The notes under the pieces were generated by a model, which was given only the letters and a program-made list of their open reading frames with translations, ran no database searches and was not told the DNA's origin. Below are positions 1 through 44,033 of a stretch of 44,033 nt of DNA, in pieces. Origin of the DNA: a virus. The stretch is from the IMG/VR virus record IMGVR_UViG_3300025112_003060, positions 1-44,033 of that record; one strand, given 5' to 3'. Positions within the stretch are counted from its first letter, which is position 1. The number at the start of each line of letters is the position of its first letter. The translations under genes were made by a program, and so were the position numbers.

Positions 1-1
1 A

Positions 2-814
2 GCACAAAAAATCAGACAAGAAGTAGCAAACAAAAACAAAATAAATAGTGGGACTGAGTATAAAAGGCTTGGAAGAGTTTTAGCTGAAATAACAGCAACT
101 GGTGTGCTTAAAAGTGCTGCCCGAAAAACTCCTGTTGGGATGGCAGATAAAACTAAAGTAGGAAGAAAAGCTTTAGGTGGAATTAAGAATATTTCAAGAG
201 CAGCAGGGATGGTTCCTGGTGTGGGAATTGTCGGAGATGTAACAGCAGGGGCTATAGCTGCCTCTCAACGCGCAGGAGAAACAGACCCTGAAAGACAACA
301 AGCTTTAAACAAAGAGATAGCAGGAGATGCTTTAGCTGCTCTCCCAGGGGTGGGGCTAGGTACTAGAGGAGCCCAAGGGGCTGCTAAAGCAGGAAGAGTA
401 GTTAGGGGTTCGGGGAAGAGTACCCCAGTTCGTAGGAGAGTAGGAGCCGCTGTTAGACATTTTGGAAGTAAAGGAGCCCATGCTGGGGAAAGAGCTTTAA
501 CAAGCAACTTACGAAGAAGAATAGCCGCAGGGACTGAATATAATAATTCTTATGTTAAAAAATTAATGGAGGCTAAGGGAAAGACTCCAGTGGACGCTGG
601 TAAAAAATACTTCGAGGATCGGAGGGCAATTGACCTTGCGGCAGAAGAAGAAAAGAACACACCAGAGGCAAAAAGAGCCGCAAAAAACGCAAAGAGGCAA
701 GCCGCCCGAGCTGAAAAGAGAAGGAGTAAGGAAGAAGCTGCGAAGCATGAGGCGATAATAGCTGCCAAAACTGAGGCTTTGAAGGCTGCTGCTAAAAGAG
801 CGAAAGAGGGTTGA
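2..814 (+). CDS. Ala/Gly/Lys-rich protein, 5' partial
   Basis: The frame is open to the left edge of the window, so the true start lies outside; the GTG at 104 is only the first internal start-like codon. I do not recognise the protein. The visible part has Gly/Ala-rich hydrophobic stretches (GMVPGVGIVGDVTAGA and DALAALPGVGLG, near codons 45-95) and then a strongly basic Ala/Lys/Arg/Glu tail at the C terminus likely to be helical. The motif GTEY followed by a helical segment occurs twice (just after the left edge and near 530), hinting at an internal repeat. Its position directly upstream of neck and tail genes suggests a virion or internal head protein (inference). Composition resembles the antisense protein at 11071-11694. 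Confidence 0.6.
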   Translation, partial: AQKIRQEVANKNKINSGTEYKRLGRVLAEITATGVLKSAARKTPVGMADKTKVGRKALGGIKNISRAAGMVPGVGIVGDVTAGAIAASQRAGETDPERQQALNKEIAGDALAALPGVGLGTRGAQGAAKAGRVVRGSGKSTPVRRRVGAAVRHFGSKGAHAGERALTSNLRRRIAAGTEYNNSYVKKLMEAKGKTPVDAGKKYFEDRRAIDLAAEEEKNTPEAKRAAKNAKRQAARAEKRRSKEEAAKHEAIIAAKTEALKAAAKRAKEG

Positions 815-838
815 TTAGTTCGTTACACAAATAATTAA

Positions 839-1414
839 ATGGCAAATAGGAACTACAAGGCGACAACTCAGGTCCCCCAACTCACTGAGATTGATAGTGA
901 GGGGGATAGTCTCCTTAATCTTTTCGATCAGGAGAATGCTGATATCAACCTTTTCAACTTGGTTGACGATGAAATGATTCGTCTTGCTGGTTCTAAGTTT
1001 AAATTTTATAAGTACTATCAAACGGATGATTTCGACCCAGTTTACATGGAATCTCGTAATAAGCCTATAGCTAAAGAAGCCATTGTAGTTCATGGTCACT
1101 ACGATCCTATTTCCATGAGTGAGGAACTTACTCAGTTCGGTATTGAATTAACTAATGATCAACTTTTTACTTTCAATAAGAGTTACATAGAAAGAAGATT
1201 GGGGAGATCGGTGATCCCTGGAGATGTAATTAAACCTTTTTTCCAAGATCAAAACTATGAAATCTTTGAAGTTGTGGAAGACAGTTTTGAAGTCTATGGA
1301 GTATATCATTTAGTATGCTCTGCTAAACTCCTCCGTGATGCTCCTGATGTTCAGGACACCCCACTTACGGAGGTCAGTGAAGAACTTGGGGGCTACGCAG
1401 GAATAGATGACTAA
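839..1414 (+). CDS. neck / head-tail connector protein, T4 gp14-like
   Basis: This 191-aa protein is probably the neck protein that joins the head portal to the tail in T4-type phages. The central part follows the layout of the gp14 family as I know it: a Phe/Tyr-rich strand (KFKFYKYYQTD), a segment predicting 'FGIELTNDQLFTFNKSY', then an 'IPGDVIKPFFQDQNYEIFEV' stretch and a 'YGVYHLVCSAKLL' strand, ending in an acidic tail. It precedes the tail-completion, PAAR, sheath and tube genes, which is the right place for a neck protein. It overlaps the next gene by 8 nt. The match is by pattern recall, so the family could be another head-tail connector. Confidence 0.6.
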   Translation: MANRNYKATTQVPQLTEIDSEGDSLLNLFDQENADINLFNLVDDEMIRLAGSKFKFYKYYQTDDFDPVYMESRNKPIAKEAIVVHGHYDPISMSEELTQFGIELTNDQLFTFNKSYIERRLGRSVIPGDVIKPFFQDQNYEIFEVVEDSFEVYGVYHLVCSAKLLRDAPDVQDTPLTEVSEELGGYAGIDD

Positions 1415-2147
1415 GTATACATATGTAGATAATAATGGGTTACTCACTAGTTGGGATGCTTCTTCTTACGAAAGTAGAAGTAGTAGGTGGGATACTAGAG
1501 AAGGAGATGTTCGTAAACTAATTTATGAAATGACTCAAACTAAACAAAATATCTCTTTTATTTATAAAGAAAGCTTACGCTCTATGATTGCATCTTTTAA
1601 TGATGTAGGATACATGGACTCTGAGGAAAAGTTTAATGATATTAAATGTGTTCATGCGAATGCTGAACGAGCTATTGCTAAATTAAAACAAGAGAACAAT
1701 ATTATTCTTCCCATCCTATCCATAGCTCAGACTGTCTCGGATAATGATAATACAAGACAGAAGAATGAAAGTCTTCTAGTTCATGAGAAACTTTGGGATG
1801 CTGAGAAGCATAGAGCGATTAGAGTTCTTAGTTTAGCCCCCAGGGCTGTTAATATTAAATACCAATTAAATATTTGGACTAAGTATATGGCAGATATGGA
1901 TCAGATTTTAGAACAAATACGGTTAAAGTTTAATCCTGAGATGCAAGTTCCTACTAAGTTTTCTACTTTAGCAAAGGCTTATTTAGATTCTGAAGAGGCT
2001 ATAGGACAAGTTACTGCTACAGACAAAGAAGATCGCATCCTCAAGAAGCAAATGAGTATAGTTTTGAGAACTTATATTCCTAATCCTAAATTCTTATTCA
2101 CTTCGACTGGGGAGATTGAGGAATTTAAAAATCAAACTACTCTCTAA
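1407..2147 (+). CDS. tail completion / sheath-stabiliser protein, T4 gp15/gp3-like
   Basis: 246 aa. The middle of the protein has the arrangement typical of tail-terminator proteins of contractile phages: a strand-rich 'NNIILPILSIAQTV' segment, a charged loop with 'HEKLWDAEKHRAIRVL', then 'APRAVNIKYQLNIWTKYMAD' followed by 'MDQILEQI' and 'KFNPEM'. In T4-like phages gp3 and gp15 cap the tail tube and sheath at the head-proximal end. The gene lies between the neck and sheath genes and overlaps the PAAR gene by one base (TAATG), suggesting translational coupling. I cannot tell gp3 from gp15 by eye. The N-terminal 35 residues are Ser/Arg/Asp-rich and unassigned. Confidence 0.55.
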   Translation: MTKYTYVDNNGLLTSWDASSYESRSSRWDTREGDVRKLIYEMTQTKQNISFIYKESLRSMIASFNDVGYMDSEEKFNDIKCVHANAERAIAKLKQENNIILPILSIAQTVSDNDNTRQKNESLLVHEKLWDAEKHRAIRVLSLAPRAVNIKYQLNIWTKYMADMDQILEQIRLKFNPEMQVPTKFSTLAKAYLDSEEAIGQVTATDKEDRILKKQMSIVLRTYIPNPKFLFTSTGEIEEFKNQTTL

Positions 2148-2413
2148 TGCCTGATATTTGTGTAGCAACTACCGCAGCAACTTGTGGGCACTCTCAAACG
2201 GGAAGCAGTAGAGTGTTTGCGGACGGTAGAGGCATATGTAGAGTGAATACAGACTCTGGAGGGGGCATAATTACAGGTCCTGGATCTCCAAAAGTTTTTG
2301 TAGAAGGGGATAATATATCTTTACCAGGAGATGCTATTACACCGCATGGAAACTATCCTCACGCTTCTCCAACGACTGTGGCTGGGCAAGAAAAAGTAAC
2401 AGCGGCTGGGTAA
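2147..2413 (+). CDS. PAAR-like tail spike tip protein
   Basis: 88 aa, Gly-rich, with the short beta-turn pattern of PAAR proteins, which sharpen the tip of the membrane-puncturing spike in contractile phages (T4 gp5.4) and type VI secretion. Visible are CGH near the N terminus, 'GSSRVFADGRG', 'GSPKVFVEGDNISLPGD' and 'HGNYPHASPT'. The G-S-x-x-V-x-x-x-G repeat and the scattered Cys/His residues that bind the tip metal fit the family. The length is normal for a stand-alone PAAR protein. Start overlaps the stop of the preceding gene. Followed by about 60 nt before the next small gene. Confidence 0.75.
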   Translation: MPDICVATTAATCGHSQTGSSRVFADGRGICRVNTDSGGGIITGPGSPKVFVEGDNISLPGDAITPHGNYPHASPTTVAGQEKVTAAG

Positions 2414-2472
2414 AAAAAGTTTTCACAAAATCTTACCACCTTTAGTACATAATACAGGAAGGAATTAGTTAT

Positions 2473-2649
2473 ATGAAAGTTGTAAAAAATGATAGTCTTC
2501 AAACATTCGCTGTTTACTTCAACACAGAGAAGGGTTGTAAGGAGAGATATATGAAGCCTGGGGAAAGTCTTGTAGTTCCCGATAGCTACATTACAGAACA
2601 AATTAGAACGATGCATAGACGCAGAGTTTTTAAGATTTCCAATGCTTAG
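2473..2649 (+). CDS. small unknown protein upstream of sheath
   Basis: A 58-aa reading frame with a good Shine-Dalgarno (AGGAAGGA about 8-14 nt upstream of the ATG) that fills the gap between the PAAR and sheath genes and ends 10 nt before the sheath start. The product begins MKVVKNDSLQTFAVYFN, has 'KPGESLVVPDSYIT' and ends in a basic stretch 'MHRRRVFKI'. The beta-rich, short form looks like a small structural or accessory protein, but I do not recognise it. The 60 nt leader contains a weak TACATAATA box near 2446, not scored as a promoter. Confidence 0.6.
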   Translation: MKVVKNDSLQTFAVYFNTEKGCKERYMKPGESLVVPDSYITEQIRTMHRRRVFKISNA

Positions 2650-2659
2650 GAGATAAAAA

Positions 2660-4888
2660 ATGGTCAATTATGTTAGCCCTGGTGTTTACACCATTGAAAA
2701 AGATATTTCAGATTACGCCCCGTCAATCAATACTTCTATTGTTGGAGTAGTTGGTTTTGCTTCTAAAGGTCCGACTAATAAGGCTACCTTAATTACTAGT
2801 CAAAATAACCTTCTTAGAACATTTGGTGAACCCGCCGAGGCTATAACTGGTCAAGGAATTGAAGGTTCCCTTGAAATTTTAGAACAAACTAATAGTCTGT
2901 ACTATGTAAGGGCTGCTACTAGTGATGCTGCTGATGCATCTGCTATTATGGGACTCGGTTCTTGTCCTGCTGTTTTAGTATCGGGTGTAGATACTTTTGC
3001 TACGGGAGAAGGCTTTGGTGTGTTGAGTGCCCTTACTTTGAGAATTCAAGTGTATGATAACGCTGGGGTGGCTCAATTTACTGACAATTCTAGTGCAGGT
3101 AAGGACTTTGTTATTCCAGCAGGAACTGCTACTAGCCAAGGTGAAGCCATCAGAAAGGTTGTTGGTGGAGGCTTAGATGCTGATAAGATTGGGTGCTTCT
3201 TTGATGGAGCAAGAACTGCTGACACTGATGCTACAAATCTTGCTTTGTCGGGTGCCATTGTTGGAAGTTTCGCAGGATCAGGTGCTTCGATTGGCGTGTC
3301 TGCTGTTAGCTCAACTACTGCAACAGGAACTAGTTTCCCAGGAACCGCTGGTGTTTCTGCTTTAAGAGCAACAGCTGCTGCTAGTGGAGCGACTGCTTAT
3401 GGTGCTTCTGGAAACTATGCTTCTGCTGTAAGAGTTTATGGGGGCAGTGTACTGACTACAGGAACTAAATCTGCTGCATATAAAATTGAGTCTCTGTATC
3501 CAGGTGCGGGATATAATGGGGGTACAAGAACTGATGGAAATGCTAGTGGTAATAGTATTACTGTTAATGATTTAGGTTCACAAAACTTTGATGTAATTGT
3601 TAATGAAAATGGTGTGGGTGATGAAACCTTCAAGTGTAGTTTCGTTGGGTCTGGTTCCTTTATTGAGGATGTTATTAATACTGGTGAAACAAATACTACT
3701 TCTGATACTATCAAAGGTAACTTGGTTAAAGATGATGCAGACGCTACGGCAGCAAAGCTAACAGACTACACGGGCCTTTTAGGCACTCTAATGGGTACGA
3801 CTCTTTTCCAAATAGATTATCAATGGTTAGATCCTTTTGCTAATCCTACTGGAACAGGGACTGCTGAGGCGCTGTCCGAAAACTCAGATAATGCTTCTAG
3901 ATTCAACAAGCTTGTTGCTTCTACAAATACTAATATGGCTGGTGGAGACAATGGTGATGGTGCAAGTGATGCTGATGCTGCGGCCACTGCTTTGATTGGA
4001 AATGCCTCAGTTGAGCCTAAGACTGGGATGCAGTCTCTAGATGAGCAGGTACTGAATATAGGAATTGCTTTAGTTCCTGGAGTTGCTAACCAATCTGTTC
4101 AAAATAATTTAATCACTCTTGCTGAAACTACTCAAAACTTCTTAGCTCTTGTGGCTCCCCCTTATGCAATTGGAACTGTGCAGGATGCTATTGATTGGAG
4201 TAACGGCAAGTCTTCTAGCACTGCTGGGTCTCGGACTGCTTCGATTAATAGTTCTTACGCTGCTGTCTACTGGCCTTGGGTTAAAGTATTCAGTGTCTTT
4301 GATAGCAAGGATCGTTGGCTAGATCCTACAATCTATGGTGCGCGGCAAATGGCCTTCACTGATGCTGTGGCTGATAGTTGGTACGCTCCTGCTGGATATC
4401 GCAGAGGTAGGCTCACAAAGCCTACGGAAGTAGAAGTCAAACTGAACCAAGGTGATAGAGACAGTCTTTACAGTGGTGGAAATGTTGTTAACCCAATTGT
4501 TTCCTTCCCACAGCAAGGCATCACGATCTTCGGTCAACGAACTACTCAACGCAGTCCCACAGCCCTAGATAGAATTAATATTCGTAGACTCATGATTTAC
4601 ATTCGCAAGGTTATTCTCCTTGCAACTCAACGATTTGTCTTCGAACCAAATGATGAGTTCACTTGGGCACAAATTGAAGGTGTTCTTAATCCCTTCCTCG
4701 ATGATATTCGTAGAAGAAGAGGAATCACTGAGTTCCGCGTTGTGTGTGACGAAACTGTAAATACTCCTCTGAGAATTGACCGTAACGAACTCTGGACTAA
4801 GGTTCTCATTAAACCTACTAAGACGGCAGAGATCCTCATTTTTGAAATTAACCTGACCAATCAATCGGCTCAGTTAGGGAGCTTATAA
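2660..4888 (+). CDS. contractile tail sheath protein, T4 gp18-like
   Basis: 742 aa. Sheath subunits surround the tail tube and contract on infection. The N terminus 'YVSPGVYTIEKDIS' followed by 'TSIVGVVGFASKGPTNKAT' is the standard start of phage sheath proteins. The C-terminal domain 'RRLMIYIRKVILLATQRFVF' with 'PFLDDIRRRRGITEFRVVCD' and 'RIDRNELWTKVLIKPTKTAE' is the conserved core-forming part. The middle (about residues 90-450) is Ala/Gly/Ser/Thr-rich and probably carries surface-exposed inserts, making it longer than T4 gp18 (659 aa). RBS TAGGAGAT is well placed. Directly followed by the tube gene, so the pair is very likely co-transcribed. Confidence 0.95.
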   Translation: MVNYVSPGVYTIEKDISDYAPSINTSIVGVVGFASKGPTNKATLITSQNNLLRTFGEPAEAITGQGIEGSLEILEQTNSLYYVRAATSDAADASAIMGLGSCPAVLVSGVDTFATGEGFGVLSALTLRIQVYDNAGVAQFTDNSSAGKDFVIPAGTATSQGEAIRKVVGGGLDADKIGCFFDGARTADTDATNLALSGAIVGSFAGSGASIGVSAVSSTTATGTSFPGTAGVSALRATAAASGATAYGASGNYASAVRVYGGSVLTTGTKSAAYKIESLYPGAGYNGGTRTDGNASGNSITVNDLGSQNFDVIVNENGVGDETFKCSFVGSGSFIEDVINTGETNTTSDTIKGNLVKDDADATAAKLTDYTGLLGTLMGTTLFQIDYQWLDPFANPTGTGTAEALSENSDNASRFNKLVASTNTNMAGGDNGDGASDADAAATALIGNASVEPKTGMQSLDEQVLNIGIALVPGVANQSVQNNLITLAETTQNFLALVAPPYAIGTVQDAIDWSNGKSSSTAGSRTASINSSYAAVYWPWVKVFSVFDSKDRWLDPTIYGARQMAFTDAVADSWYAPAGYRRGRLTKPTEVEVKLNQGDRDSLYSGGNVVNPIVSFPQQGITIFGQRTTQRSPTALDRINIRRLMIYIRKVILLATQRFVFEPNDEFTWAQIEGVLNPFLDDIRRRRGITEFRVVCDETVNTPLRIDRNELWTKVLIKPTKTAEILIFEINLTNQSAQLGSL

Positions 4889-4899
4889 GGAACTAATAA

Positions 4900-5496
4900 A
4901 TGGCAAAATCTTATTACAAGGAACGATACGGAAGAACTTTTACCCCAGGTAAAGGTCTTCCTACAATCTCTACTGAATTAGATTCAGTACGAGCATATCA
5001 ATTTGAAATTCATTTCTTCGGACTTCCCGCAGATGTTTCGAATCAGTCTGATCTCACTCTAGCTGCTAAAAAAGTTACGGGTATAGAGATGAAGAATGAA
5101 GCTATCGTTATTGATAGAGTTAACGATAAGGTTTTCTATCCTGGTAAGACTACTCCTGGTGAACTTAGTGTGGACTTTGATAACCTGTATCTCAGAGAAT
5201 CTGCTTCTGATCTGTATCGCTACTTCCGTCATACCTATGATCCTCTTACTGGAGAAATGACGAAGAGCGCACAGCCTGGAGGTGGTGCTGGTAAAACTTT
5301 TAAAGCTGAAAGAGTAGAGGTGATTATGCTGGATAACTCTCTGGAACCACACTCGACGGTTGAGCTTTATGGAGTATACCCAACCTCATGGTCTGCTGCT
5401 GAGTTTAATTATTCAACAAATCAGTTTCATCAACTGACTGTGAACTTCAAGTATGATTTCATGAATGTATATAACTACGCTAACCCAACTACTTAA
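4900..5496 (+). CDS. tail tube protein, T4 gp19-like
   Basis: 198 aa. Forms the hexameric-ring inner tube through which DNA passes. Features fitting the family are the N-terminal 'RAYQFEIHFFGLP', 'KKVTGIEMKNEAIVIDRVND', 'FYPGKTTPGELSVDFDNLY', and a C-terminal 'VELYGVYPTSWSAAEFNYST' followed by 'HQLTVNFKYDFMNV'. Length equals that usual for gp19-type tubes. It is 11 nt after the sheath gene with RBS AAGGA, and the operon ends in the terminator at 5520-5559. Confidence 0.92.
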   Translation: MAKSYYKERYGRTFTPGKGLPTISTELDSVRAYQFEIHFFGLPADVSNQSDLTLAAKKVTGIEMKNEAIVIDRVNDKVFYPGKTTPGELSVDFDNLYLRESASDLYRYFRHTYDPLTGEMTKSAQPGGGAGKTFKAERVEVIMLDNSLEPHSTVELYGVYPTSWSAAEFNYSTNQFHQLTVNFKYDFMNVYNYANPTT

Positions 5497-5519
5497 TAGG
5501 GTAGTTACCTAAATATTAA

Positions 5520-5559
5520 AGGCCCAGTCTGATAGTACCAACAGACTGGGCCTGTTTTT
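5520..5559 (+). terminator. rho-independent terminator after tail tube gene
   Basis: A perfect 12-bp stem (AGGCCCAGTCTG at 5520-5531 with CAGACTGGGCCT at 5542-5553), a 10-nt loop, then GTTTTTA. It closes the sheath/tube transcription unit and lies immediately before the TATAAT box of the next gene. Confidence 0.95.
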
Positions 5560-5566
5560 ACTTATC

Positions 5567-5572
5567 TATAAT
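5567..5572 (+). promoter_or_regulatory. late-like TATAAT box, leaderless arrangement
   Basis: TCTATAATG with the last T of TATAAT 5 nt before the ATG at 5578. No -35 can be placed, because that region is the terminator hairpin, and there is no Shine-Dalgarno, so initiation at this box would give a message beginning at or next to the start codon. Confidence 0.65.
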
Positions 5573-5577
5573 GAAAT

Positions 5578-8427
5578 ATGGACTACTTTTTAGAATTATT
5601 GAAAAGCTACGACAAACTTAAGAAGAGAAAGTTTAAGCTTACTTATATTACGGAAGCGCAAGATAAGAAAAAGAAACCTGATAATGGAAAATCTACTCAG
5701 GAGGATATGGATGCTCAAAATAACAAAAATGCAGAAGCACTAGCATTAGAGGTTGTAAAGGCAGGGCCTCAGCAGCCTTTTAATGATGAATATAAAAGAG
5801 GAGGACAACCCCCCTACGCTTATTTTTCTAAGACGAAACAAGAAGTTCAATTGATGGGTGGCCCAATGGGGTCTCGCGCAGGAAGGGTTGCAGATGCAGC
5901 CGGAAATCCTGATGTATCCTCTGATGCATGGAAAAAATTAGTTAATTTTTTTAAAGATGGAAAAGATGATGAGTTACTTAGACAACAAGAGGATGAAATA
6001 CTCTTACAGCAGAGATTAGATACTTTAGGTTCTTTAGTAGAGAGTGATCCTGAAAGATTTCCTGAATTAGCTCAAGATATTGTAGCATTAGAAAAGGAAA
6101 ATAATCAACAAATAGATGAGTTATGCCGTAAGCAGGTACTACCAATCCATATTTGTAAAGGAGATCTTAATACACTTCAATATATTGGAGGTTCCAATGC
6201 TAAAAGTTTAGAATCAAAACTGTTTAATGGAACAGGCTTTATTGGTTTTGATGAAAATGGCAAGATGGTAAGAGAACAAATTGGAGAGGGTGTATTTGCT
6301 GATACCTTTCAAACTAATTTACAACTATTAGAGTTACTGGAGAAAGGAAAGCCTGATTGTGATCAAGTAAATAAGAGAATGGGATTAGTTGGTAAAGGTA
6401 AAGTAGTTCTTTTTACTGATCCTGATGGTCAGGCGGGTCCTATGGAGTTGGGTGAGGGGGGTGTTGTTGTGGATAAGGGGGGTCTTCACCAAACTATGAT
6501 CGACATCTTCACTAAGTCTGGGTGTACTATTGAATCCTACGAATTTAAGGGATCAACGAATTCATTAAATGAGACTAAGGGACGCTTTAATGAACACTTT
6601 ATGGGATTAATAACCCGTGTATACTCAGCGGTTCGTGGGAATCCAGGTGCTACTCCTAAAGAGAAATCCCATCTCTTAAAACCTATACTTGATGGGTTTG
6701 AACAGGATATGAAAAGCACTCTCGCCTCTCTACAAGAGTTTGCAGGACAAACTCCTATGGCCGACCAAGCTATTGTGCTTGAATCATATCCTTTGATGGA
6801 AGAAATTCATAGTGAGCTTCAGTCCTTAACGGAAAAGGAAGGAGTTAAAAACCTAATAAGTCAAATGTATGTGCAGATGGGGGGGTTACTAAAAGAGCTT
6901 CAAGCAGATAATATTATTGCAGGGGGAACAGCGCAAAGGCTAGGAGGTAAAGTAGATAACTTCTTTGTGTATACAGGAGATGATGGGTTAGCTAGAGCCC
7001 AACAGAACGCTGGCTCCCTTGGACTACTTCCTGAAGATGTTGTTACGAGAACTCCTGCTGAATTATATAACAATGCAACAGAAGCACTAAAGCCTGAAAT
7101 TGAAAAAACATTAACTAGACAAGGCTTCCCTGCCGATACATGGGAAGAGGTTATTCCTAACCCTGATTTGGAAGAATTTATTCCTAACCCTAAGTATAAG
7201 GAAGGTTCTGATGCTGATGAAGAAATTCCTAATCCTAAGTACAATCCAGATGCGCCAGAAACTCTTCCAAATCCTAACTACACCCCAGTAGAATTACATC
7301 TCTTGAGTGCAGGAAATAAATTATCGGTAGGAAATCAAATCAAGTTTGGGGATCTTTCCCTTAATAGAGCTATTGAGATAGCTATGGGGAATCCAATTAC
7401 TGGTAGCTCTCCTCCTGAGAACGAAGATGCATGGTACTCCAAGCTTGATGAGTCTTTAGGATTTACTGCCGCAGAAACAGGGAGGATTTCTAACCCTGTT
7501 CTGGAACAACCTGAAACTATTCCTAATCCAGATGCGCCAGAAGAGGTTATTCCTAATCCTGACTATGATCCAACGGCTCCAGCAACAGTAAGAGGTGAAG
7601 AGGGTGGTTCACTTGCCACATATTTTGGGTCTATACAAAAGATGTATAAAGCTTGTGATACTATCTCTCAACAAGCACAGTATACAGGTACTGATGGACA
7701 GATTACACTTACTAATCCTTCTCAGGTTGCACTACAACTTCAAAGTGTAGCATTAGGTAATTTTGAGTATGGGGGTGAAGGTTCTAATTTTTATAATGCT
7801 TGTACAAGAGAAATTCCTAATCCTCATGGAGATGATCCTAAAACTATAAGAGAAAGAAAGCTTCTGGACGGTGATACACCTGAAGCAAAAGGAAATAGAA
7901 AGAAGGCTAGTGAAGCTTTAAAACGAGATTATTTATCTTATCGTTTGAGAACAGATTACATGGGTAATGATCCTGTCAAAAGAGCAGGAGCTACTAACGC
8001 TCTTTGTCGTATGGCTGGTGCTACCATCATGGAGATGTCCGAAATGGGACAGATAGTAACCGAAGAGGCTGTGGGTGCTGAACCCCTTGTTATAAATCAA
8101 AATGATATTCTTCGTGGTCTAGGGAAAGCAAGAAAATCTAAGGATCTCCTCATTGAATTTGAGGGTAGCACTCAGCACCTTACCTTTAAAGTGAAGGGAC
8201 AAGATGGGAAGACGCACGAAATTACTTATTCAACTAACTTAGAGAGGCAAAAAGATAGACCCGCTATGACAGGACATATCAAAAAAGAAGCTGCTGCCAA
8301 AGTTGGTAGAAGAATTGATCCTCTCCAGCCCAGAGTTAAAGAAGATACTCTCTATCAATTCCTTCAAGGCCAGATGAGTCTCTTAGAGAAAATTCTCAAT
8401 CAACCCAAGCGTAGTCAGGTTCTTTAA
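5578..8427 (+). CDS. large unrecognised protein with IPNP motifs (possible virion protein)
   Basis: 949 aa, function unknown. The N terminus is basic ('KSYDKLKKRKFKLTYITEA') followed by a charged, Asn/Gln/Lys-rich linker, which could be a packaging or processing leader (inference). Most of the chain is helical and acidic. Residues about 525-575 and 645-675 carry a proline-rich repeat of the form E-x-I/L-PNP-x-Y: EVIPNPDL, EFIPNPKY, EEIPNPKY, ETLPNPNY, ETIPNPDA, EVIPNPDY, with a last EIPNPHG near 746. No enzyme motif is obvious. It is isolated between a terminator and convergent genes, has its own promoter, and its 3' end overlaps the antisense nuclease gene by 32 nt. Candidate roles are an internal head protein or a large structural protein. 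Confidence 0.85.
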   Translation: MDYFLELLKSYDKLKKRKFKLTYITEAQDKKKKPDNGKSTQEDMDAQNNKNAEALALEVVKAGPQQPFNDEYKRGGQPPYAYFSKTKQEVQLMGGPMGSRAGRVADAAGNPDVSSDAWKKLVNFFKDGKDDELLRQQEDEILLQQRLDTLGSLVESDPERFPELAQDIVALEKENNQQIDELCRKQVLPIHICKGDLNTLQYIGGSNAKSLESKLFNGTGFIGFDENGKMVREQIGEGVFADTFQTNLQLLELLEKGKPDCDQVNKRMGLVGKGKVVLFTDPDGQAGPMELGEGGVVVDKGGLHQTMIDIFTKSGCTIESYEFKGSTNSLNETKGRFNEHFMGLITRVYSAVRGNPGATPKEKSHLLKPILDGFEQDMKSTLASLQEFAGQTPMADQAIVLESYPLMEEIHSELQSLTEKEGVKNLISQMYVQMGGLLKELQADNIIAGGTAQRLGGKVDNFFVYTGDDGLARAQQNAGSLGLLPEDVVTRTPAELYNNATEALKPEIEKTLTRQGFPADTWEEVIPNPDLEEFIPNPKYKEGSDADEEIPNPKYNPDAPETLPNPNYTPVELHLLSAGNKLSVGNQIKFGDLSLNRAIEIAMGNPITGSSPPENEDAWYSKLDESLGFTAAETGRISNPVLEQPETIPNPDAPEEVIPNPDYDPTAPATVRGEEGGSLATYFGSIQKMYKACDTISQQAQYTGTDGQITLTNPSQVALQLQSVALGNFEYGGEGSNFYNACTREIPNPHGDDPKTIRERKLLDGDTPEAKGNRKKASEALKRDYLSYRLRTDYMGNDPVKRAGATNALCRMAGATIMEMSEMGQIVTEEAVGAEPLVINQNDILRGLGKARKSKDLLIEFEGSTQHLTFKVKGQDGKTHEITYSTNLERQKDRPAMTGHIKKEAAAKVGRRIDPLQPRVKEDTLYQFLQGQMSLLEKILNQPKRSQVL

Positions 8428-8908
8428 GCAGATCATCAAATAGATATATTCTATATATTTTCTCTTCTTTATGTATTTCTATATAATTATTAGATTGATA
8501 TAAAATATCATAGGGTACGATGGCTAATGTTTGCTGCCTATCTTGTTTAAATATTACCATGGGTATCTTCTGGCATTTTTGCGAATCTTTTTCACATTGA
8601 TCTATAAATTTCCAGAAGTCCGAACTATAATTATATAAACTATATAAGTTTTCCTTATTGTATCCTTTTTTACACTCTATACAATACTTAAAGTTTTGTG
8701 GTGTAATTAAATCCCCATAAATTTTAAGGTGATCTGGAAGAGTGTGGGTTGTGGCGAATGCACCAGACCCAGGAGTTCTTGAAAATTCTGTGGTGTTGAA
8801 TCTATCATTGAATAGCTTGGCTATGGACCGCTCAAAGGTTGAGCCCTTAGCCCTGCTGTTTACCCTCTTTTTTTTCTTTAACGCAGAAATATCATAATTA
8901 TCTTTCAT
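8396..8908 (-). CDS. PD-(D/E)XK nuclease, Holliday-junction-resolvase-like
   Basis: 170 aa. The first half has the layout of small PD-(D/E)XK nucleases of the archaeal Hjc/phage type: 'KGSTFERSIAKLF' (Glu in helix 1), 'SRTPGSGAF', then 'YGDLI' (Asp) and 'YCIECKKG' (E-x-K), all in the right order. Such enzymes cut branched DNA or act as recombination/packaging nucleases. The basic N terminus 'KKKKRVNSRAKG' could contact DNA. Its 3' end overlaps the upstream plus-strand gene by 32 nt and its start is 28 nt from the divergent gene at 8937, with a shared near-palindromic ACTATAATAGT between them. No RBS is evident. Exact substrate unknown. Confidence 0.75.
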   Translation of the reverse strand: MKDNYDISALKKKKRVNSRAKGSTFERSIAKLFNDRFNTTEFSRTPGSGAFATTHTLPDHLKIYGDLITPQNFKYCIECKKGYNKENLYSLYNYSSDFWKFIDQCEKDSQKCQKIPMVIFKQDRQQTLAIVPYDILYQSNNYIEIHKEEKIYRIYLFDDLLKEPDYAWVD

Positions 8909-8924
8909 AATTGGTTCTCTGTAC

Positions 8925-8930
8925 TATAAT
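8925..8930. promoter_or_regulatory. near-palindromic TATAAT box between divergent genes
   Basis: ACTATAATAGT (8923-8933) reads nearly the same on both strands. On plus, TATAAT ends 6 nt before the ATG at 8937 with no Shine-Dalgarno; on minus, TATTAT lies 17 nt before the nuclease ATG. It may serve both directions. Confidence 0.6.
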
Positions 8931-8936
8931 AGTAAA

Positions 8937-9383
8937 ATGGATCCCGATCAGACAAACATTAAACTAGATGTTAGTAAATGGAGAGTCCGTGTTGATGAAC
9001 GGAGTAAAAATCGTATGAAACTACAAATTAAACTTTCGAAAGATGAGGCTTTAGCCTTTAAAAACTTTGCTGATGTTTGCAAACCAGCAGATATTACAGA
9101 CGATGATTTTATTAAGACCGTTTTTATTACGGGTATTGAATCATTGAACAAGCAACTTGCGGAGATGGTTCAGACCTACGCTGTTGAGAATAAAGAGGAA
9201 TTGGCGGCTTCTGGAATTACCGTTTTTGAGGATGAGGATGGGGATATCAAACTAGCTGAGACCGCAAGGTTAGAGGATGAGTTATCAGGAACCCCTTCCT
9301 TTGATGTTATTAAAAAAGATAGCAAAGAACAGAATGATTTTGTTGACGAACGGAACGCAGAAATTCGTAAGCATGTAAAATGA
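8937..9383 (+). CDS. unknown acidic protein
   Basis: 148 aa, not recognised. Residues about 15-70 ('VRVDERSKNRMKLQIKLSKD' through 'ITDDDFIKTVFITGIESLN') look like a compact alpha/beta or ribbon-helix unit, which could be a dimer or DNA-contact module. The C-terminal half is acidic and helical with a 'VFEDEDGDIKLAE' turn. It has a leaderless-type start and overlaps the next gene by 4 nt (ATGATG). Being next to sigma and polymerase genes suggests a replication or transcription accessory, but nothing in the sequence proves it. Confidence 0.65.
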   Translation: MDPDQTNIKLDVSKWRVRVDERSKNRMKLQIKLSKDEALAFKNFADVCKPADITDDDFIKTVFITGIESLNKQLAEMVQTYAVENKEELAASGITVFEDEDGDIKLAETARLEDELSGTPSFDVIKKDSKEQNDFVDERNAEIRKHVK

Positions 9384-9703
9384 TGTACCAATTAAGGTTC
9401 CTTAAAAAGGAAAACGATTTAAATAAACTTATTAAATCGAATAAGAAAACTAAACAACCCATTAATATTTTATTTGTGTCTCTTTGGGATAAGTTTTCTG
9501 AGTCGTTGGTATCTAAACTCAAAACTAAATATGGGGGGTCCGAGACCGGACTACCACTATATATTGTGGATAGCTTTCATATGCCACATAGTTTTGTTAT
9601 TTATAACACTACCAAGTTGCCTCACTTAGTAAAGTATTCCCGTAAGGGAGTACAGTCTGAGGATTATCTTCCGATGATCATGAAAACCTTAAAGGTTATA
9701 TAA
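9380..9703 (+). CDS. thioredoxin-fold-like protein without CXXC
   Basis: 107 aa. After a basic N terminus comes 'INILFVSLWDKFSESLVSKL', a long helix, 'LPLYIVDSFHMPHSFVIYNT' and a final 'LPMIMKTL' helix. The order strand-helix-strand with a Met-Pro before the next strand is like thioredoxin folds, where a cis-proline sits at this place. The CXXC pair is absent, so any redox role is unlikely. This is a weak structural guess. The start may be ATG 9380 or ATG 9383. The 3' end overlaps the antisense sigma gene by 8 nt. Confidence 0.55.
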   Translation: MMYQLRFLKKENDLNKLIKSNKKTKQPINILFVSLWDKFSESLVSKLKTKYGGSETGLPLYIVDSFHMPHSFVIYNTTKLPHLVKYSRKGVQSEDYLPMIMKTLKVI

Positions 9704-10037
9704 AATCATCCTTTTTTCTCTCAATATAATTTTCAATCTTCTTGTTGTACTTTTTCTCTCTAGTATAGAGAAGCTTTAGGTTGTTAACAATAATGGTTGT
9801 AAAATAATTGAAGGCAGTTCCTTTGCGTGGTTTAAAATTCTTAACGGTCTTAAGGACTAGAGTAAAACATTCTTGACGCGCATCATCAGGGTTCACCTTG
9901 AAGCGAAAGGAACCTATGATGTTGCTTATTAAAAGGTCGAATAAAGAAACCAGATCATCCTCGTAAGTTTTCGGATCTTCCTGGTATAATAGGATGATTT
10001 CTTCGAACCTTTTGTTGTCAATATAGTGATTTTTCAT
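9696..10037 (-). CDS. RNA polymerase sigma factor, T4 gp55-like (late transcription)
   Basis: 113 aa. The segment from 'EDDLVSLFDLLISNIIGSF' through 'DDARQECFTLVLKTVKNFKP' and 'GTAFNYFTTIIVNNLKLLYT', then 'REKKYNKKI', matches sigma70 region 2: core-binding helix followed by the aromatic-rich -10-recognition helix, the part kept in the small phage sigma gp55. T4 gp55 (185 aa) reads a -10-like TATAAATA box with no -35, and this protein is shorter still, with no region 4. That fits the TATAATA boxes lacking -35 found at several genes here. Its own promoter (GCTATAATAAAG on the minus strand) ends 5 nt before the ATG. Converges with 9380-9703 (8-nt overlap). Confidence 0.8.
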   Translation of the reverse strand: MKNHYIDNKRFEEIILLYQEDPKTYEDDLVSLFDLLISNIIGSFRFKVNPDDARQECFTLVLKTVKNFKPRKGTAFNYFTTIIVNNLKLLYTREKKYNKKIENYIERKKDDFI

Positions 10038-10041
10038 ACTT

Positions 10042-10048
10042 TATTATA
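10042..10048. promoter_or_regulatory. shared divergent promoter of sigma and polymerase genes
   Basis: Only 14 bp separate the two start codons. Minus strand reads GCTATAATAAAGTATG (box 5 nt before sigma ATG at 10037); plus strand reads CTTTATTATAGCCATG (TATTAT 4 nt before ATG 10052). Neither start has a Shine-Dalgarno. Confidence 0.6.
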
Positions 10049-10051
10049 GCC

Positions 10052-11074
10052 ATGTTTGATTTAGCAAAACTTTACGAGGGTCATAAAACCCTTGGAGATA
10101 ACACTTTGTGTGCTGGGTGTTCCATTTTAGAGAAAAATAAACCGTGTCATTCGGTTATGGACCATGAGGATTTAAAAGAATCTCCCGTACTTTTCTTATC
10201 AGACTCTCTTAGGTACAAGCTTGGGTCTATTACTGCGTTCTCCTCCGCTGAATTTAATCTAATTCGTGAAATTTATAAAGAGAGTTTAGCATTAGCTGCT
10301 TCTGTTAAATGTCCTTCAGTGAGAGATGCAGATATGAGTCCTGTCAATTTGGGTTTGTGTCGCATTCATATGGAGGCTACCATAGATAAGGTAAAGCCTA
10401 AACTCATCTTCGCTTGCGGAAACCTTTCTATGAAGATGCTTATTAAGAAGAGTGGTATAACAAATAAGAGGGGGAAGTCTTACGAATTTAGTACGGCTTT
10501 AGGTCATAAATGTGTGGTTGTTCCCATCTTTCATCCTTACTCTTGTATTAAGGAGCCTCGTCACATTCCGTTGTTCCGTAAGGACATACAGAATGCGTAT
10601 GAAAAATACATTTTAGGAAGAAAGAGTGAGGGGGACTTTTCTTATAAAGTTATCACTACAATTCAAGCTGTTAAAGACTTGGCGCAAAGTTTGAAAGACA
10701 CAAACACAACTGTTGCTGTTGATACGGAGACAACAGGACTGAACTTCCTAACGGATAACATCATGACCATTTCTCTTACTACGAGAGATAATACTTGGGT
10801 CATCCCACTCGATCATAAGGATAGTCCTTTCAAGAAGGGGGAACCTCATTATGCTAGTGTTTGGGTGGCGTTACGCCAAATCTTAGAAAACCCTAAGAAC
10901 AAGAAGGTATTTCATAATGCTAAGTTTGACCTTAAGTTCCTAATTAACTACGGAATCTATACTAAGAATGTGTGGGACACTAAGATCATGCATCACTTAT
11001 TGGATGAGAATATGCCCAAGAGTTTGATGGATCTTACTAAATTATATTTCGCTAACGAGTTGGAGGATCTTTAG
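10052..11074 (+). CDS. DNA polymerase I fragment 1: UDG4-like domain fused to 3'-5' exonuclease Exo I/II
   Basis: 340 aa, first of three pieces of a family A polymerase. Residues 15-190 look like a family 4 uracil-DNA glycosylase: Cys20-x2-Cys23 and Cys87-x15-Cys103 have the spacing of the Fe-S ligands, then 'KPKLIFACG', 'KRG' and 'PIFHPYSC'. The catalytic GEAPG-type motif is missing (FLSDSLRYK stands there), so glycosylase activity is doubtful. Residues 195-340 are a DnaQ-type proofreading exonuclease with Exo I 'VAVDTETTGL' (Asp224, Glu226) and Exo II 'VFHNAKFDLKFL' (Asn289, Asp293). The Exo III part lies beyond the antisense insertion, in the next fragment. Leaderless-type start. The stop overlaps the antisense gene's stop. 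Confidence 0.85.
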   Translation: MFDLAKLYEGHKTLGDNTLCAGCSILEKNKPCHSVMDHEDLKESPVLFLSDSLRYKLGSITAFSSAEFNLIREIYKESLALAASVKCPSVRDADMSPVNLGLCRIHMEATIDKVKPKLIFACGNLSMKMLIKKSGITNKRGKSYEFSTALGHKCVVVPIFHPYSCIKEPRHIPLFRKDIQNAYEKYILGRKSEGDFSYKVITTIQAVKDLAQSLKDTNTTVAVDTETTGLNFLTDNIMTISLTTRDNTWVIPLDHKDSPFKKGEPHYASVWVALRQILENPKNKKVFHNAKFDLKFLINYGIYTKNVWDTKIMHHLLDENMPKSLMDLTKLYFANELEDL

Positions 11075-11694
11075 AACCCCTCTCCTCCCAGCCATTCCTG
11101 CGCTTCTGCCGCTTTTGCTGCCATTTCTGCTCTTCTGGCTTTGCTGGCTTTGCTGGCTGCTGTTCTTTGTGTACCTGCTTTTTTCTCTTCTGCCGCTTTT
11201 GCTGCTATGTTTGCTCTTCTGGCTTCGTGATGATCCCCTTTTTTCATTGACTTTTTGTATTGAAAGATAGATTGTTTTGGTGGGTCTGGGTTTGTATGAA
11301 GGATAGATTTGTTTGCTGTTCTTTGTGTACCTGCTTCTTTTCTACCTTTAGGCCCCCGTTTTCTATCTTCTTTAGCCCTAATAGCTTTAGGGGTATGTCT
11401 TTTCAAACCTTCCAGAGCCTTGGCACCTCCAAAACCTTTTACTTCAGCTATAAGAGCGCCCATACTTCTATAAGTATTCCAAATTGATTCCCCAACTTGG
11501 TTTGCTATTTGTTCCTCCACTTTCTCCTCTTCCTTCTCTTTCTTCCCTTTTCTGTCCTTCAGGGCTTTTTGTAGTTTGTGTCCAGCAGTCATTCCCGCAA
11601 GTGCCCCTACCGGCCCTCCAGCCACCGCACCTCCTACACCTCCACCCACTACGGCTCCCAGCACCCCTTCATTAATTTCTTTGTAATTTTTCAT
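11071..11694 (-). CDS. glycine-zipper / Ala-Lys-rich protein inserted antisense in the polymerase gene
   Basis: 207 aa, not recognised. Residues 10-37 are a glycine-zipper-like hydrophobic stretch ('GVLGAVVGGGVGGAVAGG', 'GALAGMTAG') able to insert in or cross a membrane. Then comes a Lys/Glu helical segment and a basic C-terminal half with repeats: AGTQRTA occurs twice and ARRA-x-x-AAKAAE twice. A leader with AGAGGGG gives it a normal RBS, unlike its neighbours. It lies between polymerase fragments 1 and 2 on the opposite strand, its stop overlapping the stop of fragment 1 (TTAG). Composition recalls the protein at the left edge of the window, so a virion/ejection-type protein is possible (inference). 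Confidence 0.75.
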   Translation of the reverse strand: MKNYKEINEGVLGAVVGGGVGGAVAGGPVGALAGMTAGHKLQKALKDRKGKKEKEEEKVEEQIANQVGESIWNTYRSMGALIAEVKGFGGAKALEGLKRHTPKAIRAKEDRKRGPKGRKEAGTQRTANKSILHTNPDPPKQSIFQYKKSMKKGDHHEARRANIAAKAAEEKKAGTQRTAASKASKARRAEMAAKAAEAQEWLGGEGF

Positions 11695-11715
11695 AAGTAA
11701 GACCCCTCTAAGCTC

Positions 11716-11722
11716 TATTATA
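11716..11722. promoter_or_regulatory. divergent TATTATA/TATAATA box before polymerase fragment 2
   Basis: CTATTATATAG (11715-11725) is near-palindromic. On plus, TATTAT ends 6 nt before ATG 11728 without a Shine-Dalgarno; on minus it reads CTATATAATAG and gives a leader of about 15 nt with AGAGGGG for the antisense gene. Confidence 0.55.
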
Positions 11723-11727
11723 TAGTC

Positions 11728-12207
11728 ATGTTAACTATAGACAACCCAAAAAAATTTGATTGGGCGAACATGGATCTATCCGACTGTTGCGAGGGCAACG
11801 CGATGGATACTTACTTTACCCTTAAGCTTTTTGATCTTATCATGGAAAAGCTGGGGGAAGAACCTGTCATGAAACTCATTGAGAATATTGTGATGCCTTC
11901 TCTTGAAACTTTCGCAGAGATGGAGTATAATGGGTTGGATGTGGATCTTGATACATTAGGTTGCGTAGGCAATCAACTGCGGTCTACTAATATGGATGAA
12001 GAAGATTTCCTTTATAGTTGTAGGGGGGTTATTAAGACCGATAATCTTTCTTCTAATAATGATCTAATTGAGATTCTTTATACCCGAGACGGCGGTGTAG
12101 GATTATACCCTCCTGATAAAACTGCAAAAGGCAAACCTTCTGTGTCTGCTCCTACTCTTAAACTTCTCCTTCAACATATTGATGAGGAGCTAGAGAGGCG
12201 TGGGTAG
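11728..12207 (+). CDS. DNA polymerase I fragment 2: Exo III and linker
   Basis: 159 aa. It continues the exonuclease domain of 10052-11074: 'NPKKFDWANMDLSDCC', 'GNAMDTYFTLKLFDLIMEKL' holds the Exo III Asp (Asp27), although the usual Tyr four residues before it is not there. It then goes on through the 'VMPSLETFAEMEYNGLDVD' helix that joins exonuclease and polymerase domains in Pol I proteins, to 'PSVSAPTLKLLLQHI'. It stops at 12207, and the rest of the protein continues in another frame from 12200. A split of this kind in two or three separate chains would need reassembly in trans, or a frameshift at the 3' junction. Confidence 0.85.
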   Translation: MLTIDNPKKFDWANMDLSDCCEGNAMDTYFTLKLFDLIMEKLGEEPVMKLIENIVMPSLETFAEMEYNGLDVDLDTLGCVGNQLRSTNMDEEDFLYSCRGVIKTDNLSSNNDLIEILYTRDGGVGLYPPDKTAKGKPSVSAPTLKLLLQHIDEELERRG

Positions 12208-13285
12208 GTGGCAATATCGAGATGAGGGGAAGCGTATCAGCAAGTCTGTTGTAGCAGACAAAACTAAGGAAGAATTAGTAGAGGCTAAGAAATTCCTGAA
12301 GGGGTTACTGGATCTTCGTAAGTCTGAGAAGCTAACCAAGACTTATATTGAGGGTACTAAGAATGCTATAGCGTATAATGAGAAGAATAAAGTCTTTGTG
12401 GATTTCCGCTTTGATGGCACCGCAACGGGAAGGCTCTCTTGCGCTGCGTACACCGCTCAGAAATCCATGGGAGTATCTTTCCATACCTTACCCCGTGAAA
12501 CAAAAAACAACATCAGAAGCCTTTTCAAAGCTCCTGGTGACTGGGCATTTATTGCTGCTGATTATGCGGCTATGGAGTTGCGAGTCTTGTCTCACATAGC
12601 GAAGGAGGGTAATATGCAGACTGCCTTTAACCAGGGTGCAGACCTACATACTTATACTGCAAAGCTTCTGTTTAATAAGGATAGAATTACTAAGCAAGAA
12701 CGACAAATCGCTAAGACTGTATCATTTCTTATTGTATATGGAGGAGGAGCTTTCAATTTAAGTGAGACTGTGGGCATTCCTATTAAACGAGCGGAGAAAA
12801 TTATTAAGGACTACGAGAATGTATATCCTGGGATTTTTGAGTACATGGAGTTTGTTAATAATTTCATTAAAGCCAATGGATATGCATACACTATCTTTGG
12901 GAGGAAACGGAACCTTCCTGATGTGTATAGTCGTGAACGATCAGTAGTTAATCGAGCGTTGCGCCAGGGGTTGAACTTTACTATCCAAAGTGCTGCCTCA
13001 GATATTCTTTTATCTTCTCTGTTGGGAGCTTCTCGGAGATTTAAAGAAGCAAATCTCCAAGCTCGACCTGTGGCTACGGTGCATGATTCTATTGAGATTG
13101 TGTGTCCACAAGAAGAGGTGAAGGAGGCTCTCACTCTTCTCTACGATGAAATGGTTAACTATCCTACGATCAAGAACATTTTTAATATTAAATTTGATAT
13201 TCCCCTCGCTATTGATGCAGAGGTGGGGAACTCTTTCGGGGATGGAAAAGTTGTTGAGTTTTCTGGAGGAGTTCCTGTACTATGA
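12200..13285 (+). CDS. DNA polymerase I fragment 3: polymerase domain
   Basis: 361 aa, the palm, fingers and part of the thumb of a family A DNA polymerase. Motif A is 'AADYAAMELRVL' (Asp121, Glu126), the O helix is 'RQIAKTVSFLIVYGGG' (Arg168, Lys172, Phe176, Tyr180), and motif C is 'ATVHDSIEI' (His295, Asp296; the usual following Glu is Ser). 'GTATGRLS' is the conserved template-contact stretch. All catalytic Asp residues are present, so the enzyme should work if the pieces meet. The GTG start overlaps fragment 2's stop (GTGGGTAG), a +1 frame relation. The end overlaps the endonuclease VII start. Confidence 0.93.
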   Translation: MGRWQYRDEGKRISKSVVADKTKEELVEAKKFLKGLLDLRKSEKLTKTYIEGTKNAIAYNEKNKVFVDFRFDGTATGRLSCAAYTAQKSMGVSFHTLPRETKNNIRSLFKAPGDWAFIAADYAAMELRVLSHIAKEGNMQTAFNQGADLHTYTAKLLFNKDRITKQERQIAKTVSFLIVYGGGAFNLSETVGIPIKRAEKIIKDYENVYPGIFEYMEFVNNFIKANGYAYTIFGRKRNLPDVYSRERSVVNRALRQGLNFTIQSAASDILLSSLLGASRRFKEANLQARPVATVHDSIEIVCPQEEVKEALTLLYDEMVNYPTIKNIFNIKFDIPLAIDAEVGNSFGDGKVVEFSGGVPVL

Positions 13286-13665
13286 AACGATGTAATAAGT
13301 GTTTGCAAGAATTAGATGATTCCAAGTTCGGTTTTCATAGTGCGTCTAACTACCTAAGACCAGAGTGCAAAAAGTGTAATAACAAATTAGCTAAAGAACG
13401 AAGAGATCTATATAAGAAACAGGGCAGTCCCCCTACAAAGCATACTTGTCCTATTTGTTTACGGAAAGAGGATGAGGTGTCAGGTTTGGGGGGTAAGAAG
13501 TTGGGTCCTTGGGTTCTTGACCATGACCATAAAACAAAAGAATTTCGTGGGTGGTTATGTCATCCATGTAATCGGGGTCTAGGCGGGTTCAATGATGATA
13601 TTACTAAGTTAACAAGGGCTAAGAAGTATCTTCATCATACTAAGTGGTGGCAAGTTTGGAAGTAA
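13282..13665 (+). CDS. recombination endonuclease VII-like (T4 gp49 family)
   Basis: 127 aa. T4 endonuclease VII resolves Holliday junctions and branched DNA before packaging. Here there is an N-terminal zinc-ribbon-like part (C-x2-C at 'KRCNKCLQEL' and 'ECKKCNNKLAKERR'), then the family core: 'TCPICLRKED', 'LDHDHKTKEFRGWLCHPCN' and 'RGLGGFNDD'. The Cys pairs bind zinc and the DHDH-region His/Asp with the Asn of 'PCNRGLGGF' form the beta-beta-alpha catalytic site. The gene overlaps the polymerase gene by ATGA. The same family also includes free-standing mobile nucleases, but the arrangement with recombination genes points to a phage resolvase. Confidence 0.9.
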   Translation: MKRCNKCLQELDDSKFGFHSASNYLRPECKKCNNKLAKERRDLYKKQGSPPTKHTCPICLRKEDEVSGLGGKKLGPWVLDHDHKTKEFRGWLCHPCNRGLGGFNDDITKLTRAKKYLHHTKWWQVWK

Positions 13666-13866
13666 ATGAAAAGGGTATTGAGAGTTGTTAAAGCTTTTTA
13701 TTGTTGGTGCAGAGGGGGTTGCCCCGTTGCGTTAACTGCGGACGAGCGGTTAGCTATTTGTAAAAAATGTACACACTATAGATTAGAGAGGTGCGTCCTT
13801 TGTGGGTGTATACTAAAGTATAAAACTAAAATGGAAACTGAGAAGTGCCCCTTAGAAAAATGGTAA
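13666..13866 (+). CDS. small Cys-rich zinc-ribbon protein
   Basis: 66 aa with nine Cys: 'CWCRGGC' near the N terminus, 'ICKKC', 'CVLCGC' and a final 'CPLEKW'. The C-terminal part 'RCVLCGCILKYKTKM' with CP-x-x-KW is a pattern seen in many small phage zinc proteins of unknown role, probably binding one or two zinc ions. It starts directly at the stop of the endonuclease gene and ends one base before the gp47-like gene. No function is proposed. Confidence 0.75.
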   Translation: MKRVLRVVKAFYCWCRGGCPVALTADERLAICKKCTHYRLERCVLCGCILKYKTKMETEKCPLEKW

Positions 13867-13867
13867 T

Positions 13868-14896
13868 ATGAAAACACTTGTGATTGGAGACTTACATTTT
13901 AATGATAAGCCTATGGGTATGTTAGATGCTCAGAAGGAAGCGATAATTCAAATTTGTAAGGAGAACGCTGATTGTTCCAAGGTTATCTTCTTGGGGGATT
14001 TGATGATGCATAGGCACCCCAGACCCACTGTTTTGTTAGCTTTGAAAGAGGTTATGGATGAGGTAAGTAAGATACAACAGATTTATATTCTAAGAGGAAA
14101 TCATGATAGCGTAAATAAATCTGATGATGGGAGTACGATCCTTAGTATGCTTGAGAAAGATATGGTGTGGGGCCACCGTCAGGTAAGAGTAATAACTAAA
14201 ACTTGGATTGATAAAGTAAATAAGTGGGTATTTATTCCACACTATGAAGATGATGAAAAAATTAAAAGCGATCTTAGGAATGTCCCTGAGAATTATATGG
14301 TGTTTGGTCATTTTGGGTACAATGGGGTGCTTGATTGTGCTGGGGATGCTGATTTTGGGGTTACTTTATCCGATTTTAAAAATCCAACAATTCTTGGGCA
14401 CATACATAGAGAAAGCCATGAAGAAGGAGTCTCCATCCTCGGAACCCCCTACTCCACCAACTTTGGAGAAGCCGGAAAAGATTGCTACTACGGTATCCTT
14501 ACTGGATCAGGCTTGGAAAAAATACCAACAGAAGGAGGACCAAGACACTTAGTAATGGACTATGACAAGGTAGAGGAGAATTTGGATTGGATTAATGCAG
14601 AAACTTCTCCTCCTAACTATACCCTCTTACGAATTAATATAAATACAATCAATGAAGATCAAGATCAGGTTACTACTTTGTGTGATTCCATTACTGCTCC
14701 CTTTGTGGAGATTAAATATAAGCCTCTTCTAGATGAAAAAGAAGAGTTTGAAACAGATAATAAAATTTTTACTACTGCAATTAATGATGAGTTGATCGAG
14801 CATTATATAAATTCTAGTAATGCTTCTATAAATAAGGCCGATCTTCTCTCTGGTTTAAAATTGATTCATGAAAATCAACAAAATAGAGATACATAA
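13868..14896 (+). CDS. SbcD/Mre11-type nuclease, T4 gp47-like
   Basis: 342 aa metallophosphoesterase. Motifs in order: 'VIGDLHFND' (residue 5-13), 'VIFLGDLMMH', 'ILRGNHDSV', 'VFGHFGYNG', 'ILGHIHRES'. These are the metal-binding motifs of Mre11/SbcD. With gp46 it forms the nuclease-ATPase complex that makes 3' overhangs from double-strand ends and drives recombination-dependent replication in T4. It overlaps the gp46-like gene by 29 nt, typical of this pair. The C-terminal third is the capping domain. Confidence 0.95.
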   Translation: MKTLVIGDLHFNDKPMGMLDAQKEAIIQICKENADCSKVIFLGDLMMHRHPRPTVLLALKEVMDEVSKIQQIYILRGNHDSVNKSDDGSTILSMLEKDMVWGHRQVRVITKTWIDKVNKWVFIPHYEDDEKIKSDLRNVPENYMVFGHFGYNGVLDCAGDADFGVTLSDFKNPTILGHIHRESHEEGVSILGTPYSTNFGEAGKDCYYGILTGSGLEKIPTEGGPRHLVMDYDKVEENLDWINAETSPPNYTLLRININTINEDQDQVTTLCDSITAPFVEIKYKPLLDEKEEFETDNKIFTTAINDELIEHYINSSNASINKADLLSGLKLIHENQQNRDT

Positions 14897-16454
14897 TTTT
14901 TATTCTATAAAGAATGTAAAACTCAGCTTCGATAAGTATAAAGGAATTGTCCTAATAGAAGGAAAAAATAAGGACACAGGAGGATCTAACGGATCTGGGA
15001 AGAGTGTTCTTATTGAGGCTGTGGTATGGGGCCTGTTCGGGAGGACTGTTCGTAAGTCTACGGAGGAGGCACTAATAAATAATTCAGTAAAGAAGGGTTG
15101 TTTTGTACGAATAACTCTTAACGATGACATTGTAATAGAAAGGGGTAAGAAGCCCGTCTTCCTTAAAGTTTTTAAGGGAGATAAGGAACTAACCAAGGAG
15201 AATGCATTAAAAACTCAAGCATTTGTTGAGGAGTTACTTCAAACTAACTACAAAGTGTTCTTAGCATCTACAATCTTTGGCCAGCAGAACAATATAGAGT
15301 TCATTAATGCTACGCCTGAGGATAAACGAACCATCATTAAGAATTTCCTGAATCTAGAGGAGATTTTTTCTCTTAGAGAGTCGGTTAAATATCTTAAGTC
15401 TTCTTCGTCTCAGACCGTGAAGAAGCAAGATGCTATTATTAACGAGCATGAGAAAAGCATTAAGTCTTATGACAAGGAACTAAAGAGCCTTGAAAAATTA
15501 CGAGAGGAGGTAGGGGGGAAGTACGATGAAGATGCTTTGTCCTTGTCCCTTAATGATGTAATAAAATTAGAGTCTGATAATCAGACGCATGAGTGGATGG
15601 TAGTAGCCAGTAAAAAAGAGATCGCTGGTCTGGAAGAAAGGATTCAGCATCTCCTTTCTAGATTGGAACATCCTGATGATGAGGAGTGCTGTGAGATGTG
15701 TGGCCAATCTGTCGATGTTCCCTTTCACCCTAAACGAATCTCTCTTGAGATTGAAGAGTGCAACGGGTGTATTGAAAAATACAAGGAAGACATAAGAAGA
15801 GAAAAGGAACTAATACAACCAGTTCCTATAAGTTCCTCCGAGTATTATCAAATCATTGAGTACAACCAACTCAAGAAGGAGTCCGAGACCTTTACGGATA
15901 TTAAGCAAGGTACTTTAAAAAAGATTCAGGAAGCTCATGACATCAAGCAAAAGTATAACAGCCAGTATGAGATAATGAGGTTTTGGGAGAAAGCTTTTTC
16001 CGAATCAGGTATAATTAAGTACATCATTAAAAATGTGTTAGATTATTTTAATTCTAAGGTAAACTTTTATCTCTCTCACCTATCCCAAGGTAAGTTTTTC
16101 ATTGAGTTTAATGAGGAGCTTAAGGAAACTATCACTCATAACAAGCAGAGAATTCATTATATGTCGTTGTCGGGAGGAGAGAAAAAGAAAATTAGTTTGG
16201 CTGTAATGCTAGGACTTCAAGAGCTTTTAAAGATATCTCACAATCAAAAAACTAACTTGATGTTTTTTGATGAAGTAGCTGAGAATTTAGACAGAGAAGG
16301 GTTGGATGGGCTCTACATATTATTGTCAGAATTAAAGAAAGACAAGAGTTTATTCGTCATTACACATAATAATTATCTTAAATCTTTAATGGAAAATAGT
16401 AAGACTATTACTATGATAAAATCTAAAGGAATATCTAAACTGATTGGAAAATAG
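14868..16454 (+). CDS. SbcC/Rad50-type ATPase, T4 gp46-like
   Basis: 528 aa. SMC-like partner of the gp47-type nuclease. The N-terminal head has Walker A 'GGSNGSGKSVLIE', and a Q-loop 'IFGQQNN'. A coiled coil follows from about residue 160. A zinc-hook 'CCEMCGQSV' (CEMC) stands in the middle. A second coiled coil precedes the signature 'YMSLSGGEKKKISLAV' and Walker B 'NLMFFDEVAENLD', with an H-loop 'LFVITHNN'. Length is near that of T4 gp46 (560 aa). It ends two bases before the ribonucleotide reductase start. Confidence 0.95.
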   Translation: MKINKIEIHNFYSIKNVKLSFDKYKGIVLIEGKNKDTGGSNGSGKSVLIEAVVWGLFGRTVRKSTEEALINNSVKKGCFVRITLNDDIVIERGKKPVFLKVFKGDKELTKENALKTQAFVEELLQTNYKVFLASTIFGQQNNIEFINATPEDKRTIIKNFLNLEEIFSLRESVKYLKSSSSQTVKKQDAIINEHEKSIKSYDKELKSLEKLREEVGGKYDEDALSLSLNDVIKLESDNQTHEWMVVASKKEIAGLEERIQHLLSRLEHPDDEECCEMCGQSVDVPFHPKRISLEIEECNGCIEKYKEDIRREKELIQPVPISSSEYYQIIEYNQLKKESETFTDIKQGTLKKIQEAHDIKQKYNSQYEIMRFWEKAFSESGIIKYIIKNVLDYFNSKVNFYLSHLSQGKFFIEFNEELKETITHNKQRIHYMSLSGGEKKKISLAVMLGLQELLKISHNQKTNLMFFDEVAENLDREGLDGLYILLSELKKDKSLFVITHNNYLKSLMENSKTITMIKSKGISKLIGK

Positions 16455-16456
16455 TT

Positions 16457-18352
16457 ATGGCAAACACATCTTTGAATGAAATTGGACAAGAGATTTTTGA
16501 TAGTAGATATGCTTATCCAGGCGAGTCTAAGTGGGCTGATCGGGCGAAGGTTATTGCTAAAACCATAGCGTCTGCCGAGAGAGATGAAGATAAAGAAAAG
16601 GTAGAGAAAGCTATCTACGAAGCTGTTGGATCTGGGGATCTTATTCCTGGAGGTAGAATTATTTATGGGGCTGGTAGAAATAGAGGTAATCACAACCTCC
16701 TTAACTGCTTTGTTATTATTCCTGAGGACTCTGTGGACTCCATTGGGCAGACCGTTAAAGATATGTACAAAATTTCTTGTGCGGGAGGAGGGGTAGGATT
16801 TAATGTATCCAAGATTCGTCCCAAGGGAGATCATATTGGGAGTGTAAATAACTCACATCCAGGAGCGGTTTCAGTTCTTCAGATGATTAATGAGGTGGGT
16901 AATCATGTTCGTGCTGGAAAGAATAGAAGGACAGCACTTATGGGTATTCTTAATATTACTCACCCTGATTTGCTTGAGTTTCTTTCCGTTAAGTTGGATC
17001 AAGGAGAGTTAAATAATTTTAACATTTCTGTAGCTATTACTAACAGATTTCTAGAAGCAGTAGAGTTGAATGAGGATTGGTACTTTTCTTTCAACAATAA
17101 AGAGTATCATTCTTATGAGTTAACTCGTCACAGTCTACATACTCAAGAAATTATTAGCGTTGTTGCTCAGGATGAAGAAGATGCTCTGGCCCGTGCTGAG
17201 AATTTTTATAAGGAAAATTGGGAAGATACCTTTACTTGTAATGGTCAGAATGATATTAGGGCGCGAGACTTATGGGATATGATCTGGAAAAATTCAGTCG
17301 AGTCTGGTGATCCTGGAATTTATAATATTGATTTAGCAAATAGTTACACTAATGTTTCATACTTTGAAAACCTGGATTCAACGAATCCTTGTGGAGAGAT
17401 TTCACTACCTTCTTACGGAAACTGTTGTTTGGGTAATATTAATCTTAGCAATATGGTTCTTGCTGACGGTACTGATTTGGATTGGAAGCGTTTGGCTAAG
17501 ACTGTCAGAACTGGAGTCCGCTTTTTAGATAATGTTCTGACAGTTAATACTTTTCCAACGGACGAGTGTAAAAAAGTTGGTGAGCGGTCTAGAAGAATTG
17601 GTTTGGGGGTAACTGGACTTCATTATATGCTTATTAAATTAGGTTTGCGATATGGTAGTGAGTCTTGTTTAGAATTTCTTGAAAGATTGTTCAGTACTAT
17701 CCGAGATGAAGCATATAAGATGTCTATATACTTATCAAGGGACAAGCAACCATTCCCAGAGTTTAACTATCAAAAATATCTTGAAGAAGACTTTGCAAAG
17801 ACTCTCCCAGCCCGTATTAGAATGCTTATCAAGCGATACGGGATTCGAAATGCTGTCATGCTTACTATTCCTCCTTGCGGCACTATCTCAATGCTCCACG
17901 GGGTTAGTTCGGGTATTGAGCCTATCTTTTCTGCTATGTATAATCGGCGTTATCGGCATAATAATACTTGGAAGGAAAAATTAGTTGTTGACCCCCTCTT
18001 CCGAGAATATTTCGAAGAGGATAAATCGTTGGAGTGTTTCATCGGAGCCTATGATGTTAAACCCGAAGACCACATTCGGGTCCAAGCGACTATACAAAAG
18101 TTCATTGATTCCTGTATCTCAAAAACAATCAATCTTCCCGCCACAGCCACACCTGAAGAGTTTTCTCAAGCGGCTCTGGACTATGCTCCATACCTCAAAG
18201 GTCTTACGGTGTATAGAGCGGGGGCTAAAGAAGGTGAGCCTCTTGAGGCTATCCCTTTAACAGAGGAGAATATTGAGAAACATATGACAGTTTTTGTAAA
18301 TACTGCTCTGGCAAGTGGAGATAAGTGTTCCTTAGCAGGAGGTGAGTGCTAG
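16457..18352 (+). CDS. nrdJ: ribonucleotide reductase, class II-type (NrdJ-like)
   Basis: 631 aa. Reduces ribonucleotides to deoxyribonucleotides for phage DNA synthesis. Visible features: 'NHNLLNCFVI' (first active-site Cys), 'SCAGGGVGFNVS', 'STNPCGEISL' (thiyl-radical Cys and Glu), 'TIPPCGTISM', and the C-terminal Cys pair 'CSLAGGEC'. The single-subunit architecture with no nearby small-subunit gene and the 'NPCGEI' context fit the adenosylcobalamin-dependent class II enzyme. Residues about 225-270 carry an added stretch ('QDEEDALARAENFYKE' and around it) before 'DIRARDLWDMIW'. Its stop overlaps the next gene's GTG. Confidence 0.85.
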   Translation: MANTSLNEIGQEIFDSRYAYPGESKWADRAKVIAKTIASAERDEDKEKVEKAIYEAVGSGDLIPGGRIIYGAGRNRGNHNLLNCFVIIPEDSVDSIGQTVKDMYKISCAGGGVGFNVSKIRPKGDHIGSVNNSHPGAVSVLQMINEVGNHVRAGKNRRTALMGILNITHPDLLEFLSVKLDQGELNNFNISVAITNRFLEAVELNEDWYFSFNNKEYHSYELTRHSLHTQEIISVVAQDEEDALARAENFYKENWEDTFTCNGQNDIRARDLWDMIWKNSVESGDPGIYNIDLANSYTNVSYFENLDSTNPCGEISLPSYGNCCLGNINLSNMVLADGTDLDWKRLAKTVRTGVRFLDNVLTVNTFPTDECKKVGERSRRIGLGVTGLHYMLIKLGLRYGSESCLEFLERLFSTIRDEAYKMSIYLSRDKQPFPEFNYQKYLEEDFAKTLPARIRMLIKRYGIRNAVMLTIPPCGTISMLHGVSSGIEPIFSAMYNRRYRHNNTWKEKLVVDPLFREYFEEDKSLECFIGAYDVKPEDHIRVQATIQKFIDSCISKTINLPATATPEEFSQAALDYAPYLKGLTVYRAGAKEGEPLEAIPLTEENIEKHMTVFVNTALASGDKCSLAGGEC

Positions 18353-18870
18353 TGGCAACATACGAATGGGTTTGTAGAGAGTGTAAAATCTATTGGGATA
18401 GGGAGTATCGTGTTGGAAAAGCTCCTTCTAAAACTAGATGTCCTGAATGTAGAAAACTCTCTGAGAGATACTGGCAGAATCAGGGTGTGGGAATTTCTTT
18501 TAAAGATGATGGAACAGGAAATCAAAAAAATCCAGGAGTCCAAGATTTTCATACTGTAAGACGCAGATATCAAAAATTCTTTAAAGAGGGGTACGATAGA
18601 GATTCTGCTAATAGATTTTTGCATAAACAAATTGATGCCAGTAAAAGTGCTATGGATGATGAATCTTTTAGGTATAGATCAGCAACTGTGGATTGGGATA
18701 AATTTGCAGAGGTTAGGGGTTTGAAAAAGGTGAGTGATAAAGAGGCTAAAAATAAGTTAGAAAGGTCTCGAAAACTAACTGCTGAGGCGTATGATAGAGC
18801 GAACAAGATGGGCTATAAAGACATCGGAAAAACCAACTTAGATATTACAAAACCTAACAAGAACAAATAA
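18352..18870 (+). CDS. zinc-ribbon protein with helical tail
   Basis: 172 aa from GTG at 18352 (TAGTG overlap with the reductase stop; another GTG sits at 18346). The N terminus 'YEWVCRECKIYWD' with 'TRCPECRKLSERYWQNQG' is a Cys4 zinc ribbon like that of the FmdB family. The rest, 120 residues, is Lys/Arg/Asp-rich and helical with 'QKFFKEGYDRDSANRFLH'. Not assigned to a function. The position between ribonucleotide reductase and helicase may mean a replication or host-interaction role, but that is speculation. Confidence 0.65.
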   Translation: MATYEWVCRECKIYWDREYRVGKAPSKTRCPECRKLSERYWQNQGVGISFKDDGTGNQKNPGVQDFHTVRRRYQKFFKEGYDRDSANRFLHKQIDASKSAMDDESFRYRSATVDWDKFAEVRGLKKVSDKEAKNKLERSRKLTAEAYDRANKMGYKDIGKTNLDITKPNKNK

Positions 18871-18875
18871 CAGCC

Positions 18876-20186
18876 ATGGCTTACGATTTTAGTGAGAATA
18901 TCCAAAGAGGTATTCTCTACCTCCTGAAATCTAATAAAGATTTCTACCTACAGATTGTCAACTTAGTTCAGCCTGATTACTTTGAGTTCCCTTCTCATTC
19001 AAAGATTTTTGAGAAGGTTAGAGAACATTATGATAAGTATGGTAAGCTTCCTACGGATGATTTTATTGTTCAGGATGTGAAGCCTACGCTGAGTCCTAGA
19101 GAGAATGTGTCGGACTATGAGGATGAGCTTTCTTACATTAATAATGTAGATACTTCAACCACTACCAACACAGAATATTTGTTGGATTTGGTGGAGGGGT
19201 TCGCCAAAAAGGAGGCGATGAAATCTGCTATAGCTCAAAGTATTTCGCTAATTAAAGATGACCGTGTTGATGAGGTGGAGGCTTTGGTTAGGAAAGCTCT
19301 TCTTATTAACCGAGATGTTGATACGGGACAAAATTATTTCAAAGATATTTTAGGTAGATGGGATAGAATATTTAATAAGAAACAAGAAGAAAAGTATAAG
19401 ACCTTCCTGCCGTTAATCAATAAATCCTTGGAGGGTGGTTTGGGCTCCAAGGAAATGGCTATGGTGGTAGCCCCTCCGGGGGTGGGTAAATCCTTGTTTT
19501 TGGTGAATCAAGGAGTCCACTCTATGATTGAGGGTAGGAAAGTCTTATATGTTTCATTGGAAATGAGTGAGGATAAGATCGCACAGAGGTTTGATTCAAT
19601 TATGACCTTGGTGCCACAGTTCAAGCTTAAGGATCCTGCTAACCAACTCACGGTTAAGGAACGATTAGATATGTTCCAGAAAGAGTTCCCTGGAAGCCAG
19701 TTGGTTATTAAAGAATTTCCTACAAGCCAAGCATCTATTAACACGGTTCGCAACTTGTTAGTTCAATTAAAAAATTATGATGATTTTGAGCCTGATTTGT
19801 TGATTATTGATTACTTAGAACTGTTGCGCCCCACTAGGGAGATTCAGCAAGAGTATCAAGCCCAACAGAAGATCGCTGAGGAGTTGCGGGGAGTTGCAAT
19901 GGAACATGATATCTTAGTGTGGACTGCTACTCAGACGAACAGACAGGGCCGAATGGTGAAGATTATTACAGACGCAGAGTTAGGGGATTCCTATGGTAAG
20001 ATTAGGACTTGTGATTTTGCCTTATCTCTCAACCAATCCGAAGAAGAGTTTGATCAGGGAACAATGAGGGCGTTTGTTATTAAGTCTCGCAACGGTAGAC
20101 CCAGGTTTGTGGTGCCCATGGAAGTAGATTATAGTGTTCTCAGAATGTCAGAGGCCGATGAACTCTTTTCAGAAGGCTCCTCTTGA
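18876..20186 (+). CDS. replicative DNA helicase, DnaB/T4 gp41-like
   Basis: 436 aa. Hexameric 5'-3' helicase for the replication fork. An N-terminal helical domain (about residues 1-140) is followed by the RecA-type motor: Walker A 'VAPPGVGKSLFL' (about 198-209), 'VLYVSLEMSEDKIAQR', Walker B 'DLLIIDYLELLRP', and 'VWTATQTNRQ' as sensor. The C terminus has 'VIKSRNGRPRFVVP', the arginine-finger region of DnaB-type enzymes. The length fits gp41/DnaB. No primase domain is fused. Start ATG in 'CAGCCATGGC', only a few bases after the previous stop. Confidence 0.93.
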   Translation: MAYDFSENIQRGILYLLKSNKDFYLQIVNLVQPDYFEFPSHSKIFEKVREHYDKYGKLPTDDFIVQDVKPTLSPRENVSDYEDELSYINNVDTSTTTNTEYLLDLVEGFAKKEAMKSAIAQSISLIKDDRVDEVEALVRKALLINRDVDTGQNYFKDILGRWDRIFNKKQEEKYKTFLPLINKSLEGGLGSKEMAMVVAPPGVGKSLFLVNQGVHSMIEGRKVLYVSLEMSEDKIAQRFDSIMTLVPQFKLKDPANQLTVKERLDMFQKEFPGSQLVIKEFPTSQASINTVRNLLVQLKNYDDFEPDLLIIDYLELLRPTREIQQEYQAQQKIAEELRGVAMEHDILVWTATQTNRQGRMVKIITDAELGDSYGKIRTCDFALSLNQSEEEFDQGTMRAFVIKSRNGRPRFVVPMEVDYSVLRMSEADELFSEGSS

Positions 20187-20518
20187 AATCAAAGAAAGCA
20201 CCCCCCATCCATTCTATGGAAGTATATACGGGAGTAAAAACTTTTAAGATACAACAAAAGGCTTTAACTAAAGATAGTCTTTATGGGTGTGTAGAATTTC
20301 CTAAATCTTTATTGACGATAGATCCTAACCAATGTATAGAAGACTATAAAGGAACTCTATTGCATGAAATTTGTCACATAGGGTTTGATTTGTATGGGCT
20401 GGGGGATGATGATGATATGCCCCAAATAGGTAACGAATTCCTAACAACTGTCACCTCCAATATGGTTCAACAACTAGCTGGATTAAATAAAGAATTATTT
20501 AGGTTTATTTTTGAGTAA
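20183..20518 (+). CDS. HExxH metalloprotein, peptidase-like
   Basis: 111 aa. The motif 'LLHEICHIGFDLYGLG' contains HEICH, a zinc HExxH site, with 'GNEFLTTVTSNMVQQL' behind it, where the second Glu/His ligand of small metalloproteases would be expected. Short phage proteins of this form are common and unassigned; some resemble ImmA/IrrE- or SprT-like zinc proteins. Start could be TTG at 20183 (overlapping the helicase stop, CTTGA) or ATG at 20216 ('MEVYTGVKTF'); the latter leaves the domain whole. No activity is proven. Confidence 0.65.
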   Translation: MKSKKAPPIHSMEVYTGVKTFKIQQKALTKDSLYGCVEFPKSLLTIDPNQCIEDYKGTLLHEICHIGFDLYGLGDDDDMPQIGNEFLTTVTSNMVQQLAGLNKELFRFIFE

Positions 20519-20530
20519 CCTAAATAAGGT

Positions 20531-20923
20531 ATGAAAGATTTAGAGCTTAAAGATATTATGGACAGGCCCGTTAGGCCCCTTACCTTGTTGTCAGTTTATA
20601 GGAATGGTTGGTGGCAGTTCACAACTCCTGTTAATCCTGTGCGTACTGTAGACAACCAAAGTTATTATTTAATTAGTGAAAAATTTGGATTGGGTAGACA
20701 AGGAACTTGGAATCCTAAAATACTTGCTAAAAGAGGTTCTCCTGGGGATTACATTTCCCAAGATCAATTTGGTGAGTATGCGTTAGTCACAGAGGGAGAA
20801 TATAAAAGATTATTTCCGTCACCTAACTTGAATCCTCCGAGTACCCCCACCAACTCAACCCAGCTACAAGATCCAAACTTTTTAACAAATATTTCAAAAA
20901 AATCCAACCCTGCTCGACTGTAA
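20531..20923 (+). CDS. unknown protein with aromatic N-terminal part
   Basis: 130 aa. Contains 'SVYRNGWWQFTTPVNP', 'YYLISEKFGLG', and then a Pro/Ser/Thr/Asn-rich C-terminal tail ('SPNLNPPSTPTNSTQL'). The first 95 residues look like one small globular domain and the tail is likely disordered. No family recognised. It lies between the metalloprotein and the UvsY-like gene in the same direction, likely in the same transcript. Confidence 0.6.
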   Translation: MKDLELKDIMDRPVRPLTLLSVYRNGWWQFTTPVNPVRTVDNQSYYLISEKFGLGRQGTWNPKILAKRGSPGDYISQDQFGEYALVTEGEYKRLFPSPNLNPPSTPTNSTQLQDPNFLTNISKKSNPARL

Positions 20924-20967
20924 TAGTACAACGATAAAACTTATACCTCTTAATACGGGATACTAAT

Positions 20968-21399
20968 ATGCAGGAATTAATTGAATCACTAGAAGATTTT
21001 ACTTGGGAAAATTATAAAGACATTAGTGATGCTTTGGTGCGGTTTGATGATCATAGCGTGGAGAATGAGATGTTTCGACAAGCATCTGTTTACTCCTACT
21101 ATTTCGGATTGATGAGCATGGCTAAGAGAAAGGTTAATGAGTGTAGTGTGGAGATCACTCGCTATGCCGCTAATCTTAGGAAGGTCTCTAAGGGGCAGTC
21201 TACTACTAAAGTAACTGCCAAAGACCTTGATGATATTGTCCTTGGTGACACCTACTATACTGAATTGCAGACCAATTTGGATGAGGCTACTTTTAAATAT
21301 GAAATGCTTAAGGGCCTTGTACGAGCCCTTGAACAAAAAAAAGATATGTTACAACAAATTTCTGCAAATAAACGAGAAGAAACGAAACTATATAAATGA
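20968..21399 (+). CDS. UvsY-like recombination mediator (tentative)
   Basis: 143 aa, almost wholly helical. It has 'QASVYSYYFGLMSMAKRKV', a long Lys/Asp-rich segment and a final helix 'ALEQKKDMLQQISANKRE'. Length, helical make-up, the YSYYFG-type first helix and its location just before the gp32-like SSB resemble UvsY, the T4 mediator that loads UvsX onto SSB-coated DNA. The likeness is by layout, not by a diagnostic motif, so an unrelated helical phage protein is possible. A T4-late-like TATAAATG occurs near its 3' end, just before the SSB gene. Confidence 0.5.
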   Translation: MQELIESLEDFTWENYKDISDALVRFDDHSVENEMFRQASVYSYYFGLMSMAKRKVNECSVEITRYAANLRKVSKGQSTTKVTAKDLDDIVLGDTYYTELQTNLDEATFKYEMLKGLVRALEQKKDMLQQISANKREETKLYK

Positions 21400-21440
21400 T
21401 ACTACTATCATACACTAACCACTAACTAAAGGAAACTAAA

Positions 21441-22175
21441 ATGGCTATTGATCTTAACGCTCTTAGAGCAAAACACGAACAACTTAACAACCCACAAACG
21501 GGTAACAACGCAGACTTCCTTAAGAAGTTCTATCAAATTCCTGAGGGCAGCAACGCTGTTCGCATTCTTCCTTGGAGGGATGATGAGAGGGAATTCTATG
21601 CGGAAACTAAGATTCATCGAGTTCCTGGACCTGATGATTCTGTAAAAAATATGCATTGCCGCAAGGTGCATGGTGAGGCTTGCCCAATGTGTGATCTTTA
21701 CTTTGCTTTGTGGAAAACGGGGCGCAAGGAAGACGAAACTCTTGCTCGCCAAATTAAGCCCCGCGCTCGCTACTATTTGAACATTCTTGCTAGGGAAAGC
21801 GGGGATATTAAAATCCTCTCTATTGGGGTAATCCTTTTCAAGAAGATTATTGGTGCGATGCTTGATGAAGACTTCGGGGACATTACTGATCCCGAAACTG
21901 GGCACGATTTTAAAATCGTGAAGGAGATGGATGGACAATGGCCGAAGTACGATCAGTCTCAGCCCCGCCCTAAATCATCTCCTCTCGGTAGTAAAGCCGA
22001 GATTGCATCCTTTATGGATAGTCTCCATGAAATTCATGAGCTTGTGAAGCTTGAAGAATATGAGGATGTTAAAAAAGCTGCTGCGATTCTTACTGGAGTT
22101 GCAGTACAAGGTACTCCTTCATCAGAGACTGAGGAAGTTTCTGATAATGATTACCTCTCTAAATTGCAAAGTTAA
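21441..22175 (+). CDS. single-stranded DNA-binding protein, T4 gp32-like
   Basis: 244 aa. The N terminus has 'AIDLNALRAKHEQLNN', followed by 'KFYQIPEGSNAVRILPW'. The core contains 'NMHCRKVHGEACPMCDLYFA' with Cys/His residues for the zinc site of gp32-type proteins and then 'KPRARYYLNILARE'. The tail 'SSETEEVSDNDYLSKL' is acidic, as in SSBs, for contacts to partner proteins. Good RBS (AAAGGA). Position after the UvsY-like gene and among replication genes agrees. Confidence 0.85.
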   Translation: MAIDLNALRAKHEQLNNPQTGNNADFLKKFYQIPEGSNAVRILPWRDDEREFYAETKIHRVPGPDDSVKNMHCRKVHGEACPMCDLYFALWKTGRKEDETLARQIKPRARYYLNILARESGDIKILSIGVILFKKIIGAMLDEDFGDITDPETGHDFKIVKEMDGQWPKYDQSQPRPKSSPLGSKAEIASFMDSLHEIHELVKLEEYEDVKKAAAILTGVAVQGTPSSETEEVSDNDYLSKLQS

Positions 22176-22181
22176 TTACTT

Positions 22182-22709
22182 ATGAAAAATATTTTTCTAA
22201 CACTTATTTGTGTTTTTATGTTGGGTACAGGGGTGGTGTCCTGTACGGCTCTTGAGGGGTTCTTCGGAGAAGGCACAGTTTTCACCACTCAGGATCAACT
22301 CCAAGAAGGGGAAGAAGGTGCTATTATTCCCTGGGACCAGCTACCTGAGGCTGTGAAGGATAAAATCCCTGAGGGGACTGCTCTTGTCATGGCAAATAAA
22401 GATCAGTTAGTTACTGATGCTGCTTATATTCTTGCTGGCGGTGTCTTGGATGGGGATGCTCTTGGTGGCATGATCGACGCTGGTTTTGGTATCGCCAGCA
22501 CCTTCCTTCCTGGGCTTGCTGCATGGGAAGGTGTGGTTACTCTGTTTAGCCAACGAAAGCGAAAGCATTATGTGAAGGCTGCTAAGGCTATTATCCCCAC
22601 AGATAAGAATCTGGACTTCGGAGGCGCAGTTGGCAGTATTGCTGCTGCTTTAGGAATGGTACATTCTTCCGAAGGTACGAAAGAAGTTTTTGAGGATGAG
22701 GAAGTTTAA
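22182..22709 (+). CDS. putative lipoprotein, exclusion or envelope protein
   Basis: 175 aa. N terminus 'MKNIFLTLICVFMLGTGVVS' and Cys21 form a lipoprotein signal peptide with lipobox VVSC. The mature part begins near 'CTALEGFFGEG', is acidic ('DQLQEGEEG'), then carries a hydrophobic Gly/Ala-rich stretch 'ALGGMIDAGFGIASTFLPGL' followed by basic 'SQRKRKHYVK'. So it is likely anchored in the host envelope with a second membrane-active helix. Phage lipoproteins commonly block superinfection or act in lysis (family knowledge), but no specific family is recognised here. The next genes begin after the terminator at 22733. Confidence 0.65.
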   Translation: MKNIFLTLICVFMLGTGVVSCTALEGFFGEGTVFTTQDQLQEGEEGAIIPWDQLPEAVKDKIPEGTALVMANKDQLVTDAAYILAGGVLDGDALGGMIDAGFGIASTFLPGLAAWEGVVTLFSQRKRKHYVKAAKAIIPTDKNLDFGGAVGSIAAALGMVHSSEGTKEVFEDEEV

Positions 22710-22725
22710 AAAATAATTTTTATTC

Positions 22726-22731
22726 TATAAT
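22726..22731 (+). promoter_or_regulatory. TATAAT box overlapping a terminator
   Basis: TTCTATAATAGG without a -35. The expected start about 7 nt downstream (near 22738) falls inside the 5' arm of the terminator stem, so transcripts from this box would lack most of that arm. Confidence 0.55.
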
Positions 22732-22732
22732 A

Positions 22733-22766
22733 GGAAGGCATCTGTTCTGGGTGCCTTCCTTTTTTA
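22733..22766 (+). terminator. rho-independent terminator before glycan gene block
   Basis: Stem GGAAGGCA (22733-22740) with TGCCTTCC (22752-22759), 11-nt loop, then TTTTTT. It separates the replication operon from the sugar genes; the next ATG (22769) lies right behind the T-tract and has no Shine-Dalgarno. Confidence 0.9.
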
Positions 22767-22768
22767 TT

Positions 22769-23938
22769 ATGGCTAATAAACTAAAAATACTTTGTGCCCC
22801 TTCGAATGAGGGGGGCTGCGCCTACTACCGCATTATAGCTCCTTACAAGAAGCTTGAAGAGCTTTATCCTGACCGAGTGGAGATTCGATGGAACAAGAAT
22901 CCACTAGGTATTAATGAAAAGGATGGCTCTTGGCAACAGGGGTGGGACTTTGAAGATATGAAGTGGGCAGACATCGTATTCACTCAAAATCTCTCTAACT
23001 TCGGGGGAAACTACACGGCAAGAATTATTGGAAAAGCTAAAGAATTCGGGAAGTTTGTCCACTATGATACCGATGATTTGCTGACCAATATTTATGAGGG
23101 ACATAGATTATACAGTGTTTACAAGGAGAAGGGCTTAGAAGATATTACGAAGTTTATATACAGCCACTCAGACCTAGTGAGCGTGACACAGAAAAAGTTT
23201 GCTGAACGAGTTGCTCCATACTGTAGTCCTAATAATGCACTCGCTGTTATAAAAAATAGTATAGATTATAATCTCCCGTGCTGGAACATGGAGAAAGTTC
23301 CTAGGCCAAAGAAGAACTACTGCCGCTTTGGTTGGGTTGGCGGCATCCATCATGAGCAAGACCTACGATACTTCTCTGGTGTACCTCATTTTGTGAACCA
23401 ACGAGTGGGGAGGGAGAATTGTCGGTGGGACTTTTACGGACACCCACCTCCCCAAACTCCTCCTGATGACTGGCAGTATGATGTGTGGAGAAAGTATAAG
23501 AGCATTATTCTTAGAGGATTTAAAGGAGGCAAGAACTGGGATGTTCATTACGCACAACTCCCTGATAGGTATGGTCAAATGTTTACTCATATGGATGTAG
23601 CCCTTGCTCCTCTTGAGATGAATGATTTCAATGATTCAAAATCTGAAATTAAGGTGGCTGAGTGTGGAAGATACAAGATTCCTCTTGTGGCATCTAATGT
23701 AGGATCTTATGATGAGTGGATTGTAAATGGAGAAACGGGGTATTTAATTGAACCAGGAAAATCTCATGTTTCAGATTGGACTAGAATATTAACTAAGATG
23801 GCTAAAAATCCTGGCTTGGTTAGGGAGATGGGGGAAAACCTCCACACTCTCACGGAACCAGCGTTTGATATGAATAAGGTTGCTAAGGGAAGACTTGATT
23901 TATATGAGGAGTTGATGAGTGTCAAAGTCCAAGGTTAG
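22769..23938 (+). CDS. glycosyltransferase, GT-B/GT4-like
   Basis: 389 aa from the ATG at 22769 (an in-frame GTG at 22751 sits in the terminator and is less likely). N-terminal Rossmann-like domain 'KLKILCAPSNEGGCAYYRI', middle 'FVHYDTDD', and C-terminal domain with 'FGWVGGIHHEQDL', 'ALAPLEMNDFNDSKSEIKVAE' minus a few residues of linker, and 'IPLVASNVGSYDEWI', the sugar-nucleotide binding segment of family 4 glycosyltransferases. Likely transfers an activated sugar onto a host-surface or phage glycan. First of a run of glycan genes; overlaps the next by 20 nt. Confidence 0.8.
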   Translation: MANKLKILCAPSNEGGCAYYRIIAPYKKLEELYPDRVEIRWNKNPLGINEKDGSWQQGWDFEDMKWADIVFTQNLSNFGGNYTARIIGKAKEFGKFVHYDTDDLLTNIYEGHRLYSVYKEKGLEDITKFIYSHSDLVSVTQKKFAERVAPYCSPNNALAVIKNSIDYNLPCWNMEKVPRPKKNYCRFGWVGGIHHEQDLRYFSGVPHFVNQRVGRENCRWDFYGHPPPQTPPDDWQYDVWRKYKSIILRGFKGGKNWDVHYAQLPDRYGQMFTHMDVALAPLEMNDFNDSKSEIKVAECGRYKIPLVASNVGSYDEWIVNGETGYLIEPGKSHVSDWTRILTKMAKNPGLVREMGENLHTLTEPAFDMNKVAKGRLDLYEELMSVKVQG

Positions 23939-24701
23939 TATTGTAAGTAGTTGGACTCGTCCTGGAGGCGGTACGGTTGCTCACATAAATCTAACTAATT
24001 TGTTAAATGAGAATGGGTATGATTGCACATTTTACGGCCCCAATCATTGGCACATAGATAAGTGTAAAGGGGCCTCTATTGAGAAGTGTTTAGTTGGCCC
24101 AGATGATATTTTAATTAGCCACTTTATTCAAGTCCCTGCTGAAGTTCGGCCCAAGAAGCATATTTTGTACTGTCATGAAAAAGATATTTTTCCTCTCAAA
24201 AATGTTTCTCTAGCACAGTATGATTTGATAGTATATGTAAGTAATTCCCAAAAGGAGTGGCAAGGAGTAAATCATCCTTCTGTAATTATTCCTCCTTTTG
24301 TTAAAAAGGTAAATTGGACAAATCCTAAAAATGGAGTAGCTGGGATTATCGGGAGTGTTGATAAAAATAAACAAACTCATGAATCTATTCATAGGGCTGC
24401 TAGAGATGGTTTTTCCACAATTAAGCTTTTTGGAGAAGTTACAGATAGGATGTATTTTGAGGAAAAAGTGAAACCTGCGATGGATATTCAAGCTGAGGTC
24501 ACACTAGAAGGTCATGAGGACGATCCTGAGACCATGTACGGGCAGATCAGTAAGGTCTACCACTCGTCCCTTAGCGAGACCTATGGGCTTGTAGAAGCTG
24601 AGTGCAAGCTCGCTGGGATCCCCTTTAAGGGACCTAGTAATGGCCAGGATATTTTAGATAAGGAGGAGATATTAGAACGATGGAAAAAAATCCTAAACTA
24701 A
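23919..24701 (+). CDS. glycosyltransferase, GT-B-like (short)
   Basis: 260 aa. 'IVSSWTRPGGGTVAHINLTN' is a GT-B N-terminal loop with the GGG-type nucleotide contact. Later 'GIIGSVDKNKQTHESIHRAA' and 'VYHSSLSETYGLVEAECKLA' form the C-terminal E-x7-E-type helix. It lacks the second half of a full GT4 and is shorter than usual (350-400 aa). Overlaps both neighbours (20 and 22 nt), so expressed with them. Donor and acceptor cannot be read from sequence. Confidence 0.7.
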   Translation: MSKSKVSIVSSWTRPGGGTVAHINLTNLLNENGYDCTFYGPNHWHIDKCKGASIEKCLVGPDDILISHFIQVPAEVRPKKHILYCHEKDIFPLKNVSLAQYDLIVYVSNSQKEWQGVNHPSVIIPPFVKKVNWTNPKNGVAGIIGSVDKNKQTHESIHRAARDGFSTIKLFGEVTDRMYFEEKVKPAMDIQAEVTLEGHEDDPETMYGQISKVYHSSLSETYGLVEAECKLAGIPFKGPSNGQDILDKEEILERWKKILN

Positions 24702-26221
24702 GTATTGTAACTGCGTACTACAATAGAAAAAATCTTTTATTAAAAACTTTGGCTTCAATTGAGGAGTCGGAGAGAACTCAAGATATAGAATTTATTATTG
24801 TAGATGATGTAAGTAAAGATAACCAACGATTAGAGGATATTCAAGATAATTATTCTTTTCCAATTCATATTATTAGACAAGAAAAAGAAGACAAAACCTA
24901 TATTAATCCCTGTGTGCCTTTTAATTTGGGGTTTGCTAAAGCAAAAGGGGATTTAGTTTTAATTCAAAATCCAGAATGTTTCCATGTGGGGGATTTGCTT
25001 TCTAGTGCTTTAGAAAATACTACAGATGAAAATTATCTAGTTTTTGCTGCCTATGCTTTATCTCAAGAAGATACTAAAAATTTAGGATTATCTAATCAGA
25101 GAGTTAGCCTCTTAAATAAGATTTCTAATGGAGGACAGGAGGATGGGTGGTATAATCATTCTATAATTAATCCTAGACCTTTGCACTTTGCGTCTTGTAT
25201 TACTAAAAAGAATTTAGAGGAATTGGGTGGTTTTGATGAATCCTATGCTCAAGGTATTGGGTATGATGACGATGAACTACTAATGAGGATTAGACATAAA
25301 GGGCTAAAGGTTGAGATTTGCGATAATCCTTTTGTTTTGCATCAAAATCATTATGATGAGAATGCTTTTGAGAATAAGTTTAAATTATCCCCTGAGCTAT
25401 TTCATAAAAATCGAGAGTTATACTTAGTAGAAGCCAAGAAACGCTACAAGCCTAAAATTGTGGGGTTTTCTCAATTACATAATGAACTTGAGTTAGGGAA
25501 TTTAGACAATTGGTTTAAGTGCATGGAAGTTTGTGATGAGGTATACATCTTTGATCAAGCATCTACAGACGGGAGTAGAGAATTTTATAAAAAGTTTGAT
25601 AATGTTCATGTTATTGAGTCTGATACCAACAGATTTGAAGAAGAGTTAATTTGTAAGCAAGAACTCTTGGAAAAGTTATTAAAAGAACAGTCCGATACAG
25701 ATTGGATCTTTTGGATGGATGGTGATACTTTACTAGATGCTAGGCTTTTAGATCGCTCAGTTTTAGACGATCTTCTTTTTCAGTTAGATATGAATAGAAT
25801 TGAGGGAGGTTGGTTGGGTCATTACAATCTTTGGAGAAGTGATGTGTGGCATAGGATAGATGATGAATATGATCACTTTATGAAGGCTGGCAGACTGGCT
25901 TTCTGGAAGAATACAGGGCACCTCAGCTTCTCTCAAGAGCAAGGACTACACAAGAGCCAACATCCTGAAGGAATTAGAACTGGGGCTAGAGCCCCCTTTA
26001 ATTTAATTCATAAAGGTTTTGCTGATGATGAGCAGATTATTAGTAAATATAAAAATTATAAAGCTAGAGGACAGGAAGGCTGGGCACTCGATAGGTTACT
26101 TAATGAGGAGGGTCTAGTAGTGGAGAGAGTTCCTAGTGAAGAGATTCCAGGGTGGTTAGTTTTGGATAAGCAAAATCCTGGGACTAAAAAAAGATTGGTG
26201 GATCTGTATAGTGAAGATTAA
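24680..26221 (+). CDS. two-domain glycosyltransferase (GT2-like)
   Basis: 513 aa, apparently two GT-A modules. The first has 'KLSIVTAYYNRKNLLLKTL', 'EFIIVDDVSKDN', 'FNLGFAKAKGDLVLIQNPE' and 'LGGFDESYAQGIGYDDDELL', the common GT2 layout with DDD-like metal site. The second begins near residue 255 with 'YKPKIVGFSQLHNELE', 'VYIFDQASTDGSREFY' and 'WIFWMDGDTLLD', resembling a glycan-synthesis GT2-like module that binds nucleotide through DxD. A single chain could add two sugars in succession, or the second module could be a helper. AT-rich relative to the flanks (by eye), as is much of this cluster. Confidence 0.75.
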   Translation: MEKNPKLSIVTAYYNRKNLLLKTLASIEESERTQDIEFIIVDDVSKDNQRLEDIQDNYSFPIHIIRQEKEDKTYINPCVPFNLGFAKAKGDLVLIQNPECFHVGDLLSSALENTTDENYLVFAAYALSQEDTKNLGLSNQRVSLLNKISNGGQEDGWYNHSIINPRPLHFASCITKKNLEELGGFDESYAQGIGYDDDELLMRIRHKGLKVEICDNPFVLHQNHYDENAFENKFKLSPELFHKNRELYLVEAKKRYKPKIVGFSQLHNELELGNLDNWFKCMEVCDEVYIFDQASTDGSREFYKKFDNVHVIESDTNRFEEELICKQELLEKLLKEQSDTDWIFWMDGDTLLDARLLDRSVLDDLLFQLDMNRIEGGWLGHYNLWRSDVWHRIDDEYDHFMKAGRLAFWKNTGHLSFSQEQGLHKSQHPEGIRTGARAPFNLIHKGFADDEQIISKYKNYKARGQEGWALDRLLNEEGLVVERVPSEEIPGWLVLDKQNPGTKKRLVDLYSED

Positions 26222-27068
26222 TATAGTGACAGTCTCTAGCGGGTGGATCCTGCAAAAAATTGCACAAAGAATTCATGCTGAATTACGGAATTTGTGTGAT
26301 TCTACAATATCACACGAACCTAATTTATTGGCTGATGTTAATTTTTATGTAGATGTTCAGAATTGCTATCATCATAAAACTAACACTATAGATATTGGTT
26401 ATTTTACTCATTTAGATAAAAATAGTGTGAGAGCCATAAATACAAATTGGTTTTCTTTAGATCATATTTTTCATCACGGACAAAGATATTATGATATTTT
26501 TAAGAATTGGTATCCTGAAGAAAAAATGAGTGTTGTTCTTCCTGGAGAGATTCCCGAAGGCTTTACACTAAAGAAACCTTGTTTGGGTATTTTTCAAAGA
26601 GGAGGGTTTGAGGGAAAAGGGGAGTACTTTATGCAAGCATTGAGTGAGAATCCTATATCCCATAACTTTAGCTTTTTATTCGTTGGGAGTGGGTGGGATA
26701 CTGTTATAGGTATGTTTTCTAGTAAGGGCATCTCAGTAGAAAATATTACAAATGAAGACTATGATTCTTATTCTGACCTTTATAATAAGATAGATTACCT
26801 CTTGATTCCCTCTTTGTGGGAGGGAGGCCCGATGTCTGTAATTGAGGCTTGTGCAAAAGGTATTCCGATTATTAGTTCCAATGTTGGTTGGGTAGGGACT
26901 GATTTTGTAGTAGATTATATTTATGAACCCAACAATATGAAGCAGTTAACTAACATACTACGGGATATTATCCGTCCTCTGCAAAGAAGAAGAGAGATTG
27001 TGGAACATTTAAGTTATGCGTATTACGCTAAGAAACTGCACGATGTATCCCAGGAGTTGTTATCATGA
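26211..27068 (+). CDS. glycosyltransferase, GT4-like C-terminal domain
   Basis: 285 aa. The N-terminal 130 residues have 'INIVTVSSGWILQKIAQRIH' and 'DIGYFTHLDKNSV'. The C-terminal domain shows 'PCLGIFQRGGFEGKGEYF', 'SFLFVGSGWD' and 'LLIPSLWEGGPMSVIEACAK' with 'IPIISSNVGW', the GT4 donor-binding helix where the E-x7-E Glu residues sit. Overlaps both neighbours. The compact size suggests a reduced GT-B enzyme. Acceptor unknown. Confidence 0.75.
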   Translation: MKINIVTVSSGWILQKIAQRIHAELRNLCDSTISHEPNLLADVNFYVDVQNCYHHKTNTIDIGYFTHLDKNSVRAINTNWFSLDHIFHHGQRYYDIFKNWYPEEKMSVVLPGEIPEGFTLKKPCLGIFQRGGFEGKGEYFMQALSENPISHNFSFLFVGSGWDTVIGMFSSKGISVENITNEDYDSYSDLYNKIDYLLIPSLWEGGPMSVIEACAKGIPIISSNVGWVGTDFVVDYIYEPNNMKQLTNILRDIIRPLQRRREIVEHLSYAYYAKKLHDVSQELLS

Positions 27069-27520
27069 AATTAAACTTAGGATGCGGAACAGATTATAAA
27101 GAGGGTTTTGTAAATGTTGATCAAGGAGAGTGTAGATGCGATGTTAAGCATGACCTTGAGAGCTTCCCTTGGCCTTTTGAAGACTCCTCGGCTGATGAGA
27201 TGTGGTTTCAGCACATCTTCGAACACTTCTCCCCCGCTAACTTTTTAAATATTGTAAGAGAGATATATCGCGTGTCCAAAAATGGAGCTACTGTAACCTT
27301 GATATCTCCCCACGCTGGATCGGACAATTACTGGACAGACCCAACACACCAGATGCCTCTTACTGCAAGAACTTTTGATTTCTTTGACCGAGCCAAGCCT
27401 CTTTTTGAAAATGGGAAAATCTATGGATGGGATGATGTAAATTTCTCTGTTGAAGCACAGGTCATACCTAATCCTCCCAATGGCCCTGATGTAGCACACA
27501 GACTGACGGTGAACAAATGA
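27065..27520 (+). CDS. SAM-dependent methyltransferase
   Basis: 151 aa class I methyltransferase of small size. 'KLNLGCGTDYKEGFVNVDQG' is motif I with the acidic residue at the end of beta2 ('NVDQG'), 'MWFQHIFEHFSPANF' is a motif IV-like turn, then 'IVREIYRVSKNGATVTLISP'. Such proteins in surface-glycan clusters methylate sugars or a biosynthetic intermediate (family knowledge). Overlaps its neighbours by 4 nt on each side. Substrate not predictable. Confidence 0.8.
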   Translation: MKLNLGCGTDYKEGFVNVDQGECRCDVKHDLESFPWPFEDSSADEMWFQHIFEHFSPANFLNIVREIYRVSKNGATVTLISPHAGSDNYWTDPTHQMPLTARTFDFFDRAKPLFENGKIYGWDDVNFSVEAQVIPNPPNGPDVAHRLTVNK

Positions 27521-28311
27521 ATTTTACTTACTACACAATTATAGGACGAGACCCCTCATTATTGGAGGGACATCTTAAAAATGTAACGCAATACGCAGGT
27601 TTTGAAAAGCTGGAGTGTGAGACAAAGCTTTTAGTTATTGTGTACACTAACCCCACTATCTCTCAAGTTACTACGGATAAAATATTATCTATTTGTAAAG
27701 AATATGGGGCTGAACCTGTTATTTATCAAGAACCTACTTCTAGTTTTATTGATAATTTATACGCTTGTTGGAATTTAGGATATAATCATGCATTGGATGG
27801 TCTAGTATTTAGAGGGGGGTCCGATCAAATCTTCTCCAAAGACTCTTTTGTTTCTTTATACAGGGATAGATTATCTTGTGAAAACGAGAAGGTTATTCTT
27901 CAAGCTAATACTGTTGAGAATGCAGATAGAAATTTAGGAAGCCGCCACATCGTAGCCTCTTTGGGAGACACTTTTGAATCTTTTAACTACGAAGAGTTTG
28001 AGGCGTTGTGTGATACTATTAACAAAGATGCTGATGAGCCCCTCCTATCCCTAGAAGACTCCATCAGGCTGTGGAACAAACCTACAGGATTCACTTCTAC
28101 CTTGGGACAAATTAATAGAACAGATGGATGTTCTTGGTTAATGACGAAGAAGGATTGGGAGGAACACGGTCCTCTTCCTGTGCTAGAAAATGGTATTACG
28201 GGAGATGTAGTAATACACGACAGATTTCAAAAAAATGGGTATGAGTCTTACATCACTAGGGATTGCATTACTTATCATTTTGTTAGAGGAGAATCAAAGG
28301 ATATACAATGA
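27517..28311 (+). CDS. GT-A-like glycosyltransferase (tentative)
   Basis: 264 aa. 'MNFTYYTIIGRDPSLLEGHL' looks like the N-terminal strand and helix of a GT2-type fold, 'LVIVYTNPTISQVTTDKI' and 'LVFRGGSDQIFSKDSF' hold a possible DxD-like metal site (SDQ), and 'GITGDVVIHDRFQKNGYESY' is a helix-turn that frequently carries the catalytic base Asp. It lacks clear family signature, so the call rests on fold pattern and on its place in a glycan cluster. Overlaps the following dehydrogenase by ATGA. Confidence 0.55.
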   Translation: MNFTYYTIIGRDPSLLEGHLKNVTQYAGFEKLECETKLLVIVYTNPTISQVTTDKILSICKEYGAEPVIYQEPTSSFIDNLYACWNLGYNHALDGLVFRGGSDQIFSKDSFVSLYRDRLSCENEKVILQANTVENADRNLGSRHIVASLGDTFESFNYEEFEALCDTINKDADEPLLSLEDSIRLWNKPTGFTSTLGQINRTDGCSWLMTKKDWEEHGPLPVLENGITGDVVIHDRFQKNGYESYITRDCITYHFVRGESKDIQ

Positions 28312-29105
28312 ACATTGGAATTATAGGAATAGGAATTGTAGGGTCAGCAATTAAATATGGTTTTGAAAAGTTGGGGCATACTGTAGTTTGTCATGATATA
28401 AAATTAACTACCGCTATTGAAGATGTAGTTGATACGGATATATGTTATATTTGTGTGCCCACTCCTTCAGATGAAGATGGGGCTTGTGATGTAACCATTG
28501 TAGACGAAGTTATAGCAGACCTCCATGCTTTATGTTATAAAGGGGTAGTGGCGATTAAATCTACGGTGGTTCCAGGAACTACTGCTCGTTTTCAAAAAGA
28601 ATACCCAGAGCTAAAGATTTGTTTTGTTCCTGAGTTTTTACGAGAGAGATGTGCTGAAGTAGACTTTACAGAAAAGCATGATCTTTGTATAATAGGAACA
28701 GATTCAGAAGTGGCGTATGAGCAAGTAAAACTTTCACATGGAAAATATCCAAAGGTTATTAAACAACTTTCTCCTACAGAAGCAGAGTTAGCTAAGTACT
28801 TTAATAATATTTTTAACGCTACCTTAATTACATTTGCTAATAGTTTCTTTGAAGTATGTAATTCTTTAAATGCAGACTACACTTCTATAAAAGATGCCCT
28901 AACAAATATTGATCATATTCCAGATAAGTATCTGGACTGTAACACCTCTTTTAGAGGTTTTGGTGGGATGTGTTTGCCTAAAGATACCAGAGCGATGAAT
29001 CACTTTTGTAGAAATAGAAGGTTAATTGTAGGTTTCTTTGATCTGTTAATAAAAGAAAACTCTAAGTATGAGACAACAGTATATAAAGGAATGCGAAAAG
29101 AATGA
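28308..29105 (+). CDS. UDP-glucose/GDP-mannose 6-dehydrogenase-like, short form
   Basis: 265 aa. Rossmann NAD site 'MNIGIIGIGIVGSAIKYGFE', 'ICYICVPTPSDEDG', 'VAIKSTVVPGTT', 'FVPEFLRE' and the catalytic Cys222 in 'FGGMCLPKDT' are all there in the correct order. These enzymes oxidise a nucleotide sugar at C6. The usual C-terminal substrate-binding domain (total about 390-450 aa) is absent: the protein stops about 40 residues after the catalytic loop. Either it works with a reduced domain or another protein supplies it. Overlaps both flanking glycosyltransferase-like genes by 4 nt. Confidence 0.85.
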   Translation: MNIGIIGIGIVGSAIKYGFEKLGHTVVCHDIKLTTAIEDVVDTDICYICVPTPSDEDGACDVTIVDEVIADLHALCYKGVVAIKSTVVPGTTARFQKEYPELKICFVPEFLRERCAEVDFTEKHDLCIIGTDSEVAYEQVKLSHGKYPKVIKQLSPTEAELAKYFNNIFNATLITFANSFFEVCNSLNADYTSIKDALTNIDHIPDKYLDCNTSFRGFGGMCLPKDTRAMNHFCRNRRLIVGFFDLLIKENSKYETTVYKGMRKE

Positions 29106-29875
29106 AAGAAGCGTATACTGTAGCTTGGTCTTTTAGGAATCGTAAAGATATTCTTTTTCAATCTATTCAATCTGCTCATGATACTTGTCCCTTAGAAGTA
29201 GACTTCCAACTAGTGGATGCTGCCTCAGATGAGGATACTATCCGCAGTCTTCGGGAGTTATGTAATACCCTAAAAGGAAGAAGGATTAGAATATGTGAAG
29301 CTTCTTATAGGAGTTCTCTCGCAGAAGCTTGGAACCTCTGTATGATGTTAACGGAGAACAGGTGGGTCATATTTGCTAGTTCAGATGTTATATTTAAAAA
29401 GGTGGGGTGGTGTGAGGCATTAAAGGAAGTATCCCAAACACAACCGTATGTCTTAATGAACAATCATGCAGTATTCTGTTTTGATAAAAAAGCTATTCCT
29501 ACGATGGGGTGGTTTGATGAGAAGTTTGAGGCTGGTCCACACTTTGATCCTGATTTTATGATTAGAGCTTCGGAGCATGGTATATCTTTAGCTAACATTG
29601 GTAATGCTGGGTATTTTATTCATGGGGATGAGGCTGATTCAGATGTAGCAAAGGAACGACACAGTACAGAAGTAAAAGATAGACTGCCCATGAATAACTT
29701 TCATAATGAAGACTATTTTGAAGGGAAGTGGGAGTCTTCGTGGCCTGGATGGAGGGACGCAATTTCACAAGGACAGACCGATCTTCCTCATCCTCCCACC
29801 CACATTTCTCAAGCAAAGAGATTAGTTGCAGAGAGAGATCCTCATCCATTATATACTGAGAAATACAATGATTGA
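29102..29875 (+). CDS. glycosyltransferase family 2-like protein
   Basis: 257 aa. 'YTVAWSFRNRKDILFQSIQS', 'FQLVDAASDEDTIRSL', 'SLAEAWNLCMMLTENRW' and 'VIFASSDVIFKKVGW' make up the GT-A nucleotide-binding half (SSD in place of DxD), and 'GWFDEKFEAGPHFDPDFMI' with 'AGYFIHGDEADSD' resemble the acceptor side. Likely another sugar transferase. Its 3' end overlaps the following methyltransferase start by 8 nt (ATGATTGA). Confidence 0.65.
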   Translation: MKEAYTVAWSFRNRKDILFQSIQSAHDTCPLEVDFQLVDAASDEDTIRSLRELCNTLKGRRIRICEASYRSSLAEAWNLCMMLTENRWVIFASSDVIFKKVGWCEALKEVSQTQPYVLMNNHAVFCFDKKAIPTMGWFDEKFEAGPHFDPDFMIRASEHGISLANIGNAGYFIHGDEADSDVAKERHSTEVKDRLPMNNFHNEDYFEGKWESSWPGWRDAISQGQTDLPHPPTHISQAKRLVAERDPHPLYTEKYND

Positions 29876-30524
29876 CAATTATAAAGAGATAATTCAGGAA
29901 CCTTTTGATTTGGAAAATATAAGGGAGAGGGTAGAGGGGGGAGTAGGGATATGTGAGTTTGATCTCTATATTTTAGAACAGTATATTAAATCTAATAATA
30001 TAGAGAATATAGTAGAATTGGGATGTGGAACTTCTACTAAATTCTTAAAAACAATAGAAGGGATAAAAGTTAAAACTTTTGCTTTAGATGCAGCGGCCCC
30101 CCATGGAAAAGAAAGGGAATATTACGATTCTATTAAAATGAATATAACTATGGAAACTATTGGGATTATTTTAGAGGAAAGTGAGTTTTGTGACCTTTTT
30201 ATTATTGATTGCGACCATACAAGAGACTTTGCTAAGTTATACTATGAAGAGTTATTATTAAAAATTAAGAAACCTGCATTTATTCATGATTTCTTTATTA
30301 GGGAACAGGTGTGGGGAGAAGAAGCCTTTCTTAAAGAAGTATTGGCTTCTGAGTCGAGTCCCCATTCCACATTTATTACTACAAATAGCGCAGATAGAGA
30401 GGTAGGAGAAGTATGTGGTATTTCCAATATAGAAAAATTTTTAAACTCCCCTTATCGGAGCAGTAGACCTCCTCTCTGTTCTATTATCATTGAACCTAAT
30501 GAACATTTTTCTCCTGGGACATAA
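29868..30524 (+). CDS. SAM-dependent methyltransferase-like protein
   Basis: 218 aa from the ATG at 29868. 'NIENIVELGCGTSTKFLK' is motif I, 'VKTFALDAAAPHGKE' ends the second strand with Asp, and 'CDLFIIDCDHTRDFAKLYYE' is the IID motif of motif II/IV, followed by 'PAFIHDFFI'. It is in the style of O-methyltransferase-like or sugar-methyltransferase proteins seen in capsule loci. Upstream in-frame codons exist back to 29826 but would overlap the preceding gene more. Ends inside the epimerase gene start. Confidence 0.7.
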   Translation: MIDNYKEIIQEPFDLENIRERVEGGVGICEFDLYILEQYIKSNNIENIVELGCGTSTKFLKTIEGIKVKTFALDAAAPHGKEREYYDSIKMNITMETIGIILEESEFCDLFIIDCDHTRDFAKLYYEELLLKIKKPAFIHDFFIREQVWGEEAFLKEVLASESSPHSTFITTNSADREVGEVCGISNIEKFLNSPYRSSRPPLCSIIIEPNEHFSPGT

Positions 30525-31245
30525 CGGATATTTAGGTTCCTATCTTGTAAAACATTTAGAAGTTGATACTATTTTACAAAATAAGAAGTATGATTATTTT
30601 ATCAATTGTGCTTCCAAAACCTCTTTAGAATTTTGTGAAGAAAATCCTACAATTTCTAAATCTTCTAATTTAGATGTACTTTGTGAAACTCACAAGCTAA
30701 TTCCTGAAGCTAAAATTATAACCTTTTCATCTTACTATGTTTATAATGATAATGGGTTTTGCTCGGAAGAAGCTTCAACGACTGATCGGTATCAGTATAC
30801 CAAGCATAAGCTTTTAGGAGAGACCTATGCCACCAGACACGGAGGCGTAGTGTTTCGATTAGGGAAGCTGTTCGGCAACCCCCACTCCTCGCAGAATAGG
30901 CTCACAGAAGCCCTGCTTGAGACTTCCAGTATTACTCTGGATGAAGTGAGCTTTAATCCTACTTCAGTTAGACAAGTATTAGATGTGGTTAAGCATGAAT
31001 TGAGAGAGGGTTGTTTGGAGGGTATTTATAATTTAAGCAATAAGGGACACAGCACTCACGCTGAGTATGGTACTTTCGTTAATGAGTACAGAAAAATTCC
31101 AATGGCTATCTCTATAATAAGTAGGCTTCCTCGCCAATTTCATAACTATGGAAAGTTTTTGATGGATACCTCTAAGTTAGAGAAAGATATAAAACTTCGT
31201 CCTTGGAAGGAAGATCTACAGGAGTATATTAAATGTATAGTATAG
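30499..31245 (+). CDS. NAD-dependent sugar reductase/epimerase, RmlD-like
   Basis: 248 aa from ATG 30499 ('MNIFLLGHNGYLGSYL'); a TTG at 30490 is an alternative. Extended-SDR features are the GxxGxxG-like 'GHNGYLG', 'YFINCASKTSLEFCEE', 'IITFSSYYVYNDNGF' and YxxxK in 'RYQYTKHKLLGE'. The C-terminal half is shorter than in dTDP-4-dehydrorhamnose reductases, but the layout is most like that group. Provides a deoxysugar nucleotide for the neighbouring transferases (inference). Confidence 0.75.
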   Translation: MNIFLLGHNGYLGSYLVKHLEVDTILQNKKYDYFINCASKTSLEFCEENPTISKSSNLDVLCETHKLIPEAKIITFSSYYVYNDNGFCSEEASTTDRYQYTKHKLLGETYATRHGGVVFRLGKLFGNPHSSQNRLTEALLETSSITLDEVSFNPTSVRQVLDVVKHELREGCLEGIYNLSNKGHSTHAEYGTFVNEYRKIPMAISIISRLPRQFHNYGKFLMDTSKLEKDIKLRPWKEDLQEYIKCIV

Positions 31246-31484
31246 GAGATATAATAGATAAGCTTGTTATTGAGAATATGAAGATTTTTTCAATAAGGGA
31301 AAAATTGCATAATGAAAAGCTGTCCGATGAAGAGTATGTTCAGTTAAATAATAAGATGATGATTCTCAATGAGAATCGAGGAACTCTTGCATCGTTGCTT
31401 GATGAGAAGGTAGAGAATGTGGTTGCCCACAAAGAACCTAACCGAATTTTAAAGACTATTAAAACCTATGGAAAACACAAGTAA
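31233..31484 (+). CDS. small helical protein, paralogue of 33980-34336
   Basis: 83 aa. 'GDIIDKLVIENMKIFSIREK' with 'EEYVQLNNKMMILNENRGTL', ending 'KTIKTYGKHK'. The gene at 33980 has the same order: 'GELVDRLSVVNFKLFTLKDK', a Glu/Lys helix and an end 'SEVKRYGNEE'. Similar short helical proteins sit inside other glycan gene clusters, where their role is not known to me. Overlaps the preceding and following genes. Confidence 0.6.
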   Translation: MYSIGDIIDKLVIENMKIFSIREKLHNEKLSDEEYVQLNNKMMILNENRGTLASLLDEKVENVVAHKEPNRILKTIKTYGKHK

Positions 31485-31665
31485 GTTTAGTTCTTTAGTG
31501 GAGGAATTGGCTAGAGTTTGGTGGGACTGGATGAAGGACGATACGCTTTGTCGAGATTCTCAAGTTTCATATGAGTTACGCGCAGAAGCAGCCCATCGGT
31601 GTGAGGACTTGATTAATAGGGAGCATTTTCTGACAGAAAAAATGGATGGTTTCTTTGATGAATAA
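31468..31665 (+). CDS. small acidic helical protein
   Basis: 65 aa, Trp-rich start 'SLVEELARVWWDWMKDD', then 'EAAHRCEDLINREHF' and an acidic end. It overlaps its neighbours by 17 nt and 8 nt in the same direction, so it is likely to be translated, but no function is evident. It may belong with the helical proteins at 31233 and 33980 as companions of the sugar enzymes. Confidence 0.5.
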   Translation: MENTSKFSSLVEELARVWWDWMKDDTLCRDSQVSYELRAEAAHRCEDLINREHFLTEKMDGFFDE

Positions 31666-32965
31666 AAGTGATATTGAGATGCAAATCAAAATTCTTTTTG
31701 ATCGGTGGGTTGATGAAACAAACTCTGAGATAGACCAACAAGAAAAAGTAAGATATGCAGGACCAGTCCTTGGGAGGGAAGAGTATAGAAAAATGCTTGA
31801 TGCAATCTTTAGTAATTGGTGGTCTGGGGGATCTTTTACTTTTGATGCTGAAAAGGAGTTAGCCTTAATGTCAGAGCGTAATCACGGGCTTCTTACCAAT
31901 TCAGGAAGCTCTGCTAATCTTATTTTGATGGAAGCAGCTAAAGAATTATATTTTAACGATGGAGATAAGATTCTTACTTTGTCCTGTGGTTTTCCTACTA
32001 CTGTTAATCCTATTATTTCTGTTGGTTTGATTCCTGTATTCGTGGACATAGATATGGATACTTTAAATCTTTCTCCTGCTCTTTTAGATGAAGCATTATC
32101 TAAAGACAAGGGCATCAAGGGGGTTTTTGTGGCACATACATTAGGATTCAAGAGTGACATTAAAGCTTTGTTGGATGTTGTTCGAAAGCACAATGTTCAT
32201 CTCTTTTTCGATTGCTGCGATGCATATGGCACTAAGTACGAAGGGGTTCCCATCCAGTCTTACGGAAAGGCAGCCTCCTTCAGTTTTTATGTGGCACACC
32301 ACCTAACAATGGGTGAAGGAGGAGGAGTTGTCACGAATGATTCTGAGATTCATGAAACTATGAGAGGATTTAGAAATTGGGGACGATACTGCGCTTCTCC
32401 CAATTGTTGTATTAGATCTAAAGATCCATCTGTTTTTTGTCCCACCACTAAACTTACTAAAGACTGCGAACTTCCTGCTGATTATATTGTTAATTACCAA
32501 TATGAATGGTTAGGTTATAACCTTAAGCCATTAGAAATTCAAAGTGCAATATTACAGGCTCAAATTCCCAAGTTGGAGAAGTTCAATGAGATTAGAAGAA
32601 AGAACTATGATCACTTTCTTACTTACTTTAAAGCAAAGGACTTAGGTATTAAGACTTGGGAAATAGACGAGGAAACCTCTCCTTTTGCATTTCCTCTCCT
32701 ACTAGAGAACACGAAGTTTAATAGGAAGCATTTAACTGACCATCTTCAGCGGGATAAGATTGAAACCCGTGTTCTTTTCGGTGGAAATTTAATGCTCCAC
32801 CCAGCTTATAATAAAAAAGCCCACTTGTGGGAGAGTTTCGGCAAGCATGATAATGCTAATAATATTGCTGAAAATTTTATCATGCTGGGGGTTTCCCCAG
32901 TTAATGACACAACAAAAATAGATAAGGTGATTGAGTCGCTAGAATCTTTCTTTAAGAAATGGTAA
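31658..32965 (+). CDS. rfbH: CDP-4-keto-6-deoxyglucose 3-dehydrase, RfbH/E1-like
   Basis: 435 aa from ATG 31658. It has the fold-type I aminotransferase look of the DegT/StrS family ('GLLTNSGSSANLILMEAA', 'CGFPTTVNPIISVGLIPVFV', 'FFDCCDAYGTKYEG'), but where those enzymes carry the PLP-binding Lys it has 'FYVAHHLTMGEGGG', His214/His215. This is the mark of RfbH/E1 dehydrases, which use PMP and a [2Fe-2S] cluster to remove the C3 hydroxyl on the way to 3,6-dideoxyhexoses. Cys186/187, Cys245, Cys250/251 and Cys261 are spaced like the E1 cluster ligands. Its reductase partner and CDP-glucose enzymes are not in the window. Confidence 0.85.
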   Translation: MNKSDIEMQIKILFDRWVDETNSEIDQQEKVRYAGPVLGREEYRKMLDAIFSNWWSGGSFTFDAEKELALMSERNHGLLTNSGSSANLILMEAAKELYFNDGDKILTLSCGFPTTVNPIISVGLIPVFVDIDMDTLNLSPALLDEALSKDKGIKGVFVAHTLGFKSDIKALLDVVRKHNVHLFFDCCDAYGTKYEGVPIQSYGKAASFSFYVAHHLTMGEGGGVVTNDSEIHETMRGFRNWGRYCASPNCCIRSKDPSVFCPTTKLTKDCELPADYIVNYQYEWLGYNLKPLEIQSAILQAQIPKLEKFNEIRRKNYDHFLTYFKAKDLGIKTWEIDEETSPFAFPLLLENTKFNRKHLTDHLQRDKIETRVLFGGNLMLHPAYNKKAHLWESFGKHDNANNIAENFIMLGVSPVNDTTKIDKVIESLESFFKKW

Positions 32966-33990
32966 AAGTATTAGTAACTGGCAGTCATGGTTTTATAGGC
33001 TCTTACATTTGTCAAGACCTCTTAGATAACGGTTATGAGGTTTTTGGTATTGATAACTTCTCTAAATATGGAAAGGTGAAGAAGCCTTTCGAGTCTCATC
33101 CCAATTTTACCTTTATGGAGACTGACGCTAGGTATATTGATCGACTCCCTAAGAATTTCGCAGATGTAGATTACATAATTGCAGGGGCAGCTATGATAGG
33201 AGGCATTAGCTATTTTCATAAGTATGCTTACGATCTTTTAGCGACTAATGAGCGTATCATGGCAGCTACCTTTGATCTAGCTCTGGAGTTGTGGAACCAC
33301 AAAGATAAATATGGATCTAAATTAAAACGAGTTATTGCTCTCTCTAGCAGCATGGTATTTGAATCCACCTCTCGTTATCCTACCCCCGAATCCGAAATAA
33401 AGCGATGCCCTCCCCCGCTCAGTACCTATGGATTTCAGAAATTGGCTGTAGAGTATTTTTGTAAGGGAGCGCAAGAACAATATGGGTTACCTTACACTAT
33501 CATCCGTCCCTTCAACTGCATCGGAGTGGGTGAAGATGAAGCGTTGGGTGCTGAAGAAGTAGAGCAAGGTAACATTAAAATGTTGATGAGTCATGTTTTG
33601 CCTGATCTAATTTACAAAGCTCTTCACCTGTCCCCTGATGATTCTTTACCAATTTTAGGATCAGGGGATCAGGTAAGACACTATACAAACGGAAAAGACA
33701 TTGCTAGAGGCATTCGTTGTGCGATGGAATCACAGGCAGCGGAGAACAACGATTTTAATATATCCTCTCCTCTCCCTACTACGGTTATGCAGTTGGCAGA
33801 GATTGTGTGGGAGAAAATACATGGGACTCCTTTGAGAGTTGATCATCAAGAACCTTTTACTTATGATGTTCAAGTAAGAAGTCCTCATGTAAAGAAAGCA
33901 AGAGAAGTTTTAGGGTTTGAAACTGCTATTGGTTTGGAAGAAAGTATTGACGAAGTGATTGATTGGATGAGGCAACAACATGAATTTTAG
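32959..33990 (+). CDS. NAD-dependent epimerase/dehydratase
   Basis: 343 aa extended SDR. 'KVLVTGSHGFIGSYICQDL' is the NAD-binding GxxGxxG, 'VFGIDNFSKYG' follows, 'RVIALSSSMVFESTSRY' gives the catalytic Ser and 'LSTYGFQKLAVEYF' the YxxxK pair. C terminus has 'TIIRPFNCIGVGEDE' and 'YTNGKDIARGI', the sugar-binding part. It is likely a nucleotide-sugar 4-epimerase or dehydratase in the same pathway as the RfbH-like enzyme next to it. Overlaps it by 7 nt. Confidence 0.88.
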   Translation: MVKVLVTGSHGFIGSYICQDLLDNGYEVFGIDNFSKYGKVKKPFESHPNFTFMETDARYIDRLPKNFADVDYIIAGAAMIGGISYFHKYAYDLLATNERIMAATFDLALELWNHKDKYGSKLKRVIALSSSMVFESTSRYPTPESEIKRCPPPLSTYGFQKLAVEYFCKGAQEQYGLPYTIIRPFNCIGVGEDEALGAEEVEQGNIKMLMSHVLPDLIYKALHLSPDDSLPILGSGDQVRHYTNGKDIARGIRCAMESQAAENNDFNISSPLPTTVMQLAEIVWEKIHGTPLRVDHQEPFTYDVQVRSPHVKKAREVLGFETAIGLEESIDEVIDWMRQQHEF

Positions 33991-34336
33991 TGATTTGGTA
34001 GAAAATTATGTGAATGAGGCTGTAAAAAACTCTAAGGACACCTATAATACTGGGGATCCTCTCCAAGAATTAATTGGTATGGGAGAGCTTGTGGACAGGC
34101 TCTCTGTCGTTAATTTTAAGTTATTTACTTTGAAGGATAAGGTGATGGAAAGTACCAACAATTCTTTTAGGGCATGGGCTTCTGTAGAGGATGTTAAACT
34201 TGTTATGGAACGCTCTAGGCTAAAAAAAGCAATTGATGGTAAGCTAGTTTATCTTATAAATAAAATTCTTTCTGGTGATGAGACGGGAGGGATTAACTCA
34301 GAGGTAAAAAGGTACGGAAATGAAGAGAGATCCTAA
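33980..34336 (+). CDS. small helical protein, paralogue of 31233-31484
   Basis: 118 aa. After an N-terminal acidic helix it has 'GELVDRLSVVNFKLFTLKDK', 'VKLVMERSRLKKAIDGKLVY' and an end 'GINSEVKRYGNEER', parallel to the 83-aa protein at 31233. Both are all-helical and lie beside sugar enzymes. No function known to me. Overlaps both neighbours (11 and 17 nt). Confidence 0.6.
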   Translation: MNFSDLVENYVNEAVKNSKDTYNTGDPLQELIGMGELVDRLSVVNFKLFTLKDKVMESTNNSFRAWASVEDVKLVMERSRLKKAIDGKLVYLINKILSGDETGGINSEVKRYGNEERS

Positions 34337-35435
34337 TGTATACAGCCCCTTTAAGGGCGCACATCATATGGACAAGATCCAGCAGTTCAAGAAGGGGGAG
34401 CAACCCGTACCGCTTCAGGTCCAATTAATTATTGCTGATCTGTGTAACCATAACTGCTCTTTCTGTGCTTACAGGATGGAAGGATATACATCTAATAAGA
34501 ACTTTGGTGAGTGGGATGCGGTGAAGGGGATGATCAATAATAACCCCAAGCGCATGATTCCCTACGAGAAATGTATTGAAATTCTTGATGACTGTGCGGA
34601 GATGGGAGTGAAAGCTTTACAGTTTACAGGAGGAGGAGAGCCTACTGTTCATCCCCAGCATAAAGAGATATTCCAGTATACTCTGGATAAGGGGATGGAC
34701 CTAGCTTTAGTAACAAATGGAACTGTTATGCGAAAAGGAGTTCCAGAGATCCTCGCAAAAGGAAAGTGGGTTCGTTTCTCTGTAGACGCAGGGAAGGCTG
34801 AAACTTATTCGGAAGTAAGAGAAGTCCACCCCTTTCATTTCGATAGAGCTTTGAATAATATTAAGAGAGTGGTTGAGGCTAGAGACAAGGAGCCTAATTC
34901 TGATTTAGTTATAGGTATTGGGTTTGTTGTAACAAAAGAAAACTGGAGAGAGATCTACGATGCTGTTGAAATCTATTCCAAGCTAGGGGTAGATAATGTT
35001 CGCATTAGTGCGGTGTTTACTTCTGAGGATTTTGATTACCACAAAGAGCATTGGGAAGAGGCCAAGGAGTTAACACGCAAAGCAAAAGAAGATTTTGAAA
35101 CGGAGGAGTTTAAAGTGTTTGACCTGTTTGGAGATAGGATCTCTGATCTTCAGCAGCATAGACCTGACTATGATTTCTGCTCATATATGCATTTAAATGT
35201 GTATATTGGGGGAGATCTTAAAGTGTATACTTGTTGTAATAATGCTTATAATGATCTTGGGGACATGGGTAGCATTAAAGATCAGAGATTTATTGATTAT
35301 TGGTCTTCTGAATCTAAGAGGGAAAAGTATGCAAAGTTTAAAGCCTCCTCTTGTGAGAGGTGTATGTTTAATAATAAAAACAAATTTATCAACTACATGT
35401 TTGAAGATAATCCTATCCATGTTAATTACATTTAA
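34320..35435 (+). CDS. radical SAM enzyme with C-terminal Cys-rich (SPASM-like) part
   Basis: 371 aa. The CX3CX2C cluster is in 'DLCNHNCSFCAYR' (Cys42, 46, 49), with 'ALQFTGGGEPTVHPQH' (GGE motif for SAM), and a TIM-barrel pattern of 'VLVTNGT'-like strands ('DLALVTNGTVMRKG', 'VRFSVDAGKAETY'). The C terminus has further Cys in 'YDFCSYMHLNVY', 'YTCCNNAYND' and 'CERCMFNNKN', as in SPASM domains with auxiliary clusters. Reaction not determined; it may modify a sugar, a peptide or a cofactor. Last gene of the glycan block. Confidence 0.88.
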   Translation: MKRDPNVYSPFKGAHHMDKIQQFKKGEQPVPLQVQLIIADLCNHNCSFCAYRMEGYTSNKNFGEWDAVKGMINNNPKRMIPYEKCIEILDDCAEMGVKALQFTGGGEPTVHPQHKEIFQYTLDKGMDLALVTNGTVMRKGVPEILAKGKWVRFSVDAGKAETYSEVREVHPFHFDRALNNIKRVVEARDKEPNSDLVIGIGFVVTKENWREIYDAVEIYSKLGVDNVRISAVFTSEDFDYHKEHWEEAKELTRKAKEDFETEEFKVFDLFGDRISDLQQHRPDYDFCSYMHLNVYIGGDLKVYTCCNNAYNDLGDMGSIKDQRFIDYWSSESKREKYAKFKASSCERCMFNNKNKFINYMFEDNPIHVNYI

Positions 35436-35443
35436 TGAGAAAC

Positions 35444-35449
35444 TATAAT
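35444..35449 (+). promoter_or_regulatory. late-like TATAAT box before a 12-codon reading frame
   Basis: AACTATAATAAACCATG: TATAAT ends 5 nt before an ATG (35455) with no Shine-Dalgarno, as at the other leaderless-type starts. No convincing -35. Confidence 0.55.
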
Positions 35450-35454
35450 AAACC

Positions 35455-35493
35455 ATGAAAGAACCAGTAACAAACTATGGGGATAATAGATAA
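35455..35493 (+). CDS. 12-aa leader-type reading frame
   Basis: ATG at 35455 to TAA at 35491-35493 (MKEPVTNYGDNR). Its stop overlaps the next gene's start as TAATG. It starts at the leaderless position of the upstream TATAAT box and could couple ribosomes onto the zinc-ribbon gene, which has only a poor RBS of its own. Whether this peptide has a role is unknown. Confidence 0.4.
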   Translation: MKEPVTNYGDNR

Positions 35494-35702
35494 TGCCCTC
35501 TTATGAATATGAATGCTCTTCTTGTGAGGTTATTTTCGAGTGTTTTGAAAGCATGACCGAACACGCCGAATTTCCTACCCCCCATTGTCCTAAATGTGAT
35601 CCTTTACGGCAAGAGGATACTACGATGCTTAGGTACATGGGGAGGTGTAAACCAGCCTTTAAACTGGGCGGCGGGGGAGTAGCGGATTCAGGGTGGCATT
35701 AA
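35493..35702 (+). CDS. FmdB-family zinc-ribbon protein
   Basis: 69 aa. 'PSYEYECSSCEVIFECFESM' and 'HCPKCDPL' give the C-x2-C/C-x2-C zinc ribbon, followed by 'MLRYMGRCKPAFKLGGGG' and a Gly-Trp-His end, the usual FmdB outline (YEYxC...CPxC...F.L.G.GW). FmdB-type proteins are putative regulatory or scaffold zinc proteins. Its N terminus resembles that of the protein at 18352. Confidence 0.85.
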   Translation: MPSYEYECSSCEVIFECFESMTEHAEFPTPHCPKCDPLRQEDTTMLRYMGRCKPAFKLGGGGVADSGWH

Positions 35703-35738
35703 TCTCCAAAAAGGTATTACCAAAAAGTCAAAACATTC

Positions 35739-35744
35739 TATAAT
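35739..35744 (+). promoter_or_regulatory. late-like TATAAT box before uvsX
   Basis: ATTCTATAATAGAGTATG: the box ends 5 nt before ATG 35750. A weak -35 TTACCA at 35717 with 16-nt spacing exists, but no Shine-Dalgarno; the only purine run (AAAGG) is about 40 nt upstream. Confidence 0.6.
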
Positions 35745-35749
35745 AGAGT

Positions 35750-36736
35750 ATGGATACTGATGTTCTTGCTAGGTTAAAAAATGCGGGGTTATTGTCTGAA
35801 CAGTTGCCCGATCTTGGGTTTGTTTCTACTGGAAACTATGCCCTAAATAAAATCATTTCTGGGGATTATAGGAAGGGTGTCCCCATTGGAATGATTACTC
35901 AGTTTCATGGGGAGGCTAGTACAGCAAAGACAGTTTTTGCTACACACATTTTGAGGGAGGCCCAAGCAAAAGGTTATTACGCGATGCTTGTCGATTCAGA
36001 AAATGCGTACAATGCTGAGTTTGCCAAGCATTTGGGAATTGACCCTAAAAAGTTGATTTATGCTGCCCCCGAAACTTTGGAAGAGTGCTTCCAAGTTATT
36101 ACAGAAACAATTGTTGCCATTCGAATGACTGATAAGGAAACCCCAATTATTGTAGCATATGATAGCATAGCAGTATCACCTTCAAAAGCAGAGTATGAGG
36201 CTGAGGGTTATGAGGGAAATAATATGGTTGGTGCTATTAGAGCTAAGTCTACTGGGGCCTGTCTGCGAAAAATTAATCCTCTTCTGCGTAAGCAAAAAGT
36301 TGCTTTAATTATAATTAATCAGATTAGAAATAAGGTTGGGGTAATGTACGGTAACCCCGAAACTATGGCAGCAGGGGGCAAATCATTAGAGTATTATTTG
36401 GGGGTAAATTTGAAGTGTATCTCTAATAAAACCTCTGATCTTATTAGAGATGATAATAAACAGGTAATAGGTATTAAGGGTAAGATTAGAAACACTAAAA
36501 ATAAGGTGTCTATTCCCTTTAGGGAGTGTGAGTTTGAGTTAATATATAATGAGGGACTTAATCCATACGCAGGAACTTTGAAACAGTTAGAGGGTGAGGG
36601 CTTGGTGGAGAGAAGTGGTTCCTGGTACACGGTGGGTGGGACGGGGAGGAAGTTCCAATCAAAAGAGTTCCAGGGATTGCTATTAGACCTTGATAGCACG
36701 GGGTTTGAGCCAATTCATAAATTTTTTGGAATTTAG
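35750..36736 (+). CDS. uvsX: RecA/UvsX-like recombinase
   Basis: 328 aa. Strand-exchange ATPase of T4-type recombination. It has Walker A 'GEASTAKTVFAT' (the Gly usually before Lys is Ala; T4 UvsX also departs from the consensus), 'AMLVDSENAYNAEFAKHLGI', Walker B 'IIVAYDSIAVS', L1/L2 region 'RKINPLLRKQKVALIIINQI' and 'KVGVMYGNPETMAAGGKSLE', which is the recombinase L2 motif. C terminus 'GSWYTVGGTGRKFQSKEF' is phage-like. It cooperates with the SSB and UvsY-like products. Confidence 0.92.
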   Translation: MDTDVLARLKNAGLLSEQLPDLGFVSTGNYALNKIISGDYRKGVPIGMITQFHGEASTAKTVFATHILREAQAKGYYAMLVDSENAYNAEFAKHLGIDPKKLIYAAPETLEECFQVITETIVAIRMTDKETPIIVAYDSIAVSPSKAEYEAEGYEGNNMVGAIRAKSTGACLRKINPLLRKQKVALIIINQIRNKVGVMYGNPETMAAGGKSLEYYLGVNLKCISNKTSDLIRDDNKQVIGIKGKIRNTKNKVSIPFRECEFELIYNEGLNPYAGTLKQLEGEGLVERSGSWYTVGGTGRKFQSKEFQGLLLDLDSTGFEPIHKFFGI

Positions 36737-36738
36737 GC

Positions 36739-36766
36739 TTGCAAATATTCTCCCAAGTGCTATAAT
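36739..36766 (+). promoter_or_regulatory. sigma70-type promoter
   Basis: TTGCAA at 36739-36744, 16-nt spacer, TATAAT at 36761-36766. Followed by a leader with a good Shine-Dalgarno (GGAGG) before ATG 36796. Unlike the other boxes, this has both elements, so it is probably read by the host polymerase early in infection. Confidence 0.75.
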
Positions 36767-36795
36767 AGGGGGAAGCCAAACGGAGGCTATAACTT

Positions 36796-37053
36796 ATGGT
36801 TAACAAATTTTATGAAGACTTGGCTATGCACATTAACGATGCTTTTGATAATGTGTTTGGGCGCAAGCCTTTGAAACCTACAATAAAGAAGTCTGTTATG
36901 CAACAAACTCAAAAACCTATCCCCCCTACTATTTATGAGTCTATCGAGGATTATACTAAACAGACTGGTAAGCGATTCCGCATGACCAAAGATCAAAAAT
37001 CCCGTGAACTTACCCGTGAAGAAGCTTTTATGGAAACTTGGAGAACTGCCTGA
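36796..37053 (+). CDS. unknown small basic protein
   Basis: 85 aa. Helical N terminus 'FYEDLAMHINDAFDNVFG', Pro/Lys/Gln-rich middle ('QTQKPIPPTIYESIEDY'), and 'KRFRMTKDQKSRELTREEA' at the end. Strong promoter and RBS (CGGAGG) upstream, and TGATG overlap with the DUF932-like gene, so co-expressed with it. No family recognised. Confidence 0.7.
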   Translation: MVNKFYEDLAMHINDAFDNVFGRKPLKPTIKKSVMQQTQKPIPPTIYESIEDYTKQTGKRFRMTKDQKSRELTREEAFMETWRTA

Positions 37054-37838
37054 TGGTGATTAAAAACGAAGAACTACTGCGTCAATACGCCCCCGCTGCT
37101 TTTGCAGAGGCTCCCGAAGAGGGTAGAGTGTCTGGACGATACTCTTTCCTTCCTACTACTGATATTATTGAGATCCTTCAAGATGAGGGTTGGACTGCGT
37201 GGAAAGCGCAGCAAGTTAATGCTCGTACTTGGAGTCAGGCCCATGCCAAGCACATTATTCGTCTTCGTCACGAAGATCTAGATGTGAACTCTTTTGGTGT
37301 TGGGGATTCTTTCCCTGAGATGCTTCTTATCAACGCTCATAACGGGCTTGGTGGATACACTCTTCAGGGTGGAATCTTCCGTATGATTTGCTCTAATGGG
37401 ATGGTTATTTCTGAGTCTGATTTTGGGAAGATCCATATCCGACACATTGGTTTTAATCCTGAGCAAGTGAAGGAAGCGTCCCGTGAGTTGGTTTGTAATT
37501 CGTCTAGAATTGCGGATAAGATTGGGAGTTGGGAAAACATCCAAATGACTCCGCGCAGCCGCAAAGACTTTTTTGCTGATGCGGCTAGATTGCGTTTCGA
37601 GGATCCTGATGCTGGCATCCTTATGGATGTTGCCGCCCCTCGCCGCGAGGCAGACAGAAAAACGGACCTTTGGACTACATTCAATGTGGCTCAAGAAAAT
37701 CTCCTTCGTGGGGGTTTCCGTAATGGATCTACTCGTCGTATGGTGAGAGCTATCTCTAACATTCAAAAAGATGTGAATTTGAACTCACAACTTTGGGACT
37801 TAGCCTCTACATATAGTGAGGGCTACGCCCTTAACTAA
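37053..37838 (+). CDS. DUF932-like phage protein
   Basis: 261 aa from ATG 37053. Resembles the DUF932 / phage-plasmid-like protein family: 'GRYSFLPTTDIIEILQDEGW', 'HIIRLRHEDL', 'FPEMLLINAHNGLGGYTLQG', 'GIFRMICSNGMVISESD' are the typical segments, and 'TFNVAQENLLRGGFRN' the end piece. The function of this family is not established; it occurs in plasmids, integrative elements and phages, often in early regions. Codons here look more GC-rich (CGT, CGC) than in the glycan block. Ends at the terminator. Confidence 0.8.
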   Translation: MVIKNEELLRQYAPAAFAEAPEEGRVSGRYSFLPTTDIIEILQDEGWTAWKAQQVNARTWSQAHAKHIIRLRHEDLDVNSFGVGDSFPEMLLINAHNGLGGYTLQGGIFRMICSNGMVISESDFGKIHIRHIGFNPEQVKEASRELVCNSSRIADKIGSWENIQMTPRSRKDFFADAARLRFEDPDAGILMDVAAPRREADRKTDLWTTFNVAQENLLRGGFRNGSTRRMVRAISNIQKDVNLNSQLWDLASTYSEGYALN

Positions 37839-37843
37839 TCCCT

Positions 37844-37885
37844 TGAGGGGGGAGGGCTCCCCCGTCCTCTCTCCCCTCATTTTTA
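37844..37885 (+). terminator. rho-independent terminator after DUF932-like gene
   Basis: Stem TGAGGGG (37844-37850) with CCCCTCA (37873-37879), extended by an imperfect GGAGGG/CTCTCC part, and a run of T. It ends 6-7 nt before the ATG at 37891, so the next gene starts in the T-tract area without a Shine-Dalgarno. Confidence 0.85.
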
Positions 37886-37890
37886 TCACT

Positions 37891-38250
37891 ATGCGAGGAA
37901 AATACCAATTTAGAGAACCAGTATTATTAGATGATGCTGGGTTGTATATTACAGCAGCCCAGATGCAATTTTTTCTTAACAAAAGAGAGGGTAAACAACA
38001 GTTTAGGTCTGGAGATCCAGCGTTTTTAAGTTATTATAAGAACTGTTGTTTGTATAATTTAGTTTATGATATGATGGAAAAGAATGAAGTATGTGCTAAA
38101 ATGTATTGGGATGAGAATAATCAAACTATAGCACTTTCTTTCCCTATGCGGGGTAGTGTAGCAACTGCGTTGGCTCAAGTAGCTTCGTCTTTTTTATATA
38201 AAAAAGACGAGGATGATGAGCAAGATAACCCTTTTGGTATTTTTAATTAG
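37891..38250 (+). CDS. unknown protein after terminator
   Basis: 119 aa from ATG 37891 (in-frame codons upstream run into the terminator and are less likely). It has 'GKYQFREPVLLDDAGLYITA', 'SYYKNCCLYNLVYDMMEKN', a beta part 'KMYWDENNQTIALSFPM' and an acidic end 'KKDEDDEQDNPFGIFN'. The acidic tail with aromatic end resembles SSB-type or replication partner tails, but this is a loose impression. No family recognised. Confidence 0.6.
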   Translation: MRGKYQFREPVLLDDAGLYITAAQMQFFLNKREGKQQFRSGDPAFLSYYKNCCLYNLVYDMMEKNEVCAKMYWDENNQTIALSFPMRGSVATALAQVASSFLYKKDEDDEQDNPFGIFN

Positions 38251-38252
38251 TA

Positions 38253-38456
38253 ATGGGACAAACGCATAAACATTATAGTGACAGGACCTTTGTTAAGGAA
38301 TTAAAACAGCAGAATAAAAATAAAAATAGACAAGCTAAACAAGAATACACTAGATACGCCTATAATAGTAAAAGGAATAATAAAGAAGACCTTGAAGAGT
38401 TCGATGAATGGGACGATGAGGGGTTTGAAAAATTTACAAAAAATGGAAAATATTAG
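38253..38456 (+). CDS. small Lys/Asn/Tyr-rich protein
   Basis: 67 aa. Basic N terminus rich in Lys, Asn and Gln ('KHYSDRTFVKELKQQNKNKN'), acidic end ('EDLEEFDEWDDEGFEKF'). Ends inside the start of the oxygenase gene (14-nt overlap). Probably disordered. No function evident. Confidence 0.5.
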   Translation: MGQTHKHYSDRTFVKELKQQNKNKNRQAKQEYTRYAYNSKRNNKEDLEEFDEWDDEGFEKFTKNGKY

Positions 38457-39054
38457 TGTACAAAATATTGCGCCAACCTATATCGAAGCCAAGAATTCAG
38501 TAAGTGAAGAGGTTGCTAAGGTTCTTATGGAGCTTGTTGATGAGCGTGGAGGACGGTCAGTTTGGAATAATAGCTCTGATTGTTTTGAATTTCAGATCGC
38601 TAACCCTTTTTCTAAACGAAAAACCCCTAATGATGAGAAAGTAATTTCTGTACTTCCTGATCTTTTTGGTCTTGGAGAGAGCTGCTTAAGACATATTAAT
38701 TGGAATTTTAAAAATACTGTCTGTAACATGGCCACAGGCCATCACGGCTTTTGGATTCTAAGATATGATCAGGGAGCGGGGTTTGAAACACATTGTGATT
38801 GGGATTCTGGTCCTAACGCTTATGGTTTAGAGGCTTTGCGCCCCCCCATTATAGCCACAGTAGCCATCCTTCTTAATGAAGACTTTAGAGGAGGCGAAAT
38901 GGTTTTATTTGATTCTACGGGCGAACCCTCTATAGTAAAGCAGAATGTGGGCTCTGCGGTGATTTGGGATGGATTTACTCATCACAAGGTATCACCAGTC
39001 ACAGAGGGATCAAGATATGCTCTCGTTATTCATTATACAGGCACAATCAAATGA
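38443..39054 (+). CDS. 2OG-Fe(II) oxygenase, first of tandem pair
   Basis: 203 aa from ATG 38443. The prolyl-4-hydroxylase-like double-stranded beta-helix is seen in 'FETHCDWDSG' (His117-x-Asp119), 'ILLNEDFRGGEMVLFDSTGE', 'NVGSAVIWDGFTHHKVSPVT' (His180 or His181) and 'GSRYALVIHYTG' (Arg191, 2-oxoglutarate salt bridge). The iron ligands and the Arg are all present, so it should be active. The target (protein, nucleotide or small molecule) is unknown. The next gene is its paralogue. Confidence 0.85.
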   Translation: MENISVQNIAPTYIEAKNSVSEEVAKVLMELVDERGGRSVWNNSSDCFEFQIANPFSKRKTPNDEKVISVLPDLFGLGESCLRHINWNFKNTVCNMATGHHGFWILRYDQGAGFETHCDWDSGPNAYGLEALRPPIIATVAILLNEDFRGGEMVLFDSTGEPSIVKQNVGSAVIWDGFTHHKVSPVTEGSRYALVIHYTGTIK

Positions 39055-39668
39055 TACTTGCGGAACCAGAAAAATATAATTTAGATCCCACCTATTTGAT
39101 GTATAAGAATGCTGTATCGGAGGAAACAGCACAAACACTAATGGATTTAGTGGATGAGATGGGTAAGCCTACTATATGGGATAATAACCCCAATTGTATA
39201 GAACTTCAGATTGGCAACCCTTTTTCTAAAGATGTGTATTGGGATGAATCCTCTAAGGATCCTAGAATAATTGCGTTGCTTCCTCATCTTAGGGATCTAG
39301 GGGAAGTCTTTTTGCGTCAAGCAAACAGACATTTTAATAATAATGTTTGTAATATGGTGACAGGTAATCATGGCTTTTGGGTTATGAGGTATAATGCGCC
39401 TGGAGGCAGCTTCGATGTTCATTCTGATTGGGCAGGAGGGCCAAAGGGTATTAATCCCCCCATTGTAGCTACTGCTGCTATTTTACTTAATGATAACTAC
39501 GGGGGTGGAGAGACTCGCGTATTTAATGGTATGTTAGAGGGAAGCTTTTTAGAGCGGGAGAAATACTCTGCTGTTTCCTGGGATGGTTGGACTCAACATC
39601 AGGTTTGTCCTGTTACAGAAGGATCTAGATATGTGTGTATTATTCATATGGTGGGGTCATTAAAATGA
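39051..39668 (+). CDS. 2OG-Fe(II) oxygenase, second of tandem pair
   Basis: 205 aa from ATG 39051 (ATGA overlap with the first copy). Same order of elements: 'FDVHSDWAGG' (His124-x-Asp126), 'ILLNDNYGGGETRVFNG', 'YSAVSWDGWTQHQVCPVT' (His183) and 'GSRYVCIIHMVG' (Arg193). Both copies also share the N-terminal 'PFSK' and 'CNM-TG-HGFW' stretches, so they come from a duplication, yet differ enough that they may now have different targets. Confidence 0.85.
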   Translation: MILAEPEKYNLDPTYLMYKNAVSEETAQTLMDLVDEMGKPTIWDNNPNCIELQIGNPFSKDVYWDESSKDPRIIALLPHLRDLGEVFLRQANRHFNNNVCNMVTGNHGFWVMRYNAPGGSFDVHSDWAGGPKGINPPIVATAAILLNDNYGGGETRVFNGMLEGSFLEREKYSAVSWDGWTQHQVCPVTEGSRYVCIIHMVGSLK

Positions 39669-39919
39669 AAAAGTGGATATGGAGCGAAAAAAAGAAACAA
39701 GAAAGAACTGAGCTAGATTTTACGGCAAAGAATCGGCGCAGGGATCTTATAGAAAGAACTGTTAAAGTTCACCTTGAGTTGCAAATGGAGTATCCAGGAA
39801 AGATGAATATTGTAGAAGCTATTCGGGATATTAAAACCACTTTTGATTTACCTGTCGGTATTGAAGTAAAAACTGCTCACTTGGCTCACATTGAGATCAT
39901 GGAAAACCCTAATGATTGA
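39665..39919 (+). CDS. unknown small basic protein
   Basis: 84 aa from ATG 39665 (overlaps the oxygenase stop as ATGA). 'KKWIWSEKKKQERTELDFTA' basic start, 'DLIERTVKVHLELQMEYPGK', 'IVEAIRDIKTTFDLPVGIEV' helix-strand. No family recognised. Followed by a 36-aa frame that overlaps its end. Confidence 0.6.
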   Translation: MKKWIWSEKKKQERTELDFTAKNRRRDLIERTVKVHLELQMEYPGKMNIVEAIRDIKTTFDLPVGIEVKTAHLAHIEIMENPND

Positions 39920-40022
39920 TGATCTTGAATTACCCTGGAAACCTTTTGGATTAACTTTTACCTATAGGGAATGGGATACCTTAGTTACTTGGTATGTCCA
40001 AAAAAGATTCCAAAGTGCCTAG
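39912..40022 (+). CDS. 36-aa small protein
   Basis: ATG 39912 to TAG 40020-40022 (36 residues: MIDDLELPWKPFGLTFTY and a short aromatic helix 'WDTLVTWYVQKRF'). It overlaps the previous gene by 8 nt and fills an otherwise empty gap in the same direction. Likely real given the packing, but nothing is known of it. The following gene's RBS (AAGGAGGA) lies just after its end. Confidence 0.5.
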   Translation: MIDDLELPWKPFGLTFTYREWDTLVTWYVQKRFQSA

Positions 40023-40043
40023 ATAAGAAGGAGGACAAAAGTA

Positions 40044-40376
40044 ATGCCAACAAATTATATTCCGAAAAATCCTGTTCTTGGACCCACAAGAGTACAACGG
40101 ATTGCCAAAAAACTTATTGATGAAGCGGGTGAGGATAGAAAACTAGCCTTAGACGCTCACAGGTTCTTTAGGGCTATGGTGGACGAGAACCCACAAGATG
40201 CAGCAGCAAAAAACCTTATGGTGGATGCGCTCAAAGTAGCTCAAGCTTCAAAAAACAATGTAGTTAAGGTTCTTAACCTTGTTATTAAAATGGAGGAGAC
40301 TTTGGAAGGCGCGAAAGCATCCAAAAGCTCAGAGAATTCTATGTTTAATGAGTTAGACAATCTGTTAAATGAGTAA
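40044..40376 (+). CDS. unknown helical protein upstream of AAA+ gene
   Basis: 110 aa. 'TRVQRIAKKLIDEAGEDRKL', 'ALDAHRFFRAMVDENPQDAA' and 'KNLMVDALKVAQASKNNVVK' form regular helices, ending acidic. RBS AAGGAGGA. Such a compact helical unit next to a AAA+ gene could be its adaptor or substrate. A small terminase subunit is another thought, but no motif supports it. Confidence 0.65.
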   Translation: MPTNYIPKNPVLGPTRVQRIAKKLIDEAGEDRKLALDAHRFFRAMVDENPQDAAAKNLMVDALKVAQASKNNVVKVLNLVIKMEETLEGAKASKSSENSMFNELDNLLNE

Positions 40377-41694
40377 AAAGAAAACATACAGAGTAGTTTC
40401 TAAAGAGCTAGATCTGGTCCTTTTTGTAAAAGGGTTTAGCCTGGGAGAAGAACAGAAGTTATATAATTCTTTAAGAAATAAGATTCTTAAAGAAGAGAAG
40501 CCCATTAAGATTGAGGATTATAAAACTTTCATAGTTAGAAAGTTTTTGGTAGATGTAGATTCTTTTTTTGATATGCTGCCTGATGACCATGATGATGTGG
40601 TGGAAGGAGTTGATGCGGCTTATGAATCCATTATTGGTCTCTACCCACCATTTTCTTTGGAGTTTATTTGTACTGACCTCAATACTGATACCTTTATGGC
40701 AGGAGTTGAGCGTAGATTTCTTAAGCATATAAGAGATCAGATGCAAAGTAAGGGAGATTTCACAGGAGCATCTCTTTCCTCGTTGGAAGAGATTAAAGAC
40801 ATTGAAACTTACTTCCAAGAGAACATAATAGGACAACGAGACGCAATAGCTGTTCTAATGAAGTCTTTAAAACTAATGGCTTCTGGCTTGGGAAAGCATT
40901 CTTCTTTCCTGTTTGTGGGTCCAACAGGGGTTGGCAAGACACAAATGGGTAAGCTGTTGGGTGACAAGTTTAGTGGTAATTTTTATAAGATTAATTGTGC
41001 CGAGTATGCGGGAGGACATGAGTATGCTAAACTGATTGGCTCTCCCCCAGGCTATGTAGGACATACTGAGAAAAGTTTACTGGCTGATAAGGCCCAGCAG
41101 TCTAATCGTTGGGTGTTTCTTTTTGATGAGATCGAGAAGGCTCACCACAAGCTGTATGATTTTCTCCTGTCTCTTTTAGATGATGGGACTTGTACAGATA
41201 ATATGGGACAAGTGTTAGATTTTTCTGAGTCGATTTTTATCTTTACCTCTAACCAAGGTGTGAGTGAAATTAATCGGAACCCTTTGGGGTTTGAAAGAAA
41301 TTCCCTAATTACTAATGAAGTAGCTAGGGAAATTTTGATGAAGGCAGTTAAGAGGCACTTTAGTCCCGAATTCCTAAACAGACTGGATGACATTGTTCTG
41401 TTTAAAGCTTTAACTAAAGAGGAAGTTCGTAAGATTGCAAAATTACAACTAGAGGGGCTCCCCATTAAGCCTACAAAGGCATTGGTTGATTTTGTTGTAG
41501 AAAGGGGCTACTCATCAGAGTATGGGGCTAGAAATATTGCTAGATTCATTAAGAATAATATTTGTGATAAGATTGCAGATGCTATTCTTAATAAAATTGT
41601 TCCCAAAAAAGATGAGGAATTCTACACTCCAAGAATTGTTGGAGGAAAGGTGACAATTGTGGATACAAAAAAATATAATGTATCTTCTTCTTGA
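40369..41694 (+). CDS. AAA+ unfoldase-like ATPase (ClpA/B second-module type) with phage-specific N-domain
   Basis: 441 aa. Residues 1-140 are an unrecognised acidic-aromatic domain ('LVLFVKGFSLGEEQKLYNSL', 'DDVVEGVDAAYESIIGLYPP'). From 148 on it is a ClpA/ClpB D2-type module: 'FQENIIGQRDAIAVLMKSL', Walker A 'GPTGVGKT' (184-191), pore loop 'GSPPGYVGH', Walker B 'VFLFDEIEKAH', sensor 'FIFTSNQG', Arg-finger segment 'FSPEFLNRLDDIVLF' and 'RGYSSEYGARNI' of the C-terminal small domain. It probably unfolds proteins or remodels complexes. It lacks the ClpP-binding tripeptide I could point to, so action alone is likely. Confidence 0.9.
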   Translation: MSKKKTYRVVSKELDLVLFVKGFSLGEEQKLYNSLRNKILKEEKPIKIEDYKTFIVRKFLVDVDSFFDMLPDDHDDVVEGVDAAYESIIGLYPPFSLEFICTDLNTDTFMAGVERRFLKHIRDQMQSKGDFTGASLSSLEEIKDIETYFQENIIGQRDAIAVLMKSLKLMASGLGKHSSFLFVGPTGVGKTQMGKLLGDKFSGNFYKINCAEYAGGHEYAKLIGSPPGYVGHTEKSLLADKAQQSNRWVFLFDEIEKAHHKLYDFLLSLLDDGTCTDNMGQVLDFSESIFIFTSNQGVSEINRNPLGFERNSLITNEVAREILMKAVKRHFSPEFLNRLDDIVLFKALTKEEVRKIAKLQLEGLPIKPTKALVDFVVERGYSSEYGARNIARFIKNNICDKIADAILNKIVPKKDEEFYTPRIVGGKVTIVDTKKYNVSSS

Positions 41695-41720
41695 TAAATG
41701 GGATACACTCTGCCTATAAT
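41691..41720 (+). promoter_or_regulatory. sigma70-type promoter for the tRNA unit
   Basis: TTGATA at 41691-41696, 18-nt spacer, TATAAT at 41715-41720, with start expected near 41727, just before the tRNA-like sequence. The -35 overlaps the end of the AAA+ gene. Confidence 0.7.
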
Positions 41721-41728
41721 AAGGCTCA

Positions 41729-41765
41729 GGGACAGTAGCTCAGTCGGTTAGAGCGCAGTCCATAC
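41729..41765 (+). pseudogene. 5' half of a tRNA (broken or interrupted tRNA gene)
   Basis: GGGACAGTAGCTCAGTCGG and the following GTTAGAGC make a 7-nt acceptor 5' strand, TA at 8-9 and a regular D-arm, as in normal bacterial tRNAs. Then the sequence departs: no anticodon stem, T-arm or acceptor 3' strand can be built in the next 50 nt. U33 is missing in the expected loop frame. It lies between a promoter and a complete tRNA-Pro. A remnant after deletion, or a gene with a distant or inserted 3' half, would both look like this. Confidence 0.5.
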
Positions 41766-41813
41766 ATTGTTATCAGATCTTACACTTTGAAGAGAGGATA
41801 CAATGAACTAGTT

Positions 41814-41890
41814 CGGGGTGTGGCGCAGTCTGGTAGCGCGGTGCGTTTGGGTCGCACAGGTCGCAGATTCGAATTCTGTCACCCCGACCA
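41814..41890 (+). tRNA. tRNA-Pro (anticodon TGG), CCA encoded
   Basis: A 77-nt cloverleaf: acceptor CGGGGTG pairs with CACCCCG, discriminator A and CCA are encoded. The D-arm is GCGC...GCGC, the anticodon stem GTGCG/CGCAC holds the loop TTTGGGT (anticodon TGG), and the T-arm has ATTCGAAT. It reads CCA/CCG-type Pro codons. Fully regular, hence probably functional. Confidence 0.95.
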
Positions 41891-41916
41891 AATAAAACCA
41901 AAAAGGAAATTTAATT

Positions 41917-42144
41917 ATGAAAGAACTTACTGAAAAATATTTAGCAAAGATGCTAGAGGGGGCCGAGAATGGTCTTTCTCAAATGGATACTGCTCTTGAG
42001 CAAGTAAATGGGCAACTGGATGCTATGCAATCGCAGCGCCAGGAAATGCTTACTGCTGTTGAAGAGTTGAAGGGGTTGTTGGGTCTCTCTGAAGAGGGTA
42101 GCCTTTCCGAAGAGGAAAAGCTTGTAACAGCCGATGTGGATTGA
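41917..42144 (+). CDS. small coiled-coil protein
   Basis: 75 aa, Glu/Leu/Gln-rich with a heptad pattern ('EKYLAKMLEGAENGLSQMDT' then 'LEQVNGQLDAMQSQRQEML'). Acidic end. Good RBS (AAGGAAA). It looks like a short oligomerising helix, of unknown function. Located 26 nt after tRNA-Pro. TGATG-type overlap with the next gene. Confidence 0.65.
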   Translation: MKELTEKYLAKMLEGAENGLSQMDTALEQVNGQLDAMQSQRQEMLTAVEELKGLLGLSEEGSLSEEEKLVTADVD

Positions 42145-42380
42145 TGGCGATTACATTTTGTAAATCAAAGAGAGCCAAGCTTGGTTATTTCAAAAATGAG
42201 AAACTAGCTTGGGAGAGCATTGATCATTACAAGAAGTATTATGGTCCTCCCAAGGGGAGAGTAGGAACTTATTATGTGCTTAAAGTAAAGCGTTCCAAGG
42301 AAGGTAAGAAATCTTGGTGGGCTTACTGCCTTCACAAAAAAGAATGTATTCCGCAACAATCCAATCGGACAGGCTTTTAG
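42144..42380 (+). CDS. small basic unknown protein
   Basis: 78 aa from ATG 42144 (in-frame TTG at 42141 precedes). 'AITFCKSKRAKLGYFKNEKL', 'DHYKKYYGPPKGRVGTYYVL', 'KKSWWAYCLHKKECIP'. Highly basic with Cys residues and aromatic strands; may bind nucleic acid. No family recognised. Confidence 0.55.
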   Translation: MAITFCKSKRAKLGYFKNEKLAWESIDHYKKYYGPPKGRVGTYYVLKVKRSKEGKKSWWAYCLHKKECIPQQSNRTGF

Positions 42381-42394
42381 TTCTTTAATAGATT

Positions 42395-42826
42395 ATGGCA
42401 TCTCAACACCTTTTAGATAAAACTTATATGAGGATGGCAGAAGTATTGTCTTCATTATCTTATGCTCAAAGAAAAAAAGTAGGATGCTTAATTGTTAAAG
42501 ATACTCAAATTATTTCAGAAGGATACAACGGAACCCCAAAAGGATTTAATAATGAATGTGAATACTACGATCATGTCTACGAAATATATACTAAGCCTGA
42601 GGTTCTTCATGCAGAATCTAATGCTATCACTAAGCTTGCTAGATCGACTAACTCTTCTAGTGGCAGTACTTTATATGTTACCTTGGCTCCTTGTTATGAG
42701 TGTTCCAAACTAATTATTCAAGCTGGGATTACGAAAGTGTTTTTTATAGAAAAATATAATAAGAATGGCTTACTCTTATTAAATAAAGCTGGTGTAGAAA
42801 CCCGCCAAATTGCAGAGCAAAATTAA
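42395..42826 (+). CDS. deoxycytidylate (dCMP) deaminase
   Basis: 143 aa. Converts dCMP to dUMP, feeding dTMP synthesis. Zinc site motifs 'EVLHAESNAI' (HAE) and 'TLAPCYECSKL' (PCxxC) stand in the right order, with 'KKVGCLIVKDTQIISEGYNG' before and the 'TPKGFNNECEYY' segment of phage dCMP deaminases. Length is a little less than in T4 Cd (193 aa), lacking an allosteric zinc part. Fits with the class II reductase in the same genome. Confidence 0.9.
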   Translation: MASQHLLDKTYMRMAEVLSSLSYAQRKKVGCLIVKDTQIISEGYNGTPKGFNNECEYYDHVYEIYTKPEVLHAESNAITKLARSTNSSSGSTLYVTLAPCYECSKLIIQAGITKVFFIEKYNKNGLLLLNKAGVETRQIAEQN

Positions 42827-43381
42827 ATGTTTTATGATACCTCCTGCTTCCCATTTACAAAAAGTTTAGAAGATAAGTGGGCAGATATACTTGCCGAGTA
42901 CCAGAATATATCATCTGGAACCTTCCCTTATGTTGAAACTGATATGTATACAGGGGAGTGGGAGGTTTTTCCCTTTATATTCTTTGGGGAAAAACTTGAA
43001 GATAGTTGTAAGATGTGTCCTAAGACCTGGGATCTGATGAAAGATATTCCAGGGTTAATGAGTGCTAGTTTTTCCGTAATGAGACCTTCAACTGAAATTC
43101 TTCCGCATACTGGTTTTACTAAAAAAGCGGTGAGGTTTCAGCTACCCCTTATAGTTCCTAAACAGCGTGATCGTGCTGCTTTAATTGTAGGGGATGTTAT
43201 TAAGCGATGGGATTATGGACAATCTTTTGCTTTTGATGATACAGTATGGCATTCATGCCATAATAGAAGTGATGAAACCCGAGTGGTATTAATTATAGAT
43301 GTAGAAAGAACAGCCTATGACCCTGTTAACGAAGGCACCCCACCAGGAACCTTTTCCTACGGTGGAGGACTCCCCACTTAG
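42827..43381 (+). CDS. aspartyl/asparaginyl beta-hydroxylase-like 2OG oxygenase
   Basis: 184 aa. 'GLMSASFSVMRPSTEILPHT' and 'GFTKKAVRFQLPLIVP' are the core strands with the first metal His ('LPHTG'), then 'GQSFAFDDTVWHSCHNRSDE' (second His, FDD) and 'TRVVLIIDVER' (Arg for 2-oxoglutarate). This is the outline of the Asp/Asn beta-hydroxylase family, which includes LpxO-like lipid A hydroxylases. It is the third Fe/2OG enzyme of the window. Substrate unknown: a protein side chain or a lipid/glycan. Confidence 0.8.
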   Translation: MFYDTSCFPFTKSLEDKWADILAEYQNISSGTFPYVETDMYTGEWEVFPFIFFGEKLEDSCKMCPKTWDLMKDIPGLMSASFSVMRPSTEILPHTGFTKKAVRFQLPLIVPKQRDRAALIVGDVIKRWDYGQSFAFDDTVWHSCHNRSDETRVVLIIDVERTAYDPVNEGTPPGTFSYGGGLPT

Positions 43382-43532
43382 GGAGTACCTGGATAAACAA
43401 ATTTTATTCTGGAGAGACAATCTAAATGCACATTATAAGACTGATGAGGGCTCCTCATTAACTGATTATGCTAGGGGGGCTTTAGCAGCCTATTTAGAAT
43501 TAAAAATGTTCCTTGACCGTCCTGCTCGTTAA
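43317..43532 (+). CDS. small unknown acidic protein
   Basis: 71 aa if started at ATG 43317, or 56 aa from GTG 43362; the shorter form overlaps the hydroxylase gene by 20 nt and matches better the usual packing. 'REYLDKQILFWRDNLNAHYK', 'SSLTDYARGALAAYLELKMF' give helical segments. No family recognised. Confidence 0.5.
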   Translation: MTLLTKAPHQEPFPTVEDSPLREYLDKQILFWRDNLNAHYKTDEGSSLTDYARGALAAYLELKMFLDRPAR

Positions 43533-43560
43533 AATAAAATAAATTTTATTAATTTTTTAC

Positions 43561-43588
43561 TTGTATTCGGTCGAGATTATGGTATAAT
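43561..43588 (+). promoter_or_regulatory. sigma70-type promoter
   Basis: TTGTAT at 43561-43566, 16-nt spacer, TATAAT at 43583-43588. It follows an AT-rich gap after the previous gene and leads to the small membrane protein at 43644. The upstream AT-rich stretch (AAAATAAATTTTATT) may act as a weak terminator. Confidence 0.7.
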
Positions 43589-43643
43589 GGTGCCTGTGAA
43601 CTGATAATAGAAGACCTTACGGAAACTAAAACCTTGAAAAACG

Positions 43644-43769
43644 ATGAAACTAGAAATTACTAACAAACTATTACATAAGGCTATGTGCCTCTTTTTCGTC
43701 CTTGGTGCCGCATCACATGGCTGTATCTTTGTCACATATGTTCTTTGGTGGCTTGGGAGAGTAGAATAA
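43644..43769 (+). CDS. 41-aa membrane protein
   Basis: ATG 43644 to TAA 43767-43769. After a short Lys-containing start it has one hydrophobic helix of about 25 residues ('AMCLFFVLGAASHGCIFVTY' then 'VLWWLG') and a short basic-acidic end. One-span inner membrane protein by pattern. Behind a strong-looking promoter and with TAATG overlap to the next gene. Small early membrane proteins of phages often affect host functions or exclusion (inference), but nothing specific is seen. Confidence 0.6.
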   Translation: MKLEITNKLLHKAMCLFFVLGAASHGCIFVTYVLWWLGRVE

Positions 43770-44011
43770 TGAGCAAATGTGATTGTGGTGCGGATACGAA
43801 TGGGCATATTATTTTTAAGTGTAAGGCTAGTGAGTATACTAATAAGATTAATGGCAACAAAGATCTGTATGCTCGTATGTGTGCTTGGATGGCTGATGAA
43901 GAAGATTCATCTCTTTTAGAAGAAACCATGTCTAAGGACGAGGTTGATAAGTATCTTGTTTCTGAGGCAGCGGACATCTTTTACCAAATCTACGGACTTT
44001 GTGAGGGATAA
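43769..44011 (+). CDS. unknown small Cys-containing protein
   Basis: 80 aa from ATG 43769. 'MSKCDCGADTNGHIIFKCKA' has C-x-C and a later Cys, perhaps metal-binding, then 'KDLYARMCAWMADEEDSSLL' and 'DKYLVSEAADIFYQIYGLC'. Helical and acidic. No family recognised. Coupled (TAATG) to the membrane protein gene before it. Confidence 0.6.
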   Translation: MSKCDCGADTNGHIIFKCKASEYTNKINGNKDLYARMCAWMADEEDSSLLEETMSKDEVDKYLVSEAADIFYQIYGLCEG

Positions 44012-44013
44012 AT

Positions 44014-44033
44014 AATGTCTACTCTATATCACC
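44014..44033 (+). CDS. start of a further gene, 3' partial
   Basis: ATG at 44014 two bases after the preceding stop, open to the window edge (MSTLYH). Only 6 codons visible, so this is a tentative assignment based on packing of the genes. Confidence 0.3.

Follow-up and report, generated by a model that had tools for sequence, protein, structure and literature searches.

Replicative phage DNA polymerases that are divided between genes have been described before. The family B enzyme of the Aeromonas T4-like phages 25 and 44RR consists of two chains, gp43A and gp43B, which co-purify and are active (PMC2988022) and whose separate genes, as at the locus described here, have other sequence between them. 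There, however, only one break exists, it holds a seg homing endonuclease or an untranslated spacer, and the split has been seen in a few phages, whereas the three-gene split of a family A polymerase (PolA) reported below is fixed across a diverse lineage. In Aeromonas phage Aeh1, a guest gene likewise interrupts the gene for the core enzyme NrdA at a critical region, and the separate chains still make a working enzyme (PMC2988022); but there a homing endonuclease is the guest and only one phage is concerned, while here cargo genes of various kinds are the guests and the split also occurs without them. A split PolA is known from the OM43 phages MEP401 and MEP402 and group I relatives, whose authors suspected an intron (PMC10580990). 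Those phages, too, are marine, their family A enzyme is split in most relatives, and the small unrelated ORF between its two ORFs is comparable to the insert at our locus; however, the single break lies in the palm, immediately ahead of motif A, where gp13 ends and gp15 begins, the exonuclease domain is intact, a UDG-like domain is missing and the phage group is unrelated. SPO1 gp31 and other herellevirus PolA enzymes share the order UDG-like, exonuclease and polymerase domain and are, by sequence and fold, the nearest annotated homologues of F1, the first gene of our locus, but each is encoded by a single gene, which in some cases carries a spliced group I intron, and they are about 25-31% identical. 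In the T4-superfamily Rhodothermus phage RM378, the exonuclease Rm378p024 seems to be a chain of its own, apart from the polymerase, but it is of family B type and, by eye, a single protein contains the three Exo motifs; RM378 was rejected as a relative because none of F1, F2 and F3 matches it in sequence. We found no three-way split of PolA in the open-access literature. Split polymerases are already known, but none of those described is cut at these points, into three, and kept so group-wide.

The window analysed is a stretch of 44,033 nucleotides of viral DNA (IMG/VR record IMGVR_UViG_3300025112_003060), in which an initial annotation, made from the sequence alone, had described a DNA polymerase broken into three genes, F1, F2 and F3, with a 207-aa gene on the opposite strand between the first two. 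The open reading frames lie exactly as it had claimed (Table 1).

Table 1. Features of the split polymerase locus (positions within the window).
Feature	Position	Strand	Description
TATTATAG box	10042..10049	+	2 nt before F1 start codon, common to divergent gene 9696-10037
F1	10052..11074	+	340 aa; UDG-like domain and N-terminal exonuclease part with Exo I and Exo II
Exo I	10721..10729	+	D224-x-E226 in F1; invariant, 25 sequences
Exo II	10910..10930	+	FHNAKFD (D293) in F1; invariant, 25 sequences
Guest gene in F1|F2 slot	11071..11694	-	207 aa, basic (pI 10.1), glycine-rich N-terminus, GESIWNTY...LIAE motif
TATTATATAG box	11716..11725	.	near-palindromic, CTATATAATAG on minus strand; proposed shared promoter of F2-F3 (+, leaderless) and guest (-)
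F2	11728..12207	+	159 aa; end of exonuclease domain with Exo III, first thumb half
Exo III region	11794..11808	+	G23-N-A-M-D27 of F2; E22, G23, N24, A25 and D27 invariant, 24 sequences
F2/F3 overlap (second fission point)	12200..12207	+	8 nt, F2 end and F3 GTG start
F3	12200..13285	+	361 aa, GTG start; second thumb half, palm, fingers (polymerase domain)
Motif A	12560..12583	+	DYAAMELR, in F3
Motif B	12701..12748	+	RQIAKTVSFLIVYGGG, in F3; Phe where E. coli has position 762
Motif C	13079..13090	+	VHDS, in F3

The proposed distribution of domains was borne out by Pfam and PHROG matches and by profile alignment to Klenow. F1 matches DNA_pol_A_exo1 (5e-24) and, weakly, a UDG family, F2 matches the DNA polymerase family PHROG 17 (6e-6), and F3 matches DNA_pol_A (PF00476, 8e-76) as well as Bacillus Pol I among the PDB profiles (8e-54). 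Concatenated, the three products (860 aa) are collinear with undivided phage enzymes (804 and 891 aa); the first break falls at about Klenow 472-475, between Exo II and Exo III, and the second inside a family-specific thumb insertion of ~45 residues. F3 meets the definition of a family A DNA polymerase, namely motifs A, B and C with the catalytic aspartates, and the locus that of a split polymerase, with at least two separate open frames that retain all polymerase active-site motifs; in the relatives, DYxAMELR, RQIAKxVSFLI.YGGG and VHDS are all invariant. The claim that the catalytic residues of the polymerase are kept is thus correct, and across 24-25 relatives the catalytic motifs are unchanged altogether, except for one residue that had been overlooked: the tyrosine of the Exo III Y-x3-D motif (Klenow Y497) is a glycine (G23) in all 24 F2 sequences, so that this part of the DEDDy signature is not fulfilled, while the intact enzymes of LysYB1 and the Manatee Spring phage retain it. 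The four acidic metal ligands of the DEDDy site are invariant and reside on two chains, with D224, E226 and D293 in F1 and D27, the equivalent of E. coli/Klenow D501, in F2. Because the tyrosine is replaced in every F2, the strength of proofreading remains undecided, and the exonuclease might be weak.

The N-terminal domain of F1 has the fold of a family 4 UDG (4zby by Foldseek, 7e-8; 4zbx by HMM, 1e-12) together with the invariant cluster cysteines C20, C23, C87 and C103, and therefore qualifies as UDG-like by fold and cysteines. It fails on the GEAPG-type catalytic motif, which is absent from F1 and has an LFLSDS-like sequence in its place, whereas the Manatee Spring phage enzyme still has GEAPGEQED; the domain is therefore predicted to be probably no active glycosylase.

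The relatives available for comparison are exclusively uncultivated contigs from many metagenomes. The cyanophage marker psbA is absent from the 15 long records among them and MazG from the one record checked, and a paper on the Prochlorococcus single cell AG-409-P03 was not found in the open-access literature. When intact homologues were sought in these relatives, as the initial annotation had advised, none of 96 unique F1|F2 junctions and none of 93 unique F2|F3 junctions was fused, and distant scans from the most divergent members returned only further split copies. Since the same junctions recur in relatives from many metagenomes, a sequencing or assembly error can be ruled out. We observe two states at the first junction: in 52 of 96 cases there is no insert and the stop and start codons overlap as TAATG, and in the remaining 44 other genes, usually antisense, occupy 151-2403 bp. 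At the second, the 8-nt overlap is found in 65 of 93 cases, the remainder being ATGA or other layouts. Because F1 and F2 overlap directly in the 52 junctions, the split predates the antisense gene, and the idea that this gene had broken the exonuclease domain had to be abandoned. What stays constant is the split; the antisense gene arrived later and is an exchangeable guest.

Strong purifying selection was observed in F1, F2 and F3 alike, in the form of a third-position excess and a low dN/dS (dN 0.07-0.14 vs dS 1.6-2.8 between the window and the relative L003), in agreement with the view that the split has not led to decay, and each of the 15 long records encodes one PolA and no PolB. It would thus be extremely unlikely that the three pieces are a decaying polymerase in a phage replicated by another enzyme: the lost Exo III tyrosine and GEAPG motif could point that way, but against it stand this selection, the invariant polymerase motifs, the lack of a second polymerase in those 15 records and an architecture that is identical in every relative. 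Programmed ribosomal frameshifting or bypassing, by which the frames would be fused into one polypeptide, is geometrically possible where F1 and F2 overlap by one base, as in the 52 junctions without insert, and where F2 and F3 overlap by 4-26 bases. We nevertheless judge it very unlikely, given the genes that separate F1 from F2 in the other 44 junctions and an entire gene between F2 and F3 in the relative L149. Moreover, no slippery sequence is conserved (the last sense codon may be CTC, CTT, CTG, CTA or TTC), the F2-to-F3 frame varies between +1 (overlaps of 8, 23 and 26 nt) and -1 (ATGA), and start codons with SD-like signals are retained.

A single chain could also be restored if the insert were the remnant of a removed intron or intein, and group I introns do occur in SPO1-like phage polymerase genes (SPO1 gp31), as does a reported split intein in MIJ3 PolB (PMC6892783). 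This reading retains virtually no credence: an Rfam search of the window gave no match, no intein sequence is present at the end of F1 or the beginning of F2, the inserts are unrelated genes of many kinds, the stop and start codons that flank the break are complete in all relatives, and half of the relatives are split despite having no insert. Finally, the polymerase might be F3 only, perhaps with F2, while F1 acts independently in UDG-like binding and as a partial nuclease and never joins them. The UDG-like domain is indeed complete within F1, and it is at the F1|F2 boundary that other genes and a promoter intervene most often; but the Exo III aspartate is missing from F1 and carried by F2, and the joint invariance of EGNAxD in F2 and of DxETTGLN and FHNAKFD in F1 is hard to explain unless the chains meet, which makes this alternative unlikely.

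We therefore favour, as the probable reading, a polymerase of three chains that come together after translation, one of whose fission points doubles as a slot for cargo genes. The split, its conservation, the selection on its parts, the turnover of the slot and the association of the box with antisense inserts are observed; assembly, activity, promoter and leaderless translation are inferred. An ancient double fission of a UDG-exonuclease-polymerase family A enzyme in a T4-superfamily phage lineage would have given rise to an obligate three-chain enzyme, whose parts would be made as separate proteins and assemble non-covalently, with F1 and F2 jointly forming the proofreading site, and F2 and F3 the thumb. 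Non-covalent assembly is plausible here because the gp43A and gp43B chains co-purify and are active. Of the proposal in the initial annotation that the phage builds its polymerase from separate chains, the separateness of the chains is supported, while their physical assembly and the functioning of the proofreading site are inferred; in this large, mostly marine-type uncultivated phage group, the only replicative polymerase detected is predicted to be three separate proteins. In the AF2 model of F1, the UDG and exonuclease cores are well modelled and residues 312-340 next to the break have low confidence, and F2 alone has low confidence throughout, as expected of parts that may need a partner, although for F2 this may only reflect a shallow alignment of 24 rows. 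That the whole lineage depends on an obligate three-subunit family A polymerase with an inter-subunit proofreading site and a promoter-equipped fission slot for swapping virion-cargo genes can be offered only tentatively.

Where the gene of a core replication enzyme has undergone fission, this is as a rule described as a rare event brought about by a mobile element. In the present phage group, which is diverse and has been sampled widely, the fission is fixed, and of its two defined points one lies in the middle of a catalytic domain. Such a polymerase offers a natural experiment in the working of an active site that is crossed by a chain break, and its ready-made split points could be used for controllable DNA polymerases. 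On the more tentative, lineage-wide reading, the division of a core enzyme would benefit the phage by giving it a place within its replication module where genes can insert safely. The pairing of antisense guests with a symmetric TATA-like box would show how a divided gene stays expressed after cargo insertion.

How F2 and F3 might be expressed depends on the guest. In its absence, the three overlapping cistrons would be coupled in translation (TAATG; GTG..TAG or ATGA). When an antisense guest is present, the near-palindromic box would restore expression of F2-F3, probably from a leaderless transcript, and the same box would drive the guest in the opposite direction. In essentially all relatives, a box of the form TAT(A/T/C)ATAG precedes F1 by 0-6 nt, and the box before F2 is conserved in relatives as well. 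A TATA-like box abuts the start codon of F2 in 27 of 27 junctions with an antisense insert and in none of the 46 others, against a background of 0.25% of ATGs, and the association was consistent in six of six phylogenetically independent pairs; SD-like signals follow the opposite trend (0/27 vs 29/38). No clear -35 partner was found for the F2 box. The earlier suggestion that F2 has a promoter of its own is therefore well supported, with the reservation that promoter function and leaderless translation are inferred from position and association.

The F1|F2 cut point appears from these comparisons to be a docking site for exchangeable genes. On the tree, we observed at least 13 changes in the presence and 19 in the content of the insert, and the kinds tested comprise a lipoprotein, basic proteins, a glycosyltransferase, a 2OG oxygenase and small ORFs; no endonuclease was found among them, and a split caused by a homing endonuclease has no support. 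For the 207-aa guest we propose, as an inferred function, a capsid-internal protein that is ejected. An internal head protein of the T4 type would have a targeting peptide at its N-terminus, up to a prohead-protease site, and a basic body, in a phage that encodes the protease. The guest proteins share N-termini ending in [LIV]xE and have a pI of 9.4-10.2, and Peptidase_S77 and Gp23 are present in 14 of the 15 long records; the guest gene had no direct match to a T4-type internal head protein family. A second guest-like N-terminus was sought without success in the 71-kb record G004, while record G001 does have a guest-like gene elsewhere. In L149, guest genes sit at both boundaries, tiled as overlapping cistrons.

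The initial annotation had placed a DNA polymerase, which belongs to family A (PolA), in three separate genes, here F1, F2 and F3, with an antisense gene lodged between the first two, and an ORF check of the window recovered this four-ORF layout at exactly the proposed positions (see table). Joined end to end, the three products amount to 860 aa and are collinear in alignment with two undivided phage enzymes, those of a Manatee Spring myovirus (804 aa) and Lysinibacillus phage LysYB1 (891 aa), indicating that no essential stretch was lost at the breaks. Profile alignments place the F1/F2 break at about Klenow residues 472-475, with Exo II on one side and Exo III on the other, and the F2/F3 break near residues 615-624, inside a thumb insertion of about 45 residues that Klenow lacks. 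The split is not an artefact, as uncultivated relatives show: scans of viral contigs yielded 80 F1 loci and many more loci of F2 and F3, and after removal of duplicates no fused copy was found among 96 unique F1/F2 and 93 unique F2/F3 junctions.

Coordinates of the features discussed (window unless another record is named)
Feature	Position	Strand	Description
F1	10052-11074	+	UDG-like N-terminal domain, then first part of 3'-5' exonuclease
F1 N-terminus	10052-10600		Family-4 UDG fold
Guest gene	11071-11694	-	207 aa; between F1 and F2, strand opposite to both
F2	11728-12207	+	Exo III segment, then start of thumb
F2 residue 23	11794-11796		Exo III Tyr position
F3	12200-13285	+	GTG start; polymerase domain
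Sigma-like gene	9696-10037	-	Small, sigma-region-2-like
949-aa ORF	5578-8427	+
tRNA-Pro (tgg)	41814-41890	+
L001 guest	5041-5505		Slot gene of a near-identical phage
L149 guest 1	3289-3846		2OG-Fe(II) oxygenase-like ORF in F1/F2
L149 guest 2	4399-5001		DUF6445-like ORF in F2/F3
Lipoprotein-like gene	G001:C1:126824-127291		Outside slot
Lipoprotein-like gene	G003:C1:49231-49698		Outside slot
L160 / L064	QCKN01000003.1		130.6-kb relative in Prochlorococcus single-cell assembly

The proposal that the polymerase part has kept its catalytic residues and has not decayed was also borne out, motifs A, B and C being invariant, together with Exo I, Exo II and the Exo III Asp, in 24-25 diverse relatives. 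Substitutions in the polymerase genes are concentrated at third codon positions, with dN/dS between the window and the relative locus L003 of about 0.05 (F1), 0.03 (F2) and 0.05 (F3). Each of 15 long relative records (50-131 kb) carries exactly one PolA, and a search of the same 15 found no PolB. We infer from sequence that the three-part polymerase is still an active enzyme. Within an EGNAxD stretch invariant throughout the family, all 24 F2 sequences have Gly where the Exo III motif Y-x3-D has its Tyr (Klenow Y497), a residue that intact relatives retain; proofreading may therefore be weak or have been tuned. The UDG-like domain of F1, joined to the exonuclease, has four invariant cluster-type cysteines; since the catalytic GEAPG motif is missing from it, its role is probably structural or DNA-binding.

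Split phage polymerases as such are already known: gp43A and gp43B of Aeromonas T4-like phages co-purify as active chains (PMC2988022), OM43 phages encode PolA in two ORFs (PMC10580990), cut ahead of motif A, the MIJ3 PolB carries a split intein (PMC6892783), and jumbo phages have a split Pol III (PMC7824862). The present group differs in having two cuts, one across the exonuclease site and one across the thumb, in the fixation of the split across the group, and in a cargo slot at the cut without a homing endonuclease.

In 52 of the 96 unique junctions the stop codon of F1 shares one base with the start codon of F2 (TAATG), while 151-2403 bp separate the genes in the other 44; the overlap between F2 and F3 measures 8 nt in 65/93, the remainder being mostly other overlaps, ATGA included. 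In one relative (L149), guest genes occupy both boundaries, tiled through overlapping stop and start codons. The contents of the F1/F2 slot vary: antisense inserts encode a conserved lipoprotein-like protein of about 160 aa or basic proteins with common N-termini (GESIWNTY...LxE or MNxYDRIYxLLxE), plus-strand inserts include ORFs of 51-62 aa as well as a membrane-type ORF, and at three loci a plus-strand glycosyltransferase-type gene adjoins an antisense gene. A tree built from 67 concatenated polymerases requires no fewer than 13 changes in insert presence, 9 of them imposed by well-supported branches, and 19 in insert type, but none in the split itself. The window and L001 have identical polymerase chains and 99% identical DNA on either flank. 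An alignment of their guest proteins, by contrast, contains a gap of about 50 residues, and dN is about 0.10 with dS about 0.07; so strong a difference between near-identical phages suggests that the slot changes fast or recombines. The lipoprotein-like gene (SSCSTIKHA...HETGGLIKTLGYWWLILFVFLPLF) sits in the slots of L011, L023, L031, L035, L049, L073 and L075 and also elsewhere in two relative genomes, in G001 near another gene whose start reads MNSYERIYNLLTEA. Its conservation exceeds that of the polymerase in several pairs, which suggests, at the level of sequence comparison, exchange between lineages.

The basic slot proteins have a pI of 9.4-10.2, and their common N-termini end in [LIV]xE, often followed by A, G or S. 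Internal head proteins of T4 are basic; a short N-terminal peptide targets them to the capsid and is cut off by the protease, and the proteins enter the host by ejection (PMC9026906); a T4-type Gp23 capsid protein and a Peptidase_S77 prohead protease occur in 14/15 long relative records. No library match supports an ejected-protein identity for the slot proteins, and their functional assignment as T4-like ejected internal head proteins is a possibility that we do not quite favour.

Every F1 listed has a TAT(A/T/C)ATAG box 0-6 nt upstream of its start. In the window, a TATA-like box is common to F1 and a divergent sigma-region-2-like gene (Sigma70_r2, 2e-4; late sigma PHROG, 0.003). For F2, a box defined as AT[AG]TAG at most 3 nt from the ATG was present in 27/27 antisense-insert junctions and in none of 38 overlapping or 8 plus-strand-insert junctions, against a background of 0.25% of all ATGs. 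SD-like sequences showed the opposite distribution (29/38 overlapping, 0/27 antisense-insert junctions), and phylogenetically independent contrasts agreed in 6/6 cases (p 0.03). The F2 box is near-palindromic, reading also as TATAATAG toward the guest gene, and in this resembles pseudo-symmetric bidirectional bacterial promoters as described in PMC12825309 and PMC10268837. In the presence of an antisense guest, F2 would thus be predicted to switch from translational coupling to a transcript of its own, probably a leaderless one.

The capsid protein shares about 30% identity with its counterparts in cyanophages P-RSM6 and S-CAM4, and among genome contigs the family has a single close match, a contig of 130,604 bp from the single-cell genome of Prochlorococcus sp. 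AG-409-P03. Despite this match the host is not settled, since psbA is absent from this relative and from 14 other long ones. Elsewhere, the window carries a 949-aa ORF without a match in Pfam or PHROG, and a tRNA-Pro gene.
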